Below are positions 1-59,203 of a DNA stretch of 59,203 nucleotides, piece by piece (the first letter of the stretch is position 1; each line of letters begins with the position of its first letter). A program made the translations under genes and the position numbers. Below the pieces are notes generated by a model. It was not told where the DNA came from and searched no databases. It saw only the letters and a program-made list of their open reading frames with translations. The stretch comes from an uncultured Pseudomonadota bacterium. GTDB taxonomy: Bacteria > Myxococcota_A > UBA796 > GCA-2862545. Location of the stretch: assembly GCA_903861005.1 (NCBI GenBank), contig CAIOSP010000004.1:1-59203 (forward strand), given 5' to 3'.

Positions 1-911
1 GCCGCCTGGGCGTCCAAGGACAGCGCGTCCACGTCCTCGAGGATCAGCGTGCCACCCTCGGCCGCGCCGACGAGCGCCGGCACCGAGCCCTCCACGCCGA
101 ACAGCTCCTCCACCGCAGCTCCGGCGGGCCACGCGACGCACGACTGATCGATCAGCGGGCCCCGAGCGCGAAGCCCGTGCTGGTGAAGGGCGCGCGCCAC
201 CGTCGTGCGACCAGACCCGACCGGACCCTCGACGCACACCGGCGCGTCCTTGCCCGCGGCGAGGCGCCGGATGGTGGCCCGGAGCAGCTGCGCCTCCGAG
301 GAGGTCCCCACAAGCTCGCGGTCCAGCCCGTCGGACGACGTCTCGCGGAGCACCACGCGGTCGACGAACGGGCCCAGATGCTGGACGAACTTCTCCAGGA
401 AGCGCTCGTCCTCCAGACCGAACACCCCGCCCACGGCGCGGTCCTGCAGGTAGAGCACGCCCCGGGCCACGCGCCCGACCGGCGCCGCCAGGACCGACTT
501 GATGTTCTTGAACTGGACGCTGTGCTGGCCCTGGTACCGGGGGTGCCCCTGCGCCGCGAGGATGCGGACCACCTGATGCGCCTGGAGCAGGCCCTGCCCC
601 GGCCGACGCACGCTCTCCCTCACGTCCCGCATGATCGTGCGCGACAACTCGCCCTCGACCGCCTGGCGCTCGACGCCCGAGCAGCCCACTTGGGCCCACC
701 AACGTGGCGGCTCGCCCACCGGCGCGCCCGCCTCGAACAGGGCGAGGTAGCCCTTGGTCGCGCCGACCTGCTCGACCGCGACCTCCAGGCCATTGCGGAG
801 CAGCGCCCCGGGGTCATCGATACGACCCATGTCGAGCAGCTGCTCGTAGAGCCGCAGCTGCCGTTGCAGAGACACGAGATCAGTCGCCACAGCTGCGCTC
901 GGAACCGCCAC
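1..911 (-). CDS. GAF domain plus degenerate sigma-54-type AAA+ protein (3' end off the window)
   Basis: The minus-strand frame is open from 992 to the window edge. The assigned start is GTG 911 (TTG 914 is also possible); about 303 residues are visible. The first ~190 residues look like a GAF-type sensor (LRLYEQLLDMGRIDDPGALL near the start, APVGRVARGVLYLQD near its end). The AAA+ part follows: a Walker A-like GPVGSGRTT with the usual Lys replaced by Arg, then ELFGVEGS, then GGTLILEDVDALSLDAQ in the Walker B position. The loop between ELFG and GGTL is about 8 residues shorter than usual and has no GAFTGA motif, the element that contacts sigma-54. In the family, full members are enhancer-binding transcription activators. 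This one probably cannot remodel sigma-54 holoenzyme and may be a regulator of another kind. The N-terminus is uncertain: a much better SD/ATG lies in another frame at 933 (see findings). Confidence 0.75.
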   Translation of the reverse strand, partial: MAVPSAAVATDLVSLQRQLRLYEQLLDMGRIDDPGALLRNGLEVAVEQVGATKGYLALFEAGAPVGEPPRWWAQVGCSGVERQAVEGELSRTIMRDVRESVRRPGQGLLQAHQVVRILAAQGHPRYQGQHSVQFKNIKSVLAAPVGRVARGVLYLQDRAVGGVFGLEDERFLEKFVQHLGPFVDRVVLRETSSDGLDRELVGTSSEAQLLRATIRRLAAGKDAPVCVEGPVGSGRTTVARALHQHGLRARGPLIDQSCVAWPAGAAVEELFGVEGSVPALVGAAEGGTLILEDVDALSLDAQA

Positions 912-992
912 CAAGCCCCCAAGAGCGCGACATGACCACGCTCCTTGGGAGACTATCGGACGGCATTGGCCGCGCCGTATGTGTCCGAAAAA

Positions 993-3896
993 TCAGACAG
1001 GGGTGCCGCGCCACGCGCTCGCGAGCGCCTCGACGCCGACCCGCGCGACCGTCTGCCCGCCCACGCCGCGGACCACCAGATCCGAGCCCGTCGCGACCGC
1101 GCCGAGGCGCGCGACCGGCAGCCCGGCGAACCGAGCCTCGAACGCGGCGACCTGAGCCGGGGTCACCTCGACCACCCAACGGGTGAGCGACTCGGAGAAG
1201 GCCACCGACACGTCCGTGCGGCCGTCACCGCGGAAGGTCACCGCGCCCAGTTCGATGTCCGCGCCGATCCGGCCGGCGATCGCCATCTCGGCGACCGAAA
1301 GCAACAAGCCGCCCTCGGACGCGTCGTGGACCGCGCGCACGCCGCCCACCTTGATCAGGTCGTGCAGCGCGGCGGCGAGCGCCGGGGCGTTGTCGACGTG
1401 CTGCGGGACGTTCGCGCCCAGCTCGCCGTGCTGCTCGTAGAGCGCCGAGCCGCCGAGCTCGTTCGCTGTGGAGCCGACCACGTAGATCAGGTTGCCCGCA
1501 GCCTTGAAGTCCATGGTCGCCGTGGCGTCCACGTCCGGGACAATGGCGAGAGCGCTGATCAGGAGCGTGCCAGGGATGGCATGCTTCTGGCCGTCGGCCC
1601 CGGTGTACTCGTTGTTCAGGCTGTCCTTGCCCGAGATGTACGGCGCCTTCCAGGACACCGCCGCGTCGTGGCAGCCGCGTGCCGCGCGCACCAGCCCCGC
1701 CAGTCGGTCCGGTAGGTTGGGGTTGCCCCAGCAAAAGTTGTCCAGCAGGGCGACCTGGGCCGGGTCCCCGCCCACGGCGACCACGTTGCGGACCGCCTCG
1801 TCGACCACGGCCCACGCCATGGCGTAGGGGTCGATCTTGCCGTACTGCGGGTTGATGCCGACCGACAGCGCGACGCCGCGGCCGCCCATCTTGCCGGTGG
1901 CCAGGACCACGTCGAGCGGACGCAGGACCGCCGCGTCCGACGGGCCGTCGTTCTTCACGCCCACGAACGGCTTCACGATCGTGCCAGCCTGGACCTCGTG
2001 GTCGTAGCCGCGGACGACCGACTCGTTGCTGCGGATGTTCGGCTGGGCGAGCAGCGCGAGCAGCTCGGCGCCCAGGTCGAGCGCGCCCAGATCGGGCTCC
2101 ACCAGCTTGGGCGTCTCCCAGACGGCGTTGAGCTGGAGCTGGGGGATGCCCTCGTGCAGCGCGTGCATCGACAGGTCCGCGACCACCACCTCTTCGTAGA
2201 CGAGCTTGAGGCGGCCGTTGCCGGTGAACGTGCCCAGGGCGACGGCCTCGACGCCGCGCTCAGCGCAGATCGCCTCGAAGCGCGGCCACTTGGCGGGCGA
2301 CACCGCGAACACCATGCGCTCCTGCGCCTCGGACAGCCATATCTCCCAGGGGCGAAGGCCGGAGTACTTCAGCGGCACGCGCTCCAGGTGGATGTGCGCA
2401 CCCAGCTCGGCCGCCATCTCGCCGACCGCAGAGGACAGGCCGCCCGCGCCGCAGTCGGTGACCGCCGTGTAGAGCTCCTCGTCGCGCGCGACGAGCAGCG
2501 CCTCCATCGCCTGCTTCTCGTGGATCGGGTGGCCGATCTGTACGGAAGACCCGGCGATGGTGGACGTCTCGATGTCCATCTCCATCGACGAGAAGGTGGC
2601 GCCACGCAGGCCGTCACGGCCGGTGCGACCGCCCATGGTCACCACGTAGTCGCCAATCTCAGCCTTGGACTTGTGCGCGCCGGTGGGGAGGATGCCCACG
2701 CAGCCGCAGTAGACCAGCGGATTGGCGGTGTAGCCCTCGTCGTAGCGGATGGCGCCGTTGACGGTGGGGATGCCCATCTTGTTGCCGTAGTCGGCCACGC
2801 CCTCGATCACGCCGTGCGCGATGCGGCGCGGGTGCAGGACGCCGTGCGGCAGCGCGTCGAAGGCCAGGTCGCCCGGGCCAAAGCACAGGGTGTCGGTGCA
2901 GGCGATCGGGCGGGCGCTCACGCCGAGCACGTCGCGGATGACGCCGCCGACGCCGGTGTTGGCGCCGCCGAACGGCTCAAGCGCCGACGGGTGGTTGTGG
3001 GTCTCGGCCTTGAAGGCCACGTCCCAGCCGTCCTCAAAGCCGACGATGCCCGCGTTGTCCACGAACACCGACTTCAGCCAGGGCGTCGTCGCCTTGTCCG
3101 TGGCGGCCTTGATGTAGGTCTTGAACATGCTGTCGACCACGCTGGGCACGCCGTCTTCCGTCAGCGTGATGCGGGCCTTGAAGGTCTTGTGGACGCAGTG
3201 CTCAGACCAGGTCTGCGCGAACATCTCGAGCTCGGCGTCCGTCGGGTCGCGATCCTCGGCCTTGTACGACGCCTGGATGGCGCGCATCTCGATGAGGTTG
3301 AGCGAAAGGCGGCGCTGCTTGCTGATCGCCAGCAGGCCCGCGTCGTCCGCCGCGCGCAGCCCGATGGTCTCGACCGTCAGGTCCATCTTGGTGCCCTCGA
3401 CGAACGGCGGCACGATCGCGCCGTCGAGCACCCAGGCCTCGATGACCTCGTTCGCGAGCACGCCCGCCGCGAGCTGCTTGAGGCGCGTCTCGGACAGGTC
3501 GCCCTGGATCCGGTACTGCGTGCCGGTGGCGGCCTGTGTGATGGCCGCGAAGCCGTAGTCCTTCATGGCGGCCAGCAGGGTCTCGGCGACCGAGTCCGTC
3601 GTGCCGGGCAGGGGTGCCACCTCCACCACGCGACCGGCGCCCGGGGTGAGCGTGCCCGCCGAGTGCGGCTCCAGCTCCACGAACGACGCCGTGGCAACGA
3701 CCGGGTCCAGCAGGACCTTCTCGATCACGCGGCGAACGGTCGCCTCGTCCAGCGTGGCGCCCGCGAGGAAGAACACGTCACGAACCTCGACGTGGGTCAG
3801 GCCGACGATCCCGAGCTGGCCGGCCTCAGCCACCACCTCGTGTCCGCGGGCGTCGAAGGTGTCGGGCTTGGCTGCAATTTCGACGCGGACGATCAT
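993..3896 (-). CDS. purL: Phosphoribosylformylglycinamidine synthase with N-terminal PurS-like modules
   Basis: FGAM synthase converts FGAR, ATP and glutamine-derived ammonia to FGAM, step four of cytosolic purine synthesis. The protein has 967 residues from ATG 3896, which has GGAG about 7 nt upstream; the frame is open further upstream but that extension looks non-coding. Residues ~1-75 (RVEIAAKPDTFDARGHEVVA) and ~85-160 (VVEVAPLPGTTDSVAETLLA to VIEAWVL) both resemble PurS. The PurL core follows, with SEHCVHKTF, KAETHNHPSALEPFGGANTG and CGAGGLSSAVGEMA. No glutaminase domain is present; that activity is the separate PurQ at 36859-37647. Small PurL proteins are ~720-760 residues and large ones ~1300, so this is an intermediate PurS-PurS-PurL architecture. 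It is on the same strand as the other pur genes but 21 kb from purH. Confidence 0.95.
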   Translation of the reverse strand: MIVRVEIAAKPDTFDARGHEVVAEAGQLGIVGLTHVEVRDVFFLAGATLDEATVRRVIEKVLLDPVVATASFVELEPHSAGTLTPGAGRVVEVAPLPGTTDSVAETLLAAMKDYGFAAITQAATGTQYRIQGDLSETRLKQLAAGVLANEVIEAWVLDGAIVPPFVEGTKMDLTVETIGLRAADDAGLLAISKQRRLSLNLIEMRAIQASYKAEDRDPTDAELEMFAQTWSEHCVHKTFKARITLTEDGVPSVVDSMFKTYIKAATDKATTPWLKSVFVDNAGIVGFEDGWDVAFKAETHNHPSALEPFGGANTGVGGVIRDVLGVSARPIACTDTLCFGPGDLAFDALPHGVLHPRRIAHGVIEGVADYGNKMGIPTVNGAIRYDEGYTANPLVYCGCVGILPTGAHKSKAEIGDYVVTMGGRTGRDGLRGATFSSMEMDIETSTIAGSSVQIGHPIHEKQAMEALLVARDEELYTAVTDCGAGGLSSAVGEMAAELGAHIHLERVPLKYSGLRPWEIWLSEAQERMVFAVSPAKWPRFEAICAERGVEAVALGTFTGNGRLKLVYEEVVVADLSMHALHEGIPQLQLNAVWETPKLVEPDLGALDLGAELLALLAQPNIRSNESVVRGYDHEVQAGTIVKPFVGVKNDGPSDAAVLRPLDVVLATGKMGGRGVALSVGINPQYGKIDPYAMAWAVVDEAVRNVVAVGGDPAQVALLDNFCWGNPNLPDRLAGLVRAARGCHDAAVSWKAPYISGKDSLNNEYTGADGQKHAIPGTLLISALAIVPDVDATATMDFKAAGNLIYVVGSTANELGGSALYEQHGELGANVPQHVDNAPALAAALHDLIKVGGVRAVHDASEGGLLLSVAEMAIAGRIGADIELGAVTFRGDGRTDVSVAFSESLTRWVVEVTPAQVAAFEARFAGLPVARLGAVATGSDLVVRGVGGQTVARVGVEALASAWRGTPV

Positions 3897-4033
3897 GGCG
3901 CGCTCCGTCCCGATCCAGGGCGCTTGCCACGTCCGGGACGGGGGGCGTCGACTATGGCGGCAGCCGCGATCCGGCCACCGTTCCACGCACGCTCAGACCG
4001 GATTCCGACAGCCCCGCGCGACCCGCGCCGCCT

Positions 4034-5761
4034 TCAGGGGCAGAGCTCGCCGGCGAACACGTGGGCGTGCGGCTCGCCGGTGCCGGTCAGGGCGCCCACG
4101 ATCAGCTGGCCGTCGAACGATCCGTTCACGAACGTGGTGTCCGCCAGCGGCGCCAGCACCGAGCCCACGAACCCGAAGTTCGTGATGTCCAGCGAGGTGG
4201 CGTTGGGCAGGTTGAACAGCACGTGCTCCGCGTCCGCGCCCACCAGGAACAGGCCAAAGCCGGAGAACGTGGCCGCGGCGCCCGGGACGTTGATGATCAC
4301 CAGCGAGCCCGCCGGGACGTCCAGGGTGAAGGACACCGCGTCGTCGATCACCGAGGCCGGGACCGTGAACACGTTGCGGACCGGGTCCGACCCGCGTAGC
4401 GAGATCTGGTTGCCCCAGCGGTAGATACCCAGGCCCGTGGAGCCGTTGTCCGGCAACGAAGCGAGCTGAGTCGACGTGCCCTGCAGCGCGGCGAAGGCCG
4501 CGTCGAAGTCGATGGGCGAGCCCTGCGCGAGCGCGCCGCGCACGTCCACGTCCGACGCCACGGTGGCGCCGTTCGCGTAGAAGGCGTCGCCGTGCACGGT
4601 GCCCGAGCGCAGCGAGAGGTCACCGGCGACGATCGCCGTGCCGCCCGGGTGCTGGCCGTTCACGGAGAAGCCCATCAGGTCGAGCAGGCCGCCGACACAC
4701 ACCGCGCCACCCACGTCCAGGCCGCCGAGGTAGTCGCCGTGCACGAGCACGTTGCAGCCCGCGGCCAGACCGACGGAGCCCTCGCAGGTGTCCTGCTCAG
4801 GCTGGCAGGACGCGGAGCAGCCGTCGCCGTCCTCCTGGTTGCCGTCGTCGCAGGTCTCGCCTTCGGACACCACGTCGTCGCCGCAGGCGCAGACATCCGG
4901 CGTGTGCAGGCTGAAGTTCAAGTCACCGCCCGAGGTGCCCGTGATGTGGCCCGAAGCGTCGAGGCGGGTCCAGGTGAACCAGCCGGAGCCGCCGACGCCG
5001 GCGTCCTTGCCGTTGGCGGTCATGCCAGCCTGGAAGGGCTCCAGGCCCGACGCGGGGCGCTCGACCAGCAGGTAGCGGGAGCCGTCCAGGTCATTGCGGA
5101 GCTCGCCGGAGACCAGGTTGTAGTAGGTCCAGTTGTCCGTCACGGACGCGGGCTGGATGGCCGGCTGCTCCAGGTGCGGGCCGTACATGCCCACGCCCAC
5201 CGAGCCCACGCCACGCAGGGAGAAGTCGACCACGAAGGTCCAGGTCTCCGCCGTGTTGCCGCGGGTCACCGCGTGGCCGATCGCCCGCGCGTCGCCGCCG
5301 GAGTCCACCGTGAAGGTGGCGTCGCCCTGGGTGAGCAGGTTGCGGTTGCCGCCCGGCGCGTGATCGATCCAGATCGCGTTGGAGTTGGACGCGTACTCCC
5401 AGATCTCCCAGGACTGCGTGGCCCCGTGGGGGACGCAACTGTGCTCGACGTCGCAGTCGTCCGAGCAGCCGTCGCCCGAGCTCTGGTTGCCGTCATCACA
5501 GCTCTCAGCCGCGTTGAGCGTACCGTCGCCGCACTTGCCGGTCTGGGTGGTACCACCGCCCGCGCCGCCGCCCGTAGGGGGGACGAGCACCGACTGCGAG
5601 GCGTCCACCGCAGAGTCCGCGTTGCGCGCGGGTTGCGTGGGGTTGGCGAGCAGATCACGCGGCCCCGGGCTTCCGGACAGCGGGCCCCCCGACAGCTCAG
5701 GCTTGTCCGTGGCGACGTTGCACGCGCCCAGCAGCACCAAGAACACGGTCGACGAACGCAT
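4034..5761 (-). CDS. Lipoprotein with two Cys-rich DUF4215-type repeats and a choice-of-anchor A domain
   Basis: 575 residues from ATG 5761, with GGGGA about 7 nt upstream. The N-terminus MRSSTVFLVLLGACNVA is a lipoprotein signal peptide with lipobox LGAC. A Gly/Thr-rich linker precedes a first Cys-rich repeat (CGDGTLNAAESCDDGNQ, then DGCSDDC), and a second copy (CACGDDVVSEGETCDDGN, then DGCSASC) lies near the middle. The C-terminal ~230 residues (GCNVLVHGDYLGGLDVGGAV, then NVLVHGD-like beta repeats, FVGSVLAPLADTTFVNGSFD, ending HVFAGELCP) match the choice-of-anchor A pattern, a beta-rich extracellular domain. Such domains occur on surface proteins of many bacteria without known enzymatic function. 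It lies downstream of no obvious partner and is divergent from the hydrolase gene at 6043. An adhesive or structural surface role is inferred only. Confidence 0.82.
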   Translation of the reverse strand: MRSSTVFLVLLGACNVATDKPELSGGPLSGSPGPRDLLANPTQPARNADSAVDASQSVLVPPTGGGAGGGTTQTGKCGDGTLNAAESCDDGNQSSGDGCSDDCDVEHSCVPHGATQSWEIWEYASNSNAIWIDHAPGGNRNLLTQGDATFTVDSGGDARAIGHAVTRGNTAETWTFVVDFSLRGVGSVGVGMYGPHLEQPAIQPASVTDNWTYYNLVSGELRNDLDGSRYLLVERPASGLEPFQAGMTANGKDAGVGGSGWFTWTRLDASGHITGTSGGDLNFSLHTPDVCACGDDVVSEGETCDDGNQEDGDGCSASCQPEQDTCEGSVGLAAGCNVLVHGDYLGGLDVGGAVCVGGLLDLMGFSVNGQHPGGTAIVAGDLSLRSGTVHGDAFYANGATVASDVDVRGALAQGSPIDFDAAFAALQGTSTQLASLPDNGSTGLGIYRWGNQISLRGSDPVRNVFTVPASVIDDAVSFTLDVPAGSLVIINVPGAAATFSGFGLFLVGADAEHVLFNLPNATSLDITNFGFVGSVLAPLADTTFVNGSFDGQLIVGALTGTGEPHAHVFAGELCP

Positions 5762-6042
5762 ACAGGATCCCCAGCCATTCCCGCCCTTCTATCGGAAATT
5801 GACCTCAAGGACATCTGAAATGATCCGACGCCTGCTGGGGGCTCCGACCAAGTCTTTCAGTACCCGAAAACAACTGCCGATCGCTCCTCTTCGTCGCGCG
5901 AGCCCCCTTCGGTACGGGCGTCGAATTTCGAACACGGGGCCGCCTGCACCCTCCGCGTGGCGGCCCCGCGGCTCGGACGCGCGTCGGGCCGACCTAGCCA
6001 CGGCCCACGCAGCGCGTGAAGGACGGTCCGTGAGGTCTCCGC
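5762..6042. other. Divergent intergenic region between two lipoprotein genes
   Basis: 281 bp with no supported gene. It must hold the promoters for the choice-of-anchor lipoprotein (leftward) and the hydrolase (rightward). The stretch around 5790-5830 is AT-richer than its surroundings and includes TTGACC on the plus strand, but no matching -10 box at normal spacing was found. A short TTCGAA palindrome lies near 5930. No terminator-like hairpin with a T tract was seen. Confidence 0.4.
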
Positions 6043-7092
6043 ATGCGCGTCCCGTTCGTGCTTCCCGTGCTCTTCCTCGCCGCGTGTGGCGCCACCTCCG
6101 CCGACAAGGCCTCGACGGGTGACTCCGACAGCTCTGATACGGACACGACCGGGTCCGACACGGACGGCGGCGGTGGCGGTGGCGGCGGAGGCGGCGGAGG
6201 CGGCGGTGGCGGCGCGTCCGGCCCGGTGCTCCCCACGCAGACCTGGGAGACGGACACGATCGGCGGCTCGCCGGTGGTGAAGTGGGTCCCCGCGAGCCCC
6301 AAGGCCCTGCTGATCGTGCTCCACGGCACCGGCGGCGACGTCACCCTGGCCGAGCAGACCGAGATGATCGCCATCCTCAACGCGTTCGTCGATCGGGGCT
6401 TCGCATTTGTCCTGCCGCAGAGCACCAACCGCGCGACCGGCGCGTACGACGACGTCACCGCGCCCGGCACCAACAAGGACTGGGCGTTGATGGTCGCGAT
6501 CCGTCAGTCGCTGATCGACGCAGGCTCCATCACGGACACCACCCCCATTGACCTCCTCGGCTACTCGGCGGGCGGCACCTTCGCTGGCTACGCCGCGCAC
6601 GCCGCGGCAGACGCCGGCTGGCCGGTGAACGCGGTCGACCTGCACAACGCCAGCGCCGCGAGCCGCCGCTACCCGACGGCCTCGCCGCTCCCCACGGTGT
6701 TCATCACCGCCGACAACGACGACGTGTTCGCCACGGACATCGTCCAGCGGTCCTACCAGACGCACCACGACGCCGGTCACGACGACCTCTTCCTGCTCGC
6801 CCACGAGCAGAAGCTGTCGGCCTCGTCGTTCGCCCGCTCCTGGCACCTGCACGCCGACGTCGCCGAGCGCTACTGGACGGTGGCGGTCGACGGCGGGTGG
6901 TGGAACGCCTCCGGCACTCGCCTGTTTCCGCTCGCGGACTGGGACGCGCAGATCGACGCGTTCGTCGCGGATCCGGGCGTCGAGTACGACCGCCCGGCGC
7001 GCGCGGTGTGCGAGGTCGTGCTCGCCACCCACGCGCTCAACGGCAGCTTCGCCGACCAGGAAGCCGACTGGATCGAGGCGCAGCTACCGTAA
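6043..7092 (+). CDS. Lipoprotein alpha/beta hydrolase (PHB-depolymerase/feruloyl-esterase-like) with poly-Gly linker
   Basis: 349 residues; ATG 6043 has GAGG about 8 nt upstream. The signal peptide MRVPFVLPVLFLAACG carries lipobox LAAC. An Asp/Thr/Ser-rich linker is followed by 16 consecutive Gly residues (codons 6166-6213), forming a flexible tether. The catalytic domain starts near residue 65: LLIVLHGTGGDVT is the oxyanion-hole region, LLGYSAGGTFAGY is the nucleophile elbow with Ser175, VFITADNDDVF could supply the acid, and SWHLHADV could supply the His. This is the usual alpha/beta-hydrolase order. The fold and HGTGG-type oxyanion loop suggest an esterase acting outside the cytoplasm on a polymer or ester substrate, but the substrate cannot be read from sequence. 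It ends 3 bp before the convergent radical SAM gene. Confidence 0.8.
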   Translation: MRVPFVLPVLFLAACGATSADKASTGDSDSSDTDTTGSDTDGGGGGGGGGGGGGGGGASGPVLPTQTWETDTIGGSPVVKWVPASPKALLIVLHGTGGDVTLAEQTEMIAILNAFVDRGFAFVLPQSTNRATGAYDDVTAPGTNKDWALMVAIRQSLIDAGSITDTTPIDLLGYSAGGTFAGYAAHAAADAGWPVNAVDLHNASAASRRYPTASPLPTVFITADNDDVFATDIVQRSYQTHHDAGHDDLFLLAHEQKLSASSFARSWHLHADVAERYWTVAVDGGWWNASGTRLFPLADWDAQIDAFVADPGVEYDRPARAVCEVVLATHALNGSFADQEADWIEAQLP

Positions 7093-7095
7093 GCC

Positions 7096-8043
7096 CTAGG
7101 TGACGCCAACGGGGATGGCGACGAACTCGTCCCACCCGTAGTGCTGCGGGTACTCGCGCCACGGACCTTCGCAGACCTCCATGCGGGCACAGGTGCGACA
7201 CACGTCCCCCTTGGCCTTGCCCTCGGTGGTGCGCGTCTCGGTGTAGTCCTCGATCACCCAGGTCGCGTCGAAGATCTTCGTCGGCGGGATGTACCACTCG
7301 GCGGCGAAGTGCTCGTAGCCGCGCAGGAAGCACAGCGGCACCGCCTCCACCATGCACGGGATGTGGGCGGCCGCGCCGATGTCGAGCGCCTTCTTCAGCG
7401 GCGACTCGACTTCGCTGAAGCGCGGCATCACCTTGCCGATGTTCTGCCCCGCCGTCCCCAGCGCGTGCACGAACGCGAACTGGTACTGCGACACGTCGAG
7501 CGCCACGAACAAGCGCGCCGTCTCCGGCAGCAGCTCGTAGTTGTCGAGGGTGATCACCGAGTTCGTCACCACCGTGAGGCCCAGCTTCCGCGCGTTACGG
7601 ATGCCCTTCACGGTCTGCCGGAACGACCCGGTCGCTCGCGTCAGCGCGTCGTGCACCGCGGCGGTCGGGCCGTGCAGCGCGGGGCTGACCTCGGTCACGC
7701 CCGCCTCCACCAGCCGCTCCAGCACCGGCATCGCCGCCAGCATCCGACCGTTGGTCTGGATCTGGATCGTCGTGAAGCCCAGGTCGCGCGCGTGTCGGAC
7801 CAGGTCGGGCAGGTCCTTGCGGATGGTGACCTCGCCCCCGGTGAACACCACGCCCTCGGCGTCGGCGCGGCCCTCGTCGAGCATCGCCTTCACCTCATCG
7901 GTGGTCTTGTCGGCGTACTCGAACCGCTTGTCCCCCTGCACGCAGAAGGTGCAGCGGTTGTTGCACGACCACCCCGCCTTCACGTCGATGCGGTTGGGCG
8001 GTCGGTGACACTCTTCGGCGCGTGGCGGGTTCACGGTCGTCAA
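7096..8043 (-). CDS. Radical SAM enzyme of unknown substrate
   Basis: 315 residues from TTG 8043; GTG 8034 is an alternative start and no in-frame ATG fits better. The [4Fe-4S]-SAM motif is CNNRCTFC (Cys 27, 31, 34), followed by GVVFTGGEVTIRKDL (the GGE motif binding SAM) and IQIQTNGRML. The C-terminus has a further Cys cluster, CRTCARMEVCEGPWREY, which may ligate a second cluster or zinc. Radical SAM enzymes cleave SAM to a 5'-deoxyadenosyl radical that attacks a substrate C-H bond. It follows the DUF1501 gene by 63 bp on the same strand, so it may be the last gene of that operon. No precursor peptide gene was seen nearby, so a RiPP role is not supported. Confidence 0.85.
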   Translation of the reverse strand: MTTVNPPRAEECHRPPNRIDVKAGWSCNNRCTFCVQGDKRFEYADKTTDEVKAMLDEGRADAEGVVFTGGEVTIRKDLPDLVRHARDLGFTTIQIQTNGRMLAAMPVLERLVEAGVTEVSPALHGPTAAVHDALTRATGSFRQTVKGIRNARKLGLTVVTNSVITLDNYELLPETARLFVALDVSQYQFAFVHALGTAGQNIGKVMPRFSEVESPLKKALDIGAAAHIPCMVEAVPLCFLRGYEHFAAEWYIPPTKIFDATWVIEDYTETRTTEGKAKGDVCRTCARMEVCEGPWREYPQHYGWDEFVAIPVGVT

Positions 8044-8106
8044 GGGCGGCCCCCGGGTTGCGATCAGCCTACCCGCCCCGCCACGCCCGTGTGTCCACCT
8101 GCAACG

Positions 8107-9468
8107 TCAGGTGTAGAGCGCGCTCAGCGGATCCGCTCGGTAGTCGCCCACGTCATCTTGGATCCCGTGATGTTGCAGGATCGCCCGGAACAGGTGCTCC
8201 GGCTTCACGATCTGGCCGCCAGGGTCCAACGCGCCCGTCGTCAGGTCGAGCGGGGTGGGCGCCATGCCGACGTCGCTGCTCTTGCCGATCACCCTGCCCC
8301 CGCGCAGGCCCCCGCCAAGCATGACCGCCGCGTTGTGCAGGTAGTGGTCGCGGCCGCCGCTGCTGTTGACCAGCGGCGTGCGACCGAACTCGCTGAACCC
8401 GACGATCGTGGTGTGGTCCAACCAGCTCTCCCCGGTGGCCTTGAACTCTCGTGACTCCAGGTCCGAGGCGATCGCGGCGATGAGGTCGAACCCGTCCTGA
8501 AGCCGCGGCCCGTGCGCGCTCGCCCACTCCGGCCCGTGCGAGTCCAGGGCGCCGGCCGCCTGGATGCTCACGCAACGGCTGATCCCCGACGTGATCGCCT
8601 GCACGGCCGCGGCGCCCTGCGCGGGCGACGAGCGGAGGTCGGTCGGGTCGATCCCGTAGTGGTCGCGCAGCGCCTCCATCTCGGGCGTCGCCGCCGCAAA
8701 GTCAAAGCGCCCGTCCAGCCCAAGGCGCACCAGGCTCTGCGCCGCCGCCCGGAACTCCAGCGACGACCGGTAGAAGTCTGAGCGCCGCACCGTCTCGCAG
8801 TCGCGGACTTGCGCCAGCAGCGTGTCGATCGCCGCCTGATCGGGGGTGCCCAGCGCGTTCGGGTTCACGCGCAGCGCGCGCAGCAGGTCGTCCACCGACG
8901 TCACGCGGATGGCGCTCGAGTACGTCGGGAAGCCTACGTTGTACGACTCGACCATCACCGACAGCTGCGGGACCGGATCGTCCTTGCCGAGGTAGGACGC
9001 CAGGATCGTCGCCAGCGAACTGCCCTGCGCCTGCAGGCCCGCAGGCGGACGCCCGGTCAGGAACCGACGACGCCCCACCTCGTGTGTGAGCGTGTCCATG
9101 CTCATGCCGCGCACCACCACCAGCTTGTCCGCGTGGTCGGCGAGCGCGCCGATGTAGGGCCCAAACACCATGTCGTCGGCCGACGTGCGTACGAGCGACG
9201 CGCTGCTTGGGAGCAGCTCGAACCCCGTCTGGATCCCGGTGAGCTTCCTCGTGTCGTTGCGGAAGATCGCGGGGTCGCGCGGGTCGAGGCTGAGCAGCAG
9301 ATCCCAGCCTCCCTGGAAGTAGCAGAAGATGAAGTACTGGTCGGAGGCGATCGTGTCGGACGCGCCGAGCGCGCGGATCCCGGGCGCGCCGAACGCGGCG
9401 AGCGCACCAAGCCCCAGGCCACCCTGCAGCAGGGCGCGACGAGACAGCGGCGGCATCCGGTTCACCAT
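8107..9468 (-). CDS. DUF1501 family secreted protein with Tat signal
   Basis: 453 residues from ATG 9468 (MVNRMPPL). The twin-arginine signal LSRRALLQGGLGLGALAAFG predicts export in folded form. The C-terminal half has the DUF1501 signature: ALDSHGPEW, then VGFSEFGRTPLVNSSGGRDH, HNAAVMLGGGLRGGRVIG, and EHLFRAILQHHGI near the end. DUF1501 belongs to the alkaline phosphatase/sulfatase-like fold in general annotation; its reaction is unknown. The gene starts 7 bp after the small lipoprotein gene and is the fourth cistron of a cassette whose first two members have CxxCH haem motifs. Pairing of DUF1501 with haem-domain proteins is common in Planctomycetes and myxobacteria, and a shared periplasmic process is inferred. 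Confidence 0.88.
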   Translation of the reverse strand: MVNRMPPLSRRALLQGGLGLGALAAFGAPGIRALGASDTIASDQYFIFCYFQGGWDLLLSLDPRDPAIFRNDTRKLTGIQTGFELLPSSASLVRTSADDMVFGPYIGALADHADKLVVVRGMSMDTLTHEVGRRRFLTGRPPAGLQAQGSSLATILASYLGKDDPVPQLSVMVESYNVGFPTYSSAIRVTSVDDLLRALRVNPNALGTPDQAAIDTLLAQVRDCETVRRSDFYRSSLEFRAAAQSLVRLGLDGRFDFAAATPEMEALRDHYGIDPTDLRSSPAQGAAAVQAITSGISRCVSIQAAGALDSHGPEWASAHGPRLQDGFDLIAAIASDLESREFKATGESWLDHTTIVGFSEFGRTPLVNSSGGRDHYLHNAAVMLGGGLRGGRVIGKSSDVGMAPTPLDLTTGALDPGGQIVKPEHLFRAILQHHGIQDDVGDYRADPLSALYT

Positions 9469-9475
9469 GTCGTTC

Positions 9476-10099
9476 CTAGTAGCGGTAGAAGTCGGGGTGG
9501 ACGATCAGCGTCGTGCAGACGGCCTGCCAGGCGGGCGCCATGTCGCCGTGGTTGGCGTAGACCGCAGCGATCAGCTCCTTCCATGGCTGAAGCGACGGGT
9601 CCCCCGCGGGCACCTCGCGCCCGTGGAAGCGGAGCAGCGCGCCGCGCAGGTTCGCCTCGATCGCCGCAGGGTTGCTGTCGGGCGTGTCGGCCAGCGTGAC
9701 GTCGATCAGCAGTGTGCGCTCCCACGCCGCGCGGCCCGGTTCGGCGGCCACCAGCTGCGCACACACGCTCGCCGCCGCGTCGTCGAGGAACTTCTGGAAG
9801 AGCAGCCCGGGCGACAGCTCCTCCTCGGTGGCCGACAGGTAGTCGGGCTTGCCCAGCGTACCGTCCAGCGAATCGAACAGCTGCACGGCCACGCCGTCCT
9901 GCTCCTCCGTCCAGCTGATGCCGCCGCTCACCCGCTCGATCGACGCGCGCAGCTGATCGATGTTCATACGTCGCCAGGTGCGCCCCGCGGACGCGTCTGA
10001 CTGCAGCGGCGTCTCCGCCACCAGCTGGGTGTTCACGCCGCCCGACGGGGCGCCGCACGACGCCAGCGTGAGCCAGAGCGCCATCGTGGCCCGGCTCAT
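9476..10099 (-). CDS. Small lipoprotein of the DUF1501/haem cassette
   Basis: 207 residues from ATG 10099, which overlaps the stop of the upstream gene by 4 nt (ATGA). The signal peptide MSRATMALWLTLASCGAP has lipobox LASC. The remainder is soluble and mostly helical: MNIDQLRASIERVSGGISWT, SPGLLFQKFLDDAAASVCAQ, and a C-terminus ending LIVHPDFYRY. It has no CxxCH motif. The closing [LI]-x-x-[HS]-x-[DA]-[FY]-Y-R pattern resembles the end of the upstream CNYCH protein (EIVMSDAYRRVR) and of DUF1800/DUF1553-type proteins, which hints at a related, haem-less domain. Its function is unknown; position and overlap indicate it works with its neighbours. Confidence 0.75.
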   Translation of the reverse strand: MSRATMALWLTLASCGAPSGGVNTQLVAETPLQSDASAGRTWRRMNIDQLRASIERVSGGISWTEEQDGVAVQLFDSLDGTLGKPDYLSATEEELSPGLLFQKFLDDAAASVCAQLVAAEPGRAAWERTLLIDVTLADTPDSNPAAIEANLRGALLRFHGREVPAGDPSLQPWKELIAAVYANHGDMAPAWQAVCTTLIVHPDFYRY

Positions 10100-11655
10100 C
10101 GGACCCTCCGATAGGCGTCGCTCATCACGATCTCCTTCACCAGCTCGCGGTAGCGAAAGCCGGACGTGGTGAAGTCTGAGGTGAGGTCGGTGAGCCAGTC
10201 CTTCTCGTAGCCTTCGACGTCGCGCCCCAGCAGCCAGGACGCGGTCTTGCGCGCGACGCAGGTCGGCAGTCGCCCGTCCGCGACTGTATGCGCGACCAGC
10301 AGCTTCGGCCCCTGCTCCGCGTTGGGCTCGTTGCGCCCCTCCATGAACTCGAACGCGCGCAGCGACCCGATGTACGGGTCCTCCTCCGAGCTCTGCGGGT
10401 CCACCAGATAGTACGTCGAGCACGCCTCGCTGCACGACTCGCCGGTCTGCGCGCACCACGCGCACACGTCCGAGTAGACGGGGAAGTGCACCGGGTCCAT
10501 GTAGCCGGCGCCGTACTCGCCCCAGCGCGCCCAGTGCGCGCCCGCAGGCTCCAGGATGGCGTGGCAGTAGTTGCAGCCCTGACGCTTCACCAGGTTGAGC
10601 GACGCGCCCGTGTTGTCCAAGTTCTGGATGCCGCCCTCAGGCGGGGTGAACGGCTGGCACAGGAAGGCGTTGAAGAAGCGGTTCGCGCGCGACCGATGCG
10701 TCGAGTACTTCATCAGGTAGAATGTCGATGTCAGGATGCCCGACTGCTCGGGCCCGAGCGTCACCGGCACCCAGGTGTTCTGGTCGGTGAAGTCCAGGTC
10801 CGGGAGCGTGTCGGGGTCGACCGGCACCTCGTTGAAGCGGATGTGAGCGGGCACGTCGGTATGGTGCTTGTAGAAGTGCACCAGCGGGCCGTTCACGTAC
10901 GTCGTGCGACCGGTGAGCAGCTCCAGGTAGGACTGGTCGTCGTCGATCATGTGCGCGACGCGCTGCTCCAGATCGCCCACGATCGCCGACGCCACTGGCG
11001 GGTTCTCGACGTCGCCGTTGTGGCCCAGGTCCGCGGTGTCGCACCACGCGAGGTGCGGACCGCAGCCACAATACGGATCGAAGCGACCGTCGTAGGTGTC
11101 GCACTCCGTCCCCCACGGCGACACCTCGTTCTCCTGTGCCTCCAGCGCGCAGACCTTGATGGTGTGGGTCGGGTCCCAGTAGGGCGCCACCCAAACCCAG
11201 CCCTCTTGCAGGTTGCCGTCCGAGTCCGGGTAGCGGAGCAGCTCGCCATCTTGATCCCACTCCGCCTCGAAGTCACCGCAGTACACAGGCCCGCCGCGAT
11301 AGCTGGGCGCCACGAGGTAGCGCCACCAGACGTCGCCCTCGAGGATCAAGCGCTGGCGGTTGCTGAGCAGACGGATGTCGCGCACGTTTGGCCAGAGCAG
11401 CGCGCGGTGGTGACGGACCACCTGCTGCGTGAACTCCGGCGAGTCGAGCCACGCGTCGATCAGCGACTCGGGCACCGACCCGTCCTCGCCGACGCGCGCG
11501 TACTCCTCCACCGTGGGGATCACGCCCCGCAGGTCGAGGCTCAGCGTACGGAGCAGCTGAGCGCCCGTGAGCGTGGTGTCGGTGGTCGGACACGTGGGCA
11601 GCGCGTCGTCGGCGGAAGCCACGGCGAGCAGCGCCCACATCAGGAGCGGCATCAT
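10096..11655 (-). CDS. Exported protein with one c-type haem motif, DUF1588/DUF1592-like
   Basis: 519 residues from ATG 11655 (MMPLLMWALLAVASA, a Sec signal peptide), overlapping the upstream stop by 4 nt. The N-terminal part (LLRTLSLDLRGVIPTVEEYA, then DSPEFTQQVVRHHRALLW) is like planctomycete cytochrome-associated domains. Central and C-terminal parts contain HRSRANRFFNAFLCQPFTPP followed by QGCNYCHAILEPAGAHWARW, where CNYCH is a c-type haem attachment site next to the EPAG motif typical of DUF1588-type proteins. Additional Cys pairs (YCGCGPHLAWC, DVCAWCAQTGESCSEAC) probably form disulfides or bind metal. It ends IVMSDAYRRVR. It acts in the periplasm; a redox or catalytic role with DUF1501 is inferred. 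Confidence 0.82.
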   Translation of the reverse strand: MMPLLMWALLAVASADDALPTCPTTDTTLTGAQLLRTLSLDLRGVIPTVEEYARVGEDGSVPESLIDAWLDSPEFTQQVVRHHRALLWPNVRDIRLLSNRQRLILEGDVWWRYLVAPSYRGGPVYCGDFEAEWDQDGELLRYPDSDGNLQEGWVWVAPYWDPTHTIKVCALEAQENEVSPWGTECDTYDGRFDPYCGCGPHLAWCDTADLGHNGDVENPPVASAIVGDLEQRVAHMIDDDQSYLELLTGRTTYVNGPLVHFYKHHTDVPAHIRFNEVPVDPDTLPDLDFTDQNTWVPVTLGPEQSGILTSTFYLMKYSTHRSRANRFFNAFLCQPFTPPEGGIQNLDNTGASLNLVKRQGCNYCHAILEPAGAHWARWGEYGAGYMDPVHFPVYSDVCAWCAQTGESCSEACSTYYLVDPQSSEEDPYIGSLRAFEFMEGRNEPNAEQGPKLLVAHTVADGRLPTCVARKTASWLLGRDVEGYEKDWLTDLTSDFTTSGFRYRELVKEIVMSDAYRRVR

Positions 11656-13055
11656 GGGAAGCCACCCTCCTGCCAGGCGCGTATCACCGAGATCTCGCCG
11701 CCGGTGAGCGCGGGCCCCCCGAGCGGCATGCGCCGCTGCGTCACGTCGTCGAGGATGCGATCGACGTTCGTCTCCCAGGCCTCGGCGCTGTCCAGGCGCG
11801 TCTGCGTCGACCCGGCGTGGCACTTCGCGCAGCGCGCTTGGAAGAGCGGCTCCACGTTGTCGACCCAGGTGGCCGTGCCGACTGAGGCGACCGTGAAGTC
11901 GAGCAACCCCACCGCCTGCACGCCGTCCTGCCAGGTGGCGACCGCCTCCAGCCGGTGCGTGTCGTCGTCGAGGAACACAAAGGGGTCCAGCGTGGCCGCG
12001 CCGTCGGTCACGTCGAGCGCCGCGCCGTCCACCTCCATCGTCACCGACCCCACGCCGTCTGCGGGCGTGGTCTGCGCCGACACGGTGGTCTCGCCGTCGA
12101 TCGACGCCAAGTTGCGCAGGCCCACCACGGCCACGGTCGGCCGCTCCGCCACGATCGTGAGCCCGCCGTCGCTCGCGAGCAGCAGGCGCCCCACCGCGTC
12201 CACCGTCCGCGCGTCGTCCGGGAGACGCGCGTCCTCGGGCAGCGCGGACATCTCCACAAAGTAGTCGCCGTTCGTCCACCACAGCGCGTCGTCACCCGCG
12301 ACCCACGCGCCCACGCGCAACGGGTTCGCCAGCACGCGCAGGTTGGACGAAGGCAGCGACCACGCGCTCCACGCCCCCTCCCGCCGCACCAGCAGGCCGT
12401 CCGGCGTCGTCGCCAGCATCAGGCCCGCGCCGTCCACCGCGATCGACGACCCCGTCACGCCGTCGAGCGTGGCGACCGGCGCCCAGCCCTCGGAGGTCTC
12501 GCCCACCGCCACCAAGCCGCGCGCGTTCGCCGTCCACACCACGTCGACGCCGGACTCCACCGCGCCCAGCGCGAACGGCGCGGTCAGCGCCTCACCGTCC
12601 CAGTCGAGCGACGTGAGCGCGCCGCCGCGCCACACGCTCAGGCCCTCCGCGGCGCGGATCCAGATCGCGCCGCCGCGCCGCGCCACCTGAAGCGCCGGCG
12701 AAGGCAGCAACGCCTGCACGGGCGACGGCTGCAGGTAGGTGTCGTCGAGCAGCAGCCCGCTGTCCGTGGCGATCAACGTGCTGCCGTCGGCGAGGCTCGT
12801 CGCGCCCCAGACCTGCGGCCCCACCGCGCGCAGCGTGCGCGGCGTGGAAGACCGCGGATCGAGGACCACGAGCGCGCCGTCCACGTTCGCGACGATCTGG
12901 AAGCCATCCACCGACGCCGCGCCCGTCGTGATCCCCACCGCTACCGTGTCGGCAAGGGCCGGGCCAGAGAACCGTGTGTCGGCCGGCTGATAATCCGGTA
13001 GACTCGGCGTTCGGCAGCCAACGAGAGAGAGCAGGATTCCGTGGAACACGCGCAT
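11652..13055 (-). CDS. Lipoprotein: beta-propeller-like repeats plus C-terminal cytochrome c module
   Basis: 467 residues from ATG 13055. Signal peptide MRVFHGILLSLVGC ends in lipobox LVGC. Residues ~30-330 are repetitive short strands (GALVVLDPRSS, ATSLADGSTLIATDSG, GLMLATTPDGLLVR, RLLLASDGGLTIV) like a beta-propeller. A beta-sandwich-like stretch follows, and the last ~75 residues form a cytochrome c: FQARCAKCHAGSTQ (CAKCH haem site) and RMPLGGPALTGGEISVIRAW, in which the Met is a candidate axial ligand. It is first in the cassette and its 5' end overlaps the divergent FG-GAP gene by 15 bp. A good sigma-70-like promoter lies at 13062-13090, which would give a nearly leaderless mRNA. Confidence 0.82.
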   Translation of the reverse strand: MRVFHGILLSLVGCRTPSLPDYQPADTRFSGPALADTVAVGITTGAASVDGFQIVANVDGALVVLDPRSSTPRTLRAVGPQVWGATSLADGSTLIATDSGLLLDDTYLQPSPVQALLPSPALQVARRGGAIWIRAAEGLSVWRGGALTSLDWDGEALTAPFALGAVESGVDVVWTANARGLVAVGETSEGWAPVATLDGVTGSSIAVDGAGLMLATTPDGLLVRREGAWSAWSLPSSNLRVLANPLRVGAWVAGDDALWWTNGDYFVEMSALPEDARLPDDARTVDAVGRLLLASDGGLTIVAERPTVAVVGLRNLASIDGETTVSAQTTPADGVGSVTMEVDGAALDVTDGAATLDPFVFLDDDTHRLEAVATWQDGVQAVGLLDFTVASVGTATWVDNVEPLFQARCAKCHAGSTQTRLDSAEAWETNVDRILDDVTQRRMPLGGPALTGGEISVIRAWQEGGFP

Positions 13056-16000
13056 CGCGGCACTGTACGCCCAGGCAGGTCCACCGTCAAATCGGCCCTC
13101 TTGCTCTGTTCTTTCGTGGCAGCGTGTCGATCAGACACGTTGATCCCCGCCACGCCCGACGACACAGCGGGCGAGAGCGTCACGCCTGCGCTCGACCCCT
13201 GTGAGCCCGCGCTCGCGGTCGAACCGGCAGACGCGGTGGTGTTGCCCTACGGCCTGGTCCAGCTGCAAGGCACGGGCGGCACGGGCGGCACGGGCGCTTA
13301 CACCTACGCTGTGGTGGCTGCCGATAGCGGCGCGCAGATCAACAGCCAAAGCGGCGCGCTCGTGGCGGGTGGGCTGGCCCCCTTCAACCTCGCCGTCACG
13401 CTCACCGACGCCGGGTGCGCCGGGCAGGCCGCGGCGATCGTCCGGGTGGTGGACGCGATCGAGTCGCTGCCGGGCACGGCGCTCGTGGCCCCTGCCACGC
13501 CCATCCGATTTGAGGTGCGCGGCGGCTCCGGCGAGTTCACCTGCGCGCTCGATCTCAACGAGAGCGGGGCCACGGTCGACGGCGCGTGTGTGTACCAGGC
13601 CGGTGCGGCCATAGGTGTCGACCAGCTCTTGGTCACCGATCTGCGCACCGGGTTCGTCGCGTCGTCCACCGTCACCGTGCAGGCGGACGCGCACCTCGCG
13701 GTGTCCGGCCAGGGGCACCTGTTCCTGCCCGTGAACAGCCGCTTCAAGCCCGAGCCCGTCAACGGCAGCGGCACGCTCCGCGTGGAGGCCCTCTCCGGCG
13801 GTATCGTCGGGAGCGGTAGCGCCATCCTCGCCAACGCCGCAGGGCCCGCGGTCGCCAGGCTCCGCGACGTCTACACCGACGAGTCGATCGACGTGCCCGT
13901 CGACGTGATGGCGCCGATCTCCCCGCCTGCCTTACGCGACGGCGAGCGGTCGGTGTCCGGCGTCATGCGCGGGCTCGGCGACGTGAACGGCGACGGCTTT
14001 GACGACGCGGCGTTCGGGTTCATCGAGCCGAGCGTTCGCGCGCACTACGGCGGCCTCGTCGCGGTGTACTCGGGTTCTTCCCACGGCCTCGACGCCACGC
14101 CGGTGCAGGTCTTCGCGGGCGACAGCGCGCAAGAGACGCTCGGTCGCGACGTCGTCGCTGGAGACGTGAACGGGGACGGCCTGACCGATCTCGTGATCGG
14201 CGCGGACAAGACAGACCGCGGCGGGATCAACAACGGAGCGGTGCAGATCCACCTGGGCGTCGCCGGCGGTTGGTTCGAGGCGGACCCCAGCCGCTCGCTG
14301 TACGGTGACAACAGCTACGATCGCATGGGCAGCTCAGTCGTGCTCTGTGACTTTGACGCGGACGGCTACCTGGACCTGGCGACCGGCGCGGTGGATGAAG
14401 CGAACCTCGCCACGGCGACGCCCGCGGACGAACAAGGCGCGATCCACATCTTCCACGGCACGGCGGCGGGCTTCCCCGACTCGGCGGACTTTGTGATCTA
14501 CGGCGACCTGCCCGACGGCGGGGGCGGCTGGGTTGGCGAGCCGTCCATGCATCAGGGCGCCGTGCTCGCCGCGGGAGATCTGGACGGCGATGGCCTGTGT
14601 GATCTGGTCGCCGGCGCACCGGACGCCGGGCTGGACGGGCGCTCAGGCGACGGCGTCGTCGCGGTGTACCGCGGCACGCTCGACAACAACCTGCTCCTCA
14701 CCCGAACGCCCGCGGCGCTGCTGACCGGCAACGCGTTCGAGGACGGCGCGTTCGGGCGCCGCCTGGCGGTGTCGGACATGGACGGAGACGGTCTGGACGA
14801 GCTCGCCGTGAGCGCCTGGAGCGACGGCACCGTCGCCCCGAACGGCGGCGCGGTGTTCGTGTTTCGCGGTGGCCCGCTCGCCAGCGTCCGCACGCCCGAC
14901 GACGCGGACTGGAGCGCGTACGGCGCGCAGGAGGACGACTACCTAGGCGCGGATCTGGGCCTGAGCGATGTGGACGGCGACGGCCTCGCCGACCTCGTGG
15001 TCAGCGCGTTCAGCCACACCGCCATCACGATGGAGGAAGGCGAGGTCCGCGTGTACGAGGGCCTCGTGGACGCGCTCGACGGCCGCGACGCCACGGCCGA
15101 TCGCCCATCGCAGCGCACCACCGGCGCGGTCGCCGAGGCGCGCTTCGGGCAGGCGCTCGCCGCCGTCGGTGACGTAGACGACGACGGCCACGCCGACCTG
15201 CTCACCTTCGCCGGCTACGACGACACGTTGGGCGTCCAGGTCGGCGCGCCGTACTGGATCTCAGGCGCGACCGGCGACGTCGTCCAGCTCCAGCTCCCGG
15301 GTGAGCCCGCCGGGCATCAGGTCGGCCAGGGCCTCGCCCTGTTCGACGTGGACGACGACGGCCGCGAGGACCTGATCGTCGGCGGACCAGGCGTGGGCGT
15401 CGAGGGCGTCGGCGCGAACGCCGGCGCGGTGACCGCCTACTTGGGCCAGTCGAGCGGCTTCGAGGCCACGGGCGAGTCGCTGCTCGGCGGTCACCCCACC
15501 CACAGCGGCAGCGATCTGTTCGGCTGGGCCGTCGGCACGGCCGGTGACTTCGACGGCGACGGGTTCGAGGACCTGGCCGTGGTCGCGCGCAAGGACTCCA
15601 AGCCGTCCAGCTTCCCGTCCTCCACCTACGACAACCCGGACCACTGCAGCGGCAGCATCAGCCAAGCGGGCGCGGTGTTCGTGTACCGCGGCGCCGCAGG
15701 TGGGCTGTCGGGCACGCCGTCGTTCGTGAGCTTCGGCGTCGGAGACTCTGAGTACGTCTACGCGGCGCGCGGTGGCCTCGATCACAACGGCGACGGGTAC
15801 GACGACTTGGTGATCGGCAGCTCCGGTTGGGCCGACAGCTCGGGCGGCCTCGCGATCCTCTACGGACGCCCGCAGAGGCCCGGGAAGATCACCGTGATCT
15901 GCGGCCGCGACGAGTACCGCGGCGATGACACGTTCGACTTGCTCGGCCAGTCGATCACCGCGCTCGGTGACGTCGACGCCGACGGCTGCGACGACCTGGC

Positions 16001-16742
16001 GGTGGGCGCGCCCGGTGAGCAGTTCTCGGGCGACTGGTTCGACCAAGGCGTCGTGCGCGTGCTGTGGGGCTGGGGCGGCCCCGGCTGCCGTGCGGGGCGC
16101 GAGGTCACGACGTTGGCCCTCAAGGAGGTCAGCGCCAAGGCAGGCACCGCTCTCGCCGGCGGCGGCGACGTGGACGGTGACGGCATCCCTGACCTGGTGG
16201 TGGGTGCGAGCGGGCATCGGCGCGCGTTCGCGGAGGTCGGCGCGGTCTGGATGGTGCCCGGCTGGTACCTGCTCGACCTGCCCACCTGGCCCGCCACCGA
16301 CCGGACCCTCCCGCTCCTCGACGAGACGGAGTTCTCCATCCTCCTGCCCGACCACGCACTGCTCGAGAACCTCGGCATCATTGGCATCGTGTCCGGCGGG
16401 CTCCTCGGCGACGCCGTCGCGCTCGTCGCAGACCCGCTCAACCCAAGCCGCGCGCTGATCGCCGCGGGGATGCCCCAGGGGGACGCCGGGGGGACCACAC
16501 TCGAGGGCGGAGTCGGGCTGTGGCGGTACGAGGCCGCGCGCGCCGGTCAGCTCCCTGGGTTCCCGACCGCGCCATGGGCGCTGGTCGGCGGCGAGACGGC
16601 CGTCATCGACGGCGGGCTCGGGGCGACGCTCTACGGCGGCGTCACCAGAGGCGGCCCGACGCTGCTCGTGGGCGCGCCATTCTCAGATGCGCCCGGCGGG
16701 ATCGACCTTGGCGCCGTGTACCTTGCGCGCTTTGGGCCCTGA
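13041..16742 (+). CDS. Large lipoprotein with twelve FG-GAP/integrin-type calcium-binding repeats
   Basis: 1233 residues from GTG 13041, with AGGA 5 nt upstream. It is the only in-frame start that leaves a full signal peptide: a basic n-region, then SALLLCSFVAACRSD with lipobox VAAC. Residues ~50-290 hold beta-rich Gly-rich segments. After residue ~310 come twelve DxDxDG-type motifs (DVNGDGFDD, DVNGDGLTD, DFDADGYLD, DLDGDGLCD, DMDGDGLDE, DVDGDGLAD, DVDDDGHAD, DVDDDGRED, DFDGDGFED, DHNGDGYDD, DVDADGCDD, DVDGDGIPD), usually followed by L-A/V-V-G. This is the FG-GAP signature, and twelve copies suggest two adjacent propellers. Such proteins are surface-exposed, bind Ca2+ and often mediate adhesion; the partner is unknown. 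It ends 10 bp before the convergent histidine kinase gene. Confidence 0.85.
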   Translation: MEHAHRGTVRPGRSTVKSALLLCSFVAACRSDTLIPATPDDTAGESVTPALDPCEPALAVEPADAVVLPYGLVQLQGTGGTGGTGAYTYAVVAADSGAQINSQSGALVAGGLAPFNLAVTLTDAGCAGQAAAIVRVVDAIESLPGTALVAPATPIRFEVRGGSGEFTCALDLNESGATVDGACVYQAGAAIGVDQLLVTDLRTGFVASSTVTVQADAHLAVSGQGHLFLPVNSRFKPEPVNGSGTLRVEALSGGIVGSGSAILANAAGPAVARLRDVYTDESIDVPVDVMAPISPPALRDGERSVSGVMRGLGDVNGDGFDDAAFGFIEPSVRAHYGGLVAVYSGSSHGLDATPVQVFAGDSAQETLGRDVVAGDVNGDGLTDLVIGADKTDRGGINNGAVQIHLGVAGGWFEADPSRSLYGDNSYDRMGSSVVLCDFDADGYLDLATGAVDEANLATATPADEQGAIHIFHGTAAGFPDSADFVIYGDLPDGGGGWVGEPSMHQGAVLAAGDLDGDGLCDLVAGAPDAGLDGRSGDGVVAVYRGTLDNNLLLTRTPAALLTGNAFEDGAFGRRLAVSDMDGDGLDELAVSAWSDGTVAPNGGAVFVFRGGPLASVRTPDDADWSAYGAQEDDYLGADLGLSDVDGDGLADLVVSAFSHTAITMEEGEVRVYEGLVDALDGRDATADRPSQRTTGAVAEARFGQALAAVGDVDDDGHADLLTFAGYDDTLGVQVGAPYWISGATGDVVQLQLPGEPAGHQVGQGLALFDVDDDGREDLIVGGPGVGVEGVGANAGAVTAYLGQSSGFEATGESLLGGHPTHSGSDLFGWAVGTAGDFDGDGFEDLAVVARKDSKPSSFPSSTYDNPDHCSGSISQAGAVFVYRGAAGGLSGTPSFVSFGVGDSEYVYAARGGLDHNGDGYDDLVIGSSGWADSSGGLAILYGRPQRPGKITVICGRDEYRGDDTFDLLGQSITALGDVDADGCDDLAVGAPGEQFSGDWFDQGVVRVLWGWGGPGCRAGREVTTLALKEVSAKAGTALAGGGDVDGDGIPDLVVGASGHRRAFAEVGAVWMVPGWYLLDLPTWPATDRTLPLLDETEFSILLPDHALLENLGIIGIVSGGLLGDAVALVADPLNPSRALIAAGMPQGDAGGTTLEGGVGLWRYEAARAGQLPGFPTAPWALVGGETAVIDGGLGATLYGGVTRGGPTLLVGAPFSDAPGGIDLGAVYLARFGP
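13062..13090 (-). promoter_or_regulatory. Candidate sigma-70 promoter for the haem cassette
   Basis: On the minus strand TTGACG (13090-13085) is separated by exactly 17 nt from TACAGT (13067-13062). These match 5/6 and 4/6 of the vegetative consensus at ideal spacing. The expected start site, about 7 nt after the -10 box, falls on the A of the cassette ATG at 13055, implying a leaderless or near-leaderless transcript. The element lies within the first codons of the divergent FG-GAP gene. This is prediction only. Confidence 0.45.
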
Positions 16743-16752
16743 GGCTCAGCCC

Positions 16753-19700
16753 TCACGCCAGGTTGAGGTTCCGCGCCAGCACGCCCTGCAGCATCTCGAA
16801 GGTGAGCGGCTTCGCGAGGTGGTCGTCAAAGCCCGCCGCGAGCGCCGCCTCGCGCCCTTCCTGCGTGGCGTGGGCGGAGAACGCGATGCAACGGGGCGCG
16901 CCCGCTGGCCACGGGTGCGACCGTAGACGCTTCAGCACCTCGTAACCATCGACATCGGGCATCTGGAGATCGAGCAAGACAAGGTCGTAGCGGGACTCAG
17001 CCAGCTTCGACATCGCGGAGGTCCCCGACGCCGCCTGATCGACCTCCACGTCCATCTGCATGAGCATCTTGCAGACGATCCAACGGTTGACCGCGACGTC
17101 ATCGACGACAAGGACCCGCCCGCGCACCGGGGCCACACGGGTCGTCTGCGGCGACGGTTCGGCCTGTGCGTGGGGCCGCGGCGACACCAGGATGTCGTGC
17201 AGAATGCGCGCGCGGACAGGCTTGCTCACGGTGGCGCACCGGCTCGGCAGCTGGGAGGGAGCTTCGCCGAACGACAGGTGCGCTCCGGAGGTCATCAAGA
17301 TCACGCGCGGGATCTGGACGCCTTCCAGCGTGGCGACCAGGCGTGAGATGTCCGACGAAGACATGCCTAGCGGGACGGCGACCAACGCCACCGTGCATGG
17401 CGCCTCAGCGAGGTGGAGCCCGCTCGCCACGCGGATCGCCTCGCCCACCGTAGACGTCTGGAACACGGCCGCGCCTCCGCGCTTCAGGAGGTGCGCGACC
17501 CCCTCTCGCGCGGCGACGTGCGAGTCGAGCACCAGGACACGAAGGGACTCCAGGCCAGTGAGCTCGGTCGAGGACGCCGAGGAGGGCTGAACCGGGAGCA
17601 CCACTCGGAAGCAGGACCCCGAGTTGGGGACCGCACGCGCGGTGATCCTGCCCCCCATCAACTCGACCAGCGTCCGAGAGATCGCCAAGCCAAGACCCGC
17701 GCCGCCGTGCTTGCGATGCAGGGAGGTGTTGGCCTGGGCGAACGGAGCAAAGAGACGCTCTGAGTCCGCTTCCGAAAAGCCGATGCCGGTGTCGCAGACC
17801 TCAAAGACCACCGACCGCGGGTCCTCGGGGTCCATGAACACCCGCAGCACGACCTCGCCGAACTCGGTGAATTTCCACGAGTTGGCGATCAGGTTTCCAA
17901 GCACCTGCCGCAGTCGAAGCGGATCCAACTCGACGTGGCGTGGCACCGCCTCGTCCATCCACACGGCGATCTCCAGGCCCTTGCCGTGCGCGAGCGGCGA
18001 CGCGCTCTCGACGACATCCGACGTCAGCTCGCAGAGGTCGACCCGCTCCGGGTTGAGCTGAATGCGCTCCATGTCCATGCGGGAGAAGTCGAGCGCGTCG
18101 TCGACCAGCGCCATGAGCGTCCGGCTGGAGCGGTGGAGCACCTCCACGTACTGGCGCTCGATCGGCGGCAGCTCCTCCCGCATCAGCAGCCCCACGATGC
18201 CCACCACACCGGTCAGCGGGGTGCGGATCTCGTGGCTCATGTTCGCGACGAACATCTTCTTCGCGTCCAGTTCACGCTGGTAGCGCTCGTTGGAGACCGC
18301 GAGCGCGTCGCGTTGGATCGCGATGGTCTCGGCCAGCGCCTCCATCTCGACGAGCGCCGCTGACTTGGCGTCCAAGACGCGCGAGACCGCGTCGGCCTCA
18401 GCGGCCATGCGACGCTCCGTCAGGTCGACCATGGACACCACCGAGCACACCCCCTCCTGGAGCTCGATCTCGGTGGAGCGCAGCTCGACCATCAGCGCCC
18501 CACCGTCCACCGTGCGCAGCGTCACGTCGCACGAGCCGTCCGACGAACGCACCGCACAGGTGGACGTGCATGGCAGCATGTCGCGGAGCGCGGTCGAGTC
18601 CGGGGCGATCCCCAACCGGACACGGAGCTCACCCGCCGCGATGTTCTCAAGAAGCACGGCACCGGACGGGCTCAACACGAACGTCGCGATGGGCAGCTCG
18701 AGGACGAGGCGCTCGATGGTCTGATGGAGCGCTTCAAGACGGGTCTTCTCCGCGCGCGCGAACGCCAGCTCGGCGTCGAGGCGACGACGCTCCCGTACGT
18801 CACGCAAGGAGACATTGAAGCAATGCCCCTCCGGCATCCAGACCAGCCCGACCTCGGCCGGAAACACAGCCCCATCCGCCTGCAGCAACTGCGCCTCCGC
18901 CCAGAGGCGGGGTGATGCGTCGCGAGCGTCCGTCAGCTTGGCTCGGGTGAGGATGTCGCCTGCCTCGCTCGGGTCCCTGAACACCTGCGCCCACGTCGTC
19001 GGGCTCCGGCCGAAGAGCTCCAACGCTCGCGCGTTCGCCTGCAGCACAGCGCCATCGAGCGAGAGCACGAACTTGGCATCGGGGGAGCTGTCGAACGCGG
19101 CGCGAAGGCGCGCCTGCGTCACCGTCCGCATCGCGAATTCCGCGTACTGTTCGCCGATGCGGGCGAGCAGCGTCGGCAACCCCTGCGACGCGCCGTAGCT
19201 GATCGAGACACCCACCTCGATCACGCCGAGAACGCCGCTCGCCCCACGAATTGCTTGCGCGATCCGCACCTGGACCGTGGGTGAAGCCTCGCCCGCCAGC
19301 GCCCACCCGAGCTCGCCCTCGTCCTCTCGGCGGCGAACGACGACCGCCGCCCTCTCAAAGGAGGCCAACACCGCTGCCGGGATGATGGTCTGATCCGTGA
19401 ACTCGCCGCACGCGGCGAGTTCCTCGACGAGCGCGATCCTGCCGCCCAGGTCGGTGGCTTCGGCACGCAACGTGAGCGTGCGCATGTCCGGCGAGAGGCA
19501 CCACAGCCGCGCCGCGCGAATGTCCATGGAACCCACGAGCGTGGTGACCACAGCCTGGCCGCCCGTTCGACGGTCCAAGCATCCCAAGAGCCGCTCGGAC
19601 ACCCGCCGAATGACGTCGTGCTGCGTCACCTCATGCATGATGGCCATCACGCCATCCACCGTGCCGTCCGTGGCGCGCCGGGGGCACAGCGCCATTCGAA

Positions 19701-20187
19701 ACGCCACCTCCTTGCCAGTTGTCTCCCAGTCTGAGGCCACCGCCATCGACAGGCGGATCTCCTCGGTCCGCGTCAGCTCGCCGCCGTAGGCGCGCCGGTA
19801 CCAGTGGTCCACGCCGGTCTGCGTCGCGAACGGGTCGGTCAGGATGTTGAACTTGCCAATCGCCTCGTCTGGATCCTTCAGACCGGCGAACTCCGCCATC
19901 GCGCGGTTCATCCAGCGCGCGACGCCGTCCTTGTCGTACAGCTCCATCCCGACGGGGACCTGTTCGAGCGAGGCGAGCAGAAAATCCCGCTCCCGCTTCA
20001 CACGTTCGACCTCGTCTTCGAGCGTCGCCACGCGATCGCGGAGCGCAGCCGTCGTCGCGCCCGCGGCGTCCAGGGTGTCGTCCGTACGGCCCAATCCAAC
20101 TCCGTACGCGACCGTCGGCCCACGCGGGGGTGCGAGGGCGGCGATCCGTGATCGAATAATCTTCATCGAAAGCCCACCCACGCCCAT
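16753..20187 (-). CDS. Hybrid sensor histidine kinase with three PAS-type domains, a pseudo-receiver and a receiver
   Basis: 1144 residues from ATG 20187; ATG 20166 (MKIIRSR) is an alternative. No transmembrane segment is evident, so it is probably cytosolic. Order: coiled coil (~45-70), PAS (~72-190), GAF-like region (~195-345), PAS (~357-475), PAS (~500-610), HisKA with FVANMSHEIRTPL (His652), HATPase (~755-865; LIANSWKFTEFG, CDTGIGFS, GGAGLGLAIS), then two receiver modules. The first (~880-1003) keeps the Thr/Ser and Lys (LMTSG, VSKPV) but has AVPLGM where the phospho-acceptor Asp should be, so it cannot be phosphorylated normally. The last (~1023-1144) is intact: VVDDV, Asp1073 in LLDLQMPDVDG, Lys1126. 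It autophosphorylates on His and passes phosphate to its receiver; the output partner is not encoded nearby. Confidence 0.9.
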   Translation of the reverse strand: MGVGGLSMKIIRSRIAALAPPRGPTVAYGVGLGRTDDTLDAAGATTAALRDRVATLEDEVERVKRERDFLLASLEQVPVGMELYDKDGVARWMNRAMAEFAGLKDPDEAIGKFNILTDPFATQTGVDHWYRRAYGGELTRTEEIRLSMAVASDWETTGKEVAFRMALCPRRATDGTVDGVMAIMHEVTQHDVIRRVSERLLGCLDRRTGGQAVVTTLVGSMDIRAARLWCLSPDMRTLTLRAEATDLGGRIALVEELAACGEFTDQTIIPAAVLASFERAAVVVRRREDEGELGWALAGEASPTVQVRIAQAIRGASGVLGVIEVGVSISYGASQGLPTLLARIGEQYAEFAMRTVTQARLRAAFDSSPDAKFVLSLDGAVLQANARALELFGRSPTTWAQVFRDPSEAGDILTRAKLTDARDASPRLWAEAQLLQADGAVFPAEVGLVWMPEGHCFNVSLRDVRERRRLDAELAFARAEKTRLEALHQTIERLVLELPIATFVLSPSGAVLLENIAAGELRVRLGIAPDSTALRDMLPCTSTCAVRSSDGSCDVTLRTVDGGALMVELRSTEIELQEGVCSVVSMVDLTERRMAAEADAVSRVLDAKSAALVEMEALAETIAIQRDALAVSNERYQRELDAKKMFVANMSHEIRTPLTGVVGIVGLLMREELPPIERQYVEVLHRSSRTLMALVDDALDFSRMDMERIQLNPERVDLCELTSDVVESASPLAHGKGLEIAVWMDEAVPRHVELDPLRLRQVLGNLIANSWKFTEFGEVVLRVFMDPEDPRSVVFEVCDTGIGFSEADSERLFAPFAQANTSLHRKHGGAGLGLAISRTLVELMGGRITARAVPNSGSCFRVVLPVQPSSASSTELTGLESLRVLVLDSHVAAREGVAHLLKRGGAAVFQTSTVGEAIRVASGLHLAEAPCTVALVAVPLGMSSSDISRLVATLEGVQIPRVILMTSGAHLSFGEAPSQLPSRCATVSKPVRARILHDILVSPRPHAQAEPSPQTTRVAPVRGRVLVVDDVAVNRWIVCKMLMQMDVEVDQAASGTSAMSKLAESRYDLVLLDLQMPDVDGYEVLKRLRSHPWPAGAPRCIAFSAHATQEGREAALAAGFDDHLAKPLTFEMLQGVLARNLNLA

Positions 20188-20345
20188 ACGTAGGGCCCCT
20201 AATGCGCTGCTGGGCGACAGTCAGCCCCGGTCGCCGCGGGATGACAAGGCCGTTCCCTCCCGCCAGCACAACCGCATAAGATTCAGGTTCAGCCACGCAA
20301 TTCCCGGCCGATCCACGGACTTGGGGACCTCACTCCCCGCCCGGG

Positions 20346-22055
20346 ATGACCATGCGCCGCACCGCCCCGCTCCTGCTCGCCCTCGCGGCCTGCAATGCGC
20401 CCCAGCACCACGCGCCGTCGATCGAGACGGCCGCGGGCGCCACCACGTCCGAGCCCACCGCCAGCGCGGGCGATGGGTCGACCTACGTCGGCTTCGACAT
20501 GCTCGTGCTCGACGCAAACGGCGAGCCGCTGCCATGCAATGACGGCAACGTGTCGCTCGCGGTGAAGGTCTCCTACGACCACGGCGCCACCTGGGTACCC
20601 GTGCGCCAGCAGGACACCATGTCGTTCTGCGGCGATCAGGTCCCGCCGGACCTGTCGGTCGTGCTGGACAACAGCGGCAGCCAGGACGCCGTCCTCCCCG
20701 CCATGGAGGCGGGCGCCAACGATCTGATCGACGGCGTGCTGCAGATGGGCGGGCGCGCCTCCGTGGTGCGCGTGAGCACCGACGCGTGGGTGCTCTCTGA
20801 GCTGACCGACAGCCGCCAGGCGCTCACCGAAGCGGTCGCCTCGCTCAAGGCGCACGGCGGCTGGACCGCGCTCTACGACGGCATGCGGGTCGCGAACGAG
20901 ACGATCGGCCGCGTACTCGGTCGCTCCGAGGCCCCCAAGTACGACTCGCTCGCGCAGTTCTGCGAAGACCACGATCGCTTCGGCGAGGTCGCGTTCACCA
21001 ACGGCGAGGACAACAACTCCGCCCAGGAGCGCATGCCCAGCCAGGACGACGATGGGTTCGACACCACCCCCGACGACGTCAAGAACCTTCGTGTGAACGG
21101 CATCTCGACGCCCATGCACGTGATCGGGCTGGGCCCGCGCGTGCACTACGACGACCTGATCGACATCTCCGAGACCTCGGGCGGCCGCTTCGTGTCGGTG
21201 CCCGACGAGGCCGGGATCCCCGACGCCTTTGCCATGGTCCGCCGTTGGCTGGAGACCACCACCCACGCCTGCGTCGAGGTCCCGCAGGTGGCATGCGGCC
21301 CCGCGATCGTGGACGTCGACTACACCTACGGTCAGGGCGACGCGGCCATCCACGAGCACAAGCAGCTCGACGTCAACGTCGCCTGCCCCATCGAGCCCGC
21401 CCGTGGTTCAACCGTGACCCTGCTCCTCACGCTCGGCGACCGCGGCATCAGCGCGTCCAACGCCGCGTCGCTGGTGGCCGACGCCGTACAGAACGTGAGC
21501 CGCTCCGCGCGCCCGCGCGTGCTCGTGGTCCGCGACGACAACATCCACGACGACTCCCCGGACGACCCCGCCTACGTCCGCGACCTCCTCGCGGCCCAGG
21601 GCGCCAACGTGGTGTTGGTGGACGAGCCTCACGACGGCATGGCGGTCGAGGACTTTGCCGGTTTTGACGTGGTGTGGATGTCCAACCCGGGCTGGCCGAT
21701 GGACGACCTGACGACGTTTGAAGCGCTCCGGCGCTTCTCCGGCCAAGGCAAGGGCGTCGTGATGCAGGGCGACGACATGAGCTGGTCGATGGGCGCCGGG
21801 TTCCCCCTCATGTCACTCACGCACCTCGATCACGTTTCGAACGGCGAGTCCGTGTGTGGCGCGCCGGTCGGGGCGGCTCACGCGTTCAAGGTCCAGACCA
21901 CCAGCGGAGCCGGCGTGCCGACCTTCTCGTATGGCAACGACCTGGACGTGAGCACGCCTCACGGTGATGGTGAAGAGGTCCTGGCCTGGGGCACGTTCGA
22001 CGACGGCGCCGACTGCCAAGTCCAGACGCCCGCGATGGTCAGGTTCACGCCTTAG
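20346..22055 (+). CDS. Lipoprotein with von Willebrand factor A domain
   Basis: 569 residues from ATG 20346 (ATG 20352 is also possible). Signal peptide MRRTAPLLLALAACNAP has lipobox LAAC. The vWA domain begins near residue 100; PPDLSVVLDNSGSQ contains the DxSxS metal-ion-dependent adhesion motif (Asp108), with GGWTALYDGM as the Thr loop and FTNGEDNNS and HVIGLGPRVHYDDL further on. A second alpha/beta region (ARPRVLVVRDDNIHDD, then LLAAQGANVVLVDEPHDG and VVWMSNPGWPM) resembles a glutamine amidotransferase-like or flavodoxin-like fold of unknown role. It acts in the envelope as a metal-dependent binding protein; the ligand is unknown. It is divergent from the histidine kinase gene, with 158 bp between. 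Confidence 0.82.
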   Translation: MTMRRTAPLLLALAACNAPQHHAPSIETAAGATTSEPTASAGDGSTYVGFDMLVLDANGEPLPCNDGNVSLAVKVSYDHGATWVPVRQQDTMSFCGDQVPPDLSVVLDNSGSQDAVLPAMEAGANDLIDGVLQMGGRASVVRVSTDAWVLSELTDSRQALTEAVASLKAHGGWTALYDGMRVANETIGRVLGRSEAPKYDSLAQFCEDHDRFGEVAFTNGEDNNSAQERMPSQDDDGFDTTPDDVKNLRVNGISTPMHVIGLGPRVHYDDLIDISETSGGRFVSVPDEAGIPDAFAMVRRWLETTTHACVEVPQVACGPAIVDVDYTYGQGDAAIHEHKQLDVNVACPIEPARGSTVTLLLTLGDRGISASNAASLVADAVQNVSRSARPRVLVVRDDNIHDDSPDDPAYVRDLLAAQGANVVLVDEPHDGMAVEDFAGFDVVWMSNPGWPMDDLTTFEALRRFSGQGKGVVMQGDDMSWSMGAGFPLMSLTHLDHVSNGESVCGAPVGAAHAFKVQTTSGAGVPTFSYGNDLDVSTPHGDGEEVLAWGTFDDGADCQVQTPAMVRFTP

Positions 22056-22182
22056 CGTGCGCGGCGCGGATCGCGGCCCCTTCGCCCGCACCGGGCGCGA
22101 CGAGGCAAGAACCGCGCCGTTGACACGGCGAAGGTGGCGGCTGCACCGTGCCGCCCATTAGTCGTTCGGTCTGGAGCCAGAC

Positions 22183-23550
<1,368 letters not shown>

Positions 23551-23683
23551 GGGCGGCCGATCAGCGCGTAAATTCCAGGGTCCTCCGTGTGCCCCGTCCG
23601 ATCGCGCGGGGTAGATCGCGACGGGTGGCGTATTTTTGACCGAGCTGCGAATCGCGGCGTCGGGCGCCACCGTTGGGGCCTCC

Positions 23684-25048
23684 ATGACCTTTCGCTGCTC
23701 ACGTCCGCTCACACTCGCCATAGTGCTGCCCGCCATCCTCGCGGCGGGTTGCGTCTCCGGCAAGCTCAACCCTGATGAGACCGGAGTCGACTCGAACGTC
23801 GATGACACCGTCGACACCGACGCGCTCGACACCTCGGTCGCCGTCGACACCGACGTCGCGGCCGACACCGACGTCGCGGCCGACACCGACGTCGCGGCGG
23901 ATACCGACCCGGTCGACACCGACGTGGCGGACACGGACGTGCAGGACACGGCGACGGACACCTCAGTCGGCCCCTGGTGGGACAGCTCGGACACCTCCAT
24001 CGAGACCGGCACGCCCCAGGACACCGATACGGGCACGGACACCGACCCACCCCCCCCGCTCCCGGTCGAAGGCCTCACGATCTTCCTCACGGACGCCGGC
24101 ACCTCGGGTGACTTCGGCGGCATCGCCGCGGCGGACGCCCTCTGCAACAGCTCCTCCGCGCGCCCCAACGACGGCGTGTACAAGGCGCTGATCTCGGACT
24201 CGGTGAACCGCGTGGGGTGCACGTCGTACGAGTGTTCCTCCGGCGGGCTGTCCGAGCATGTGGACTGGCCGCTCATCGAGAACACCGCGTACATGCGCGG
24301 GGTCGACGGCGCCTACGTCGGCACCACGGACGCCAAGGCGCTGCTTCCCTTCCCGCTCAGCACACCCATCTGGGACACGAACCCCGAGGTGTGGTCGGGC
24401 CTGAGCTCAGGCTGGACTGGCACGTCGGACTGCTCGGGCTGGACCGACCCCAACGCGCTGGGCAACGTCGGCCTCGGCAACGAGACCGACAGCCGATTCT
24501 TCGACCGGTACCTGCAGTTCTGCAACCGCACGAACGTGCTGATGTACTGCGCCGAGCAGCTCCCTCCGGGCAAGGTCATCTTCACCACGAACGCCCAGCC
24601 CAGCGGCGACCTCGGCGGCGTCTCCGGCGCCGACGCGGCCTGCCAGGCGGCGGCCCCCACCCCTGGCACCTTCAAGGCCCTGATCGTCGATGGCAGCAGC
24701 CGCGTGGCCTGCACCACGTCCGACTGCTCGAACGGCCCGAGCGAGCACGTCGACTGGCCTCTGGCCGCGCAGACGCTCTACTACCGCATCGACTCCACGG
24801 TCATCGGCTCGACCGACGCAAACGGCCTGTTCCTGTTCCCGCTCGACGCGTCGCCGGCGGCCCGCAACGCGGAGACCTGGACCGGGCTGAACACCGACTG
24901 GACCACGGGCAGCACCTGCGCGTCGTGGATGGACATCACCGCGTTGGGCGTGAACGGCGTCGCCGGCTCCGTCGATGACGGCGCGATCTCCTCGTACGAC
25001 CAGTACTGCGACCGCTCGAACGTCTCGCTGTACTGCGTCCAGCAGTAG
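23684..25048 (+). CDS. Lipoprotein with Asp/Thr-rich linker and two tandem DUF1554-type domains
   Basis: 454 residues from ATG 23684 (MTFRCSRPL); the frame is open upstream but the signal peptide fixes this start. Lipobox LAAGC (AILAAGCVSG). Residues ~25-120 are a low-complexity Asp/Thr/Val/Ala linker partly built from an 18-bp tandem repeat. Two homologous domains follow: IFLTDAGTSGDFGGIAAADA with VYKALISDSVNRVGC, and IFTTNAQPSGDLGGVSGADA with TFKALIVDGSSRVAC. Each has a conserved SEHVDWPL segment and a closing YLQFCNRTNVLMYC or YDQYCDRSNVSLYC. This matches DUF1554, found in secreted proteins of Leptospira and myxobacteria and resembling C-type-lectin/endostatin folds. Surface binding is inferred; no enzymatic residues were identified. 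Confidence 0.82.
   Translation: MTFRCSRPLTLAIVLPAILAAGCVSGKLNPDETGVDSNVDDTVDTDALDTSVAVDTDVAADTDVAADTDVAADTDPVDTDVADTDVQDTATDTSVGPWWDSSDTSIETGTPQDTDTGTDTDPPPPLPVEGLTIFLTDAGTSGDFGGIAAADALCNSSSARPNDGVYKALISDSVNRVGCTSYECSSGGLSEHVDWPLIENTAYMRGVDGAYVGTTDAKALLPFPLSTPIWDTNPEVWSGLSSGWTGTSDCSGWTDPNALGNVGLGNETDSRFFDRYLQFCNRTNVLMYCAEQLPPGKVIFTTNAQPSGDLGGVSGADAACQAAAPTPGTFKALIVDGSSRVACTTSDCSNGPSEHVDWPLAAQTLYYRIDSTVIGSTDANGLFLFPLDASPAARNAETWTGLNTDWTTGSTCASWMDITALGVNGVAGSVDDGAISSYDQYCDRSNVSLYCVQQ
23846..23899 (+). repeat. Three tandem copies of an 18-bp unit encoding DTDVAA
   Basis: The unit gacaccgacgtcgcggcc occurs at 23846-23863 and 23864-23881 identically, and at 23882-23899 with one change in the last base. 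It encodes the repeated DTDVAA of the lipoprotein linker. The near identity suggests recent slippage expansion and a length-variable tether. Confidence 0.9.
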
Positions 25049-25192
25049 CGCTCGGGCGTCCCTTCGCGCGCGACGGAGCGAGCATCGGCCTCGCTCACGT
25101 CGGCGCGCGGACCATGTCGCTCGCCCATTGTGTCGACGGAGGACGCGCCAGATCGGTGAGCCGACCTGGCGTGAGTCGTCCGCGGCCTTGCC

Positions 25193-26716
25193 TTAGTGGC
25201 GGAAGTGACGCACGCCGGTGAACACCATGGCGAGGCCCAGGCGGTCCGCCGCGGCGATTACCTCGTCGTCGCGCACGCTGCCGCCGGGCTGGCACACGGC
25301 CGTGATGCCGGCCTTGGCGGCCTCCTCCAGGCCGTCCGCGAAGGGGAAGAAGGCATCCGACGCGAGCACGGAGCCCGAGGAGCGCTCGACGCCCGCGCGG
25401 AAGGCGCCGATGCGGACGGAGTCGGCGCGGTTCATCTGGCCGGAGCCGACGCCCACGGTCGCCTCACCCTTGGCGAAGACGATGGCGTTGCTCTTCACGT
25501 GCTTGCAGGCGATCTCGGCGAACGCGAGGTCGGCCAGTTCGGCGGGCGTGGGCGCGCGCTGGGTGACCACGCGCCAGGTGGACGGCGTCGCCTTCAGGTC
25601 GTCCGGGGTCTGGACGAGGAGGCCTCCGTGGATGGCCGACACGACCAGCGTGGGCTTGCCCTCGCCGGTGCAGCGCACGACGCGGCAGTTCTTCTTCTTC
25701 TCGGCCAGGAACGCGAGCGCGTCGGGCGACACGTCGGGTGCGGCGATGACCTCGACGAACAGCTTGCCCAGGCGCTCGACGAACGCGAGGTCGACCGGGC
25801 GGTTGGTGGCGATGATGCCGCCGAACGCGCTGATCGGGTCACAGGCGAGCGCACGGTCGAACGCGGTGATCAGGTCGTCGGCGACGGCAAGGCCGCTCGG
25901 GTTCATGTGCTTGATGATCGCCACGGCGGGGCGGTCGAACTCCTGGGGCATGGCCCACGCGGCCTCCAGGTCGGCGACGTTGTTGTACGACAGCTCCTTG
26001 TCGCCGCCGAGCAGCTCAAACCCAGGCTTCTGGCCCTCGAACGCGTAAACCGCGCCCTGCTGGTGGCTGTTCTCGCCGTAGCGGAGCGAGGACACCTTGG
26101 TGACGCGCAGCGCGAGCACGTTCGGCAGGTCCTGCTCGCCCTCGATCCGGGTCTGAAGCCAGGAGGAGATGGCCGTGTCGTAGGTGGCCGTGTGCTGGAA
26201 GGCCTTGAGCGCTAGGCGCTTGCGGAACGCGTCGTCCGCGCCGCCCTTCAGGCCCTCAAGCACCGCGCTGTAGTCTGCCGGGTCACACACGATCGCCACG
26301 CGCTCGTGGTTCTTGGCCGCGGCGCGCAGCAGCGTGACGCCGCCGATGTCGATCTGCTCGATGGCCTCGAGCTCGGTGATGCCGGGCTTCGAGATGGTGG
26401 CCTGGAACGGGTAGAGGTTGCACACGACGACGTCGATCGGGACGATGCCGTGGCTGGCGAGCTCGCCCAGGTGCTCGGGGGTGGGACGCGCGAGGATGCC
26501 GCCGTGGACGACGGGGTGCAGGGTCTTCACGCGGCCGCCGAGGATCTCCGGGTGGCCGGTGATGTCGTCGACCTGCGTGACGGCCAGGCCCGCGTCCGCG
26601 AGCGCCTTGGCGCTGCCGCCCGACGCCACCAGCTCCAGGCCGAGCGCCGCGAGGCCGCGGGCGAAGTCGATGAGGCCGGTCTTGTCCCAGACGGAGATGA
26701 GCGCGCGGTTGGCCAT
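25193..26716 (-). CDS. purH: Bifunctional AICAR transformylase / IMP cyclohydrolase
   Basis: 507 residues from ATG 26716. It catalyses the last two steps to IMP: formylation of AICAR by 10-formyl-THF, then ring closure. The N-terminal MGS-like cyclohydrolase domain (~1-190) starts RALISVWDKTGLIDFA and contains HPEILGGRVKTLHP and NLYPFQ. The transformylase domain carries LRYGENSHQQGA, AIIKHMNPSGLAVA (the catalytic KH pair), DPISAFGGIIATN, GSGQMNRADSVRIG and the closing SDAFFPFADGLEEAAKAGIT. Length and motifs are complete. It is transcribed on the same strand as the main pur run but separated from purN by a membrane-protein/TetR pair, so it probably has its own promoter; two inverted repeats lie 50-90 bp upstream. 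Confidence 0.97.
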   Translation of the reverse strand: MANRALISVWDKTGLIDFARGLAALGLELVASGGSAKALADAGLAVTQVDDITGHPEILGGRVKTLHPVVHGGILARPTPEHLGELASHGIVPIDVVVCNLYPFQATISKPGITELEAIEQIDIGGVTLLRAAAKNHERVAIVCDPADYSAVLEGLKGGADDAFRKRLALKAFQHTATYDTAISSWLQTRIEGEQDLPNVLALRVTKVSSLRYGENSHQQGAVYAFEGQKPGFELLGGDKELSYNNVADLEAAWAMPQEFDRPAVAIIKHMNPSGLAVADDLITAFDRALACDPISAFGGIIATNRPVDLAFVERLGKLFVEVIAAPDVSPDALAFLAEKKKNCRVVRCTGEGKPTLVVSAIHGGLLVQTPDDLKATPSTWRVVTQRAPTPAELADLAFAEIACKHVKSNAIVFAKGEATVGVGSGQMNRADSVRIGAFRAGVERSSGSVLASDAFFPFADGLEEAAKAGITAVCQPGGSVRDDEVIAAADRLGLAMVFTGVRHFRH

Positions 26717-27068
26717 GGTGGCTCCATGAGTCGAGGGGCCGGGCGCTTAATGCGTCCCGCGGTCGGATACACCCCGGCGAGGGTGTGTTGACGGTGAAAC
26801 CGTCCGGCTGCCGCTCACCTCGGACCACCACGTTCATGGGGTGCGGGTCGCGTTCGGGGTGGATGCGCTGCCGCGAGGCCTGCGGGCACGGGCGCCGCAC
26901 GTGCAGCACGCGCGGACCAAACCGTTCCTCGTCGACGTGGACGGAGACGGCGGGCGGGATGGTCGGCGACGACGACGGCCAAGTGCCGACGGTCGGCGAA
27001 GGTGGCTGAGGTGCGAGCGGGCGGCCGCTTGAAGGCACTCCTCCACGCCCCGCCCCATCATGGACGAA
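26717..27068. other. 352-bp region without a supported gene upstream of purH
   Basis: Open frames exist on both strands but show no start with a convincing ribosome site, no recognisable motif and only the bias expected from GC-rich DNA. It contains two adjacent inverted repeats (26769-26786 and 26790-26804) and, closer to purH, the AT-richer CATTAA element on the minus strand (about 30 nt before the ATG). It presumably carries the purH promoter and leader. A ZTP (pfl) riboswitch was considered, but its conserved core was not found. Confidence 0.5.
26769..26804 (-). promoter_or_regulatory. Two adjacent short inverted repeats in the purH leader/promoter region
   Basis: ACACCC (26769-26774) and GGGTGT (26781-26786) are perfect complements around a 6-nt loop. 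GACGGT (26790-26795) and ACCGTC (26799-26804) are perfect complements around a 3-nt loop. Only 3 nt separate the two. They lie 53-88 nt upstream of the purH ATG. They could be operator sites or leader hairpins; no T tract follows, so simple termination is unlikely. Confidence 0.35.
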
Positions 27069-27548
27069 TCAGGGCAGCGGCTTGCCGGTGTTTTCGGTGA
27101 AGTTCCAGTGCATCTTGGTCATGACGACGAACATCAGGTTCATCGCGAAACCGGCGAAGCACAGGACCTGCATCGTCAGCACGGCGCTCGACGCAACGCC
27201 CGACAGGGACGCGTGCTTGCCCGCGAGCCCAACCGCGACCAAGCCCACGCACAGCGACGTCTGAAAGTTGCCGGCCACAAAGGGAACGTTGATGGCCAGC
27301 TTGAACGGCGGCTTGGTGACCAGCTCAAGCAGCATCATCCCCGCGTTGGCGAGCAGCACGCCGAAGTTGAGCGCGGCGAACGGGAAGAGCCAGCTGGCAG
27401 GGTTGGGGAGGCGTGTGGCGCAGGCGGTCGCGTCCAGCACGCAGGGCCCGGACAGCACCGCGAGGCCAACACCCATCGCCATAAACATGACACCGGTGAG
27501 GATGCGCATCACGAAGAGCTGCTGGGGAGAGATCTTGTCGAAAGGCAT
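27069..27548 (-). CDS. Four-helix integral membrane protein of unknown function
   Basis: 159 residues from ATG 27548, which has GGAG about 6 nt upstream; longer upstream starts are rejected because they cross the regulator's operator region. Hydrophobic segments lie at ~15-35 (ILTGVMFMAMGVGLAVLSG), ~53-77, ~86-109 and ~123-145. A Cys-containing loop (PCVLDATACATRLP) lies between helices 1 and 2. No catalytic motif is visible. The gene is divergent from a TetR-family regulator, with 185 bp between that hold repeated TCGNTTGG half-sites, so it is probably the regulator's target. A transport or stress-linked membrane role is possible but not shown. Confidence 0.78.
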   Translation of the reverse strand: MPFDKISPQQLFVMRILTGVMFMAMGVGLAVLSGPCVLDATACATRLPNPASWLFPFAALNFGVLLANAGMMLLELVTKPPFKLAINVPFVAGNFQTSLCVGLVAVGLAGKHASLSGVASSAVLTMQVLCFAGFAMNLMFVVMTKMHWNFTENTGKPLP

Positions 27549-27663
27549 AGGCGCTCCGAGCGAGTTCACCGGGGCGCGACCTGCGACGTGAAAGCCCCCG
27601 ATCCGCCCGGCAGTATGGAAAGTGCGCACAGGTCGGGAGGACGTAGACGCGTCGGATCCGTAA

Positions 27664-27704
27664 CCAAACGATCGCTTGGAAACAATAGCGAAGCGTTCGA
27701 TTGG
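27664..27704. promoter_or_regulatory. Candidate TetR-family operator: three TCGNTTGG half-sites
   Basis: CCAAACGA (27664-27671) and TCGCTTGG (27672-27679) form a contiguous 16-bp near-palindrome with 7 of 8 bases matching. A third half-site, TCGATTGG, follows at 27697-27704, and the outer arms (CCAAACGATCGCT and AGCGTTCGATTGG) pair at 11 of 13 positions. The cluster ends 30 bp before the regulator GTG at 27734 and lies 116 bp upstream of the divergent membrane-protein gene, the normal place for an autorepressing TetR operator. Confidence 0.55.
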
Positions 27705-27733
27705 ATATGCGGTCCAGACCACGAGGAGGTCCG

Positions 27734-28336
27734 GTGGGCAGACGAAAGACCTACGAGCGACCCGAGATCGCCGACCACGCGATGCGTCTGTTCTGGGCCC
27801 GCGGATACCACGCGACCACCACGCGCGATCTGACCGACGCGATGGGGGTCAACCCATACAGCCTCTACGCAGAGTTCGGGAGCAAGGAGGGGCTGTATCA
27901 GGCCGCGATCGCTCGGTACGAGGCGCTCGTCGTGCCAACGCACTTCGGCGCGCTGGAGGCACAAGGCGCGTCCCTGGAGGAGGTGCGCGCGGTCCTGAAC
28001 TTCTTTGGTGACGTCGACCGTCTCGAGGGGTCGGAGCTCGGCTGCCTCCTGTGCAACACGAGCGTCGAGCGAGCGCCGACCGTCGAGCTCAGCCGCGCCT
28101 CCACGAAGCGCTTCGTGGATCGGCTGACCTGCGCCTTCGGCCACGCGCTCGGCAACGCACGCGCCGCCGGGCGGCTGGTCGACGACGCGCCGGTCGATGC
28201 GCTAGCGCGGTTCTTTCCGACGGTGCTGATGGGGATCTGGGCGCTGTCGCGCGCACAGGTCGACGGCGTGGTGCTGCGGGCGACGGCCGACCAGGCGCTG
28301 GCGAGACTCGACGCGGTGACGCGCGCCGCGCCGTAG
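27734..28336 (+). CDS. TetR/AcrR-family transcriptional regulator
   Basis: 200 residues from GTG 27734. This start is chosen because AGGAGG (27724-27729) lies 4 nt upstream and the product then begins MGRRKTYERPEIADHAMRLF, a normal TetR N-terminus; ATG 27707 upstream has no such site. The helix-turn-helix spans ~10-56 (ATTTRDLTDAMGVNPYSLYA, then FGSKEGLYQAAI). The C-terminal ligand domain contains GSELGCLLCNTSVERAPT, seen in several TetR groups, and ends in a helical dimerisation region. Such proteins usually repress their own and a divergent gene until a small ligand binds; the divergent target here is the membrane protein at 27069-27548. The ligand is unknown. Confidence 0.9.
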   Translation: MGRRKTYERPEIADHAMRLFWARGYHATTTRDLTDAMGVNPYSLYAEFGSKEGLYQAAIARYEALVVPTHFGALEAQGASLEEVRAVLNFFGDVDRLEGSELGCLLCNTSVERAPTVELSRASTKRFVDRLTCAFGHALGNARAAGRLVDDAPVDALARFFPTVLMGIWALSRAQVDGVVLRATADQALARLDAVTRAAP

Positions 28337-28439
28337 TTCCAAGTCCATGACTCCCGCCACGCTCCGCGGCCGCGCCCGCAAGCATCGGGCGCGCCGAACG
28401 CGTCCGCGCCGCCGATGACGGTCACGCGGACCGTACTTC

Positions 28440-28455
28440 GCCACGGCTACGTGGC
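28440..28455. terminator. Short inverted repeat between convergent tetR-family gene and purN
   Basis: GCCACG (28440-28445), loop GCTA, CGTGGC (28450-28455): a perfect 6-bp stem with a 4-nt loop ending at the purN stop codon. It lies in the 118-bp convergent gap. No T tract is present on either side, so its role as terminator is weakly supported. Confidence 0.3.
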
Positions 28456-29057
28456 TAGCTCTCCTCCCCCCGATCCGCGAGCCCGCGCAGCACGTCAACA
28501 AGCAGCACATGCTCGGCCGCGTGCATCCGCTCCTCGATGTCGTCGCGGCTGTCCGTCGCGCTCACGGGCACCTCGGCCGTGGCGAACACAACGCCCTCGT
28601 CGAGCACCGACGTGACGACGTGCACCATGCAGCCAGTGCGCATGATCATCCCGCGGTGCGCGGCCTCCCAGGCGGCGCCGATCGCGTCCTTGCCGGGGAA
28701 CTCGCCGGGAAGCGCGGGGTGCAGGTTGATCACGTGGTCCGGGAAGCGAACCAGAAACGGGTCGGACAGGATGTGCATCCAGCCCGCGCACACCACCCAG
28801 TCGGGGTCGAAGGACGCGACCAGCTCGGCGAGGTCCCGGTCGTAGTCCTCACGCGGGCGGCCGGCCTCGCGGTAGGGCTTGAGCGGCACGAACGCGGTGG
28901 TGATGTCGGCCAGCTCGGCGCGCTCGAGCGCGTAGGCGTCGCCGCGGTTGGAGACGACCGCCAGGACCTCGGCGTTCAGCGTTCCGTCGGCGATCGCGTC
29001 GAGGATCGCCTGGAGATTGCTGCCATGGCCGGACACCAGCACCACGAGTCGGAGCAC
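28455..29057 (-). CDS. purN: Phosphoribosylglycinamide formyltransferase (10-formyl-THF dependent)
   Basis: 200 residues from GTG 29057, with AGGTG about 4 nt upstream. It formylates GAR to FGAR in the third step of purine synthesis. Motifs: LVVLVSGHGSNLQAILDA at the N-terminus (substrate phosphate loop), VVCAGWMHILSDPF, then INLHPALPGEFPGKDAIGAA containing the catalytic Asn-His pair and Lys/Asp loop, and GCMVHVVTSVLDEGVV with the second catalytic His and Asp. Length is normal. It is the last gene of the leftward pur run, 103 nt after purM. Confidence 0.95.
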   Translation of the reverse strand: MLRLVVLVSGHGSNLQAILDAIADGTLNAEVLAVVSNRGDAYALERAELADITTAFVPLKPYREAGRPREDYDRDLAELVASFDPDWVVCAGWMHILSDPFLVRFPDHVINLHPALPGEFPGKDAIGAAWEAAHRGMIMRTGCMVHVVTSVLDEGVVFATAEVPVSATDSRDDIEERMHAAEHVLLVDVLRGLADRGEES

Positions 29058-29160
29058 GTCACACCTGGGGAGGAGCCGCCGCGTAGCGCGTCAGGCCGTG
29101 GCCGTCGCGCCCGGTGCAGCGAGGCGGCGCGCCCCTGTTCGGAGCGCGCCGGGCCTGCGA

Positions 29161-30195
29161 CTAGATGAAGCGAACGGGCTCGCCGTCGCCGCGCTCGACC
29201 ACCGTGCCGATGCGCCAGCTGGGCGTGCCGACGGACGCGAAGGCGGCCTCGGTGGCGGCCACGTCGGCCGCGCGCACCACGAAGATCATGCCGACGCCGC
29301 AGTTGAAGACGCGCAGCATCTCCATCCACGCGACGTTGCCGGTCTCCATGATCAGCTTGAACAGGGGCGGCAGCGGCCAGGAGCCGTCGACGAAGTCGAA
29401 CGCGAGGTGCTTGGGCAGCACGCGCGGGGGGTTCTCGATCATGCCGCCGCCCGTGATGTGGGCCAAGCCACGGATGGTGACGCCGGCCTTCCAGACCGCG
29501 CGGACCTCCTGCAGGTAGGCACGGTGCGGGACGAGCAGCGCGTCGGCGAGCGACTTGCCGCCAAGCGCCTCCACCGGAGCGGTCCAGTCACGGCCGGCCA
29601 GGACGCGACGCGCCAAGCTGAAGCCGTTGGTGTGCAGGCCATCAGACGGCACCGCGAGCACCAGGTCGCCGGTCTCGATGGTGGAGCCGTCGATCAGCTT
29701 GGGGCGGTCGACCACGCCGACGATGGTGCCGACCAGGTCGAACTCGCCGGGGGCGTAGACGCCGGGCATCTCGGCCGTCTCGCCGCCGAGCAGCGCGCAG
29801 CCGTGCTTGCCGCAGGCCTCAGCCGCACCGGTGACCACCGCGGCGATCATCTCCGGGTCGATCTTGTTCGCCGCGACGTAGTCGAGGAAGAAGAGCGGCT
29901 CGGCGCCCTGCACCAGGATGTCGTTGGTGCAGTGGTTCACGATGTCGTGGCCGATCGAGTCGTACTTGCCGACCGCGGACGCGACCTTGATCTTGGTGCC
30001 GACGCCGTCCGTGCTGGCCACCAGCACCGGGGAGGTCATCTCCTTGAAGGAGCCGTCGAACAGGCCGCCGAACGAGCCGAGGCCCGCCAGCACGCGCGGC
30101 CCGTGGGTGCGCTCGACCGCCGACTTCATGAGACGGACGGCGCGGTTGCCCGCGTCGATGTCCACGCCCGAATCCTTGTACGTCATGCCGCTCAT
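29161..30195 (-). CDS. purM: Phosphoribosylformylglycinamidine cyclo-ligase (AIR synthetase)
   Basis: 344 residues from ATG 30195; AAGGAG lies about 8 nt upstream inside the end of purD, and ATG 30186 is an alternative. It closes the imidazole ring of FGAM with ATP to give AIR. Motifs: MTYKDSGVDIDAGNRAV at the start, LVASTDGVGTKIKVA, GHDIVNHCTNDILVQGAEPL, CALLGGETAEMPGVY, GLHTNGFSLARRV, ITGGGMIENPPRVLP and FNCGVGMIFVV. All are characteristic of the family. The start is 2 nt after the purD stop, so the two are translationally coupled. Confidence 0.97.
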   Translation of the reverse strand: MSGMTYKDSGVDIDAGNRAVRLMKSAVERTHGPRVLAGLGSFGGLFDGSFKEMTSPVLVASTDGVGTKIKVASAVGKYDSIGHDIVNHCTNDILVQGAEPLFFLDYVAANKIDPEMIAAVVTGAAEACGKHGCALLGGETAEMPGVYAPGEFDLVGTIVGVVDRPKLIDGSTIETGDLVLAVPSDGLHTNGFSLARRVLAGRDWTAPVEALGGKSLADALLVPHRAYLQEVRAVWKAGVTIRGLAHITGGGMIENPPRVLPKHLAFDFVDGSWPLPPLFKLIMETGNVAWMEMLRVFNCGVGMIFVVRAADVAATEAAFASVGTPSWRIGTVVERGDGEPVRFI

Positions 30196-30197
30196 CG

Positions 30198-31475
30198 TCA
30201 GGACTCCTTCAAGGCGCGGTGACCGATGTCCCGACGCGCGTGCAAACCTTGGAAGTGGATCTTGTCGACGCCCGCATAAGCGTGCGCCAGCGCGTCGCGC
30301 AGCGAGCTGCCGACGCCGGTGACGGTGAGCACGCGCCCACCGCTGGTGACGACGTGGCCGCCGTCGACCTTGGTACCCGCATGGAACACGGTGACGTCGT
30401 GCACCGCGTTGGCGGCGTCGAGGCCCGTGATGGCGCGGCCCTTGGGGTAGCTACCCGGGTAGCCCTCAGAGGCGCAGACCACGGTGGCGGCGGAGCCGGG
30501 GTGCCAGTCGACCTTGAGCTGGCCCAGCCGGTGGTCCAGGCAGGCGTCGATCACGTCGACCAGGTCGGTGGCGAGCAGCGGCAGGATCACCTGCGTCTCG
30601 GGATCACCGAAGCGGCAGTTGTACTCGAGCACGCGCAGGCCGCCGGCGGTGAGCATGAGGCCGGCGTACAGGATGCCGGTGTAGGGCGTGCCGTCCGACA
30701 GGAATCCTTCGAGGATGGGGCGGATGGCGAGCTCGGCCAGCGCGTGGCGCTGCTCGGACGCGATGGGGGCCGGGGCGTAGGCGCCCATACCGCCGGTGTT
30801 CGGGCCGGTGTCGCCCTCGCCGACGCGCTTGTGGTCCTGCGCGGGGGGCATGACGACGTAGTCAGCGCCGTCGCAGAACGCGAGCAGGCTCGCCTCCTCT
30901 CCGATCAGCAGCTCCTCCAGCACCACCTCGTGGCCGGCGTCGCCAAACGCGCCGTCGAACATCTCGCGGACGGCCGCGGCCGCCTCGTCCTTGTTCGCCG
31001 GCATGACCACGCCCTTGCCCGCCGCCAGGCCGCTCGCCTTCACCACGACGGGGAAGTCGATCTCGGCCAGCCACGCGAGCGCGGACGCCTCATTCGTGAA
31101 CGCGCGCCAGCGGGCGGTCGGTACGCCGGTGCGATCCATGAACGCCTTGCTGAACGCCTTGCTGCCCTCAAGTCGCGCGCAGGTGGCGGAGGGGCCAAAG
31201 GCGCGGATGCCGACGGCTTGCAGCGCGTCGACCAGACCCGCGACCAGCGGGACCTCAGGACCGACGAACACCAGATCGATGCCTTCGCGCTGAGCGAAGC
31301 GCACCAGCGCGGGCACGTCGCCGTCGGAGATGGGGACGTTGGTGGCGATCGCCGCGGTGCCGCCGTTGCCGGGGGCCGCGAAGACGGTGTGGACGTGCAC
31401 GGACTGCGCGAACTTCCAGCAGAGCGCGTGCTCGCGCCCGCCGCCGCCAACGACCAGGACCTTCAGCGCCGTCAC
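30198..31475 (-). CDS. purD: Phosphoribosylamine-glycine ligase (GAR synthetase)
   Basis: 425 residues from GTG 31475, chosen because GGGAGGA ends about 5 nt before it; an in-frame GTG at 31490 would place that site inside the gene. It joins glycine to phosphoribosylamine with ATP (step two). Motifs: KVLVVGGGGREHALCWKFAQ, VFVGPEVPLVAGLVDAL, the ATP-grasp core VVKASGLAAGKGVVMP and GEEASLLAFCDG, AQDHKRVGEGDTGPNTGGMG, and LEYNCRFGDPETQVILPLL with metal ligands. One nucleotide separates the purF stop from this start. Confidence 0.97.
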   Translation of the reverse strand: MTALKVLVVGGGGREHALCWKFAQSVHVHTVFAAPGNGGTAAIATNVPISDGDVPALVRFAQREGIDLVFVGPEVPLVAGLVDALQAVGIRAFGPSATCARLEGSKAFSKAFMDRTGVPTARWRAFTNEASALAWLAEIDFPVVVKASGLAAGKGVVMPANKDEAAAAVREMFDGAFGDAGHEVVLEELLIGEEASLLAFCDGADYVVMPPAQDHKRVGEGDTGPNTGGMGAYAPAPIASEQRHALAELAIRPILEGFLSDGTPYTGILYAGLMLTAGGLRVLEYNCRFGDPETQVILPLLATDLVDVIDACLDHRLGQLKVDWHPGSAATVVCASEGYPGSYPKGRAITGLDAANAVHDVTVFHAGTKVDGGHVVTSGGRVLTVTGVGSSLRDALAHAYAGVDKIHFQGLHARRDIGHRALKES

Positions 31476-31476
31476 G

Positions 31477-32982
31477 TCAGTCCTCCCCACGCTTGCGCGA
31501 CTCGAACTGGAGCTTGCCGTCGTCCAAGCCGAACGCGCTCACGTCCACCGGGTAGCGCCCGGAGAAGCAGGCGTCGCAGTGGCCCATGCCCGGCCTGGCG
31601 CCCTCGCCCACCGCGGCGTGCAGGCCATCGCGCGTGATGTACGCGAGGCTGTCGGCGCCGATGTGGGCGCGGATCTGCTCGACCGTCATGCGGTGCGCGA
31701 TGAGCTGGTCGTGGCTGGCCAGGTCGACGCCCATGAAGCACGGGTGCTGGATGGGCGGCGAGGCCACGCGGACGTGGACCTCCTTGGCGCGGCCACCGTC
31801 GCGCACCAGGCTGACGAGCGGCCCCATGGTGGTGCCGCGGACGATGCTGTCGTCGACGAGGATGACGCGTTTGCCCTCCAGGTTGTCGCGGAGCGCGGTG
31901 AACTTCAGGCGGACCTGGTTCTTGCGCATCTGCTGCGACGGCTGGATGAACGTGCGGCCGATGTAGCGGTTCTTGATCAGGCCATCGACGTAAGGCAGGC
32001 CGGCGACGTGGGCGTAGGCCTGCGCCGCGACCAGGCTGGAGTCTGGCACGCCGATGACGATGTCGGCTTCGACCGGCGCCTCTTGCGCCAGGCGGCGCCC
32101 GAGCCGCTGGCGGACCACGTGGACCGACTGGCCCTCGATGTGGCTGTCGGGCCGCGCGAAGTACACGTACTCGAAGATGCACAGCGCCGGCTTGGGCGCG
32201 CGCTCGTGCGGCTCACGGACCGTGCGGGGGCCGTCGTCGTCGATGCGTATGATCTCGCCGGGCTTGAGATCGCGGATGAAGCTGGCGCCGATGGTCAGCA
32301 GCGCGGCCGACTCGCTCGCCACGATCCACGCGGTGTGCTTGCCGTCCTCACCCTTGAGCGCGCCCAGGCACATTGGGCGCAGGCCGAGCGGGTCACGCAT
32401 CGCGAAGATCGCCTCGCGCGTGAGGATGGCCAGGCTGTAGGCGCCCTCGGCCTCCTCGCCCAGGTGAGCCAGGCGGGCCTCCCAGTTGGGGCGGTCGGCG
32501 CGGACGTTCATCGACGGACGCGCCAGGAACTGGGTGATGACCTCAGTGTCGGACGTCGAGATGAAGCCGACGCCGCGCGACATCATGGCGTCGCGCATCA
32601 CGGTGGCGTTCGTCAGGTTGCCGTTGTGGGCCACCGCAACCGGGCCATGCAGCGTCTGGATGTAGAACGGCTGCACGTTGGCGATGTGGTTGCCGCCGGT
32701 GGTGCTGTACCGGTTGTGGCCAATGCCAAAGTGGCCTTGGAGCGGGCGCAGGTTGTCCTCGTTGAACACCTGGCTGACCAGACCCAAGCCCTTGTGGATG
32801 TTGACCAGCGTGCCGTCGGACGTGCAGATGCCCGCCGCCTCCTGGCCGCGGTGCTGCAACGCGTACAGCGCGAAGAACAGGTTGCGTGCGACTTCGACAC
32901 CGGAGCCCTTCTTGGCCCACAGTCCGACCACGCCGCACTCTTCATGGGGCCTGTCGAGCGTCTCTTCGTCGAGGTCGTGCAC
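31477..32982 (-). CDS. purF: Amidophosphoribosyltransferase (glutamine PRPP amidotransferase)
   Basis: 501 residues from GTG 32982, preceded by AAGGAGAGGA. It commits PRPP to purine synthesis by replacing pyrophosphate with glutamine amide. The Ntn nucleophile is Cys16 in HEECGVVGLWAKKGSG, so a 15-residue propeptide should be removed, as in the Bacillus-type enzyme rather than the E. coli type. The glutaminase domain includes IGHNRYSTTGGNHIANVQPF and VAHNGNLTN. The PRPP site is RVILVDDSIVRGTTMGPLV. Late Cys residues (HPCFMGVDL, GHCDACFSGRYPVDV) match those that bind an Fe-S cluster in the Bacillus-type enzyme. Feedback inhibition by purine nucleotides is known for the family. Confidence 0.97.
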   Translation of the reverse strand: MHDLDEETLDRPHEECGVVGLWAKKGSGVEVARNLFFALYALQHRGQEAAGICTSDGTLVNIHKGLGLVSQVFNEDNLRPLQGHFGIGHNRYSTTGGNHIANVQPFYIQTLHGPVAVAHNGNLTNATVMRDAMMSRGVGFISTSDTEVITQFLARPSMNVRADRPNWEARLAHLGEEAEGAYSLAILTREAIFAMRDPLGLRPMCLGALKGEDGKHTAWIVASESAALLTIGASFIRDLKPGEIIRIDDDGPRTVREPHERAPKPALCIFEYVYFARPDSHIEGQSVHVVRQRLGRRLAQEAPVEADIVIGVPDSSLVAAQAYAHVAGLPYVDGLIKNRYIGRTFIQPSQQMRKNQVRLKFTALRDNLEGKRVILVDDSIVRGTTMGPLVSLVRDGGRAKEVHVRVASPPIQHPCFMGVDLASHDQLIAHRMTVEQIRAHIGADSLAYITRDGLHAAVGEGARPGMGHCDACFSGRYPVDVSAFGLDDGKLQFESRKRGED

Positions 32983-32991
32983 GTCCTCTCC

Positions 32992-33957
32992 TTAGCTGCG
33001 GTAGCGGGCGAGCGCAGCGTCGATGCGCGCGCCTGCGGGTTGGGTGCCGGGGACGAACGTGCGGCCGGTGAGCCGCTCGTACGCGCCGATGTAGCGGGTG
33101 GCGAGCTCGGTCACGACGTCCGCAGGGGGCGCGGGGACCGGGCCTTCACCCGTGTAGCCCTGGGCCTTGAGCCAGCGGCGGATGTACTCCTTGTCGAGGC
33201 CCTCAGGCTCACGACCGGCCGCATGGTCTGCGGCGTAGGAGTCGGCGATCCAGTAGCGGCTGCTGTCGGGCGTGTGGATCTCGTCGATGAGGACGAGCTT
33301 GCCGTCGAGCGTGCCGAATTCGTACTTGGTGTCGACCAGGATGAGGCCCGCGGCCTGCGCGCGCTCCTGACCGCGGCGGAAGATCTCGAGCGCCGCCTCA
33401 CGGACCTCCTGCCAGCGCGACGCGGACATGAGCCCCTTGGAGACCACCTCGTCGGACGACAGACGCTCGTCGTGCTCGCCCTCGCCGCCCTTGGTGGTGG
33501 GCGTGATGACGGGCTCGGGGAGCTTGTCGTTCTTCATGAGGCCGGGCGGCAGGTCCAAGCCGTAGGGCTTGTTCACGCCGTCGTTGTACAGGGTCCAGAG
33601 CGCGGTGTCGGTGACGCCCGTGATGTAGCCACGGACGACCACCTCGACGGCGAGCGCCTGACACTCACGACCGACCGTGACGTTGGGGTCCGGAATGTCG
33701 AGCACGTGGTTGGCCACCACGTCCGACGTCTGCTCGAACCACCAGCCGGACAGCTGGTTGAGCACCTGGCCCTTGAACGGGATCGCCGCGATGATGCGGT
33801 CGAACGCGGAGAGGCGATCGGTCGCAATCAGAAGGCGGTGGCCGGGCTGCAGGTAGATGTCGCGCACCTTGCCGCTCAGGCGCTTACCCAGGCCTTCGAA
33901 GTGCGTGTCGTTGAGCGCGTACGGGATGGCGTCGCGCACGATCTGGGGATCGATCAC
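32992..33957 (-). CDS. purC: SAICAR synthetase
   Basis: 321 residues from GTG 33957, which overlaps the purB stop (GTGA) and has AAGGAG about 5 nt upstream. A much longer upstream frame exists but is the shadow of purB. The enzyme joins aspartate to CAIR with ATP. Motifs: KRLSGKVRDIYL, LLIATDRLSAFDRIIAAIPF, GQVLNQLSGWWFEQT, CQALAVEVVVRGYITG, LILVDTKYEFGTLDGKLVLI and DEIHTPDSSRYW. At ~320 residues it is the longer form resembling yeast Ade1, not the ~240-residue Bacillus type. It lies between purB and purF. Confidence 0.96.
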   Translation of the reverse strand: MIDPQIVRDAIPYALNDTHFEGLGKRLSGKVRDIYLQPGHRLLIATDRLSAFDRIIAAIPFKGQVLNQLSGWWFEQTSDVVANHVLDIPDPNVTVGRECQALAVEVVVRGYITGVTDTALWTLYNDGVNKPYGLDLPPGLMKNDKLPEPVITPTTKGGEGEHDERLSSDEVVSKGLMSASRWQEVREAALEIFRRGQERAQAAGLILVDTKYEFGTLDGKLVLIDEIHTPDSSRYWIADSYAADHAAGREPEGLDKEYIRRWLKAQGYTGEGPVPAPPADVVTELATRYIGAYERLTGRTFVPGTQPAGARIDAALARYRS

Positions 33958-35393
33958 CGGGTCTCCTTGGCAGCCTGGGGCTGCGCCGCGAGCTGCACAC
34001 GGATGCGGGCCGCGAGTCGACGGGAGCGGATGGGGGCGTCGCCCACGTAGTCCGAAGCGTCCAGCCAGCCGCGCACCTCGTGCGGGGTGGCGAACACGTT
34101 CACGCGCGGATCGTTCGACAGCTCGTCGATCAGCGGGTTGGGTGCGCCCGTACGCAGGGCGGCCCACGCGGTCATGCTGTGCTCGCGGATGACCTCGTGG
34201 AACTCCTGACGGTCCGCACCGCGCTGGGCGACCTCCATCAGCACGCGCTCGGTGGCGGCGAACGGGCCGTAGGTGCCGAGCAAGCGGGCGCTGGCGTGGG
34301 TGTCGACGCGCATGCCCTTGATGAGCTTGTCCGCGCGGCGGAGCAGCTCGTCGGTGATTAGGAAGGCCTCAGGCAGGACGCTGCGGCGGTTCGCCGAGTC
34401 ATCGAGCGTGCGCTCCAGGTAGCTGTGGGCGGCGTTGTCCCACGCGACGCGCGGCAGCGCGGCCAGCAGGCGCGCCAGGCTGTCCATGTTCTCGGCGTTG
34501 ATTGGGTTGCGCTTGAACGGCATGGCGCTCGACCCGATCTGCTTCTTGCCGAAGGGCTCGTTCCACTCGCCGATGGGCGGGCTCTGGAGCAGGCGAAAGT
34601 CGGCCGCGAACTTGTAGAGCGACTGGCCGAGCGAGGCCAAGCCCGACAGGACCCGGTACTCCTGCTTGCGGGGCGCGGTCTGCGTGGCCACGTCGAACGG
34701 GCGCAGGTCCAGCAGGGACAGGATGCGGTGCTCGAAGTCGTCCGGCGTCAGGTTGCGGCCGGCGAGCAGCTGCACGTAGGACGCCGAGGTGCCGACGGCG
34801 CCCTTGAAGCCCTTGCCGCGGACCTCGTCACGGAGACGGGTCAGGTCCTCCAGGTCGGTCGCGAGGTCCTGCGCGTACTGCGCCAGGCGGTAGCCGATGG
34901 TGGTCGGCTCGGCGGGCTGCAGGTGCGTGAACGCCATGGTGGCGTGGTCGGCCCAGGTGTCGATCTGGTCGCACAGCGCGCGGAGCACCTCGTGCAGGCG
35001 GAGCAGGACCAAGTCAAGGCCGGAGCGCAGGCGCAGCGCGTCCGCGTTGTCCTCGATGTCCATGCTCGTGGCGCCGAGGTGGATGATGCCCGCGCCGATC
35101 GGGCACTGCTCGCCGTAGGTGTGGACCTCGGCCATCAGGTCGTGCTGGAGCTCGGCTTCCAGCTCGTGGGCGCGGTCGATGTCGACGTCGTCCTGGTGGG
35201 CGCGCAGGTCTTCGAGCTGCTCTTGCTTCACCAGCCCGATCTCGGACTGCACGGTGGCGAGCGCGACCCAGATGCGCCGCCAAATCCGGCGCTTTCCGGC
35301 CTCACCCCAGACCGTGCGCATGGCGTCGGAGCCGTAGCGCCAGGTGTAGGGCGACAGGTACTGTTCGTGCGTGAAGACGTTGGCGTCAGACAT
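33954..35393 (-). CDS. purB: Adenylosuccinate lyase
   Basis: 479 residues from ATG 35393. It removes fumarate from SAICAR to give AICAR and from adenylosuccinate to give AMP. The N-terminus is HEQYLSPYTWRYGSDAM; the active-site regions are HLGATSMDIEDNADALRLR, TMAFTHLQPAEPTTIGYRLA (catalytic His), and the family signature GSSAMPFKRNPINAE. The length and the PYTWRYGS start resemble the longer eukaryote-like branch. It follows purA after a 160-bp gap that contains a ten-G run, and overlaps purC by 4 nt. Confidence 0.96.
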   Translation of the reverse strand: MSDANVFTHEQYLSPYTWRYGSDAMRTVWGEAGKRRIWRRIWVALATVQSEIGLVKQEQLEDLRAHQDDVDIDRAHELEAELQHDLMAEVHTYGEQCPIGAGIIHLGATSMDIEDNADALRLRSGLDLVLLRLHEVLRALCDQIDTWADHATMAFTHLQPAEPTTIGYRLAQYAQDLATDLEDLTRLRDEVRGKGFKGAVGTSASYVQLLAGRNLTPDDFEHRILSLLDLRPFDVATQTAPRKQEYRVLSGLASLGQSLYKFAADFRLLQSPPIGEWNEPFGKKQIGSSAMPFKRNPINAENMDSLARLLAALPRVAWDNAAHSYLERTLDDSANRRSVLPEAFLITDELLRRADKLIKGMRVDTHASARLLGTYGPFAATERVLMEVAQRGADRQEFHEVIREHSMTAWAALRTGAPNPLIDELSNDPRVNVFATPHEVRGWLDASDYVGDAPIRSRRLAARIRVQLAAQPQAAKETR

Positions 35394-35539
35394 GGGTACC
35401 GGAAAGGCTGCGTCCGCCGCATGCAGGACCGGGGAACGGGCGGCATGGGGCGGACGTCGGAGGGGTTGTGCCAGAGGGTGGGCAGAGAGACGGGGGAGGA
35501 AGAGTCACACCGGCCAGCCGGAGGGCCGCCGGCAATGGG

Positions 35540-35549
35540 CCCCCCCCCC
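35540..35549. repeat. Ten-base C/G homopolymer between purA and purB
   Basis: The plus strand reads ten consecutive C (35540-35549), which is a G10 tract on the transcribed pur strand, 4 bp after the purA stop codon. It lies outside coding sequence. Such tracts are prone to slippage and to sequencing length error. Confidence 0.85.
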
Positions 35550-35553
35550 AACG

Positions 35554-36822
35554 TCACATGACGATGAGCTCCTCGCGCTCGGCGCCGACGGAGACAAACT
35601 GGATCTTCACGCCGACGAGCTCCGACAGGCGACGGAGGAACAGGCGAGCGTGCTTGGGCAGGTCATCCCACTGACGCGCTTCGCGCGTGGACGCCATCCA
35701 GCCAGGCCAGGTCTCGTAGATCGGCTCGACCAGTTCGTAGACGGGCGTGTCGGGGACGTGCGTGAGCACCTTGTCGCCCAGGCGGTAGCCGGTGCAGATC
35801 TTCACCTCTTCGAACGTGTCGAGGACGTCGAGCTTGGTGATGGCGATGCCGGTGAAGCCGTTGAGCCACGCGGCGTGGCGGATGGCGACGCCGTCGAACC
35901 AGCCGCAGCGGCGCTTGCGACCTGTGGTCGCCCCGTACTCGAGGCCGATCTCGCGGAGCTTCTCGCCGGCCGCGTCGAGCAGCTCGACGGGGAACGGACC
36001 GGCGCCCACGGCCGTGCTGTACGCCTTCACCACGCCGATGACGTGCGTGATGGCGGTGGGCGGCATGCCAGCGCCAATGGACGCGTAGCCGGCCAGCGGG
36101 TTGGAGGACGTGACGAACGGGTAGGTGCCCCAGTCCAGGTCACGCATGACGCCGAGCTGGCCTTCGAGCAGGACGCTGTGGTCCGCCTGGACCGCGTGCT
36201 GCACGAGCGGCATGGTGTCGACGATGCGGTGGCCGAGCTTCTCGCGCCAGCTCGCCGCGCGCTCCATCAGGAACTCGATCGTCAGCGGCTCACCGCCGAG
36301 CGACACGATCTCTTTGTTCTTGTCCGGGAGCACGTTCTCCAGGCGGGCGCGCAGGTACTCGGGGCGCAGGATGTCGCCCATGCGGATGCCCACGCGGCGG
36401 GCCTTGTCGGCGTAGGCCGGGCCGATGCCACGCTTGGTGGTGCCGATCTTGTCGCGGCCGGAGCGAGCCTCCTCCTCCAGCCCGTCGATGAGCGGGTGGT
36501 AGGGCATGACCACGTGGGCACGCTCGGAGACGAACAGGTTGGTCGTCGGCACGTTCGCCGCCTCAATGTGCGCGAGCTCGTCGAGGAGGTTGTCCGGGTT
36601 GACCACCGCGCCCGGCCCCACGATGCAGGTGGCGACCGGGTTGAACACACCCGACGGCACCATGTGCAGCGCGAACTTGCCGAACTCGTTCATCACCGTG
36701 TGGCCGGCGTTGTCGCCGCCCTGGTAGCGGATGACCATGTCAGCGCGCTGGGCCAGCCAGTCGACAATGCGACCCTTGCCCTCATCTCCGTATTGCGCGC
36801 CAACGACCGCGGTAACCGGCAT
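35554..36822 (-). CDS. purA: Adenylosuccinate synthetase
   Basis: 422 residues from ATG 36822, with GAGGA about 8 nt upstream. It joins IMP and aspartate with GTP to give adenylosuccinate, the first step of the AMP branch. Motifs: [20 protein letters not shown] (phosphate loop with catalytic Asp), [12 protein letters not shown] (catalytic His), [60 protein letters not shown] and a GTP-site KLDVLDTF. All are intact. It starts 36 nt after purQ; a GC-rich inverted repeat sits in that gap. Confidence 0.97.
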
Positions 36823-36845
36823 GGACTCGTCCTCTGGCCGCTGAG

Positions 36846-36867
36846 GCGGCCGTAAACTTTAGGCCGC
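36846..36867. repeat. Inverted repeat at the purQ-purA junction
   Basis: GCGGCC (36846-36851) and GGCCGC (36862-36867) are perfect complements around a 10-nt loop; with the flanks, 8 of 9 pairs match. On the transcribed strand the loop contains the purQ stop TAA. No T tract follows before the purA ribosome site, so it is more likely an mRNA-processing or stability hairpin than a terminator. Confidence 0.4.
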
Positions 36868-37647
36868 TTCGGCGGCGTACTTGATGCCCGCTTCGAACAA
36901 GACCAGCCCAAGGCCGCCACGCTCGCCGCGGTGGAACCGGGGGTGCTGCCGCGCGACGATGTGATCCTCGGGGTGCGGCATCAGCCCGAGCACGTTGCCC
37001 GCCGGATTGGTGAGGCCGGCGATGTCGCCCTCAGATCCGTTGGGGTTGAAGGGATAGGTGGCGGCGGAGCCGTCCGGAGACACATAGCGCAGCGCCGCCA
37101 AGCGGTGGGTGCCCATTGCGTCCCGAACGGTGTCATCACGCGCGGCGATCTTGCCTTCGCCGTGGGCGACCGGGCACTGGATCAGCAGGTCGTCCGTCAG
37201 GCCGCGCGTGAACACGCAGGGGCTGTCGGGCTCAGGCCGCAGGGTGACCCAGCGGCACTCGAAGCGCGCCGAGTCGTTGCGGGTCAGGGTGACGCGCTGG
37301 ACGGGATCCGCGGACGTGTCACCGGGGAGCAGGCCGGCCTTCACGAGCGCCTGGAAGCCGTTGCAGATGCCCATGACGGGACGACCGGCGGCGACGAAGG
37401 CCTGGAGTTGGTCACCCAGGCCGTCGCGCAGGGCGATGGACCAGAGCTTGCCGGCGCCGAGGTCATCGCCGAACGAGAAGCCGCCCGGGAGGAGCAGCAT
37501 CTGGTAGTCGGCGAGCTTGCGGTCGCCCGCGACCACGCGATCCACAGCGACGATCTCCGGCACGCCGCCCGCAAGCTGGCATGCGAGCGCCGCTTCACGG
37601 TCGCGGTTGGTTCCGGGGGCGTGCAGGATGAGGACGCGAGGCTGCAT
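36859..37647 (-). CDS. purQ: FGAM synthase glutaminase subunit
   Basis: 262 residues from ATG 37647 (MQPRVLILHAPGTNRDREAA); ATG 37680 upstream would add 11 residues not typical of PurQ. It is a class I glutamine amidotransferase that feeds ammonia to PurL. The nucleophile is the Cys of PVMGICNGFQALVKAGLLPG, the oxyanion region is LLLPGGFSFGDDLGAGK, and the His-Glu pair is in GLMPHPEDHI. At 262 residues it is the longer PurQ form. It is the first gene of the leftward run purQ-A-B-C-F-D-M-N, and a promoter is expected in 37648-37759; a GATAAG element there has no convincing -35. Its PurL partner is 33 kb away. Confidence 0.95.
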   Translation of the reverse strand: MQPRVLILHAPGTNRDREAALACQLAGGVPEIVAVDRVVAGDRKLADYQMLLLPGGFSFGDDLGAGKLWSIALRDGLGDQLQAFVAAGRPVMGICNGFQALVKAGLLPGDTSADPVQRVTLTRNDSARFECRWVTLRPEPDSPCVFTRGLTDDLLIQCPVAHGEGKIAARDDTVRDAMGTHRLAALRYVSPDGSAATYPFNPNGSEGDIAGLTNPAGNVLGLMPHPEDHIVARQHPRFHRGERGGLGLVLFEAGIKYAAEAA

Positions 37648-37759
37648 GAGGCTCTCACCGGCGCAGGAGGTGGATGGCATGGGCCGCCCGCGATCCGCCC
37701 TGACCGACGGCCGCGCTTATCGGAGATCGCACGGCCCGTCCATCGCGATCCACGTCACT

Positions 37760-38881
37760 TCACGGCTGCGGGGTGACCCCCACGATGGTGCCCGGGACAC
37801 CCTGCATGCGAAGGCCCACGGAGAGCGCCTCATACTTCGAGGGATCGGCGTCGGTGTCGATGTCCGCGAGCAGCGGCATGAAGCCGAACATCGTCGAACA
37901 GTACCCGCCCTGCGCCAGCTTGCTGCCGCCGAGCGCGACGCAGATCGTCTCGTCGGCTGCGAGGCACAAGTCCGCGGCGGCCGCGACGCAATGCTGCGAC
38001 CAGTCGCCGCCCGCGGGCTTGGTGAAGATGTCGCCGGTAAGGCCCAAGCAGGAGCACTGCGAGTTCACGAGGTCGTTGTAGGCCGTGAAGATCGAGTCCT
38101 GCGTGATGTAGCCGGACAGCTCACCGTCGTTGAGCGCCATGCCGCCGGTCGACGTGTCGACCTCGGCCTCGATCTGCACGTCGTCCACGGGGACGGTCAG
38201 GGTGATGCCGTCGAGCAGGGGCAGCGAGATCGCGAAGTGGCCACCCTTGGCGGACAGATGGCTGTTGGTCACCGTGGTGTTGCGGAAGAACACCGTCGGC
38301 TCGCCCGTGGCGCCGACGAAGTTCTCCGGGAGCACGGTGAAGGTGCCGGTGCCCGCATCGGCCGCGACGAAGTCCGTGGCGCCCTCGAACGCGCCCATGA
38401 AGAACGCCATGTTGTAGGTGCCGTCGCCGATCGGGTGATCGTGGTGCTCCAGCAGGCCGACGAAGGCGCCAGACTCGATGGTGTAGTCGAGCTGGTCCTG
38501 GACGTTGATCCCGAACGGGTTGAGCAGGCCGGCCAGGCCCGACAGCGCGTTGTCGATCTTGTTGGTGCCGGCGACCACGTTGTCCTTGCTCATCGCGCCC
38601 CAGTCACGGCAGCAGGTGCCGGCGCCGGGGACGCGGAAGGCGGCCAGGTAGGTGGTGTCGTCGAACTCGTAGTCGGCCGGCGTCGCGGGCCAGTCGATCG
38701 GCAGGGAGGCCGTGTCGCCGGAGGTGTCCTCGCCGCCGTCGGTGTCGCCGCCGGTGGTGTCGGTGTCCACCGTGTCGGAGTCGTCGGTGCCGACCTGGTC
38801 CGTGTCGTCCACCGTCGGGCCCGGATCACAGCCAAGCGAGAGAAGCGGGATCAGGCCGAGCAGCAGAAAAGACCGGGACAT
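37760..38881 (-). CDS. Lipoprotein with Asp/Thr-rich linker, unknown domain
   Basis: 373 residues from ATG 38881, with GGAG about 6 nt upstream. The signal MSRSFLLLGLIPLLSLGCDP has lipobox SLGC with Asp at +2. A linker rich in Asp and Thr (DDTDQVGTDDSDTVDTDTTG) covers residues ~25-60. The remaining ~300 residues start PIDWPATPADYEFDDTTYLA and include paired Cys (GAGTCCRDWGAM, NSQCSCLGLTGD), LLEHHDHPIGDGTYN and a hydrophobic beta-rich middle. No known domain was recognised. In E. coli Asp+2 retains a lipoprotein in the inner membrane, though myxobacterial sorting may differ. It is on the same strand as purQ but upstream of it, with 112 bp between. Confidence 0.7.
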   Translation of the reverse strand: MSRSFLLLGLIPLLSLGCDPGPTVDDTDQVGTDDSDTVDTDTTGGDTDGGEDTSGDTASLPIDWPATPADYEFDDTTYLAAFRVPGAGTCCRDWGAMSKDNVVAGTNKIDNALSGLAGLLNPFGINVQDQLDYTIESGAFVGLLEHHDHPIGDGTYNMAFFMGAFEGATDFVAADAGTGTFTVLPENFVGATGEPTVFFRNTTVTNSHLSAKGGHFAISLPLLDGITLTVPVDDVQIEAEVDTSTGGMALNDGELSGYITQDSIFTAYNDLVNSQCSCLGLTGDIFTKPAGGDWSQHCVAAAADLCLAADETICVALGGSKLAQGGYCSTMFGFMPLLADIDTDADPSKYEALSVGLRMQGVPGTIVGVTPQP

Positions 38882-38938
38882 GGGACGCTCCACGCAGCGA
38901 AAGGGAGCCGCACCGTACCATTGATGGTGGGTCCCACG

Positions 38939-39790
38939 CTACTTCGGAGCGCCGTTCCAGAACGGCCAGCGCAGCGCCCCCAGGTAGCTGGACGGCACCG
39001 GGTCGGAGATGCCGTACGCGTCGGGCATGCGGTCGCCCGGAAGCATGGCCGTACGGAAGATCACGTCAAAGATCGGCAGGATTCCTGCGTAGTTCGTATT
39101 GTACGCGACGGGATCATTCGCGTGGTGCCAGTGGTGGAACTGCGGCGTGGCGATGATCCAGCGAATGGGGCCCAGCGGGACCCGAATGTTGCAGTGGTTG
39201 AACACCGACACCCAGAAGAAGACGGCGCCGTAGACCGCGACGGCGCCGGGCGAGAACCCGAACCCAACCAAGGCCGCGAGGGGCAGGCCCTTGGTCAACA
39301 CCTGCTCAAGCGGGTGGACTCGGTACGCCGCCAACCAGTCCATCGCCTGGATGCTGTGGTGGACCGCGTGGAAGCGCCAGAGGAAAGGCACCACGTGGAT
39401 GAGGCGATGCAGCGAGTAGTAGAGCAGTTCAGCGACCAGCGTGGCCTCGATCGCCTGCAGCCACAGCGGCTGCGCGCGCACCGCTCCGTGCACGGAAAGG
39501 GGGACCAGCACCGACACGAGCACACCGGAGAGCGCCACGAGCGCGAGCATCCCCCACCAGATGAGGATCCGATTGAAGTAGAGGAATGTGGCATCCAGCC
39601 AAAACTTCTCTCGGATGATCGGCTGTTCCGGACGACTCCTCGGCAGCACCCGCTCGATGAAGATCATTGCGAGCGCCATGATGGCGAGCATCTTGACGTC
39701 CAAGAGCTGGATCAGGCCGCCCTTGAGCGCGTGGAGGATGGCGGCCGGATCAAGCAGACCCTTCAGGCCCTCAAGCAAGGCGTCGAGCAT
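38939..39790 (-). CDS. Sterol desaturase / fatty acid hydroxylase superfamily membrane protein
   Basis: 283 residues from ATG 39790; the longer upstream frame adds a non-hydrophobic, unlikely extension. Hydrophobic helices lie near 20-42, 68-95, 110-135 and 170-200. Histidine clusters for the di-iron centre are present in order: YYSLHRLIHVVPFLW (HxxxH), FHAVHHSIQAM (HxxHH), FNHCNIRVP and PQFHHWHHAND (HHxHH). This set defines the superfamily, which hydroxylates or desaturates lipids at the membrane using O2. Substrate (fatty acid, sterol or hopanoid-like lipid) cannot be inferred. It is 57 bp upstream of the lipoprotein gene on the same strand. Confidence 0.88.
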   Translation of the reverse strand: MLDALLEGLKGLLDPAAILHALKGGLIQLLDVKMLAIMALAMIFIERVLPRSRPEQPIIREKFWLDATFLYFNRILIWWGMLALVALSGVLVSVLVPLSVHGAVRAQPLWLQAIEATLVAELLYYSLHRLIHVVPFLWRFHAVHHSIQAMDWLAAYRVHPLEQVLTKGLPLAALVGFGFSPGAVAVYGAVFFWVSVFNHCNIRVPLGPIRWIIATPQFHHWHHANDPVAYNTNYAGILPIFDVIFRTAMLPGDRMPDAYGISDPVPSSYLGALRWPFWNGAPK

Positions 39791-39930
39791 GGGGACGGGG
39801 CTTCCTTTGAATCGCGCGAAGCTTACACCGCTGCACACCCGCTGCACAATGGGTGCGCGCAGGTGATGCACCGACCCGACCGTTTGCTGCACAGGCCGGG
39901 GCGATGCTCCGCATGAACCCAGGAGGTCTC

Positions 39931-41220
39931 ATGCGTCTCATCGGTCACGGACTGGCCCTCGCCTTCATCTTCCTCGTCACCTGCACCGCGTGGATGGTGC
40001 TCGGCGGCGTCACCAGCCAGCGGAGCACCGAGCAGCAGTTCGCGCTTCGCGGCGAGGTCAGCTCGCTGTGGGGCGAGTCGCTCCACGTGTCCCCGCCCAC
40101 GCTCACCTTCCGCTGGGCCACGCAGGAGGCGCACACCGAGGTCACCAAGGACGCGACCGGCGTCGACGTGCAGAAGCGCGTCACGGAGACGGTCTGGCAC
40201 GACGCCGCTCGCCCGTCCGCGTCGGCCCGTGTCCTCGTCGACATGACTCAGGACGTACGCCGAAAGGGGCTGGTCTGGTTCCCGCTCTACGGCGTGGACT
40301 TCGCGGGCACCTGGACCTACACCCATGACCGGGACGAGCCGGGCTGGCTGTCCATCACGTGGCCCTTCCCCTCCCGCGAAGCCTTCTACGACGGTTTCGC
40401 GCTCACGATCGACGGCGTGGAGCAGAAGGACATCTTCGGCGCGAGCGCACCCGAGGGCGGGCAGCCGAATGGGGTCAGCACGCAGATCCCGGTCACGCCC
40501 GGCCAGACGGTGGAGATCGGCCTGCGCTGGAAGAGCCGGGGCTCGACGTCGTTCTCGTTCACCCCAGCGGCCAACGTCGGCGAGGTGCGCGACTTCAAGC
40601 TCGACCTGACGACCGACTTCACGGACATCGACTTCCCGGACGGCACGCTCTCGCCCACCACGAGCACCCCGAGCGGCTCCGGCGTGAAGCTCGGCTGGGC
40701 CTTCGACCGGGTCCTGACCGGCAAGGGGATCGGGATGATCGTCCCCTGCCCCGTCCAGCCGGGTGAGCTCGCGTCGTCGATGGCGTTCTCGGCGCCGATC
40801 TCGCTCGGGCTGTTCATGGTGTGGCTGGTGGTGCTGGGGCTGCTCAAGGGAATTGAGGTCCACCCGGTCAACCACGCGTTCCTCGCCGCCGCCTTCTTCG
40901 GCTTCCACCTGCTGTTCGGCTACACGGCCGACCGCCTGCCGGTCGAGGCCGCGTTCGCGCTCTCGTCGGTGGTCAGCGTGTTCCTGGTCGTGACCTACCT
41001 GGTGCGCGTGGTGAGCCCGCGCTTTGCCGTGATCGAGGCGGGGCTCGCGCAGGTCGTGTATCTGGTGGGGTTCGCGCTCGCGCACTTCTGGGACGGCGTG
41101 ACCGGCCTCACCCTGACGGTGATCGGCCTATGCACGCTGTTCGCGCTGATGCAACTCACCAGCAAGGTCCGGTGGGCCGAGGTGTTCGCGCGCGGCACCC
41201 TGGCCCGCGCGGAGACCTGA
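39931..41220 (+). CDS. CreD-like inner membrane protein
   Basis: 429 residues from ATG 39931, fixed by a strong AGGAGG site 4 nt upstream; the frame extends further upstream without a ribosome site. One N-terminal helix (MRLIGHGLALAFIFLVTCTA) is followed by a ~280-residue periplasmic domain, then about five helices from residue ~300 to the end (LGLFMVWLVVLGLLKGIEVH, HAFLAAAFFGFHLLFGY, FALSSVVSVFLVVTYLVRVV, then two more). The IEVHPVNHAFLAAAFFGFHL stretch and the closing two-helix pattern resemble CreD, a stress-linked inner membrane protein of the CreBC regulon. No creB or creC gene is seen here. Family assignment rests on topology and local similarity. Confidence 0.65.
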   Translation: MRLIGHGLALAFIFLVTCTAWMVLGGVTSQRSTEQQFALRGEVSSLWGESLHVSPPTLTFRWATQEAHTEVTKDATGVDVQKRVTETVWHDAARPSASARVLVDMTQDVRRKGLVWFPLYGVDFAGTWTYTHDRDEPGWLSITWPFPSREAFYDGFALTIDGVEQKDIFGASAPEGGQPNGVSTQIPVTPGQTVEIGLRWKSRGSTSFSFTPAANVGEVRDFKLDLTTDFTDIDFPDGTLSPTTSTPSGSGVKLGWAFDRVLTGKGIGMIVPCPVQPGELASSMAFSAPISLGLFMVWLVVLGLLKGIEVHPVNHAFLAAAFFGFHLLFGYTADRLPVEAAFALSSVVSVFLVVTYLVRVVSPRFAVIEAGLAQVVYLVGFALAHFWDGVTGLTLTVIGLCTLFALMQLTSKVRWAEVFARGTLARAET

Positions 41221-41221
41221 C

Positions 41222-41764
41222 CTAGAGCCGAGTGATGAACATGGTGAGCACGGCGCCCGCGAGGCCGCCGATCACCATGAACAGGACGGCCAGGACCCAC
41301 ATCGGCATCTGGACCGTGCCTGCAGGGGCAGCCTGAGGCGCCGCGACCACCGGGAGGGTCTGCGCGGGCGCGGCCACGGGAGGCGCGACAGGAGCCGCGG
41401 GTGCGACCTCCGGCTCCGCGGCGGCCTCGGCCGGCGCCCAAGGGACAGTCGCCGTGACGGGCTTGCGGAGGGCGGTCTCCTCGGCGTCGTCGTCGTCGTC
41501 CTCGTCCTCCATCATGCGCGCGAGCAGCTCCTCAGCCGAGTAGCCGAAGTGCCCAGGCACGGCCGTGGGCGGCGTGTCCTCCGTGTGATCGTCATGCAGC
41601 ACGGCGTCGAGGTTGCCGTCGAGCGACAAGCCTCCGCCGGTCGCAGGAGCGACGGGCAACGCCAACGGCGAAAACGCTACACCCGGCTGCACGATCGCAG
41701 GTCCACGCCAAGGCGTGTCCGGCAGATCCGCAGGATCAACTGGTCCCTTCCCCGTCATCCGCAT
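41222..41764 (-). CDS. Tail-anchored Ala/Pro-rich protein of unknown function
   Basis: 180 residues from ATG 41764 (ATG 41758 is equally possible). The N-terminal ~80 residues are soluble, followed by an acidic cluster (MMEDEDDDDDAEE), a ~45-residue Ala/Pro/Val linker, and one C-terminal transmembrane helix (MWVLAVLFMVIGGLAGAVLT). No signal peptide is present, so most of the protein should face the cytoplasm. It ends 2 bp from the convergent CreD-like gene and starts 39 bp after the kelch gene, so it may be the last gene of that operon. Confidence 0.65.
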   Translation of the reverse strand: MRMTGKGPVDPADLPDTPWRGPAIVQPGVAFSPLALPVAPATGGGLSLDGNLDAVLHDDHTEDTPPTAVPGHFGYSAEELLARMMEDEDDDDDAEETALRKPVTATVPWAPAEAAAEPEVAPAAPVAPPVAAPAQTLPVVAAPQAAPAGTVQMPMWVLAVLFMVIGGLAGAVLTMFITRL

Positions 41765-41803
41765 TCCCCAGTCGCTGCCATATCATCCCGATCCGAAGAT
41801 CGG

Positions 41804-42994
41804 CTAGAAACACAGCCCCGTGCAGGACGCCGACGACCGCAAGCAGCTCTCGCCCATGGTGGCGGTGGACAGGTCCGTCCACGCTTCGTCGTTCGCCGAA
41901 AAGCCCCAGACATCGTTGATCACGCCGCAGTCCGTCTTGCCGCCGAACACCAGCATGACGCCGTCGTCGGTGAACGTGCTGGCGGCGGCGTTTCGACGCT
42001 CGGGCGACTCCGCGTCCACCTTGGTGAAGTCGGGCGGGAAGTCGCACTGGCCGTTGGCCGGCTTGTTGAAGGTGTCGCCCTCACGCAGCGGGGTCCACAC
42101 GTCGGCCGCAGGGTCGTAGGCCCAAAGGTCGTTGCTGTTGCCCAGATCCGTGTTGTCGTGGCCGCCGAACATCAGCAGGCGCTTGCCCGCGTCGTCCCAC
42201 TCCAGGTTGGCCCAGAAACGCTCGCGGGGCGCGTCGGCCTCGCCGTGCAGCTTCTCCCAGGCGCCCGTCGAACCGTCGAACTTCCAGAGGTCGGAGAAGA
42301 ACGGGCCGACGAGCCCGCCGCCCCCGCCGTACAGGTACATCGCGCTGCCGTCGCTGGCGGACGCCGCCCACACACGCCCTTGCGGCGCCTTGGCCTTGGT
42401 CACGTCGGACCAGGTGCCCGCGTTCAGATCGTACTTCCAGGTGTCGGCCAGGTAGGTGGGCGAGGCGCCGTCCGCGGAGTCGTTTCCGCCGAACAGGTAG
42501 AGCGCGCCGCCTGCGACCTCCATCGAGAAGTTCACGCGCGCGGACGGCCGCTTCTTGCCCGCCGACAGCTCGGTCCAGGTGTCCGTGTCGAAGTCGAACG
42601 CCCAGAGGTCGTCGTACATCTTGTAGCTGCCGGAGTCCCCGTCGCGGAACCGGCCACCGAAGAGCAGCATGCGGTGGTGCTCAGCGTCGAGCGCGGTGGC
42701 GTAGCGGCCGCGCTTGTGCGGCGCGCGGGCGCTGTTGAGCTGCGCGAAGCTGCCGCAGTCGGTCTGAAAGACCCAGGTCTCACCGACAAAGTCGGTCGCG
42801 GTGGTGGCGCAGTCGGCGGGGACGCCCTGGTTCCCGGCGAACAGCACCATCCGGCCGTGCTCGGCGTCCCACTCGCCGGTCAGCTCGCCGCGGCCCGATG
42901 GCAGCGCGATCGGGCGGGTGGAGCAGTCGGCCGGCTCTTCCTTGGTGCCGCAGGCGGCCAGCAGCGTGAGGAGCAGAGCAGAGCGCAGGATCAT
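41804..42994 (-). CDS. Kelch-repeat lipoprotein
   Basis: 396 residues from ATG 42994, overlapping the upstream stop by 4 nt (ATGA). The signal MILRSALLLTLLAACGTKEE has lipobox LAAC. Five or six kelch blades follow, each with a Gly-Gly pair and a Trp about 20 residues later: RMVLFAGNQGV, HRMLLFGGRFRDG with YDDLWAFDFDTDTWTEL, ALYLFGGNDSA with LADTWKYDLNAGTWSDV, AMYLYGGGGGL, RLLMFGGHDNT with SNDLWAYDPAADVWTPL, and GVMLVFGGKTDCG. It is a secreted beta-propeller; its ligand is unknown. Cys pairs near the end (ESCLRSSASCTGLC) may form disulfides. Confidence 0.85.
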   Translation of the reverse strand: MILRSALLLTLLAACGTKEEPADCSTRPIALPSGRGELTGEWDAEHGRMVLFAGNQGVPADCATTATDFVGETWVFQTDCGSFAQLNSARAPHKRGRYATALDAEHHRMLLFGGRFRDGDSGSYKMYDDLWAFDFDTDTWTELSAGKKRPSARVNFSMEVAGGALYLFGGNDSADGASPTYLADTWKYDLNAGTWSDVTKAKAPQGRVWAASASDGSAMYLYGGGGGLVGPFFSDLWKFDGSTGAWEKLHGEADAPRERFWANLEWDDAGKRLLMFGGHDNTDLGNSNDLWAYDPAADVWTPLREGDTFNKPANGQCDFPPDFTKVDAESPERRNAAASTFTDDGVMLVFGGKTDCGVINDVWGFSANDEAWTDLSTATMGESCLRSSASCTGLCF

Positions 42995-43521
42995 GAGGCA
43001 CCTTCGAGCAGGGCGTCGTGGAGCACGACCGTGCGGTCCGCCCTGACCACGCGACCGTCGCGATCGGTCACCTCCGCGTGGATCTCGGCGGTCTTGCCTT
43101 GGAGGAACTCGGGTGGAGTCAGGCCCTGGAGTTGGTCTTCGGTCGGCGTGAAGATCAGCAGCGTGCCGAACGACTGGACCGTCCCGGTGTCCGGGTTGCA
43201 GCGGAAGTCCAGGTACGGGCTGGTCACCGCGGTCTCGACGCCGTCGATCGTGGCGGTGATCTGGCCCGGGACGCGGCTACCCTCCACGACGTCCAGGAAC
43301 TGCCCGTCCAGCGCGATGACGACGTGAAAGCCTCCCTGCGCGCCATGGACAAGCTCGACCGCGTCGCCATCGTCGAGCGCCGAATACTCGGACGCGCCCG
43401 CGCCGACATCGAGCGTCGGGTTCTCACCCGCGGCGCACCCGTCCGGCGCGGTGCCCGAAGGCGAGGCGGCGCAGGCGCACACCGCGGCGGAGAGGCAGGC
43501 GCGAAGAAGCGAGCGGGTCAT
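42991..43521 (-). CDS. Small secreted protein, possibly a lipoprotein
   Basis: 176 residues from ATG 43521, which overlaps the GST gene stop by 4 nt. The N-terminus MTRSLLRACLSAAVCACAAS is a signal peptide; lipobox assignment is ambiguous (VCAC). The mature part is beta-rich and contains a Gly-rich start, VELVHGAQGGFHVVIALDG, FRCNPDTGTV and GRVVRADRTVVLHDALLEG. No domain was recognised. It sits between a GST-like protein and the kelch lipoprotein with overlaps on both sides, so co-expression is strongly implied while function is not. Confidence 0.72.
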   Translation of the reverse strand: MTRSLLRACLSAAVCACAASPSGTAPDGCAAGENPTLDVGAGASEYSALDDGDAVELVHGAQGGFHVVIALDGQFLDVVEGSRVPGQITATIDGVETAVTSPYLDFRCNPDTGTVQSFGTLLIFTPTEDQLQGLTPPEFLQGKTAEIHAEVTDRDGRVVRADRTVVLHDALLEGAS

Positions 43522-44288
43522 GGGCGTCGGTGCTCCCGATACACACGAAGGGCGTGCTGGCCAGCCGGGGTGGCGCGCAGCGAGTCCCGGAACGCGACGG
43601 CCTTGTCGGCCCCAGGCAGCGCGCCCGAGGCGGCCAGCGCGTCCAGATCCGGCAGCGCCCACCCGTACTCGGGCGGCATGAGAACGATCGCGGATAGTGA
43701 CGCGAAGGTCAGGTCCGACGCGGTGAACACGGGCCCAGCCAGATAACCGCCGTTTGCGGCGAGCAGCGCGGTGGCCTCGGCGAACAGCTCGGTCAGCCGC
43801 GCGCGCGACCGGTCGCACTTCTCAGGCGTGATCCCCAGGCCCTTCACCAGCAGCGCGCGCCACACGGGCAGGCCCACGCGCAGCGCCGTCTGCTCCCAGG
43901 CCGGGCTGCCTTCGAACACGGCGCGAGTGCACGCCGCCGACGGCAGGATCACGTCGTAGACGGCGCGGCGCGCGTGCACGCCGAGCTTGTCGTCCCACAG
44001 CTTGACTTGGGCGTCGACCTCGGCGCGGGCGGTCGGATCCGCCGGGAACAAGCGGGGTCCGCGCTCGCCAACCTCATCCGCCCAGGCCAGGATCTCGGTC
44101 GACTGCGTGAGCACCCGGTCGCCCGCCTCCAGCAGCGGCACCGTGCGGCGCGCGTGCTTGCGGGTGCGGCGCCAGTGGAACATCGGGACGTGGGCGTCCT
44201 CGGCGTACGGCACGCCCTTGATGTCCAGACCCCACCGTGCCTTCTCGCAGAAGTGGCTCGGGCCGATCGTGACCAGCGTGGTGTTCAT
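43518..44288 (-). CDS. Glutathione S-transferase-like protein
   Basis: 256 residues from ATG 44288, sharing one base with the dCTP deaminase stop (TGATG). The N-terminal thioredoxin-fold domain has IGPSHFCEKARWGLDIKGVP (Cys in the position of the catalytic residue), TVPLLEAGDRVLTQSTEILA (the cis-Pro and Ser-Thr/Glu motif binding the gamma-glutamyl group) and AWADEVG. The C-terminal helical domain ends GGYLAGPVFTASDLTFASLS, with the N-capping Ser/Thr-x-x-Asp usual in this family. It is a cytosolic thiol-transfer or detoxification enzyme; the substrate is unknown. It is second in an overlapping four-gene operon. Confidence 0.85.
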   Translation of the reverse strand: MNTTLVTIGPSHFCEKARWGLDIKGVPYAEDAHVPMFHWRRTRKHARRTVPLLEAGDRVLTQSTEILAWADEVGERGPRLFPADPTARAEVDAQVKLWDDKLGVHARRAVYDVILPSAACTRAVFEGSPAWEQTALRVGLPVWRALLVKGLGITPEKCDRSRARLTELFAEATALLAANGGYLAGPVFTASDLTFASLSAIVLMPPEYGWALPDLDALAASGALPGADKAVAFRDSLRATPAGQHALRVYREHRRP

Positions 44289-45391
44289 CAGGCGCGCCGG
44301 AACTGCTTGGCCAGCCGCAGCGACTGACCCTGGTAGTGGCTGCCGGAGCGCCCGTAGAGCACGTCAGGCTTGGCCTCGTTGCGCATGAACTCGACGCGGA
44401 AGAGCGGCTGCCCGTGCTCCAGGAGGAACGGCACGTCGTGCGTGCGGATCTCCAGCACCAGCTTGCTGCCCAAATCCGAGCTGTCGTCGCCCGACCAGCC
44501 GAAGCCGGAGTCGATGAAGCCAGCGTAGTGGGTGCGCAGCTCGCCCTTGGTGGCGTCGAACGCGACCAACTCCGCGCACACGTCCGGCGGGATGCGGAGG
44601 CGCTCGCGGGTGGCGAAGATGTAGAACTGCTCGGGCTCCAGGACGTGTCCGTCCTCGTGGGCGTAGAGCGTGTTCCAGTAGCGCTCGATCGGCAGGTCGC
44701 GGTGGCGAAGGTCGATCGGCGGCATGTGACGGCGCGCCTGGTACCCGACCGGCACGCCGATCGGCTCATCCAGATCCACCGACAGCAGCACGCCTGGCGG
44801 CATGGCGTCGATCACCGGCGCGGGGGAGTCGTCCGACCAGGAGCACAGCGGCGAGCTGGCCTGCCACTCGCGCAGCGACTCGGCGTCCAGGCCGGGCCGA
44901 CCTCGGGCCAGCCGCAGCTGCGCCAGCGTGTCCCCGCGACGGACCGCGATGTGGAAGGACTGCGGCGTGATCTCCAGGAACAGGCGACCGCAGTAGCCCT
45001 CCGGGATGGTGTCGAACGCGTCGCCTTGCTCGGTGAGCACCCGCACGAACACGTCCAGCCGGCCGGTGCTGCTCTTGGGGTTGGTGCGGCCCCAAATGCC
45101 CGCAGGCAGTTCAAGGACCTCCTCCAGCTCGGCCAAGTAGACGCCGCCCTGATGCAGGACGAGCGGCTCGTCGCGGTCGGCGCGCCACACGGCGGTCGAC
45201 AGGCGGCCGATCTTCTTCTCGATGCCCTGATGGCCCGGGAGGAAGCTGCACTGCATCTGCCAGACCCGCGCGCCCAGGCGCAGATCCAACGAGGACGGCT
45301 GGATCTGATCGCGCGCGAACGGGATGAGTGCACGAATGGCACCCGACTCCGTGAGCGAACGCAAGGACTGGCTGACGAGGATGGAGGACAT
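44288..45391 (-). CDS. dcd: dCTP deaminase, long two-module form
   Basis: 367 residues from ATG 45391. It hydrolyses dCTP to dUTP to supply dTMP synthesis. The first module carries QIQPSSLDLRLGARVWQMQC, then IWGRTNPKSSTGRLDVFVRV and EGYCGRLFLEITPQSFHIAV with the likely catalytic Glu. The second module repeats the trimeric dUTPase-like fold: PEQFYIFATRERLRIPPDV, AGFIDSGFGWSG, SKLVLEIRTHDVPFLLEHGQ. Common dCTP deaminases are ~190 residues with one module; the double form of ~360 residues is known as 2'-deoxycytidine 5'-triphosphate deaminase in some Proteobacteria. It heads an operon with GST, a small secreted protein and a kelch lipoprotein, a mix with no obvious shared pathway. Confidence 0.88.
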   Translation of the reverse strand: MSSILVSQSLRSLTESGAIRALIPFARDQIQPSSLDLRLGARVWQMQCSFLPGHQGIEKKIGRLSTAVWRADRDEPLVLHQGGVYLAELEEVLELPAGIWGRTNPKSSTGRLDVFVRVLTEQGDAFDTIPEGYCGRLFLEITPQSFHIAVRRGDTLAQLRLARGRPGLDAESLREWQASSPLCSWSDDSPAPVIDAMPPGVLLSVDLDEPIGVPVGYQARRHMPPIDLRHRDLPIERYWNTLYAHEDGHVLEPEQFYIFATRERLRIPPDVCAELVAFDATKGELRTHYAGFIDSGFGWSGDDSSDLGSKLVLEIRTHDVPFLLEHGQPLFRVEFMRNEAKPDVLYGRSGSHYQGQSLRLAKQFRRA

Positions 45392-45498
45392 GGCGCGCCC
45401 GATATCGCGCAGGCCATGGCCCCGCCGCTCAAGGTCCTGTCAGGTGGTTAAGGGGCGCGGCGGCCACGATCCTTCGAGGTCCGCAGACAGGGGTGCCC

Positions 45499-45801
45499 AT
45501 GTTGATCGGCGGCGTCGGGGTGAGCGAGGTCCAGACCTCGGATCTCAAGAGCATGCTCAAGTTCCTCCACCGGGGTGAGCTGAAGTGCCCGATCAACGTG
45601 GCGGAGCTGGCTCGCTGCGGGCTGCAGCACACCGCCGAGCCCCTGCTCCGTCACCTTCACGGTCTGGACGAGCGCGCGGTGCTCGCGGTGCTGGTCGCGG
45701 TGCTCGCCGAGCGCGCCGGGTTCGAGCGCGCCGTCGCCAAGAAGGCCCTCGCGGACGAGCTCCAGGCCAAGTGGGACGCCCAGGACGCCGCCGAAGAGTA
45801 G
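45499..45801 (+). CDS. Small helical protein of unknown function
   Basis: 100 residues from ATG 45499, with AGGGG about 5 nt upstream; GTG 45493 is an alternative. The sequence is soluble and helical: VQTSDLKSMLKFLHRGELKC, INVAELARCGLQHTAEPLLR, VLAVLVAVLAERAGFERAV and a charged C-terminus DELQAKWDAQDAAEE. It has two Cys and no signal peptide. It is divergent from the dCTP deaminase operon (107 bp apart). No family was recognised. Confidence 0.68.
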   Translation: MLIGGVGVSEVQTSDLKSMLKFLHRGELKCPINVAELARCGLQHTAEPLLRHLHGLDERAVLAVLVAVLAERAGFERAVAKKALADELQAKWDAQDAAEE

Positions 45802-45887
45802 CGGCCGACCCGACGCCGTGGCCTGCGTTGACATCGCGCGCGTCCGCGGGCAGCCCGACGTGTTAGGCGCGCCACGTCGGAGGACCC

Positions 45888-46724
45888 ATGCTGATGTTTC
45901 TCGCCGCCCTGTCCGCCACCGCGCTCGCCGGGTCTGCCGTAGACCAGGACGCTTCCGCCTATGAGGCGCGCTGGCAGATGATCGAGGACGGCCCGACCGG
46001 CTGCTGGGAGGTCACCGGCCGCGCGACTTGGTCGTGGGACGCCGGCACCCGCGGCGCCTCCCAGGGCGACTCCATGTTCGTCGGCCACCTGGAGGACGGC
46101 GTCTGGAAGGACTTCCTGGTGAAGTCGCTCGGCGAAGACCAGCGCGACCGCGCCGGCACCGTCAACCGCGTGTTCCAGCACGGCGAGCAGACCTTCGTGC
46201 CGCTGGTCGGTCGCATGCCGACCCACCTGACCGGCCTCACCGCCGACTCGAACGCGCTCAGCTGGACGCTCAGGAAGCTCGGCGGGGACGTCGAGTTCGC
46301 GGACGCCGAGAACGACGAGGCCCGCGGCGGCGTGATCCTGAACCGCACCGTGCCCCTCGACGGCGCCAGCGAGCCCGTGAAGATGGAGGTGTTCTTCCCT
46401 GGTGGCGGCTCGCTGCCTTCCTCGCTCAAGGTGCAATTCCCCGAGTCGTTCTCGCTGCCCAGCTTCCGCCTCGCGAAGGTCCGCGACGCGCGCGCCCTCA
46501 TCCGCGGCCGGGCGTTCAACGGCGAGGTCTTCCCCGAGGCCGAGACCTTCTCGTTCGACGCCGGCGTGCTCGGCGTGCACGTCGTCGCTGCGCAGACCAT
46601 CCGCTACCAGACCTTCCGCCCTTGCGGCATGTCGCCCATCGACGAGACCAAGCCGATCGGCGTGCCCGCGGACCCCGTCTCGCCCGCGCCGGTGGGCCCG
46701 ACCTCGGTCACGCCCGCGCCGTGA
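45888..46724 (+). CDS. Secreted protein of unknown function
   Basis: 278 residues from ATG 45888, with GGAGG 5 nt upstream. The signal peptide MLMFLAALSATALAGSAVD has an AxA-like cleavage site and no lipobox. The mature protein is beta-rich (CWEVTGRATWSWDAG, DSMFVGHLEDGVWKDFLVKS, NRVFQHGEQTFVPLVGRMPT, VPLDGASEPVKMEVFFPGGG, IRYQTFRPCGMSP) and ends in a Pro-rich tail. Periplasmic or outer-surface location is likely. Its stop overlaps the next gene's GTG by 4 nt, so both are co-translated. Confidence 0.75.
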   Translation: MLMFLAALSATALAGSAVDQDASAYEARWQMIEDGPTGCWEVTGRATWSWDAGTRGASQGDSMFVGHLEDGVWKDFLVKSLGEDQRDRAGTVNRVFQHGEQTFVPLVGRMPTHLTGLTADSNALSWTLRKLGGDVEFADAENDEARGGVILNRTVPLDGASEPVKMEVFFPGGGSLPSSLKVQFPESFSLPSFRLAKVRDARALIRGRAFNGEVFPEAETFSFDAGVLGVHVVAAQTIRYQTFRPCGMSPIDETKPIGVPADPVSPAPVGPTSVTPAP

Positions 46725-47155
46725 AGCGTCGGAGCGTCCGCTATCCGGCGCCGCGGACCGTCGCGCAGCGCGTGGCGGTCGAGGTGCGCGACACGCTCGC
46801 GCGCTTTGACGGCGACCACGACCTGGCCCTCGTGTACTTCAACCAGTACCGCAGCAAGGCCGAGCTGCTGGACGCCGCCAAGAACAGCTGGCGCACCCTC
46901 AACGTGACCGAGCTGCTTGAGCTGACGCCCGAGCAGCTCCAGATCGCCACGGCCTACTTCGACACGCTGGACCGCTTCCGGCTGTGGGTCACCGCCACCG
47001 AGGCGATGCCCGCGACCATGGAGGCCCGCTACGACTTGGCGCTGGACCGGGTCAAGACGCTGGCGGTCGTGGCGCTTGAGGCGCTCGGAGGAATCCCCCC
47101 CGAGCCACCTCGCGCCCCGGTGCCGCCGCTGTGGGGCACCCTGGACCGCGACTAG
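46721..47155 (+). CDS. Small basic-N-terminus helical protein of unknown function
   Basis: 144 residues from GTG 46721, overlapping the preceding stop (GTGA). It starts MKRRSVRYPAPRTVAQRVAV, continues with helices (HDLALVYFNQYRSKAELLDA, LELTPEQLQIATAYFDTLDR, RYDLALDRVKTLAVVALEAL) and ends Pro-rich. No signal peptide or membrane segment is present. Its TAG stop at 47153-47155 overlaps the convergent DUF2330 stop within a single CTAG tetramer. No family was recognised. Confidence 0.7.
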   Translation: MKRRSVRYPAPRTVAQRVAVEVRDTLARFDGDHDLALVYFNQYRSKAELLDAAKNSWRTLNVTELLELTPEQLQIATAYFDTLDRFRLWVTATEAMPATMEARYDLALDRVKTLAVVALEALGGIPPEPPRAPVPPLWGTLDRD

Positions 47156-48906
47156 CGCTTGTTGCGGCGGCGGGCCGCGATGGCCAGCAGGCCGACCACG
47201 GCGCCTGCGACACCCGGCGTGCCGCCGGTGCCGTCACAGCCCGCGCAGCCGGTCACCAGCATCGGATCCGTCGGCCCGCCGACGCCCTTGCCGTTGAGCC
47301 CGTCCACCCAGGTGTTGTACTCGCCGAGCGCGTTCTGGATGGCGTCGTTGTTGTTGGCCACCGGCGTGGGCTGGCCCGACGCCGAGGTGTCCTCGATCGA
47401 CGCGGCGGCGGGCTGGCCGTCGCCCGCGGGCCAGCTGTCGTAGCCGACGCCGTTGGCCGTGTACCAGGAGTCCGGCGGGACGTTGACGGTGGTGCCGTCC
47501 TGCAGCTCGATCCAGCGCGTGGCGTCCGTGTAGTTGCCACCGTCGCCGCAGTCGATGATCATCTTGGCGTTGTGGTTGTTGGACACCTCGTCCGTCATGT
47601 CCGGGTTGATCACGAACATGGGGTCGGCGCTCATCTCGTCCGCGGACATCGACGAGGTCATGCGGGTGACCTCCGAGTACTGGTCGAACAGGTCGTTGGC
47701 GTCGATCAGCGGCTGCACGATGCGCTCGTCGAGGTCATCGACCATCGCGTTCGAGTCGAACTCGATCTCCGCCACGTACTGCGGGTAGCAGGACAGGCAG
47801 TTGTAGAACGAGGACTCGTCCAAGCCCGCCGCGACCGCGTCCGCGGGCATGGGGATGTGATCGCGGATGATGTTCTGCGTGACGGCGCCGCGCGGGAAGC
47901 CCTGCATCAGCATGGCGTCGAGGAAGGCGACCGGATCCGCCATGCCGCGCAGCGTGGCGAGGTCGAAGCGGCCGTCCCACCACAGCATGTTCTTCATGTT
48001 GGACGTGGAGCCGTAGAAGTCGGTGGCGAAGGCCTGACCGCCGGCCTCATTGGCCGCCTCGGTCACGACGTCGTCGTAGTTCTGGCCGCCGTACAGCCAG
48101 TTGATCTTGGCCTCGTTGATGCGGACGTGCAGGTAGTTGTCCGGCACCGCGCGGTGGTTGGCGAACACGTAGGGCTCAAGGCGCATGTCGGGCGTGGCCG
48201 CGATCGACGTGAGCACCAGCGGGATGGTCGCCGTGTTGCCCGAGTAGGTCAGCTTGATCGGCGCGATGTCGCCGACCGTCGCGTCCGAGGAGAGCTTGAA
48301 CGCGACGAAGTTGGAGCCGCCCGAGATGTAGGTCCCGAGGGCGTCGCCGACGTTGGGCGGGATGATGTAGGCGTCGGCGGTGGACGGGTCGCCGTCCGGA
48401 TCCGCGAGCCACTCAAGCAGCACGGTCTGGTCGGACGCGGACACGACGGTCCAGTCGAACGGGCCGGTCTGGCCCTCGGACAGCACGTCCACGCCGCCGC
48501 CCGCGCCGGGCGCGCCGCCGCCGCCCGCGCCGTTGGTGGCGTCACCTTCACCGTACCAGCCGCCGTACCAGCCGCCGCCGTCGTACACGCAGGTGCCGCG
48601 CTCCTCGGTGGTCAGGCTGAAGTAGGGCTGGGTGCGGTAGCCGAGCTGGGTGAACAGCTCGTCGCTGGACAGCGCGACGTCCGGCACGCCGGTGACGGGC
48701 ACGACCCACGCGAACGACTTGGCGTCACCCGAGTAGAAGATCTGGACGTGCACCTCGACGGTGCCCGCCTCTTCGTCCACGCCGAAGATGATCTTCTCCT
48801 TGCTCTGGTCGATGGGCACGCTGCTGCAGAAGAACCCGCCGCAGGCGAGCGCCGAGGAGGGCGCGAGCGCGAGCAGGACGGTGGCGGCGAGGACGGACCG
48901 GATCAT
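47152..48906 (-). CDS. DUF2330 family exported protein with MYXO-CTERM-like tail (paralogue 1)
   Basis: 584 residues from ATG 48906, with GGGAG about 7 nt upstream. The signal peptide MIRSVLAATVLLALAPSSALA is followed by the DUF2330 hallmark CGGFFCSSVPIDQSKEKIIF. Conserved blocks shared with the next gene include VQIFYSGDAKSFAWVVPVTG, EGQTGPFDWTVVSASDQ, LEWLADPDGDPSTADAY, VPDNYLHVRINEAKINW and TEAANEAGGQAFATDFYG, plus MTSSMSADEMSADPMFVI. A Gly/Tyr-rich insert (GGGWYGGWYGEGDATNGAGG) is unique to this copy. The C-terminus, GCAGCDGTGG then a hydrophobic helix and ARRRNKR, resembles MYXO-CTERM sorting signals. The role of DUF2330 is unknown; surface display is inferred. Confidence 0.87.
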   Translation of the reverse strand: MIRSVLAATVLLALAPSSALACGGFFCSSVPIDQSKEKIIFGVDEEAGTVEVHVQIFYSGDAKSFAWVVPVTGVPDVALSSDELFTQLGYRTQPYFSLTTEERGTCVYDGGGWYGGWYGEGDATNGAGGGGAPGAGGGVDVLSEGQTGPFDWTVVSASDQTVLLEWLADPDGDPSTADAYIIPPNVGDALGTYISGGSNFVAFKLSSDATVGDIAPIKLTYSGNTATIPLVLTSIAATPDMRLEPYVFANHRAVPDNYLHVRINEAKINWLYGGQNYDDVVTEAANEAGGQAFATDFYGSTSNMKNMLWWDGRFDLATLRGMADPVAFLDAMLMQGFPRGAVTQNIIRDHIPMPADAVAAGLDESSFYNCLSCYPQYVAEIEFDSNAMVDDLDERIVQPLIDANDLFDQYSEVTRMTSSMSADEMSADPMFVINPDMTDEVSNNHNAKMIIDCGDGGNYTDATRWIELQDGTTVNVPPDSWYTANGVGYDSWPAGDGQPAAASIEDTSASGQPTPVANNNDAIQNALGEYNTWVDGLNGKGVGGPTDPMLVTGCAGCDGTGGTPGVAGAVVGLLAIAARRRNKR

Positions 48907-48988
48907 CGGGGACTCCCTGGAGTGAACCCACCGTACACCCGCGCCCTCCGGGCTGCAATCAAAATCGGCAAAACATTGCCGACTGACC

Positions 48989-50755
48989 TCAGGGCGCCCC
49001 CGCGCGACGGCGCCGCCGCAGCGCGACCAGGGCCAAGGCCGCCGCCGGCAGCGGGGAGAGCGACGTGTCCGCACAGCCGCACGGACGCCAGCCCACGGGC
49101 GCGATGTCCGGGTCGTCGGTGGGTGTGCTGGATCCGCCGAGCTCATGCACAAGTCGGTTGTGCTCGGCGATGGCGTCGTTGATCTGCACCTCGTTGGACA
49201 CGACGGGGTCGCCGTCCCCCTCCTCGCTCAGGTCCTCGATCACGGACGCCGCGGGCATGGGCGTGGTGGGCACATAGTCGGCCTCGGACTGCGCGCCGTC
49301 CTCAAACCACGACACGCTCGGCACGTCGATGCGGGTGCCGTCGGCGAGCAGGAGGTAGCGCGGCGCGGCGAAGGGATTGGACTCCACGCTGCAGTCGTAG
49401 AACAGCGTCGCGCTGTAGTCTCGCGGCACCGGGTCGGTGAGCGTCTCGTTGAGCACAAAGTCAGGATCCAGCGTCATCTCGTCGGCGGACATGGACGAGG
49501 TCAGCCGCGTGAGCTGCGGGTGGTCGTCGAACAGCAGCTGCGCGTCATGGAGCGGCGTGATCACGCGCTCGTCCAGCGCGGCGGTCGTCGCGACCGGGTC
49601 AAACGCGACCATCGCGGTGTACTCGGGGTAGCACTCCATGCAGTTGTAGAAGTCGACGTCGCTGACGAAGGCGTCGATCGCGGCCTGCGGCAACGGGATG
49701 AACTCGCGCAGGAGGTTCTGCACCACGGCGCCCGACGGTACCCCCATCCCGATGAGCAGGCCGACGTAGTCCGCCGGGTTGGTGGTGGTACGCAAGAGCG
49801 GAAGATCGAAGCGACCTGCCGACCAGAGGAACGGTCGCAGGGACGACGTCGGGCCGTAGAAGTCAGTCGCGAAGGCCTGACCGCCCGCCTCGTTCGCCGC
49901 CTCGGTCACCAGCGCGTCGTACTGGTTGCCGCCGCCCATCCAGTTGATGCGCGCCTGGTTGATTCGGACGTGCAGGTAGTTGTCCGGGACGGCCCTGTGG
50001 TCGCCGAACACGAAGATCTCAAGCCGCATGTCGGGCTGCGCGGCGACCGAGGTGAGCACCAGCGGGATCTGCGCCCGATCGCCGGTGAACGTCAGCCGGA
50101 TCGGCGCGATGTCTCCGGCGTCGGCATCCTTGGTCATCTTGAAGGCGACAAAGTTCGCGCCGCCCGTGACGTAGGGCCGGAGCTTGTCTCCGAGGTCCGG
50201 CGGCACCTGGTAGGCGTCGGCCGTGGCCGGATCGCCGTCGGGATCGGCCAACCACGCCACCAGCGCGGCCGTGGTGGTCGCGTCGACCACCGTCCAGTCA
50301 AAGGGGCCGGTCTGGCCGGTCGCGAGCACGACCACGCCGGGGCCAGAGTCCGTGTCGCCGCCGCCCGGCCCTGCCGAGTCGGACTGGAAGACCACGGCCG
50401 TGTCGAACGTGTCGTTGGAGTAGAGCCGACCGTCGCAGTTGCCCACCTCGGCCTGCGTCAGCTCAAAGCGAGGGCGCGTCTGCCCGTCCAGGGCGGAGAA
50501 CAGGAGGTCGGTCGACAGGTGGACGTCCGGCACACCCGGCACCGGGACCACCCAAGCGAACTTGTCACTGTCGCCTTGGTAGAAGATCTGGACGTGCATG
50601 TCGACGGTGTGGGTGACCTCGTCGATGGCGAAGGCGATGCGTTCCTTGCTCTGGTCGACGGGCCGCTGTGAGCAGAAGAAGCCACCACAGGCTTGGGCCG
50701 GGGAGGTCAGAGCGGTGCCGATCAGCAGGATCGCCGCTACGCCAGTCTGTCGCAT
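48989..50755 (-). CDS. DUF2330 family exported protein with MYXO-CTERM-like tail (paralogue 2)
   Basis: 588 residues from ATG 50755. Signal peptide MRQTGVAAILLIGTALTSPA precedes CGGFFCSQRPVDQSKERIAF. It aligns along its length with the downstream paralogue, sharing VQIFYQGDSDKFAWVVPVPG, TGQTGPFDWTVVDA, WLADPDGDPATADAY, VPDNYLHVRINQARINWMGG, TEAANEAGGQAFATDFYGPT and LTRLTSSMSADEMTLDPDFV. The C-terminus RPCGCADTSLSPLPAAALAL followed by VALRRRRRAGAP is a clear MYXO-CTERM-like signal (Cys motif, helix, Arg cluster), normally processed for surface anchoring. The two genes are 82 bp apart on the same strand and arose by tandem duplication. It is divergent from the macroglobulin gene, with 167 bp between. 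Confidence 0.87.
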   Translation of the reverse strand: MRQTGVAAILLIGTALTSPAQACGGFFCSQRPVDQSKERIAFAIDEVTHTVDMHVQIFYQGDSDKFAWVVPVPGVPDVHLSTDLLFSALDGQTRPRFELTQAEVGNCDGRLYSNDTFDTAVVFQSDSAGPGGGDTDSGPGVVVLATGQTGPFDWTVVDATTTAALVAWLADPDGDPATADAYQVPPDLGDKLRPYVTGGANFVAFKMTKDADAGDIAPIRLTFTGDRAQIPLVLTSVAAQPDMRLEIFVFGDHRAVPDNYLHVRINQARINWMGGGNQYDALVTEAANEAGGQAFATDFYGPTSSLRPFLWSAGRFDLPLLRTTTNPADYVGLLIGMGVPSGAVVQNLLREFIPLPQAAIDAFVSDVDFYNCMECYPEYTAMVAFDPVATTAALDERVITPLHDAQLLFDDHPQLTRLTSSMSADEMTLDPDFVLNETLTDPVPRDYSATLFYDCSVESNPFAAPRYLLLADGTRIDVPSVSWFEDGAQSEADYVPTTPMPAASVIEDLSEEGDGDPVVSNEVQINDAIAEHNRLVHELGGSSTPTDDPDIAPVGWRPCGCADTSLSPLPAAALALVALRRRRRAGAP

Positions 50756-50922
50756 TCAGGCTCCCAGAGTGGGGCGCACCGGCGACCCGCCGCCATCATG
50801 CACGCAACCCCAGCGACCCGCTACCGGATCCGACACGCCCTATGTCCGTTGAGGCGCTGTCCGCATCCCGCGACCTCGTCGTCCGGGCTAGTGAGGGGGC
50901 ACTCTCTCTCAAGGGTCCATCC

Positions 50923-53900
50923 ATGCGTGCCATCGGTCTGTCCTTGTTCATGGTTGGCTGCACTTGCGCCGGATCCGGCGACGCCGAGGCGCCGATCGTG
51001 GTGCGCGTGGTCGGCGGCACGGACGCGGCCTCGCTCGACGACGCGACGCGCCCGGTGGATCCGGCTGCGCTCTTCCCCGTCGTGCTCGCCTCAGGACCGG
51101 ACGGCGCGGCAGCCACGTCGTTCGTGCTGGATCTGGCGCGCCCGGTCTGGGCCAATCTGAGCGACGTGAAGACCGCGGGGAGCGCGCTGACCGTGACCCC
51201 GCCGATCGACGGCGCGCTGACCTGGACGTCCGACCGCCAGCTGCGGTTCACCCCCGACGAAGGGCTCAAGCCCGACACCGACTACGCCGTCTCCGCGACG
51301 GCGATCGACTCGCGCAGCGGCGTGATCACGTTCGCCGCCCCCGCGGTCGCCACCTTCCACACGCCCGCGTTTGCCCTACTCGACGTGCGCTTGTCCGAGG
51401 TCCGCGCCGACGATCCCACACAGCGCGTGGACGTCGTGTTCAGCGGCGCGGTGGACGGCGCGTCCGTGATGAACGGCCTGGCCGCCACCGTGGCCGGCGC
51501 CGCGCTCTCCCCTCGCTTGCTGGAGCAGCCCGCGCCCAACGTGGTGCGCGTCGAGCTGAGCAGCCCGTCGCTGGTGCCCGCGGAGAGCGTGGTGGTGTCG
51601 CTGCAGTCTGGCGTCGCGCGCAGCGCGGTCTCGCCCGCGACCGCAACCGGCAAGGAGGTCACCGTCGCGCTGCCCGACGCCGGCAAGGGCGAGGTCACCG
51701 TGCTCGACGTGATGGCGCGCGAGGGCGGCTCGGGCTTCGTCGTCGACGTGGTCTGCCAGGACGAAGCGGCCGCGGGCGACGGGCACTACTACTGGGACGA
51801 GACCTCCGGCGGGGGCTGGTGGCTGTCGTCGCGCTGCGAGCTCGATCCCACCACGATCGCCTCGCACGTGCACATCTCGCCTGAGCTGCCGTTCGAGGTC
51901 GTGCCTTCGGCGTCCGGCTTCCGCATCCGCGCGGCCTTCCAGCGCGGCGCTTACGCGATCCGCCTGGACGCCGGCGCCACCAGCGTGGACCAGGGCGTGC
52001 TCCGCAAGCCCGTGCAGGCCGAGCTGATCGTGCCCGCGCGCGCGCCGTCGCTGCGCTTCACCACCAAGGGGCGCTACCTGCCGCGTGAGGCCTGGGGCAC
52101 GCTCCCGGTCGAGCACCGCAACGTGTCCGACGTGCGCCTGACCGTCCGCCACATCCCCCAGCGCAACCTCGTGTTCTGGATGACCGGTCAGCAGGAGGCC
52201 GCCGACGACCGCAACTCCGAGCTGGTCGCGGACACCCGCGTGCCGCTGCGCACGGACCTGGACGCCACCCTCACGTCGTGGCTGGATCTGACGGACGCGG
52301 TGCAGGACCCCGAGCCGGGCGTGTGGGAGATCGCCGTCGCGTCGGGCGGCGCGCGCGACACCACCCGCCTGCTCGTCACCGACCTGCAGCTGCTCGCCAA
52401 GGTCGGCGACGAGATCGACGGCGTCCGCACGTACGACGCGTGGGCCGTCGACATCCACGACAGCCACCCGATCGCCGACGTGGCGATGCAGCTGGTCCGC
52501 GCGTCCGGCCAAGTGGTCGCCCAGTGCAACACGAACATCGACGGCTTCTGCGCGCTCGACGCCCCCAAGGACGTCGACCCGACCCAGCCCATCGCGATCA
52601 TCGCCACCCTCGGCGATGACCTGACCTACCTGCGCTTCGACGACGTCCGCGTCACGAACGCTGAGAACGAGGTCGGCGGCGAGCCCTGGAAGCGCACGGT
52701 CGACTGGCGCGCGGCGGTGTGGACCGACCGCGGCGTGTACCGCCCCGGCGAGACCGCCCACCTGGGCGCGATCCTGCGCGACGACGCCCAGGCGCCGCCC
52801 AAGGCCGACATGCCGGTGCACATCGACATCATGGACCCGCGCGGCCGCGCCTGGAAGCACGTCGCCGTCGTCCCGAACGCCGCCGGGTTGGCCGCGCTCG
52901 ACGTGACCCTCGGCGACTACGCCACCACCGGCACCTACGAGGCGATCGTGCGCGTCGGCGACGACGCGATCGGCCGCGAGACCTTCATGGTGGAGGAGTT
53001 CGTCCCCGAGCGCCTGGCCGTCAGCGCCACGATCGACGGCGGCGACCGCACGCTCGGCGACGCAGCACCCGTCAAGGTCAACGCCCGCTACCTGTTCGGC
53101 GGATCCGCCGCGGGCGCGCGCGTCGAGGTGGCTTGCCGCCTGGTCCCCGCCCCGTTCAAGCCGAAGAAGAACGGCCAGCTCACGTACGGCGGCGAGTCGC
53201 TCGACGAGGCCCACCCGGTCCGCGCGATCGACCTTGGCACCGCGTCCGCCACGCTCGCCGACGACGGCACCGCCACCGTGTCCTGCCCGCCGTCCACGTC
53301 GGGCGTGGGCGCTGGCAACACCGCCACCCTCACCGCCGACGTCGCCGTGTTCGAGGCGGGCAGCGGCCGCGCGACGCACACCACCGCGTCGGTCACCGTC
53401 CACCCCGCCAAGGTCTACGTGGGCCTGACCCGCACCAGCCACAAGGCCGACGCCGGGCACGCGCTCACCGTCACCGGGCAGGTCGTCGACTGGACCGGCG
53501 CCACCACGTCGACCGTCGCCGAGGTGCAGGTCGAGACCTTCCTGCTGCAGTCCGAGTGGGACTGGTCGTGGGACGCCGAGGCGGGCGAGCAGACGCTGCG
53601 CCGCTGGCGTCGCCCCACCACGGACGGCACCACCAAGGCCACCGTCACCGACGGCAAGTTCAGCGTGGACGTGACACCGTCGCAGGACGCCGACGCCTAC
53701 ATGGTGCGCGTCACCGCCGCCGGCGGCGCCACCACCGACCTCGTGGTCGACATGATGGGCTGGCACGGCTGGTGGTACGGCCCCGAGTCGGTCGATCAGA
53801 CCCCGCGCCCGCTCGCGCCGCAGCAGATCGCCGTCGAGCTGCCGGAGCAGGTCAAGACCGGTGAGGCCGTGGAGGCCACCTTCATCGCGCCGTTCACCGG

Positions 53901-56526
53901 CCGCGCGCTGATCACGGTGGAGACCAACCATGTGGTCGAGCAGCACTGGATGGACGTCGAGGAGGGCCCCATCAGCTGGTCCTTCTCGCTCGACACGTTT
54001 GAGCCCAACGTCTACGTCGGCGTGCTGGTGATCAAGGACCCCCACGAGGAGTCGCGTCAGGCTTGGCTGCCCGACCGCGCGTGGGGCGTGCGCTCGCTGC
54101 GCGTCGATCCCGAAGAGTGGAACCAGAAGGTCACGCTCACCACCCCGACTGAGGTCAAGCCCGGCGACACGCTGACCGTTGGCGTCGACCTGGGCGAAGA
54201 GGTCGAGGGCCCCGCGAGCGTCGTGATCGCCGCGGTTGACGAGGGTGTGTTGTCCCTCACCAAGTTCGCCACGCCCGATCCGCTCGACGACCTGTTCCCG
54301 CACAAGGCGCTCGGCGTCGACACTTACGAGACGATCGGCTGGGGCATCGCGCGCCCGCCCGGCGGCCCGTCCATGCGCAGCGGCGGCGACACCTCCGCGC
54401 CTGCGTCGCGCGTCACGATGGTCAAGCCGGTCGCACTGTGGTCCGGCGTGGTCGCGGTCGACGCGAAGGGCAAGGCGACCGTCAGCTTCACGGTCCCGAC
54501 CTACCGCGGCAAGCTGCGGATCATGGTGGTCGCCGCGACACCCACCCGCGTCGGCCACGCCGAGGCCTCCGTCACCGTGCGCGACCCGCTCGTCGTGCAG
54601 ACGACGCTCCCGCGCTTCCTGATCCAGGGCGACCTGGCGCAAGTCCCGGTGTTCGTGACCAACACCAGCGGCGCCAGCCAGACGGTGTCCGTCACGATGA
54701 GCGCTGCCAACCTGCCCGTCGGGGGGTTCGCCGGCGAGAACGCCGCCCCCATCGCCTTCACCGGCGAGCCCTCCGCCAGCTTCACGCTCGCCGACGGCGC
54801 CTCGAAGACCGTCGTGTTCCGCGTGCGCGCCATGGCCTCGGTCGGCGCCGCCACCTTCAAGGTGGAGGCCAAGGCCGGCAAGCTGGTGTCGCGCGAGACG
54901 CTCGACGTGCCGTTCATGCCCGCGGGGCCGCGCGTGCGGACCGACACCACGGTCACGCTCGCGAACGGCGCCATGCCGCTGGCGCCCAGCCTGACCGGCT
55001 GGCTGCCCACCACCGAGCAGTCGACGATCTGGGTGACCGGCAACCGCTACGCGCCGTCGCTCGTCCACCTGGGCGAGCTCATCCACTACCCGTACGGCTG
55101 CATCGAGCAGACCAGCTCGCAGACCCGCGCGCTGATCTACCTGACGGATCTGGCGCCGGTGCTCGTGCCTGAGCTCAAGGGTCGCAAGGGCGTGGACGAC
55201 ATGGTCCGCCAGGGCCTGGACCGTGTGCTCGCCATGCAGACGGCGTCCGGTGGCTTTGGCTACTGGCCCGGCGACGACGAGCCCGACTCCTGGGGCACGG
55301 CGTACGCCACCCACATGCTGATGGACGCGCGCGACGCCGGCTACGCCGTGCCCGCGGAGTCGATCGAGGACGCGATCAGCTGGCTGTCGGGCCACGTGAC
55401 CCGCGCCGCCGACATGCAGAACTGGGACGGCTGGCGCTACGAGAGCGCCTACCAGCTCTACGTGCTCGCGCGCGCCGGTCGCCTGGACAAGGCCAACGCC
55501 CGCAGCGTGCTCGACGGCCTCAAGGCCGACAACAACGAGGCCGCGACCGAGGCCCGCTACCTGCTGCGCGCCGCCCTCTGGCTCGCGGGCGATCACCGCG
55601 ACGAGGCCAACCTGCGCGCGCCCGACTCCCACCCGCTGACGTCCACCCGCCACAACGACCTCACCTACTGGTCGGACCTCCGTGGCCGTGGCGTGCAGCT
55701 GTCGGTCTACCAGGACCTGTTCGGCAAGGACGATCGCGGCGGCGGCGAGCCCCTCGCGCGCATCGTCGCTGACGGCCTCGCGGGCCGGACCGGCGGTTCG
55801 TACACCACCCAGGAGCTGGTCTGGGGCCTCACGGGCCTGGGCAAGCGCGCCGCGGGTGGGGCGACGTCGGCCAACCTCAAGCTGCTCGACGGCGCGACCG
55901 CCGTCCCCGGCGAGACGCTCGCCAAGGGCCTGCTCGACACCCGCTGGACGATCAGCCGCGCGTCGGAGCGGCCGTCGCTCTCGCTCGACGTGGCCGCGGT
56001 GACCGGCGGCAAGCTGTACGCGCTCATCACCTCGACTGGCAACCGCACGGACACCCCCTGGCGCTACGGCGGCAGCACGCTGACGCTGGCGCGCGCCTGG
56101 AAGGACGGGGCGGGCCTGCCGATCGACCTCTCCAAGGTGAAGCTCGGCGACGTCGTGTACGCCGTGACGACGATCGGGAACACCAGCGGCGACGACGTCC
56201 GCAACGTGGCCGTGAGCGACCGCCTGCCCGCTGGCTGGGAGATCGAGTCCGCCCGTGTGGGCGCCGACGACGGCCTGGCCTGGCTGGACGCTGACACGGC
56301 GTGGTCGCTCGACCACCTGGACGCCCGCGACGACCGCATCGAGGCGTTCGGCACCGTGCCCGCGCACAGCACGCAGACCGTCGTGTTCGCGCTGCGCGCC
56401 GTCACCGCCGGCGACTTCACCATGCCGCCCGCCGAGGCTGAGGCGATGTACGACCCGACCGTGTGGGCGCGCGCGCCCGGCGCGACCGTGTCCATCCTCG
56501 GCGCGTGGGACGCGTACTGGCTGTGA
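50923..56526 (+). CDS. Bacterial alpha-2-macroglobulin lipoprotein with thioester
   Basis: 1867 residues from ATG 50923, with AAGGG about 8 nt upstream; the frame is open to 50668 but the signal peptide MRAIGLSLFMVGCTC (lipobox MVGC) fixes the start. The N-terminal part has Ig-like strands (FTPDEGLKPDTDYAVSATAI); MG domains follow, with DRGVYRPGETAHLGAILRDD and MVEEFVPERLAVSATID; then the ANA/A2M region (VPTYRGKLRIMVVAATPTRV, TTLPRFLIQGDLAQVPVFVT). The thioester motif is CIEQ at Cys1393 (HYPYGCIEQTSSQTRALIYL), followed by an alpha-helical TED domain (MQTASGGFGYWPGDDEPDSW). It covalently traps attacking proteases in the periplasm. It is coupled to pbpC by a GTGA overlap, the widespread yfhM-pbpC arrangement, and is somewhat longer than the ~1650-residue E. 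coli protein. Confidence 0.93.
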   Translation: MRAIGLSLFMVGCTCAGSGDAEAPIVVRVVGGTDAASLDDATRPVDPAALFPVVLASGPDGAAATSFVLDLARPVWANLSDVKTAGSALTVTPPIDGALTWTSDRQLRFTPDEGLKPDTDYAVSATAIDSRSGVITFAAPAVATFHTPAFALLDVRLSEVRADDPTQRVDVVFSGAVDGASVMNGLAATVAGAALSPRLLEQPAPNVVRVELSSPSLVPAESVVVSLQSGVARSAVSPATATGKEVTVALPDAGKGEVTVLDVMAREGGSGFVVDVVCQDEAAAGDGHYYWDETSGGGWWLSSRCELDPTTIASHVHISPELPFEVVPSASGFRIRAAFQRGAYAIRLDAGATSVDQGVLRKPVQAELIVPARAPSLRFTTKGRYLPREAWGTLPVEHRNVSDVRLTVRHIPQRNLVFWMTGQQEAADDRNSELVADTRVPLRTDLDATLTSWLDLTDAVQDPEPGVWEIAVASGGARDTTRLLVTDLQLLAKVGDEIDGVRTYDAWAVDIHDSHPIADVAMQLVRASGQVVAQCNTNIDGFCALDAPKDVDPTQPIAIIATLGDDLTYLRFDDVRVTNAENEVGGEPWKRTVDWRAAVWTDRGVYRPGETAHLGAILRDDAQAPPKADMPVHIDIMDPRGRAWKHVAVVPNAAGLAALDVTLGDYATTGTYEAIVRVGDDAIGRETFMVEEFVPERLAVSATIDGGDRTLGDAAPVKVNARYLFGGSAAGARVEVACRLVPAPFKPKKNGQLTYGGESLDEAHPVRAIDLGTASATLADDGTATVSCPPSTSGVGAGNTATLTADVAVFEAGSGRATHTTASVTVHPAKVYVGLTRTSHKADAGHALTVTGQVVDWTGATTSTVAEVQVETFLLQSEWDWSWDAEAGEQTLRRWRRPTTDGTTKATVTDGKFSVDVTPSQDADAYMVRVTAAGGATTDLVVDMMGWHGWWYGPESVDQTPRPLAPQQIAVELPEQVKTGEAVEATFIAPFTGRALITVETNHVVEQHWMDVEEGPISWSFSLDTFEPNVYVGVLVIKDPHEESRQAWLPDRAWGVRSLRVDPEEWNQKVTLTTPTEVKPGDTLTVGVDLGEEVEGPASVVIAAVDEGVLSLTKFATPDPLDDLFPHKALGVDTYETIGWGIARPPGGPSMRSGGDTSAPASRVTMVKPVALWSGVVAVDAKGKATVSFTVPTYRGKLRIMVVAATPTRVGHAEASVTVRDPLVVQTTLPRFLIQGDLAQVPVFVTNTSGASQTVSVTMSAANLPVGGFAGENAAPIAFTGEPSASFTLADGASKTVVFRVRAMASVGAATFKVEAKAGKLVSRETLDVPFMPAGPRVRTDTTVTLANGAMPLAPSLTGWLPTTEQSTIWVTGNRYAPSLVHLGELIHYPYGCIEQTSSQTRALIYLTDLAPVLVPELKGRKGVDDMVRQGLDRVLAMQTASGGFGYWPGDDEPDSWGTAYATHMLMDARDAGYAVPAESIEDAISWLSGHVTRAADMQNWDGWRYESAYQLYVLARAGRLDKANARSVLDGLKADNNEAATEARYLLRAALWLAGDHRDEANLRAPDSHPLTSTRHNDLTYWSDLRGRGVQLSVYQDLFGKDDRGGGEPLARIVADGLAGRTGGSYTTQELVWGLTGLGKRAAGGATSANLKLLDGATAVPGETLAKGLLDTRWTISRASERPSLSLDVAAVTGGKLYALITSTGNRTDTPWRYGGSTLTLARAWKDGAGLPIDLSKVKLGDVVYAVTTIGNTSGDDVRNVAVSDRLPAGWEIESARVGADDGLAWLDADTAWSLDHLDARDDRIEAFGTVPAHSTQTVVFALRAVTAGDFTMPPAEAEAMYDPTVWARAPGATVSILGAWDAYWL

Positions 56527-58856
56527 TCCCGGTCGGCCGCCTTCGCAGGGTGGGGATCGGGGTCACGGTCGCGGCGGTGGCGTTTGTGGCCAGCGCCGCG
56601 CTCGCGCCGCCGCCCGACCGCCTGTCGGCCGCCCCGTCCACCGTCCTCACCTGGCAGGACGGCGGCGCCGCGCATGTCTTCCTGGCGCCCGACGACCGCT
56701 GGCGCATCGCCGTCCGCCCCGACGACGTCGATCCGGACTACGTGCGCGCGCTGGTGGCGCTCGAGGACCGGCGCTTCTGGTGGCACCCCGGCGTCGACCC
56801 AATCGCGGTGGTGCGCGCGGCGGTCGGCAACACCAGCGCCGGCGCCGTCACGTCGGGCGCGAGCACGCTCACCATGCAGCTGGTGCGCATGCTCGAGCCG
56901 CGCCCTCGCACCATCACCAGCAAGCTGATCGAGGTGTGGCGCGCGGTCGGCCTGGAGCTGCGGATGTCCAAGCGCGACATCCTCTCCGCCTACCTGTCGT
57001 TTGCGCCGTACGGCCGAAACCTGGAGGGCGTGGAGGCCGCGTCGCAGGCGGCGTTCGGACACTCGGCCAAGGCGCTCTCCCCCGACGAGATCTCGACCCT
57101 GCTCGCCATCCCGCAGAACCCGAACGCGCGCTACCCGCGCCCCGATCACGCGGTCGCCCTGCGCGGCGCGCGCCACGCGATCGCGGCCCGGCTTGCGCCG
57201 TCGGGCGTGCTCGCGCCGGAGGCCGAGGTCGCGGCGACGTTGGCGGCGATCGACGCGGCGCCGATCGCCGCGCAGCTCCATCCGATGCCGCGCGAGATCC
57301 CCCACCTGGCGAGCTGGCTGCGGGCACGGAACCCCGCGGCGCTCGTGCTGCACACGACGCTCGACCCGGCCATCCAACGCTCCGCGGAGCGTATGCTCGC
57401 GCGCGGCGACTCGGAGCGCGCCGAGGCGGGCGTACGGCACGGCGTCATCTTGGTCGCCGATCGCGACGGCACGCTGCGCGCCGCCGTGGGCAACACCAGC
57501 TTCCTGGACGGCGGCCCCGGCGCGCAGATCGCGGCGTTCGACGTGCCGCGCAGCCCAGGTAGCACGCTCAAGCCGCTGATCTACGCGCTCGCGCTCGACC
57601 GCGGCCTGGCCCTGCCCGACCGCCGGGTGGAGGACGTGCCGGTGTCGTGGCCCGGCTACGCGCCAGAGAACTACGACGGGTCCTACAGCGGGCTCGTGCG
57701 CTTGGAGGACGCGCTCTCGCGGTCGCTGAACGTGCCGTTCGTCGAGCTGCTGGCCGACCTGGGCGTCGACCGCTTCCTGGGCACGCTCCAGCAAGCGGGC
57801 GTGCGCTCGCTCGACCCCACCCCCGGACACTACGGCCTGTCCGCGGCGATCGGCGGAGTGGAGATCACACCCTTTGAGCTGCTCGGCCTCTACACGGCGC
57901 TCGCCGGGAACGGGGGCGCGCGACCAATAAGAGTGCTCAGCGAACAGCCCGTGTCTGAGCCGCTCTCCATCTTCAGCCCGGGCGCCGCCTGGCTGACCCG
58001 ACGCGCGCTGCGCCTGCGCGACCGTCCGGACTTCCCACTTCGGGCAACCCTGGCCGCCCTGCCGCCGCACATCGCCTGGAAGACCGGGACCAGCTTCGGG
58101 CATCGCGACGCGTGGGCCGTCGGCTTTGACGACACTCACCTGGCGCTGGTGTGGCTGGGCAACCTCGACCAGCGACCGTCGCGCTGGCTGGTCGGCGCCG
58201 ACGCGGCCGGCGGGGTGCTGTTCGACGTGCTCGCGTCCTCAGCACCGCGTGGGGTGCCCGCGCGCGACGATCCGTCCACCGCCGATTTGTCGGAGGTGCG
58301 GGTGTGCGCGGGCTCAGGCCACGTGCCCGGCGCCGCCTGCCCGCTCATCGTCCCCACGGTCGCGCTCAAGGCCTCGCTGCCAGCCGACCCGTGCCCCTAC
58401 CATGTGCACGTGGAGATCGACATGGCGAGCGGACTGGCCGTGCACCCGGGATGTCGCGGCGACCGCCCCACCGAACTCCGTGACTTCGTGCAGTGGCCGC
58501 CCACCGTGCGGCGCTGGCTCCGCGACCGCGACGACCGCCTGCCCGAGCGACCGGCCTGGGCGCCCGGCTGCGCGCCCGCCACCGTCCGTCCCCCCGAGAT
58601 CGTCCAGCCCGACGGCCGGTCCGTCGTCGTGCTGAGGGGCAGCATGGCCGCCGACGCGCAACAGGTGCCGCTTGAGGCCGACGTCAGCACGCCCGACTCG
58701 GACGTCGCGTGGTTCGTGGACGGGCGCTGGATCGCCACCGTGCCCGCCGAGGAGCGCGCCTGGTGGACCCCCACCCCCGGCGAGCACCGGGTCGTCGCCG
58801 TGGACGGCGGCGGCCAGTCCGACAGCGTCCGAATTCAGGTCCAGACCTCGAACTGA
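56523..58856 (+). CDS. pbpC: Penicillin-binding protein 1C
   Basis: 777 residues from GTG 56523, overlapping the macroglobulin stop. An N-terminal membrane anchor (VGIGVTVAAVAFVASAALAP) precedes the GT51 glycosyltransferase with Glu81 in LVALEDRRFWWHPGVDPIAV and SGASTLTMQLVRMLE. The transpeptidase has SPGSTLKPLIYAL (Ser347, Lys350), SRSLNVPFVE (Ser401-x-Asn403) and WKTGTSFGHRDAW (Lys520). A C-terminal BiPBP_C domain (SVVVLRGSMAADAQQVPLEA to GGGQSDSVRIQVQ) completes the family. It polymerises and cross-links peptidoglycan in the periplasm and, by genomic association, repairs wall damage where the macroglobulin traps proteases. Confidence 0.94.
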   Translation: MIPVGRLRRVGIGVTVAAVAFVASAALAPPPDRLSAAPSTVLTWQDGGAAHVFLAPDDRWRIAVRPDDVDPDYVRALVALEDRRFWWHPGVDPIAVVRAAVGNTSAGAVTSGASTLTMQLVRMLEPRPRTITSKLIEVWRAVGLELRMSKRDILSAYLSFAPYGRNLEGVEAASQAAFGHSAKALSPDEISTLLAIPQNPNARYPRPDHAVALRGARHAIAARLAPSGVLAPEAEVAATLAAIDAAPIAAQLHPMPREIPHLASWLRARNPAALVLHTTLDPAIQRSAERMLARGDSERAEAGVRHGVILVADRDGTLRAAVGNTSFLDGGPGAQIAAFDVPRSPGSTLKPLIYALALDRGLALPDRRVEDVPVSWPGYAPENYDGSYSGLVRLEDALSRSLNVPFVELLADLGVDRFLGTLQQAGVRSLDPTPGHYGLSAAIGGVEITPFELLGLYTALAGNGGARPIRVLSEQPVSEPLSIFSPGAAWLTRRALRLRDRPDFPLRATLAALPPHIAWKTGTSFGHRDAWAVGFDDTHLALVWLGNLDQRPSRWLVGADAAGGVLFDVLASSAPRGVPARDDPSTADLSEVRVCAGSGHVPGAACPLIVPTVALKASLPADPCPYHVHVEIDMASGLAVHPGCRGDRPTELRDFVQWPPTVRRWLRDRDDRLPERPAWAPGCAPATVRPPEIVQPDGRSVVVLRGSMAADAQQVPLEADVSTPDSDVAWFVDGRWIATVPAEERAWWTPTPGEHRVVAVDGGGQSDSVRIQVQTSN

Positions 58857-58886
58857 CCCCCGAATGGGGGTGTGCGCCACGCCCCC
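58856..58886 (+). terminator. Two overlapping, mutually exclusive hairpins after pbpC
   Basis: ACCCCC (58856-58861) can pair with GGGGGT (58866-58871). The same GGGGG can instead form a 9-bp stem, GGGGGTGTG with CACGCCCCC (58866-58874 with 58878-58886). A T5 tract comes only about 30 nt later (58915-58919), so this is not a classical intrinsic terminator, but strong structure right after the operon's last stop is consistent with 3'-end formation. Confidence 0.4.
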
Positions 58887-59007
58887 GTGGATCCGTCAGA
58901 GGAATGAAAGAAAGTTTTTATCGACGATACAAGACGTTCGCCCATTACTTCTTGTTGCAGGCAGAAATCGGCCGCAAAAATGTTGGCCTCGCCGGACCAG
59001 CTAGGTC

Positions 59008-59013
59008 GATAAT
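59008..59013 (+). promoter_or_regulatory. Possible -10 element upstream of the Flp pilin gene
   Basis: GATAAT (59008-59013) matches 5 of 6 bases of the vegetative -10 box, in an AT-richer stretch 54 bp before the pilin ATG. The best -35, TTGGCC (59083 minus 100, that is 58983-58988), is 19 nt away, which is long. No GG-N10-GC sigma-54 element was found nearby. Confidence 0.3.
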
Positions 59014-59066
59014 CTGCACATGGACGGCGCCAAGGTGGCGTCTGCCAAACCCCAGGAAGGTTTACC

Positions 59067-59203
59067 ATGGCTCTCATCAACTTCGTCCGTGAAGACAATG
59101 GCGTCACCGCGATCGAGTACGGCCTGATCGCCGCCCTCATCGCCGTCGCCATCATCGGCGCGCTGACCACGCTCGGCACGGCCCTCGCCGACAACTTCGG
59201 CGA
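59067..59203 (+). CDS. Flp/Fap-type class IVb pilin (3' end off the window)
   Basis: ATG 59067 has AGGAAGG about 6 nt upstream. The visible 45 residues begin MALINFVREDNGVTAIEYGL and continue with a hydrophobic stretch IAALIAVAIIGALTTLGTAL, then ADNFG. The prepilin peptidase site is G/VTAIEYG: cleavage after Gly leaves mature Val1 with Glu5 and Tyr6, the invariant pair of Flp pilins. Flp pilins are short (about 50-60 residues) and form Tad pili for tight adherence; tad assembly genes would be expected downstream, outside the window. The T-rich, AT-richer leader (58915-59066) differs from the surrounding GC content, as is common for highly expressed pilin genes. Confidence 0.93.
   Translation, partial: MALINFVREDNGVTAIEYGLIAALIAVAIIGALTTLGTALADNFG

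Follow-up and report, generated by a model that had tools for sequence, protein, structure and literature searches.

In ordinary enhancer-binding proteins, the AAA+ residues considered below hydrolyze ATP and contact sigma-54. According to PMC3162934, TyrR, DhaR and HupR are sigma-70-dependent and carry a deletion at the GAFTGA motif, and PMC10274813 states that ATP is not required by VpsR; between them, the two papers describe GAFTGA-less relatives that are active on sigma-70 promoters, some of them without ATP hydrolysis (PMC3162934, PMC10274813). For Caulobacter NtrC, an eight-residue deletion at GAFTGA is described together with a requirement for the Walker A and Walker B residues (PMC10274813). 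Like TyrR, DhaR, HupR, YplP and VpsR, the protein described here (R1) is an AAA+ protein of the same family, descended from sigma-54 activators, which has lost an intact GAFTGA; a deleted GAFTGA in a AAA+ domain of the enhancer-binding type is what marks the TyrR/DhaR/VpsR kind, and it is found in R1. R1 additionally lacks the Walker A Lys, the Walker B Asp and the sensor II Arg, as read from its alignment with ordinary activators of its own genome. NtrX (PDB entry 5m7n) shares with R1 the absence of GAFTGA in the sequence alignment, but retains GPSGAGK in the same alignment. The stretch that is eight residues shorter in R1 (13 instead of 21) corresponds in size to the deletion given for Caulobacter NtrC; NtrX and NtrC (Caulobacter, Rhodobacter) are phosphorelay response regulators, whereas R1 has a GAF-like domain instead. 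None of the curated NCBIfam cut-offs was reached by R1, which scored best with NorR (121.8 bits against a cut-off of 476), followed by NtrX (118.7 against 600), DhaR (89 against 551) and TyrR (88 against 576). Sigma-54-independent relatives of the activators are known as such; in the variant found here, Lys, Asp, the sensor II Arg and the loop are all missing together from a four-gene family that is maintained and has a putative operator in common, and its unusual part is that nearly the whole ATPase site is dismantled across the four genes.

The window, i.e. the whole stretch of DNA analyzed, comprises 59,203 nucleotides (C4:1-59203) of a genome of 5.81 Mb in 223 contigs. R1 is truncated in it because the window begins at a contig end: the frame (3-914, minus strand) is open to the contig edge, with TTG 912-914 as the first possible start codon and GTG 909-911 as the likelier one. 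The remainder of the gene, called for in the preliminary description, was obtained from contig C45, the last 141 bases of which overlap exactly with the first 141 bases of the window; the joined contigs contain a single open frame of 520 codons from TTG, or 519 from GTG. A congener (G001) has an intact R1 orthologue of 520 codons which is 94% identical, and which was encountered again as CANJMY010000042.1, from a MAG labelled Proteobacteria bacterium RH-23may17-505. To judge from the relatives, the host is probably a myxobacterium-like organism. Three paralogues in the same genome show the same pattern of changes, namely R2, which is located in tandem with R1 on C45, C201 and C204. The ORF located 5' of R1 on the same strand was recognized by its sequence, and we take it to be purL. 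Coordinates are compiled in Table 1.

Table 1. Features of the R1 locus, and palindromes located away from the R genes (window positions, or contig:position in the same genome)
Feature	Position	Strand	Remarks
R1, 5' part	3-911	minus	303 codons from GTG 909-911; GAF-like / sigma-54-type AAA+ / Fis-like HTH protein
Putative GAF-like sensor region of R1	345-878	minus	residues about 13-190; alignment to C201 and C204, elements of the AlphaFold model
AAA+ domain of R1, start	3-320	minus	residue 199 onward; Sigma54_activat match on residues 202-304 (48.3 bits); structural matches over residues 195-442
Walker A, GPVGSGRTT	201-227	minus	residues 230-238; Arg236 (207-209) replaces Lys
Walker B region, LILEDVD	27-47	minus	residues 290-296; E-D replaces D-E
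ELFG-to-GGTL stretch	57-95	minus	13 residues, without GAFTGA loop; sequence and alignment
Imperfect inverted repeat CCAAGAGCG...CGCTCCTTGG	919-948		between palindrome and R1 start; largely conserved in G001
Palindrome GTCTGATTTTTCGGAC	983-998	minus-strand reading	71 nt before R1 GTG; covers purL stop codon 993-995
purL-like gene	993-3986	minus	ORF
Palindromes on C1	C1:10649, C1:33201		one flanked by response regulator and PAS-kinase-EAL protein, the other by RR-Hpt protein and kinase
Palindrome on C62	C62:14762		flanked by LuxR-type regulator and AMP-binding ligase
Palindrome on C81	C81:20532		flanked by PAS-kinase-RR
Palindrome on C86	C86:66780		flanked by lipoprotein-like ORF (no family scan)
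Palindrome on C89	C89:7776		flanked by PQQ-repeat-like protein
Palindrome on C188	C188:2872		flanked by WYL protein
Palindrome on C199	C199:13115		flanked by GAF-PAS-kinase-RR

A search with the Pfam model Sigma54_activat, proposed at the outset, yielded 48.3 bits for the R1 fragment and 79.7 bits for the full-length orthologue; as the cut-off is 20.2, the kinship is not due to chance. The model matches all four paralogue families (R1, R2, C201, C204). The Pfam models GAF and HTH_8 did not match R1 at E ≤ 1. Among the four families, a GAF match was restricted to C201 (GAF, 1.7e-8) and C204 (GAF_2, 9e-7). With HTH_8, the tandem paralogue R2 reached 21.7 bits (1.7e-4), just below the cut-off of 22, and C204 an E value of 0.68, while R1 and C201 gave no match. 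We infer a GAF-like domain in R1 from its alignment with C201 and C204, and a C-terminal HTH from the HTH_8 match of R2 and the AlphaFold model. Of the designation of R1 as a GAF-sensing protein, the part that stands is the homology to C201 and C204; a Pfam GAF match is lacking in R1 itself.

The AlphaFold model of R1, built from an 11-row alignment, had a mean pLDDT of 77.6 and a pTM of 0.62, with values of mostly 82-95 in the AAA+ domain, 43-88 in the GAF-like part and 86-90 for residues 471-510; residues 465-508 form a confident three-helix C-terminal unit. The best PDB match in Foldseek was NtrX of Brucella abortus (5m7n; 6.7e-21), which likewise ranked first when PDB was compared by sequence (1.8e-28). 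Rescoring by VIA-align, which was confined to Foldseek's matches, so that absence from its list is uninformative, gave Z scores of 29.0 for FlrC (1.7 Å, 239 residues), 28.9 for FleQ, 28.8 for NtrX and 27.7 for VpsR, differences (29.0 to 27.7) that are too small for ranking. The AAA+ fold is kept in the model of R1, as had been supposed before.

The three motifs that had drawn attention to R1, i.e., GPVGSGRTT, LILEDVD and the stretch of 13 residues between ELFG and GGTL, were read in the minus-strand frame, and the departures seen in them recur in the orthologue and the three paralogues. Ordinary sigma-54-type activators of the same genome have exactly 21 residues between ELFG and GGTL in 11 of 11 aligned sequences, and all 11 contain the Lys, D-E, and GAFTGA, GSFTGA or GAFTDA. 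Alignment with these further places an Arg where sensor I has Asn, a His at the first arginine finger and an Ala at the sensor II Arg position of R1, in which only the second arginine finger is retained. Among the six R sequences compared (R1 and R2 from both species, C201, C204), all have Arg for the Walker A Lys, as against Lys in 31/31 rows of the GAHSTA proteins described below and in 49/50 other rows. Walker B Asp is replaced by Glu in 6/6, the sensor II Arg is present in 0/6 (Ala or Thr instead), and the columns of the GAFTGA F and T are unfilled in 6/6. The first arginine finger is present in one sequence and the second in all six. The loop is wholly deleted in R2, and the ELFG-to-GGTL stretch has 15 residues in C201 and C204 each. 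In the congener, the genome of which is 85% complete, only R1 and R2 of this family were seen. Of 22 PF00158 matches in the own genome, the analysis covered the 11 ordinary activators and five fragments that belong to the four R genes, with six weak matches outside this set. Since rpoN is present along with the 11 ordinary activators, sigma-54 itself has not been lost from the genome. In the alignments, the residues for ATPase activity and sigma-54 contact are gone in R1, as first described, and the orthologue and the three paralogues have in common both the Arg and a loop that is shortened or absent, which fits the distinct subfamily that such a pattern had been expected to indicate. If R1 were an ordinary ATPase activator in which Arg simply stands in for Lys and the loop is short, this would agree with the retained second arginine finger and a score above the Sigma54_activat cut-off, but it is very improbable, given that Walker A Lys, Walker B Asp, sensor I, sensor II Arg and the whole GAFTGA have changed together in 6/6 sequences.

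The absence of several catalytic residues, and the contig end that cuts the gene, might also be taken as signs of a decaying pseudogene, or of assembly errors behind the odd residues. This explanation was rejected and is hardly credible: the 520-residue orthologue has the same changes and comes from an independent assembly, three paralogues carry them as well, and dN/dS of R1 is about 0.1. Between the two species, dN is 0.031 and dS 0.284 for R1, i.e., dN/dS is 0.108 (GAF part, 0.109; AAA+, 0.101; last 70 codons at the C-terminus, 0.136); for R2, dN/dS is 0.141. The neighboring genes, which we read as purL, panB and panC, gave 0.078, 0.088 and 0.091, respectively. Since dS of these three is much below that of the R genes, the latter are faster-evolving overall, though still constrained. 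The case envisaged in the preliminary description, of relatives with Lys and GAFTGA beside a decaying copy, was not encountered, the values for the whole gene (0.108) and AAA+ (0.101) being set against 0.078-0.091 for the neighbors.

A profile of the four paralogues was run against 377 phylum genomes, with three candidates scored per genome. Among the matches listed, scores outside the genus were ≤307 bits, as compared to 618-800 bits inside it, and no R-type protein was found outside the genus. The best relatives outside the genus, among the matches listed, were GAF-AAA-Fis proteins in which the GAFTGA position is occupied by GAHSTA or a close variant. Members of this family occur phylum-wide (L025, L026, L027, L029, L038, L060, L063, L081-L106; 31 rows in the alignment), 20 of the 31 rows having exact GAHSTA and the others a near form. 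Lys is present in 31/31 rows, and Walker B D, Walker B E, the second finger and the sensor II Arg in 30/31 each; the rows stem largely from the 30 top-scoring loci in the profile search, and 16 loci came from a search with a single pattern that includes GGTL..E, so that row counts are not frequencies. A full-text literature search for "GAHSTA" retrieved no papers. In the GAHSTA proteins to which Pfam was applied (L057, L063) the domain order is that of R1, but the family differs in that its ATPase site is intact and only the sigma-54 loop is altered; His-Ser at loop positions 3-4 combined with an intact ATPase site defines them, and in the R rows these columns are empty.

In the maximum likelihood tree, the six R sequences form one clade (98/87; found in 97% of 200 bootstrap trees), with L067 as its sister (97/81). 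The R clade is not nested within the GAHSTA proteins in this tree, and its origin from them is left unsettled by it. Because the R sequences fall into one clade, loss of the ATPase site looks like a single event in this genus, followed by duplication. L067 (5596-6897; Acidobacteria MAG ZC4RG22) encodes an AAA+/HTH_8 protein and is the only protein seen with a Walker A Arg outside the genus, a candidate for an independent case. It is similar to R1 in its Walker A sequence GEPGTGR and in the absence of GAFTGA, with a 12-residue loop, but it lacks GAF, has a strong HTH_8 match (50 bits) and retains the sensor II Arg. Its composition is unusual and its branch long, for which it was flagged in the tree analysis, and it thus may be a parallel case.

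The palindrome upstream of R1 (Table 1) has counterparts upstream of R2 (GTCTGGTTTTCCGGAC, 95 nt), C201 (GTCTGGAATTCCGGAC, 59 nt) and C204 (GTCCGATTTTCCGGAT, 44 or 77 nt depending on the start codon), and the consensus RTCYGR-W4-YCRGAY precedes all four R genes. The search pattern RTCYGRWWWWYCRGAY, derived from these four sites and then counted genome-wide, occurs at 12 places in the 5.81 Mb genome, versus a Markov expectation of 0.03-0.18, and at four in the congener; the reversed control gave 0. Eight places are left when the four founding sites are subtracted (Table 1), and a signaling or regulator gene flanks six of these eight, a raw count with no background rate beside it. The four sites of the congener are those of R1, R2, the LuxR-type gene and the RR-Hpt gene, and their positions match those in the own genome. 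A narrower pattern, GTCYGRWWWWYCRGAC, was found in 49 of the 377 phylum genomes, with 10 matches in the own genome, four in the congener, 66 in G146 and ≤2 in all others; as its reversed control also matches 14 genomes (≤2 matches each), a single site elsewhere means little. The 66 palindromes of G146, of the GTCYGR-W4-YCRGAC type (e.g., C24:2895-2941, C26:249-295), are repeat-like, and some pairs are 31 bases apart. Palindromes of the 7-4-7 form were not clearly enriched before 31 GAHSTA genes (four seen vs. 1.8 expected; other spacers similar). Downstream of some of the palindromes, -10-like hexamers were noticed, an impression gained by eye and not scored. The imperfect inverted repeat preceding R1 might possibly be an operator or an RNA hairpin. 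A leader peptide starting at ATG 930-932 was considered and dropped, its stop codon not being conserved in G001 (by eye).

The palindrome may be bound by the R proteins or by another regulator, such as the LuxR-type protein P0002. The R proteins are suggested by the fact that the site accompanied all four genes through deep duplication, and that, in the samples covered by the searches, neither site nor genes occur outside the genus. Compared by eye, the four paralogues differ in their recognition helices, which together with HTH_8 matches only in R2 (sub-threshold) and C204 argues against one palindrome being bound by all four. For P0002 speaks a perfect, conserved site in front of its gene. 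Homologues of P0002 were searched in 58 relatives and matched in 10, a close orthologue (98%) occurring only in the congener; since this orthologue is genus-confined like the R family, co-occurrence cannot separate the two. P0002 homologues adjoin GAHSTA genes twice in G013, where at two separate loci the gene of a LuxR-type regulator overlaps that of a GAHSTA-type protein or lies directly next to it (L159:4144-6659, L060:5257-7706), and in three further cases. A LuxR-type profile matched five loci near GAHSTA genes (L060, L029, L106, L098, L104), for which mostly short flanks were covered; it had been built partly from L060 and L029, two of the five. One GTCCGAAAATTCGGAC-like site per locus recurs elsewhere, next to a gene that resembles those of sigma-70-family factors (L133, L134, L136, L137, L138, L145, from other genomes). 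At ≥6 of the 13 foreign loci viewed, the gene adjoining the site is presumably a sigma-70-type factor, as recognized from its ORF; in view of these it is possible that some other, older regulator, a third candidate, binds a similar site.

We consider it reasonably probable that R1 is a regulator independent of sigma-54 and of ATPase activity, consisting of a GAF-like sensor, an AAA+ scaffold and a putative Fis-like DNA-binding end, and that it belongs to a small, selectively maintained family of pseudo-enhancer-binding proteins in a genus-specific signaling regulon. Binding of a ligand to the GAF-like domain would alter assembly of the AAA+ scaffold and, in turn, DNA binding; R1 would act at ordinary sigma-70-type promoters as activator or repressor, and its AAA+ domain, as a non-hydrolyzing scaffold, would not perform ATP-driven remodeling of sigma-54 polymerase. 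The four R genes would belong to one regulon, marked by RTCYGR-W4-YCRGAY. Ligand sensing, a non-hydrolyzing scaffold and DNA binding make up the most economical mechanism. The proposal, made in the preliminary description, of a phosphate-independent regulator comes near to this and is in line with the published GAFTGA-less relatives. Counted against a sigma-54- and ATPase-independent regulator are the second arginine finger retained in 6/6 sequences, the weak or absent HTH_8 matches and differing helices, on account of which DNA binding is termed putative, and the restriction of the Arg outside the genus to L067.

The main rivals are mixed rings with real activators and a new ligand in the pocket. 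R1 and its paralogues could be modulators that enter mixed rings with ordinary activators and poison or tune them, the decoy originally envisaged. The retained fold and second arginine finger, the HTH that is weak or undetected in R1 and C201, and the ordinary activators in the same genome are all compatible with this. We nevertheless regard it as unlikely, as the nearest genomic relatives are distant (C59, 40% over 115 residues), making a match of the interfaces uncertain, the model has a confident three-helix unit at residues 465-508, and dN/dS of the last 70 codons, 0.136, is low for a useless part. Rather less credible still is that the altered pocket binds another ligand, e.g. c-di-GMP, by way of the Walker A Arg, so that a ligand other than ATP would control R1 as in VpsR and FleQ. 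Both are among the structural matches (Z of 27.7 and 28.9), one palindrome adjoins the gene of a kinase-EAL protein, and according to PMC10714721 it is Arg residues next to Walker A that bind c-di-GMP in VfmH/FleQ; but the published Arg position lies after Walker A, whereas the Arg of R1 is at the Lys position itself, and no c-di-GMP contact motif has been mapped on R1.

The sigma-54- and ATPase-independent reading can be extended to a bolder one, which we put forward tentatively and think unlikely as a whole: four pseudo-AAA+ GAF-type proteins, in which ATPase activity and sigma-54 contact were lost once and which then multiplied, might bind a common TGTCYGR-N4-YCGGACA-like operator before their own genes and before phosphorelay genes, and form a cross-regulating sensory network on a fossil sigma-54 motor, operating without ATP or sigma-54. 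As a warning, a Sigma54_activat match is no proof of sigma-54 control. The family amounts to a natural experiment: the AAA+ motor of a transcription activator was taken apart one residue after another, yet selection has retained it in four copies alongside functioning activators, and such a system would allow asking what role the AAA+ ring has beyond hydrolyzing ATP.
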